A stretch of 10,877 nucleotides of DNA from contig JAOPVG010000029.1 of NCBI GenBank assembly GCA_025966255.1, forward strand, positions 1 through 10,877, written 5' to 3'. The notes under the pieces were generated by a model that saw nothing but the letters and a program-made list of their open reading frames with translations, did no database searches and had not been told where the DNA came from. Position numbers and translations under genes: made by a program. This DNA comes from Jatrophihabitans sp. (lineage in GTDB: Bacteria > Actinomycetota > Actinomycetes > Mycobacteriales > Jatrophihabitantaceae). Of the stretch, positions 1 through 10,877 are shown piece after piece (position 1 is the stretch's first letter; each line of letters opens with the position of its first letter).

Positions 1-711
1 GCCGCCCGCCACCGCCGGAAGTGCGGCCGTCACCCACTGCACCCGGCGCGGCCGCGGCGAATCGATCGGCAGCGGCAACTCGATTTCGCAGTTGGGACCG
101 GCCGGGGTCTGACGGGGAGCGCGGTTCACAAGGATGGCCTCTGCTGCGGCCACGAGTGCCGCGGGCGCGTCACCGTACGACCCGATGGCGAGCAGGGAAT
201 CACCGATCCGAATCACCTGCTCGGGCCGCAGCCGTACGCCACGCACACCCACCTCCACGCCGTCGACGCGGGTGCCGTTGGTCGAGGAAAGGTCGTGCAG
301 CGTCATGGATGTACTGCCGACGACCACTTCGGCGTGCAGCCGCGATGCTGCATCGTCGGCGAGCACGAGCGTGCAACCCGGATCACGCCCGATTGTCTGC
401 CGCCCGCGTCCCAACGGAACCGACCGACCGGCCGCCGGACCACTGATGATGTGCAGCGACGGCACACCAGACGGCATTGGGGCGCGATCCGGCCTTTCGG
501 CCGTGAGCAGGGATCCGGTGCGCAGGCCGGAGTCGGCCAGGCTCACGTCGGGCGCAAGCAGCCGATCATCGGCCCAGAGCGCTTCACCAGCAGGTATACC
601 GGCGACGGCTGCGAGCTCATGCGCGAGCGCACCGAAGGGCGCGGCAGGAGGCGCCACGACGGCGACATCCTGGCTGCCGTCCGGGCCAATGATCGTGAGC
701 TCGATTCGCAC
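1..711 (-). CDS. FHA-domain FtsK/SpoIIIE-type type VII secretion ATPase (EssC/EccC-like), N-terminal part
   Basis: This is the N-terminal 237 residues of a larger protein; the reading frame stays open to the window edge, so the C-terminus lies outside. Residues 1-73 look like a ubiquitin-like/YukD-type fold. Residues 84-180 form a textbook FHA domain: GR at 108-109, SRLH at 123-126, TNGT at 144-147. After it comes a proline-rich segment (NRAPR at 196-200, then ELPLPIDSPRP) and the start of a hydrophobic stretch. This is the order seen in EssC-type ATPases, where a cytoplasmic FHA region precedes membrane helices and tandem FtsK ATPase domains that drive export of WXG100 substrates. FHA domains bind phosphothreonine, which suggests control by Ser/Thr kinases. 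The GTG start is the only in-frame candidate near the upstream gap and has no clear Shine-Dalgarno sequence. It diverges from a WXG100 gene, which supports the assignment. The ATPase domains themselves are not visible. Confidence 0.82.
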   Translation of the reverse strand, partial: MRIELTIIGPDGSQDVAVVAPPAAPFGALAHELAAVAGIPAGEALWADDRLLAPDVSLADSGLRTGSLLTAERPDRAPMPSGVPSLHIISGPAAGRSVPLGRGRQTIGRDPGCTLVLADDAASRLHAEVVVGSTSMTLHDLSSTNGTRVDGVEVGVRGVRLRPEQVIRIGDSLLAIGSYGDAPAALVAAAEAILVNRAPRQTPAGPNCEIELPLPIDSPRPRRVQWVTAALPAVAGG

Positions 712-762
712 CGGTGAAGTGTGTGGTCGAGCTGGGACACCGGAGCCCGCTTCCGCGGTCGC

Positions 763-787
763 TTGTGGATAACCAGCGGTTGTCCAC
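763..787. promoter_or_regulatory. Inverted pair of DnaA-box-like 9-mers between the divergent secretion genes
   Basis: The left arm TGTGGATAACC (763-773) and the right arm GGTTGTCCACA (777-787) are separated by AGC. They form an 11-bp imperfect palindrome with one mismatch. The outer 9-mers are TTATCCACA (minus strand, 763-771), the strongest E. coli-type DnaA box, and TTGTCCACA (plus strand, 779-787), the form preferred in Streptomyces and mycobacteria. The site lies 52 bp upstream of the FtsK-like start and 98 bp upstream of the WXG100 start. It could be a DnaA-responsive control element or the operator of another dimeric regulator. Confidence 0.5.
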
Positions 788-885
788 AGCTGGCCGCTCT
801 CGCGAGCGGACGTTGTCGGACCGGCTCGTAACGTTCGTCGGCGTCAGGAGTCTGCGGCTGGCGCCGCCCATGGAAGGAGCACGTC

Positions 886-1176
886 GTGTCGAGTCTCAAG
901 GTCACCCCGGGTCAGCTCGAAGCCCTCGGCGGCAGCGCGCATCGCGTGTGCGCGGACGTGCGGGGTGAGCATCAGAGCCTGAAGTCCCAGCTCTCCCCGC
1001 TCTTCGGTGCCGACTGGTCAGGAGCGGCCGCCGCTCAGTTCACCACGCTGTACGAGAACTTCGATCAGCACGCAAAGGGGTTGTGCGACGCGCTTGACGG
1101 CATCGCCGCACTGCTGGTGCGCGCCGGTGCCAACTATGCCGATGTCGAACAACAGATCGCCGCGTCGTTTCATTGA
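886..1176 (+). CDS. WXG100 family (ESAT-6-like) type VII secretion substrate
   Basis: This 96-residue protein is typical in length for a WXG100 protein, which folds as a helical hairpin and is exported as a dimer by FtsK/EccC-type ATPases. The central turn motif W44-S45-G46 lies between two predicted helices, at roughly residues 7-40 and 47-90. Near the C-terminus Y84-A-D-V-E88 matches the YxxxD/E type VII export signal. The GTG start at 886 is chosen because a strong ribosome binding site, GGAAGGAG (872-879), sits 6 nt upstream and because it gives a normal WXG100 N-terminus. The gene diverges from the FHA-FtsK gene and converges with the next gene, leaving only 20 bp between the stop codons. 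Two cysteines (C22 and C67), one in each helix, are slightly unusual for the family. Which partner it pairs with is not visible; it may homodimerise. Confidence 0.9.
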   Translation: MSSLKVTPGQLEALGGSAHRVCADVRGEHQSLKSQLSPLFGADWSGAAAAQFTTLYENFDQHAKGLCDALDGIAALLVRAGANYADVEQQIAASFH

Positions 1177-1196
1177 TGGCGATCGACGATGGACCG

Positions 1197-2366
1197 TCAG
1201 GTGATCGCAAGGTAGGGGATGAGGACGGAGTCCGTGATTTGATCGCCACCCAGCTCACTGGGCAGGTACGCCTCGACGTTGACGATGCCCTCGCCGATAA
1301 GCGCGCGGGCCCCGGACAGCGCGAAGTAGAAGTACTCGCCGGGGTTGATCACGCCGTTGGGCGCCACGATCTCGAGGTAGTGGATCATCTCGCCGTTGGC
1401 GGTGGTGAACCTCGCAGTCGCCTGGAACTGGCCTCCCATCAACGGCTCGTCGCCGGTACTCACCGCGTTGATGAAGAACAGATCGGCGGCTTCCTCGTAG
1501 TGCATGGCTCCATCGGCGTCATGCCAGCGGGCCTCGGGTCCCTGCTCGACGAATGTGTGTGGATCACGTCCGTCGGTGCTCGGGTCGCGCGGAGCCTCAT
1601 TGCGCAGCGACGCCCAGGTCTGGTTGCCGACAACTCCGTCCGCCATCAGACCCTTGTCGCTCTGGTAGCGGTAGACCGCCTGATACGTGCCGTTGCCGAA
1701 GTCGCCGTCGACCGCCAGCACTCCGTACCCACGCTCGTTCAGCATCTGCTGCAGGTACTCGACCCACCCGTCCACGCTCTTGTCGCCGTGCCGCAGGGTC
1801 GGCTCTGCGGTGTCGACGGGTGGCGTGTACTCGGGCTCGGGCGGATCAACGTACGGCGGATCAACGTGCGGCGGGTCGACGTGCGGGGGATCAACGTGCG
1901 GCGGGTCGACGTCGGGCGTAACTGCCGGCGGGCCGCCGACGAGGCTGAAGTTGAACCGCACCTTGTCGTGGCCACCGGTTGGCTCGTCCTCGACGGCCGA
2001 GTAGAGCGACGCCTGGTCACCGATCAGCTCATGGTCGGACGAGTTCGATCCGACCGCCGGCAGGTCCCAGTGGATCGTCCACTCGGCCTGACCCATGCCG
2101 CCCGCGTTGTACTTGATCGTGCCCTCGCAGCCGGTCATGAAGCTGTTCTCGGAGTCCATGACGCCGAAGCTGTCCTGGCCGCCGGGCGGGATCGAGTCGG
2201 CGCGGTCGGTCGCGAAGCGCCCGTGCTCGCTGTGCTCGTGCACCCGCCACAGCAGCTGGGTGCTGTGGTTCTTGACGGTGATGATTCCGGACCGTTTGGG
2301 GTTGATGGCCTGGATGACGTCGATGACTGCCTCGACGCCGTGGATGATCTCGTCCGCACCAACCAT
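1197..2366 (-). CDS. Mosaic protein: aegerolysin-like domain, DPPHV-repeat linker, peptidoglycan-binding domain, C-terminal Ig-like domain
   Basis: This 389-residue protein has several parts. (1) Residues 25-144 are beta-rich. The pattern ITVKN (29-33), PPGG (60-63), GCEGTIKY (79-86) and HWDLPAVGSN (99-108) resembles aegerolysins, small membrane-binding cytolysin-like proteins; this match is tentative. (2) Residues 145-188 are a Pro/Asp-rich linker with DPPHV repeats. (3) Residues 190-256 are a PG_binding_1 domain, with signature DGWVEYLQQML, VDGDFG, and GLMADGVVGNQTW before LR. (4) Residues 280-389 are a beta-sandwich resembling CARDB/Ig domains (NPGEYFYFAL at 341-350). There is no signal peptide or lipobox, so export, if any, is not by Sec/Tat with an N-terminal signal. 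The ATG at 2366 has a GGGGG ribosome binding site 6 nt upstream. The function is unknown. Its PG-binding domain is closely related to the one in the gene at 3912-4529. Confidence 0.72.
   Translation of the reverse strand: MVGADEIIHGVEAVIDVIQAINPKRSGIITVKNHSTQLLWRVHEHSEHGRFATDRADSIPPGGQDSFGVMDSENSFMTGCEGTIKYNAGGMGQAEWTIHWDLPAVGSNSSDHELIGDQASLYSAVEDEPTGGHDKVRFNFSLVGGPPAVTPDVDPPHVDPPHVDPPHVDPPYVDPPEPEYTPPVDTAEPTLRHGDKSVDGWVEYLQQMLNERGYGVLAVDGDFGNGTYQAVYRYQSDKGLMADGVVGNQTWASLRNEAPRDPSTDGRDPHTFVEQGPEARWHDADGAMHYEEAADLFFINAVSTGDEPLMGGQFQATARFTTANGEMIHYLEIVAPNGVINPGEYFYFALSGARALIGEGIVNVEAYLPSELGGDQITDSVLIPYLAIT
1843..1917 (-). repeat. Five 15-bp in-frame repeats encoding the DPPHV linker
   Basis: Five consecutive 15-bp units are read on the plus strand as GGATCAACGTACGGC or GGGTCGACGTGCGGG and close variants, at 1843, 1858, 1873, 1888 and 1903. 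The unit is a multiple of three, and on the minus strand it encodes DPPHV, with one DPPYV. Units of the GGATCAAC and GGGTCGAC types partly alternate, as expected if a two-unit block was itself duplicated. The array joins the aegerolysin-like and peptidoglycan-binding domains and could vary in copy number between strains. Confidence 0.85.
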
Positions 2367-2399
2367 TGGATTCCCCCAGATGCTGTGAGCGTTTCTGCC

Positions 2400-2428
2400 A
2401 CGGTCGGCGGGCGGGCACCACCGATCAA
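2400..2428 (-). promoter_or_regulatory. Possible promoter of the aegerolysin-like/peptidoglycan-binding gene
   Basis: On the minus strand TTGATC (2428-2423) and GACCGT (2405-2400) are spaced by 17 bp, ending 33 bp upstream of the ATG at 2366. The -35 is good and the -10 is poor. It is placed mainly by spacing and by its position in the divergent gap. Confidence 0.25.
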
Positions 2429-2432
2429 GGAT

Positions 2433-2473
2433 CCCAGTACGGCCGAGGGGGAGGCCGGTCTTGCCCCTCTGGG
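2433..2473. other. GC-rich nested inverted repeat in the divergent gap
   Basis: CCCAG (2433-2437) pairs with CTGGG (2469-2473), and inside it AGGGG (2446-2450) pairs with CCCCT (2464-2468), with an 8-nt bulge on one side and a 13-nt loop. It lies between the divergent promoters of the mosaic gene and the SUFU gene. It may be an operator or RNA structure, or chance in GC-rich DNA. Confidence 0.25.
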
Positions 2474-2555
2474 CAGTTCGGGGAATCGGGCGAACGGCCG
2501 CGGACCTCCGGCAGCCGCCCGGCGGCCGCGTCCGAGCAGCCGGTTGAGTGTCCGC

Positions 2556-2567
2556 TAGCGTCGCAGC
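2556..2567 (+). promoter_or_regulatory. Leaderless-type -10 element of the SUFU gene
   Basis: TAGCGT (2556-2561) matches the actinobacterial -10 consensus TANNNT and is followed after 6 nt by the GTG start at 2568. No Shine-Dalgarno sequence is present. This is the geometry of a leaderless transcript starting at the G of GTG. No convincing -35 is seen at the usual spacing, which is common for such promoters. Confidence 0.5.
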
Positions 2568-3146
2568 GTGAGCGAGGTGCCGGTGCTGTCGGCGATCGAG
2601 GCCGCGATGGTGGACCACTTCGGCCACCGGCCACAACGGGCCTCGGTGTCCTTCGTCGGCGTCGATCCGATCGAGGTGCTGCGCTTCGAGCCGATTCCCG
2701 GTGAACGCGCCTACCTGACCCTCGGGATGGCGCGACATCCCATGACGGGATCGGCCGAGTCGGTGCTGTCAGCGGACGGACCACGGGCCGAACTCATGCT
2801 GCACGTCCGGGATCCCACCGACGAGCACGCGGAGATCTGGCGCAAGCTCGCGGTGCTCGCCGCCGCTCCGGCAGTAGAGGGCGTCGTGTACGCCGGCGGC
2901 ATGACTATGGACATCGGCGAGCCGCTCGTCGCCGCGTCGGCCTGCGTGGGTGTCGTGGTCGTCGACTCACCATTGCGGCCGGTGGCGGGGCCATCCGGGG
3001 ACGTCAGCATCCTGCAGGTCCTGCCCGCGACCTCGAACGAACTCGCCTGGTGCCGGGTGCACGGCAGCGCCGCGCTGCGGGAGCGGTGGCTCGACCGCGA
3101 CGCCGACCTGCTCGACCTGACGCGCCGTGCTGTGCCGCTGGACTGA
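2568..3146 (+). CDS. Suppressor of fused (SUFU) domain protein
   Basis: This is a 192-residue protein resembling bacterial stand-alone SUFU-domain proteins. Supporting landmarks are the N-terminal helix (VDHFGHRP, 15-22), TLGMARHPM (51-59), RAELMLHV (73-80), a helical segment with WRKLAVLAAAP (91-101) and the C-terminal ILQVLPATSNELAWCRVHG (about 147-165), which fits the usual 'LLP.T..E' region. Bacterial SUFU proteins are mostly uncharacterised, but the superfamily is recognised among immunity proteins of polymorphic toxin systems. It diverges from a lysin-like/peptidoglycan-binding gene near a type VII secretion pair, so an immunity role is possible but not shown. It looks cytoplasmic, with no signal peptide or membrane helix. 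The GTG start is supported by the leaderless promoter. Its last three codons, CTG GAC TGA, form the first unit of a tandem array that continues downstream. Confidence 0.8.
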   Translation: MSEVPVLSAIEAAMVDHFGHRPQRASVSFVGVDPIEVLRFEPIPGERAYLTLGMARHPMTGSAESVLSADGPRAELMLHVRDPTDEHAEIWRKLAVLAAAPAVEGVVYAGGMTMDIGEPLVAASACVGVVVVDSPLRPVAGPSGDVSILQVLPATSNELAWCRVHGSAALRERWLDRDADLLDLTRRAVPLD

Positions 3147-3243
3147 CGCGGGCTGGACTGAACGCGGGCTGGACTGACGCGGGCTGGACTGAACGCGGGC
3201 TGGACTGACGCGGGCTGGACTGAACGCGGGCTGGACTGAACGC
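3138..3243 (+). repeat. Tandem array of 15/16-bp units growing from the SUFU stop codon
   Basis: Six full units and a truncated seventh alternate between CTGGACTGACGCGGG (15 bp; 3138, 3169, 3200) and CTGGACTGAACGCGGG (16 bp; 3153, 3184, 3215), with the partial unit at 3231-3243. The array is therefore a 31-bp dimer repeated three times. The first unit contains the SUFU stop codon. Each unit carries one TGA (3144, 3159, 3175, 3190, 3206, 3221, 3237), and the 15/16 alternation puts these stops in all three forward frames. There are no unique spacers, so it is not CRISPR. Confidence 0.93.
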
Positions 3244-3340
3244 CAGGCTGCGCTGTGCCTCCCCGCTGAACGGCGAGCGAACGACCTCCGTCACGTCCGA
3301 ACGCCCCGAATCGCGTCCGGAAAACCGCCCCGCCACACTG

Positions 3341-3352
3341 GTGACCGGTCAC
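3341..3352. promoter_or_regulatory. Perfect 12-bp palindrome upstream of the MaoC gene
   Basis: GTGACCGGTCAC is a perfect palindrome ending 27 bp before the MaoC GTG start. Its size and position suit an operator for a dimeric repressor of TetR or GntR type. No regulator gene lies next to it in the window, so the regulator is unknown. Confidence 0.4.
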
Positions 3353-3379
3353 ATCCGCGCCGCCCAGAGGAGACGCATC

Positions 3380-3889
3380 GTGCAGTTCGGTCGCTACTAC
3401 GAGGAGTTCGAGGTCGGCGCGGTCTACAAGCACTGGCCCGGCAAGACGGTCACCGAGTACGACGACCACCTCTTCTGCCTGCTGACGATGAACCACCACC
3501 CCCTGCACATGGACATCAACTACGCGGAGAAGACCACCGATTTCGGCAAGAACGTCGTCGTCGGGAACTACGTCTACTCGCTGCTGCTCGGTATGTCGGT
3601 GGCCGACGTCAGCGGCAAGGCGATCGCCAACCTCGAGGTCGAGTCGCTGCGCCATGTCGCCCCCACCTTCCACGGCGACACGATTTACGGCGAGACCACC
3701 GTGCTCGACAAGACGCCGTCCAAGTCGAAGACCGACCGCGGCGTCGTCTACGTCGAGACGATCGGCTACAACCAGGACGGCACGATTGTGTGCATCTTCC
3801 GCCGCAAGGTCATGGTCCCGACGCAGGAGTACATCGACGCGCGCGGTGGCGAGCAGCCCGGCCGGCCCCAACCGATCCCGCGTGGCTGA
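3380..3889 (+). CDS. MaoC family (R)-enoyl-CoA hydratase/dehydratase, single hotdog domain
   Basis: This 169-residue protein fits a single-domain MaoC hydratase, which adds water across the double bond of 2-enoyl-CoA esters. The hydratase signature is TMNHHPLHMD (36-45): H43 fits the catalytic His, while the usual catalytic Asp of GDxNPxH is Asn38 and the usual Asn is His40. Other matches are KNVVVGNYVYSLLLGM (57-72), HVAPTFHGDTIYGET (92-106) and a C-terminal FRRKVMVP (140-147). I recall the TMNxxPLHxD variant from a MaoC branch that includes the mycobacterial Rv2499c and mesaconyl-CoA hydratase-like proteins, which points to branched acyl-CoA catabolism rather than bulk fatty-acid synthesis. 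The GTG at 3380 is chosen over upstream starts because AGAGGAGA (3366-3373) lies 6 nt before it and the family N-terminus (QFGRYYEEFEVG) begins there. It stands alone, without a CoA ligase or dehydrogenase beside it. It converges with the next gene across 22 bp. Confidence 0.9.
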   Translation: MQFGRYYEEFEVGAVYKHWPGKTVTEYDDHLFCLLTMNHHPLHMDINYAEKTTDFGKNVVVGNYVYSLLLGMSVADVSGKAIANLEVESLRHVAPTFHGDTIYGETTVLDKTPSKSKTDRGVVYVETIGYNQDGTIVCIFRRKVMVPTQEYIDARGGEQPGRPQPIPRG

Positions 3890-3911
3890 AGCGCGCGAGG
3901 CGAGCTCGGCG

Positions 3912-4529
3912 TCACTGCACGCTGAATTGTCCTGAGTGCTTCTCGGCCCCCAGACCGGGAGGCATCTCGGCGTCGTAGGTGAAGTCGCCGGTACCGAGCT
4001 CCTTCCGCAGGTTGGCGACCGTCGCGCTCATCATCTCCCCGGCGTTCGTCTGGCCGGAGAGCGAGACGCTCGTCAGCGGCAGCTGCTTGAAGGTGACCCC
4101 CTGGGAACCGCCGGTGATGTTGATGTCGAGGAAGTACTGGTTGTCGGGGATCGGGATCGAGCCCACGGATTCGAGAAAGAACAGCAGGCTGTCCCCGTCG
4201 TCGGACGTTTCCCCGTTCTTACCCAACGGGCTCTGATCGACGAAGAAGACCGCGTGCATCGTGGCGTCCGTGTCCTGGTGCGCATGCCCATCGGTGCCGA
4301 CCGCCGCCTGCTCGCCACCCCGCAACACCGACCACGTCTGGTTACCGACGACGCCGTCCACCATCAGCCCGTTCTGTTGCTGGAACTCGTAGACGGCTTT
4401 GATCGTCTCGTCCAAGAAGATGCCGTCGATCTTGATGTTCGGCGCCACGCCGAGCAGTAACTCCTGCGCGTATTCCACCCAGCCGTCGGCGCTCTGATCG
4501 CCATAGTGCAGTGTCGGTTCGCCCGTCAT
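3912..4529 (-). CDS. Peptidoglycan-binding-domain protein with C-terminal beta domain, paralogue of the mosaic protein
   Basis: This 205-residue protein starts directly with a PG_binding_1 domain (residues 4-71). The signature GDQSADGWVEYAQELL, then DGIFL, then GLMVDGVVGNQTWSVLR, closely matches residues 189-255 of the mosaic protein at 1197-2366. A His/Asp-rich stretch (80-92) leads into a beta-rich C-terminal domain (92-205; VFFVDQ, YFLDINITGG, TSVSLSG, GDFTYDAEMPPG). This is probably an Ig-like sandwich and may be distantly related to the C-terminal domain of the mosaic protein, which has the same arrangement: PG domain, short linker with DADGAMH or DTDATMH, then a beta domain. There is no signal peptide or membrane helix. 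The ATG at 4529 is supported by the ribosome binding site GAGGGGG (4541-4535), 5 nt away. No enzyme motif is visible; it is likely a binding or structural protein. The function is unknown. Confidence 0.75.
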   Translation of the reverse strand: MTGEPTLHYGDQSADGWVEYAQELLLGVAPNIKIDGIFLDETIKAVYEFQQQNGLMVDGVVGNQTWSVLRGGEQAAVGTDGHAHQDTDATMHAVFFVDQSPLGKNGETSDDGDSLLFFLESVGSIPIPDNQYFLDINITGGSQGVTFKQLPLTSVSLSGQTNAGEMMSATVANLRKELGTGDFTYDAEMPPGLGAEKHSGQFSVQ

Positions 4530-4584
4530 GTCCGCCCCCTCGACAGTTCACGCAATCGTGGTCGCCGCAGACGTCAACGCGCAG

Positions 4585-4604
4585 CCGAGGCGGACGCGCC
4601 TTGG
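4585..4604 (-). terminator. Possible hairpin terminator after the NUDIX gene
   Basis: Read on the minus strand, CCAAGGCG and CGCCTCGG flank the loop CGTC. They pair over 8 bp with one A-C mismatch, 34 bp beyond the NUDIX stop codon. It has no U-tract, but actinobacterial terminators often lack one. It could equally be a chance GC-rich hairpin. Confidence 0.3.
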
Positions 4605-4638
4605 GGCAGCCGAACCTGCACGTTGGGGAAGTCGACCG

Positions 4639-5040
4639 TCAGTCCGGCAGCAGGCCCCAGTCGGCCAGGGCCTCGTGCAGCCCGGGCGCCAGCTCAAGGG
4701 CAAGGAACTCCAGACGCGTCACCCAGCGTGCGTCGGCGGCGTCGTCGCCGGGCTGTAGCCGCCCACCGGTGACCCGACACACGAAATCGTCGATCACGTA
4801 GCTTCCCCCGCTCGGCGCGGCCCGTTCCACCCGTCCGGCGAAACGCTCGACGGCCACGACCAACCCGGTCTCCTCGGCGACCTCGCGCACGCACGCGTCG
4901 GCCGCCGGTTCGCCGGGCTTGCATCGCCCACCGGGCACCGACCACGCGCCTTCGGACGGCGGCTGCCCCCGCCTGATGACGAGCAGCCGCCGGTCGTCGT
5001 CGAACACGATCCCGCCCGCGCACGGCTTGCGATCGACCAC
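4639..5040 (-). CDS. NUDIX hydrolase
   Basis: This 133-residue NUDIX hydrolase would cleave a nucleoside diphosphate linked to another moiety, using Mg2+. The NUDIX box GX5EX7REUXEEXGU is complete: G38, E44, R52-E53, E56-E57, G59-L60. Upstream, CAGGIVFDDDRRLLVIRRGQPPSEGAWSVPGG (split here as residues 7-26 and 27-38) matches the strands and loop that lead into the box. The C-terminal region (DDAADARWV, 99-107) is the usual position of the acidic strand before WV. The substrate cannot be predicted; the sequence resembles ADP-ribose pyrophosphatase/MutT-like members. The GTG at 5040 is preferred because GGGAGG lies 4 nt upstream and the NUDIX fold begins immediately. The longer in-frame extension to 5178 would run into the small gene on the other strand and has no family-like sequence. 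Its end (LLPD stop, GGACTGACG) matches the core of the tandem repeat units in a single copy. Confidence 0.88.
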   Translation of the reverse strand: MVDRKPCAGGIVFDDDRRLLVIRRGQPPSEGAWSVPGGRCKPGEPAADACVREVAEETGLVVAVERFAGRVERAAPSGGSYVIDDFVCRVTGGRLQPGDDAADARWVTRLEFLALELAPGLHEALADWGLLPD

Positions 5041-5161
5041 GACACCTCCCAAGCAAATGTGGCCCGCGGCGCGGCATCCCGAATTGCCCAGCTGCGTGCG
5101 GTATGAACGATCCGAGGCAAGCCGCTGTGGTGCGCCCGGAAAACCGAGGGGGCGCTTCCCG

Positions 5162-5320
5162 ATGGCAAAGCTTGTCATCTCCGGGCTTATCGTCGCCTTC
5201 GTCCTCTTCTACGTCATCACCTCACCGAACAACGCGGCGAACATCGTCACAGCGGCGTGGCACGTCGCCGTGACCGTCGCGCACGGCATCGGTAACTTCT
5301 TCAACAAGCTCTCGTCCTGA
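5162..5320 (+). CDS. Conserved small membrane protein (52 aa)
   Basis: This is a 52-residue protein with one N-terminal transmembrane helix (about residues 4-20, LVISGLIVAFVLFYVIT), then SPNNAANIV and an amphipathic helix (about 27-48) ending NFFNKLSS. I recall short actinobacterial proteins beginning MAKL and containing FVLFYVI.. P in the same position, directly upstream of a PH-domain membrane protein, which is the arrangement here. The ATG at 5162 has GAGGGGG (5146-5152) 9 nt upstream. The next gene starts 6 bp after its stop, so the two are almost certainly co-transcribed. The biochemical function is unknown. A partner or accessory subunit of the bPH2 protein, or a membrane-curvature or channel-like peptide, are the reasonable guesses. 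Confidence 0.78.
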   Translation: MAKLVISGLIVAFVLFYVITSPNNAANIVTAAWHVAVTVAHGIGNFFNKLSS

Positions 5321-5326
5321 GGCATC

Positions 5327-5896
5327 GTGCCGGCCTTCCTGTCCTCCGAACTGCCGGTGCGGGCCACGGCCCGGCAGCATCCCATCGTGCTGTTCCGCAA
5401 GCCGCACAGGATCAGTGTGATCCTGTCCGGCGTGCTGCTGGTGGCCGCGTGGCTGTGGCCGTGGCCCTGGGCGTTGATCCTGACGTTGACCTGGATGGTG
5501 CTGGCCTCGATGCGCTGGCGGGAGTGGCGGGCCGAGCAGATCATCCTCACCCGCAAGCGGGTCATCCACGTCCAAGGCATCCCGGAGACGGTCTCGGGCG
5601 AGGCGTGGTTGCGTCTCGACCGGATCTCCGGCGTGCGCTTCAAAGAGACGGTGCCGGGCAAGATCCTCGGATACGCCAACATCTATCTCGAGGCGCCGGG
5701 TGACCATCCAGGCCTGAACCGGTTGATTCGCATGCGGCACCCGAGTCGGTTCTATACCGAGCTGCGTGCTCAGGTGCTGGGCGAAGACGTGGTGGCGACC
5801 GATCCGGACGACAATCCAGTCGACTACGTCACCGAGCCGCTGCCGATCGTGGACGTCGAGCGCGATCGGTTCGGCCGCCGCCGCTACGGACCTTGA
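5327..5896 (+). CDS. bPH2 (bacterial PH) domain membrane protein
   Basis: This is a 189-residue protein. Two adjacent transmembrane segments (about 28-45 and 46-62, rich in Trp/Leu with PWPW between them) are followed by a bacterial PH domain at about 68-152. The domain has IILTRKRVIHVQG (72-84), LRLDRISGVRF (95-105) and the characteristic KILGYANIYLE (112-122). The PH domain should face the cytoplasm. A charged C-terminal tail ends RFGRRRYGP. Proteins of this type (bPH2/YdbT-like) are widespread in actinobacteria, and their role is poorly defined, generally thought to be at the membrane. The GTG at 5327 lies 6 bp after the preceding stop, and TGAGG overlapping that stop may serve as a weak ribosome binding site, consistent with coupled translation. 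The following PHP gene has its own promoter-like sequence. Confidence 0.85.
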   Translation: MPAFLSSELPVRATARQHPIVLFRKPHRISVILSGVLLVAAWLWPWPWALILTLTWMVLASMRWREWRAEQIILTRKRVIHVQGIPETVSGEAWLRLDRISGVRFKETVPGKILGYANIYLEAPGDHPGLNRLIRMRHPSRFYTELRAQVLGEDVVATDPDDNPVDYVTEPLPIVDVERDRFGRRRYGP

Positions 5897-5908
5897 ACCG
5901 CCCCGCCA

Positions 5909-5922
5909 TAGGCTGGGTATAC
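5909..5922 (+). promoter_or_regulatory. Leaderless-type -10 element of the PHP gene
   Basis: TAGGCT (5909-5914) fits TANNNT and lies 8 nt before the ATG at 5923. No Shine-Dalgarno sequence is present. TTGAAC (5893-5898) is too close (10 bp) to act as its -35. Confidence 0.4.
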
Positions 5923-6780
5923 ATGCGCATCGATCTGCACACCCACACCACGGCCTCGGACGGCACCGACACGCCGGGCGATCTCGTGCGCGCGGCCGCT
6001 GCGGCCGGGCTCGACGTCGTCGCAATCACCGACCACGATTCGACCGCCGGCTGGGACGCGGCGTTCGCGGCCCGTCCGGCCGGGCTGACCGTCGTCCCTG
6101 GCGTCGAGTTCTCCTGCGTCCATCAAGCGGCGGACGGACGGCGGACGAGCCTGCACCTGCTCGGCTACTTCGCCGACCCGGACAACGTCGCGATCCAGGA
6201 CGAGTGGGCCCGGCTGCGGGCCAGTCGGCGAACCCGGGGCAAGGCGATGGTCGACAGCCTCGTCGCCGACGGCTATCCCATCACCTGGGAGCAGGTGAGC
6301 CTGCTCGCGGCATCAGGCTCGGTCGGCCGCCCGCACATCGGCCGGGCGCTCGTCGACGCCGGCGTCGTGCCCGACGTCTCTACCGCGTTCACAGAACTGC
6401 TGTCGTCGCGGCAGAAGTACTACGTGCGCAAGGCCGACGCGGACGTGTTCGACGCGATCCGACTGGTGCGCGAGGCCGGGGGACTGCCCGTGTTCGCCCA
6501 CCCGATCGCCCGGCGCCGCGGCCCGGTGGTCTCCGACGAGGTCATCGCCGCCATGGCCGCGGCCGGGATGGTGGGCATCGAGGTCGACCACCCCGATCAC
6601 GACCCGGCCGACCGGGCGCACGCCGCCGGGCTGGCCCGCGAGTTGGGCCTGCTGGGCACCGGCTCGTCCGACTATCACGGCACGAACAAGCCGACCGAAC
6701 TCGGCGCCTGTCTCACCGACCCCGAGGTCTACGAGCGGCTGCTCGCGCTGCCGGCCGCCCTGAAGCCGGTCGGCGAGTGA
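5923..6780 (+). CDS. PHP-domain phosphoesterase, TrpH/YciV (RNase AM)-like
   Basis: This is a 285-residue PHP-superfamily metal-dependent phosphoesterase. The four PHP motifs are intact: DLHTHTTASDGT (4-15), ITDHDS (35-40), PGVEFS (59-64) and HP at 193-194 (FAHP), followed by the C-terminal GIEVDHPDH (218-226) and GSSDYHG (247-253). The insertion GRPHIGRALV (135-144) and the overall length match the TrpH/YciV group. Characterised members are 5'-3' exonucleases acting on short RNAs and rRNA 5' ends and on 3',5'-nucleotide bisphosphates, with three bound metal ions. The same activity is likely but not proven here. The ATG at 5923 is chosen because motif I begins at residue 4 and a leaderless -10 element precedes it. 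An extension to 5893 would overlap the previous gene without benefit. The protein is cytoplasmic. Confidence 0.9.
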   Translation: MRIDLHTHTTASDGTDTPGDLVRAAAAAGLDVVAITDHDSTAGWDAAFAARPAGLTVVPGVEFSCVHQAADGRRTSLHLLGYFADPDNVAIQDEWARLRASRRTRGKAMVDSLVADGYPITWEQVSLLAASGSVGRPHIGRALVDAGVVPDVSTAFTELLSSRQKYYVRKADADVFDAIRLVREAGGLPVFAHPIARRRGPVVSDEVIAAMAAAGMVGIEVDHPDHDPADRAHAAGLARELGLLGTGSSDYHGTNKPTELGACLTDPEVYERLLALPAALKPVGE

Positions 6781-6818
6781 TCCCGGACCGCGTCACTGGT
6801 GGCCGGTTACGCCCACTC

Positions 6819-6840
6819 GTGGTCCCGTGGAAGTGACCAC
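6819..6840 (+). terminator. Weak hairpin after the PHP gene
   Basis: GTGGTC (6819-6824) and GACCAC (6835-6840) pair over 6 bp with a 10-nt loop, 39 bp after the PHP stop. A nearby direct repeat AGTGACCA (6832-6839 and 6852-6859, 20 bp apart) overlaps it. The element could be a terminator or an operator; the evidence is weak. Confidence 0.22.
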
Positions 6841-6930
6841 CAGACGGGCTGAGTGACCATTGGTGCAGCTCGACCACGTCCGATCGAATGGGCTCGGACG
6901 CGCCGCGGCCGAACTGTCCGGACCGGCGGC

Positions 6931-6943
6931 TACCGTGACTCGC
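6931..6943 (+). promoter_or_regulatory. Leaderless-type -10 element of the RecB-family nuclease gene
   Basis: TACCGT (6931-6936) fits TANNNT and is separated by 7 nt from the ATG at 6944, with no Shine-Dalgarno sequence between them. This supports the ATG at 6944 over the upstream in-frame GTG at 6860. Confidence 0.5.
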
Positions 6944-7816
6944 ATGACCGTCGTGGGGCAGCCGGAGCTCGGGCCTGAGCAGCTGACCCTCGCGCACATG
7001 CCCACCCGCCTCTTCGGGTGCACACCGTCGCGGCTGGCCGCCTTCGACTGCCCGCGGCGGTACCGGTTCACCTACCTCGATCGCCCCGCGCCCGCCCGTG
7101 GCGCGCCGTGGGCGCACAACACCGTCGGCGCCACGGCGCACCTCGCGCTGCACCGCTGGTGGCTGCTCCCGCGATCCCAGCGCACGCCCGACGAAGGGGC
7201 CAGCCTGGTCGAGCGCAACTGGCAGGCCAACGGATTCCGCGACGACGCGCAGTCCGCGCAGGCGTGCGTCACCACCGCCGCGTGGGTCCGGCAGTATCTC
7301 GCCGACCACGTCGATCCGGCCGACGAGCCAGTCGGCGTCGAGCGCACGGTTGCTATGCGGACCGAACGGCTCGCGGTCTCCGGACGGGTCGACCGCGTCG
7401 ACGATCGCGACGGCGAGCTGGTGGTGGTCGACTACAAGACGGGCCGGCGTGAGCTCACCGCCGACGACGCGCGGGGCTCGCAGGCGCTCGCGCTGTACGT
7501 GCTGGGCGTCCGCCGCACGCTGCGCCGCGGGTGCAACCGCGTCGAGCTGCACCACCTGCCCACTGGCAAGGTGTCCGCCTTCGAGCACACCGACGAATCC
7601 CTGCAGCGGCACCTCGACCGCGCCGAGAGCGCCGCCGAGGACATCGTGGCGGCCACCGACACGCTCGCGTCCGGCGCGTCGGCCGATGACGTGTTTCCGC
7701 CGATGACGTCCTCCGCCTGCGGCTGGTGCGACTTCCGCCAGCACTGCCCCGAGGGACGTGCGGCCTCCCCGGATCTCCACCCGTGGGCCGGCCTGGCCGA
7801 GCCGCCGCCCAGCTGA
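6944..7816 (+). CDS. RecB-family PD-(D/E)XK nuclease with Cas4/AddB-type Fe-S cluster
   Basis: This is a 290-residue stand-alone nuclease. The active site is visible: G62-x3-H66 (motif GxxxH), D150 in SGRVDRVD, D163-Y-K165 in VVDYKTG, and Q180 in SQALALY. One cysteine in FDCPRRY (C36) and three in ACGWCDFRQHC (C259, C262, C268) make the four ligands of the [4Fe-4S] 'iron staple' found in Cas4, AddB and related nucleases. It has no helicase domain. No cas genes are nearby, so it belongs to the housekeeping actinobacterial group annotated as RecB-family exonucleases (for example Rv2119 of M. tuberculosis), with a likely DNA-repair or DNA-end-processing role. The ATG at 6944 follows a leaderless promoter. 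The stop codon directly abuts a 14-bp tandem array shared with the convergent oxygenase gene. Confidence 0.88.
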   Translation: MTVVGQPELGPEQLTLAHMPTRLFGCTPSRLAAFDCPRRYRFTYLDRPAPARGAPWAHNTVGATAHLALHRWWLLPRSQRTPDEGASLVERNWQANGFRDDAQSAQACVTTAAWVRQYLADHVDPADEPVGVERTVAMRTERLAVSGRVDRVDDRDGELVVVDYKTGRRELTADDARGSQALALYVLGVRRTLRRGCNRVELHHLPTGKVSAFEHTDESLQRHLDRAESAAEDIVAATDTLASGASADDVFPPMTSSACGWCDFRQHCPEGRAASPDLHPWAGLAEPPPS

Positions 7817-7890
7817 CCAGGCGAGTCAGACCAGGCGAGTCAGACCAGGCGAGTCAGCCCAGGCGAGTCAGCCCAGGCGAGTCAGCCCAG
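7815..7890 (-). repeat. Tandem array of 14-bp units between convergent genes, overlapping the oxygenase stop codon
   Basis: Five full units plus a partial one are read on the plus strand as GACCAGGCGAGTCA (7815, 7829, 7843) and GCCCAGGCGAGTCA (7857, 7871), then GCCCAG (7885-7890). On the minus strand the unit is CTGGGCTGACTCGC or CTGGTCTGACTCGC. The unit at the oxygenase end contains that gene's last codons, CTG GGC TGA. Each unit has one minus-strand TGA (complement of TCA at 7882, 7868, 7854, 7840, 7826), and 14-bp spacing places them in all three frames. The array fills the whole gap between the two stop codons. Confidence 0.93.
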
Positions 7891-8667
7891 TGCCGCGGCC
7901 CGCTGCTTGGCGTCGCGGTAGAGCGGTCCTTCGCGGTACTGGGCGGGCAGGGTGCGCACGGCGCCACGCAGGGCGAGCATCCCGGCTGCGGTGGCGACGC
8001 GCCGTCCGGGCAACGCCGGGAGCCGATACGCGCGCAGCGCCCAGCCCGGCAGTAGGCCGACGGCCAGCGCCGAGACCGTCGTCCAGCCCACCCGGGCGGG
8101 CACCACGAATCGGGTGGGCACCGGCAGGGGCGGCGCGAGGACGATCCGGGCGGCCGCGCGTGCCTCCGGGGTACTGCGCAGCACGGGCCGCATGGCCTTG
8201 ATCGCTTCGGTCAGCTCGGCGGCGGTGGTGGGCGTGCGCGCCGACTCGACGCCGACGAGTTCGGCCGCGCGCACCTGCTCCGCGACGTAGCGGTCGGCGT
8301 CGGCCTGCGAGAGGCGCAGGCCCGCCGCCCGGGCTGCGACGAGGAAGGACTCGACCAGGCACAGGTGCACCCAGGCCAGCTGCTCCGGATCGTCGATGCC
8401 CAGGGCCGCATGCACGCGCCGAACTCGAGCCGCAGCCGCATCGACGTCCGCGCGTCGGCCGAAGGAGACCGTCCCGACATAGGTGACCGTGGATTGCAGG
8501 CGGGCCCACGGGTCGTCCTGGAAGTCGGAGCGGGTGTGCAGCAGCGCCATCGCCTCTGGATGCAGCGCCTGCAACAGCAGCGCACGCAGGCCACCCACCA
8601 TCGCGACCGGCTCCCCGTGGATTCGCCAGGTCACGCTGCCGGGCCCGAAGTAGCCAAGATCGCTCAT
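7882..8667 (-). CDS. MpaB/DUF2236 family oxygenase
   Basis: This 261-residue protein matches the DUF2236 (MpaB/rubber-oxygenase catalytic-domain) family. The N-terminus (GPGSVTWRIHGEPVAMVGG, 8-26) is the hallmark. It continues with LLLQALHPEAMALLH (30-44), where H36 is a candidate haem ligand, then SDFQDDPWARLQSTVTYVG (47-65) and the helix LAWVHLCLVESFLVA (97-111) with H101. Members include latex-clearing protein and fungal MpaB, b-type haem oxygenases that cleave double bonds of isoprenoid or lipid chains. Most actinobacterial members have unknown substrates. The ATG at 8667 starts the family N-terminus. No strong ribosome binding site is visible, but the gene begins only 19 bp after the preceding hydrolase stop. 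A hydrophobic segment (about 196-212) may be buried or membrane-associated. It is last in a three-gene leftward operon. Confidence 0.87.
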   Translation of the reverse strand: MSDLGYFGPGSVTWRIHGEPVAMVGGLRALLLQALHPEAMALLHTRSDFQDDPWARLQSTVTYVGTVSFGRRADVDAAAARVRRVHAALGIDDPEQLAWVHLCLVESFLVAARAAGLRLSQADADRYVAEQVRAAELVGVESARTPTTAAELTEAIKAMRPVLRSTPEARAAARIVLAPPLPVPTRFVVPARVGWTTVSALAVGLLPGWALRAYRLPALPGRRVATAAGMLALRGAVRTLPAQYREGPLYRDAKQRAAALG

Positions 8668-8686
8668 ACGTCTGAGAGTCACACGG

Positions 8687-9547
8687 TCAGGGCGACTCGC
8701 GCCAGAATTCGACGAACGCCGCCACCGACGCGGCAGGGTTCTCGACCGCAGCGGAGTGGGCGGCGTCCGGAATGACGACGTAGTGGGCGCCGAGCCGCTC
8801 GGCCATCTCGTGCTGCGTGGCGGGCAGCCAGGCGTCGTCGTCCGCGCCGTGGGCGACCAGTACGCGCACCGCCGTGGCCGCCAGCTCCGCGACCCGATCC
8901 GGCTCGTGCCGCAATGCATCGCCCATACCCTGAAGCATGTCGGGCGAGCCGCCCAGGAATCGGCGCTCGAAGAAGTCCGCGAGCTCCGGCGTCGGCGCCA
9001 CGAAACCGGGGTCGCCGGCCGCTGCCGCCTGCATCGCCGCGAACACGCCGGGCAAACCGGAGCTCGCGAGCACCGGTTGCAGCTGGTCCATCGTGACGCG
9101 CCGGGTGCCGGCGAGCTGGGCCGGCCCGGACGACAGCAACACCAACGACGCGAATCGGTCGGGCTGCGCGATCACCGCGGCTCGCGCCACCAGGCCGCCG
9201 AACGAGTGGCCGAGCAGGTGCACGTCGGGCCCGAGTTGGTCCGCGATGCCGAGGAGGTAGGTCGCGAGGTTGTCCGGCTGGTAGTCGTCAGGGGCCGCGA
9301 GGCCGGGCGATTCGAACTGCCCGGGCAGATCGATGGCGGTGACGAAGAACCCCGCGGCGGCGATGAGATCGAGGACGGGCCCGAAGTCCTCCTTGCTGCC
9401 GGTGTAGCCGGGGACGAGTAGCACCGGCTCGGCGTCGGGCGAGCCGGCCTGCAGTGCGGCGATGCGCTGCGCGGGCAGTTCGATGCACCTCCGCTCGGCC
9501 GCGCCGATCGTCAGCTGGTCAGTCACCCGGTCTCGATCAGTGGTCAC
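8687..9547 (-). CDS. Alpha/beta hydrolase
   Basis: This is a 286-residue alpha/beta-hydrolase-fold protein. The oxyanion-hole region LLVPGYTGSKEDF (43-55), AIDLPGQFES (71-80), the nucleophile elbow GHSFGG (113-118, Ser115), the acid in AHGADDDAW (232-240) and the catalytic His264 in DAAHS are all present, with a helical cap at about 145-215. The substrate cannot be inferred; possible classes are ester, lipid, lactone or C-C hydrolases. The GTG at 9547 is chosen because it overlaps the stop of the upstream gene as GTGA (4 nt), a sign of coupled translation. A second GTG nine residues in cannot be excluded. The longer open frame upstream is antisense-like noise within the propeller gene. It precedes the MpaB-type oxygenase by 19 bp, so an oxygenase product could be a substrate, which is only an inference. 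Confidence 0.88.
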   Translation of the reverse strand: MTTDRDRVTDQLTIGAAERRCIELPAQRIAALQAGSPDAEPVLLVPGYTGSKEDFGPVLDLIAAAGFFVTAIDLPGQFESPGLAAPDDYQPDNLATYLLGIADQLGPDVHLLGHSFGGLVARAAVIAQPDRFASLVLLSSGPAQLAGTRRVTMDQLQPVLASSGLPGVFAAMQAAAAGDPGFVAPTPELADFFERRFLGGSPDMLQGMGDALRHEPDRVAELAATAVRVLVAHGADDDAWLPATQHEMAERLGAHYVVIPDAAHSAAVENPAASVAAFVEFWRESP

Positions 9548-10833
9548 TTGTAGGCCACGGTTGCGCTGGGCGCGGCCACAAGGAAGCCGTTGCCCAGTGG
9601 ATAGACCAGGCTGCCCGGCTCGGGAGGCGGCACCGCGAAGGACTGCGCGGTCTGGCCGGTGTTGCCGTCGAGGATCCGGATGCCGTCGCTCGACGGAACC
9701 GTGACGCGCGCGGTGGGCAACGTCGGGTTGTCTTCGCCGGTGGTGGACACCACGGTCGGTGGGCCAGCGGTGGCCGCGCTCCAGTCCGGCGTGGTGGCGT
9801 TCGGTCGCACCGCGTAGGCGACGCCCCCGATCCAGATGACCTCGTTGCCGCTGGCCGAGACCGCCGTGATGGGGCTCAGGGCGGGTGGCGCCGGCGAGAT
9901 CGTCACCGGGCCGCGCGGCTTGCCGGTTTTGGGGTCGAGCACGTCCAGCGATCGGGTCGTCGTGTTGAGCGCTGAGACAAGAGCGTCGGCCGACACCGGG
10001 ATGTCGGTGTCGCCCAGGACGTTCCACTTGATGCGGTCGGGGTTGGTCTCGCTCTTGTCGTCGGTGCCGTCGATTCCGTTGCGCATCAGCAGTTGCGGGC
10101 CGCGGCCGCAGAACTTCAGCTTGCCGCACTTCGGGTTGGTGCAGTTCTGGCTGATCAGCGCGCCCTCGCTGCCGAGCGCGGCGTGCTCGATCGTGCAGCC
10201 GTAGCGCGAGTAGGTCCACCGGTTGAATCCGGACGACGGGTCGAGGGCATAGATGACTGACGGTGACGTGATCATCAGCGTGTACGACAGCATCTGGTAG
10301 GTCGGGTGACCGTTGAGCGGTTGACCGTCGAAATCCAGGGTGCGCGTCCATTTGCGCGTGCCGGTGCCGGAGTCGAGCGCGGTCACCTCGTCGCAGTTGC
10401 CGTGCAGTTCGTAGATCGCGATGGTCGTGCCGGCGATCTGGGCCGCGGAGCACACGGTGCGGTTGGTGCGCGTGTACGACCAGGTTTGCGCGCCGGTGCG
10501 AGCGTCCACGCCCCGGACGGTGCGATTGGAGTAGACGACGACGGTGCCGCCCCGCTGGGGCGTGCCGATGGCCGCGCGATCAGAGGTGCGCCAGGCGACC
10601 TGCGGGCTCTGCGTGGGCGACCCGATGGCAAGGGACGACGGTGCCTTGGGCACCGTGTGCAAGGTGGTGTTCGCGACCTCGCCGTGCGACCAGGCGATGC
10701 TGACACCCACGGCCAGGGCGACAACGACCAGGGCCACGACGCCGAGGTAGATGAGCCGCTGTCGATGCATCGAGCGGGCGTAGCGGGTCAGCGCCGCCGT
10801 GGAGTCGTCAACCTCCTCCACCGTCTCGCTCAC
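9544..10833 (-). CDS. Membrane-anchored PQQ-like beta-propeller protein
   Basis: This is a 429-residue protein. A short acidic cytoplasmic N-terminus (1-20) and a basic stretch (HRQR) are followed by one transmembrane helix (about 28-48, YLGVVALVVVALAVGVSIAW), so the rest lies outside the membrane. The exported part has repeated four-stranded blades of PQQ-enzyme type: GVDARTGAQTWSYTR, ALDSGTGTRKWTRTL, ALDPSSGFNRWTYSR, VLDPKTGKPRG and ILDGNTGQTAQSF. This 'D..TG...W' spacing supports a propeller. No PQQ-dehydrogenase catalytic residues stand out, so it is probably a scaffold or sensor rather than an enzyme. Several cysteines in the exported region (NCTNPKCGKLKFCGRG and others) suggest disulfides. 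The GTG at 10833 has no Shine-Dalgarno sequence; an AT-richer stretch just upstream (AGAATTAGTACC) may provide a leaderless promoter. It is first in the operon with the hydrolase and oxygenase. The final 44 bases of the window show nothing else I can identify. Confidence 0.8.
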   Translation of the reverse strand: MSETVEEVDDSTAALTRYARSMHRQRLIYLGVVALVVVALAVGVSIAWSHGEVANTTLHTVPKAPSSLAIGSPTQSPQVAWRTSDRAAIGTPQRGGTVVVYSNRTVRGVDARTGAQTWSYTRTNRTVCSAAQIAGTTIAIYELHGNCDEVTALDSGTGTRKWTRTLDFDGQPLNGHPTYQMLSYTLMITSPSVIYALDPSSGFNRWTYSRYGCTIEHAALGSEGALISQNCTNPKCGKLKFCGRGPQLLMRNGIDGTDDKSETNPDRIKWNVLGDTDIPVSADALVSALNTTTRSLDVLDPKTGKPRGPVTISPAPPALSPITAVSASGNEVIWIGGVAYAVRPNATTPDWSAATAGPPTVVSTTGEDNPTLPTARVTVPSSDGIRILDGNTGQTAQSFAVPPPEPGSLVYPLGNGFLVAAPSATVAYK

Positions 10834-10877
10834 GGTACTAATTCTGGACTAGGACGGGCCGTCACTCCGAAGCGGGC

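Follow-up and report, generated by a model that had tools for sequence, protein, structure and literature searches.

Stop-codon-spanning tandem repeats in Jatrophihabitans and their probable origin by local amplification of gene ends

Two tandem arrays, situated 4.7 kb apart in a Jatrophihabitans genome, each start at the end of a gene and repeat its stop codon together with the surrounding sequence. Each array is most probably (probability of about 0.8) a minisatellite that arose through local tandem amplification of its own gene's 3′ end and is tolerated since it leaves the protein unchanged. Both are found in a 10,877-nucleotide stretch of DNA (the window) from a 3.79-Mb assembly, denoted G000, which is 79% complete. 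Genes were called with an unpublished in-house program based on codon usage; its call at window positions 1176-2558 (+) is probably wrong.

Two arrays and the gene ends they repeat

The first array follows an open reading frame with a SUFU domain (2568..3146, +; Pfam PF05076, E 2.3e-23). The native end of this gene, CTG GAC TGA (3138-3146, +), is also the first repeat core of array 1 (3137-3243, +), so that the stop codon at 3144-3146 lies inside the first copy. The unit, (G)CTGGACTGA(A)CGCGG, recurs as seven cores at intervals of 15 or 16 bp. A higher-order period of 31 bp is superimposed on this alternation and matches at 100% across 3137-3239.

Array 2 (7815-7890, −) begins in the same manner at the end of an MPAB/Lcp-type oxygenase gene (7882..8667, −; Pfam PF09995, E 4.5e-48), which terminates with CTG GGC TGA (7890-7882, −), its stop codon (7884-7882) being part of the first copy. 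The core thus corresponds to a Leu-Gly-stop gene end. The array holds five complete cores of the 14-bp unit CTGG[G/T]CTGACTCGC and part of a sixth (period 14, 98% match), with three G copies followed by two T copies as one moves away from the oxygenase stop. A PD-(D/E)XK nuclease-type gene (6941..7816, +; Pfam PF12705, E 1.2e-30) converges on the oxygenase gene. The gap between the two consists entirely of array 2, a point absent from the original prediction, and the far end of the array touches the nuclease stop codon (7814-7816, +).

The original prediction that the two arrays have a common core in the same codon phase is confirmed: CTGG[A/G/T]CTGA is found in both, and in each case the TGA of the first copy is the stop codon of the gene. 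The tie of the arrays to gene ends and the identity of the copied material, a stop codon with its context, are likewise borne out. All eight occurrences of CTGGNCTGAC in the window fall within the two arrays, where shuffled sequences lead one to expect 0.17. The units had been said to agree at nearly all positions, which is a little generous; the similarity is real, and amounts to 11/14 positions when they are aligned at the stop. Agreement at 11/14 or more occurs in 0.33% of random pairs drawn from 113 sampled gene ends of G000. The NUDIX gene (4639-5049, −) does have a single-copy match, GGACTGACG, at its end and no array there; the match is located at 4637-4645 (−) instead of 4635-4643, a two-base slip. 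The codon preceding GAC is CCG there, so this gene does not end in CTG-GNC-TGA.

In the proposed mechanism, the last one or two codons would have been duplicated head to tail together with the stop codon and the adjoining spacer, most likely by replication slippage, a route consistent with the slippage-prone site suggested earlier. Array 1 would then have expanded through a 31-bp dimer (15 + 16), and array 2 as a block of G copies with a block of T copies behind it. When the duplicated stretch begins no later than the stop codon and extends beyond it, the protein is unaffected, as the first copy still supplies the end of the coding sequence and the stop; since a stop-spanning duplication is silent, the shared codon phase follows automatically. 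The letters common to both arrays are explained by two genes that both end in Leu-(Asp/Gly)-TGA in common codons. Duplications across a stop codon or in the spacer of convergent genes would be tolerated, while those within genes or across start codons would more often be removed.

Gene ends in related genomes

The most direct view of the starting state comes from a congener (G001), in which the orthologous SUFU gene ends with an unamplified single copy, GCTGGACTGACGCGGA, identical to the array 1 unit at 15/16 bases. Array 1 therefore arose in place. In G014 the SUFU gene ends with CTGGAC-TGA and the array is absent. Overall, a stop-spanning array is present at 3/21 SUFU ends in Jatrophihabitantaceae, with its own unit in each case, and absent from the other 18/21; these represent 21 of the 22 genomes with a match, as that of G005 is split in two and was dropped (the sequence read there contains no array). 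For the oxygenase, 11 of the 21 Jatrophihabitantaceae genomes with a match were looked at, and 10 ends were readable, the available G014 sequence stopping before the stop codon. Stop-spanning arrays are found at 2/10 of these ends and absent from 8/10, with the proviso that the G013 match shares only 46% identity and could be a paralog. An oxygenase ortholog in another genus carries its own array at the gene end, and array 2 likewise probably originated in place. Each species is represented by one genome, so these comparisons concern the presence or absence of arrays between species.

Arrays also occur at the ends of other genes, and their units differ at nearly every gene of the Jatrophihabitantaceae sample. 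In 1.52 Mb of this DNA (1396 called genes, six genomes), 40 array-stop pairs were counted against 10 array-start pairs, and six genomes from other families of the order (531 genes) yielded 13 against 1; an array between convergent genes can be counted twice. A further 100 kb of G015 contributed three pairs, a number too small to be tested on its own. Overlap with stop codons is no greater than silent placement predicts. Within the family, 36/99 arrays cover a stop, compared with 31.1 predicted by uniform placement in the protein-silent zone, an excess that is positive and within noise (z 1.46); outside the family the corresponding values are 9/32 and 9.8. The 5′ boundaries of arrays do not cluster at the stop relative to the region immediately behind it: 20 fall in the 15 nt that precede the stop and 24 in the 15 nt that begin with it.

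Array density peaks between convergent genes. In Jatrophihabitantaceae, divergent and co-directional spacers carry similar densities (0.77 and 0.80 arrays per kb), hence removal of upstream arrays is not seen, whereas it is seen in the genomes outside the family (0.12 and 0.70). The period is a multiple of three in 326/371 arrays lying wholly in coding DNA and in 13/56 stop-spanning array-gene pairs.

A "stop echo," the recurrence within 45 nt of exact 10-mers over the stop, is detected at 2-3% of stops in G000, G006, G012 and G015, at 1.2% in G010 and at 0.3% in G001, with shuffles giving 0-0.2% and internal codons 0-1%. Anchors placed 50-70 nt downstream echo as often or more often in G000, G001, G006 and G012, though not in G015, and six genomes of other families give 0-3.4%. 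The stop codon is therefore not special in this respect, and the effect extends beyond Jatrophihabitantaceae.

Several observations count against local amplification: the unit agreement at 11/14 positions and the proximity of the arrays, the stop excess and the divergent-spacer density within the family and, as described below, an excess of near-copies of unit 2, the share of CTGGNCTGA found at stops, the folding of array 2 and the retention of stop triplets.

Termination, dispersal and fail-safe stops

A role for the arrays as transcription terminators or as signals for 3′ processing, also proposed originally, now seems very improbable. They do lie between or after genes, and the RNA of array 2 folds somewhat better than its shuffles (z −2.28 for the minus strand and −1.91 for the plus strand), but array 1 reaches only −0.65. 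Both fall short of the hairpins of dispersed families in relatives, where one pair from each of three families gave z −5.8 to −10.6; a plain comparison stretch gave +1.15 in the same test. Neither array contains the GC-rich hairpin and subsequent T run of an intrinsic terminator. The sole terminator-like site in 3000-8000 is at 6705-6690, away from the arrays (shuffles expect 1.5), and the majority of the SUFU and oxygenase ends read in the family dispense with a stop-spanning array. An Rfam search gave two matches, both below threshold and away from the arrays. It is probable that the arrays have no function.

A truly dispersed gene-end family of another sequence exists in G012. Its core, GTTGANGTTGCCC, is present in 485 copies, often as inverted pairs between convergent genes, and supplies the stop codon of four called genes in 400 kb. 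This family is absent from eight congeners; orthologs of two of the G012 genes were found in 0/8 and 2/8 of these. Stop-spanning arrays could conceivably seed such species-specific families, with the G000 pair as a first step and G012 as the mature stage, although this is very doubtful. An array from one gene end would then spread copies of itself, stop codon included, to the ends of other genes.

That the G000 arrays already belong to one dispersed family, a stop-carrying sequence recruited at gene ends across the genome as originally envisaged, is very improbable. The agreement of the two cores at 11/14 positions is in its favor, as is the existence of a family of this kind in G012, but the strict tandem core is found nowhere outside arrays 1 and 2 in the G000 assembly (reversed control, 0 matches). 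The genome-wide enrichment of the core at gene ends, on which the original prediction had staked its case, is thus absent from this assembly, and stop-spanning arrays at other genes have different units. Across 61 genomes the tandem core is present in 9 and its reversed control in 8; within Jatrophihabitantaceae the figures are 7/24 and 2/24. Near-copies with at most two mismatches outside the arrays of G000 show no excess for unit 1 (5, with 8 for the reversed pattern used as control), whereas unit 2 has 7 against 2. Three of these 12 near-copies were inspected; of the two from unit 2, one is antisense within a gene and the other a lone copy at a gene end. Chance would produce a gene-end match this good about 0.5 times per unit in each genome, or about 0.3 times if the G012 family is set aside, so the gene-end copy is at about chance level. 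CTGGNCTGA coincides with a called stop in 11/45 occurrences, compared with 284/2756 for all NNNGNCTGA and 17/62 for GTCGNCTGA. The same sequence does not recur at many gene ends of G000, and the single copy at the SUFU end of the congener further argues against recruitment.

Least credible is the selective maintenance of repeated stop codons as fail-safe stops in several frames. Each array does contain TGA in every one of the three frames, a consequence of the repeat spacing, and 43/56 stop-spanning pairs have a period not divisible by three, against 68/116 fully noncoding arrays. Retention of the stop triplet is borderline: in the 51/56 pairs with at least two full copies, 246/266 stop bases are kept in later copies and 779/895 flanking bases, a difference of 0.055 by bootstrap (interval −0.003 to 0.102; zero or less in 3% of resamples). 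Considered as whole triplets, some stop is in register in 71/89 later copies, and other triplets are unchanged in 913/1346. Against this explanation, additional in-frame stops are scarce and not in excess in eubacteria according to Ho and Hurst 2019 (PMC6764699). In-frame backups are not favored here either, the 13/56 periods divisible by three constituting no excess.

Known repeats and implications

Bacterial minisatellites, or VNTRs, are head-to-tail copies in spacers with a unit specific to the locus. Both arrays are composed of head-to-tail units within the range that defines this class (about 10-100 bp), and they share its spacer location and locus-specific units (here 14-31 bp); they differ in that the unit contains the host gene's stop codon. 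They look like the product of ordinary local copying that leaves proteins unchanged. REP/REPIN elements are palindromic and dispersed and are associated with a Y1 transposase. Like the arrays, they occupy extragenic space near gene ends, but neither dispersal nor inverted pairing is observed here. A REPIN origin was rejected: within either array the full cores all have the same orientation, and the Y1 (RAYT-type) transposase domain PF01797 was found in 0/6 genomes by a search whose control was positive in 5/14.

Other tandem repeats offer partial parallels. Those of Borgs are said (PMC9879509) to originate independently and recently, with unit lengths divisible by three inside genes and in only 14-38% of intergenic cases. 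As described there, they are archaeal, extrachromosomal, A-enriched and perfect, in contrast to the GC-rich, imperfect units of this bacterial assembly. The TAACTGA direct repeats of Beggiatoaceae resemble the arrays in being short and in placing stop triplets in all frames (PMC4679880); they constitute one heptamer dispersed genome-wide, mostly towards start codons, whereas here the units differ per gene. No literature on tandem repeats and stop codons in Jatrophihabitans was found in a search whose coverage excluded most subscription journals.

No special signal has to be invoked for repeats that include a stop codon, as duplications invisible to the protein can accumulate at gene ends. This calls for caution in annotating GC-rich bacteria and in searching them for motifs, as a shared, stop-phased core can result there from codon usage combined with local duplication. 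The contrast with G012 allows computational tests to tell local amplification from spreading.

Origin of the two arrays

The window is contig 193 of an assembly of 3.79 Mb in 631 contigs that is 79% complete, and it carries two repeat arrays, each lying across the end of a gene defined by domain search. Array 1 (3137-3243, + strand) consists of seven CTGGACTGA cores spaced by 15 or 16 bases, with a higher-order period of 31 bp (100% match), at the end of a SUFU gene (2568-3146, +). Array 2 (7815-7890, - strand) lies between a PD-(D/E)XK-type nuclease gene (6941-7816, +) and an MPAB-type oxygenase gene (7882-8667, -), and comprises, from the oxygenase stop onward, three CTGGGCTGA cores, two CTGGTCTGA cores and one partial copy. 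The common core and codon phase proposed in the original prediction are borne out, the stop being the TGA of the first CTG-GNC-TGA in both arrays. The match that it reported at the end of the NUDIX gene is also real, with its position corrected by two bases to 4637-4645.

Orthologous gene ends point to the source of the repeats. The SUFU gene of a congener (G001) ends in a single-copy GCTGGAC-TGA-CGCGGA, which is unit 1 (the repeat unit of array 1) with one change, and that of G014 ends in CTGGAC-TGA without an array. Among 21 orthologs read within the family (24 genomes labelled f1, Jatrophihabitantaceae by inference), three bear a stop-spanning array (G000, the source genome of the window; G008; G010), with a different unit in each. 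Given these two ends and the locus-specific units, array 1 is, judged by sequence, an amplification of the existing end of the SUFU gene. In G008 (L034), a second, unrelated 14-bp array of CATGCGCTGTGCGG type is found ~68-112 nt past the SUFU stop, just behind the stop-spanning array.

The oxygenase gene has two named relatives, both in Jatrophihabitans metagenome assemblies. Two of ten readable family ends carry an array, built of CTGGGCTGACTCGC in G000 and CTGGGCTGATTCGGGG in G011, and a single-copy ancestor of unit 2 (the repeat unit of array 2) was not found at these ten orthologous ends. Array 2 too is very likely an amplification of its own gene's end. With a probability of about 0.8, the arrays are thus two local minisatellites, each made from the end of its own gene, and a sound observation has an unremarkable cause. 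Two points limit this confidence: no single-copy ancestor of array 2 was found, and divergent spacers in the family are not depleted of arrays.

Elsewhere in the window, a tandem repeat at 1840-1912 lies within a probable - strand gene and encodes a VDPPH linker; its period of 15/30, a multiple of three, contrasts with the 14 and 15/16 of the gene-end arrays. A protein with a peptidoglycan-binding domain (3912-4529, -) is partly resembled, by eye, by a reading frame at 1197-2366 (-), and the two are possibly related genes flanking the SUFU-MaoC pair.

Evidence for a shared repeat family

The two arrays had been proposed to belong to one repeat family tied to gene ends. A search for two cores 4-9 bases apart, run on the 79% complete assembly, returned these two arrays only, and the reversed control pattern none. 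Across this genome and 60 relatives, the tandem core was matched in 9/61 genomes and the control in 8/61, with 7/24 against 2/24 within the family and 2/37 against 6/37 outside it. The matches in the eight other genomes fall at ten distinct loci; at three of these (G011, G030 and G016 locus b), the gene's called stop coincides with the TGA of the first core matched exactly.

Near-copies outside the arrays in G000 (up to two mismatches) number five for unit 1 versus eight for its reversed pattern, and seven for unit 2 versus two. Of three examined among these 12, two are intragenic, and a unit 2 copy on contig 128 stands alone at a gene end. The latter needs no special cause, since ~0.5 gene ends matching a given stop-spanning unit at 14/16 bases are expected per genome (15 of 112,728 comparisons; ~0.3 without the six matches within the dispersed G012 family). 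The window's two units agree at 11/14 positions around the stop, as do only 0.33% of random gene-end pairs; stop-spanning unit pairs this alike number 13 of 1540, the window's pair included. Of the arguments left for a link, this agreement is the strongest, though it is weakened by the cores' apparent origin in their own gene ends.

Dispersed families in relatives

A different kind of repeat occupies gene ends in G012, a complete genome from another genus of the family. It holds 485 exact matches to GTTGANGTTGCCCN{1,3}GTTG (control, 0), and eight congeners hold none. Allowing up to four mismatches, 400 kb contain 92 copies (shuffled cores, 0-2), which group into 35 clusters. Of these, 16 are single hits, nine of them intragenic, and 19 are arrays, almost all spaced at 31-33 bp and with largely array-specific spacers. 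Tandem arrays at gene ends include L152:2095-2243 and L159:18709-18916 (G012:C1). All 15 clusters between convergent genes are sense relative to the nearer gene, and both orientations occur in 6/9 convergent spacers with clusters; between co-directional genes, five of seven are antisense and two sense. The fold of one pair has a z of -10.6 against shuffles.

The core's TGA is the stop of four called G012 genes. One of these ends VTRAR-stop. Two orthologs of it, 54-56% identical, terminate in VTRVDDGS-stop (G018) and TITANAD-stop (G023), a pattern resembling replacement of the native end by the core. Candidate dispersed inverted arrays with other repeated cores occur in G006 (CGCTTCCCCCACCCGGTG, L134:19264-19386; one pair, z -5.8 against shuffles) and G001 (AAGTCGCCAGTCGGC, L119:15316-15453; one pair, z -9.2). 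Spacer repeats seem to differ between genomes of one family. A Y1 transposase domain was not found in six genomes. Unlike the dispersed inverted families of G012, G006 and G001, the window arrays are not dispersed, not inverted and not strongly folded. The relatives' families merit separate study.

Probable silent duplication at gene ends

Tandem arrays with a period of 7-60 and a score of 50 or more were counted in six family genomes, 1.52 Mb in total (400 kb each of G001, G006 and G012, 100 kb each of G010 and G015, and 123 kb of G000, window included; a further 100 kb of G015 was added later), and in 600 kb from another six genomes, which represent other families in the same order. Genes were called by our own codon-usage caller. 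The family yielded 40 array-stop versus 10 array-start pairs (1396 genes), and the other families 13 versus one (531 genes). The unit differs at almost every gene in these 53 stop pairs, in which a few arrays between convergent genes are counted twice, the main exception being the G012 family. Arrays per kb in coding sequence and in co-directional, divergent and convergent spacers were 0.21, 0.80, 0.77 and 1.8 in the family, and 0.17, 0.70, 0.12 and 1.6 elsewhere. The family's divergent-spacer density exceeds that expected if arrays were simply purged upstream of genes.

Stop overlap is about that predicted by silent placement, in which the permitted array starts run from one period ahead of the stop to the spacer end. 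This follows from 36/99 family 3'-flank arrays crossing the stop versus 31.1 expected (z 1.46; 1.17 and 1.27 at score thresholds 60 and 80), 9/32 versus 9.8 in the other genomes, and the absence of a peak of array starts at the stop (20 within the 15 nt ahead of it versus 24 over the 15 nt after that; 496 family genes, each with 60 nt or more free). Periods are multiples of three in 326/371 wholly intragenic arrays versus 13/56 stop-spanning pairs, and the latter show no indication that in-frame backup stops are selected for, in agreement with Ho and Hurst as excerpted (PMC6764699). In later copies, the stop triplet is kept at 246/266 positions versus 779/895 for flanking positions, a small excess at the noise edge by array bootstrap.

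A tandem duplication spanning the stop would not alter the protein encoded upstream, since translation of the first copy still terminates at the original stop, and copies after the first would be free to vary. By analogy with known minisatellites, the copies probably arose by replication slippage. Excerpted reports describe Borg tandem repeats that can also start in gene ends (PMC9879509) and TAACTGA repeats overlapping a stop in 13 cases (PMC4679880). Such a silent-duplication rule predicts stop-spanning arrays and their codon phase, an excess between convergent genes, start-crossing arrays rarer than stop-crossing ones, and a free choice of period.
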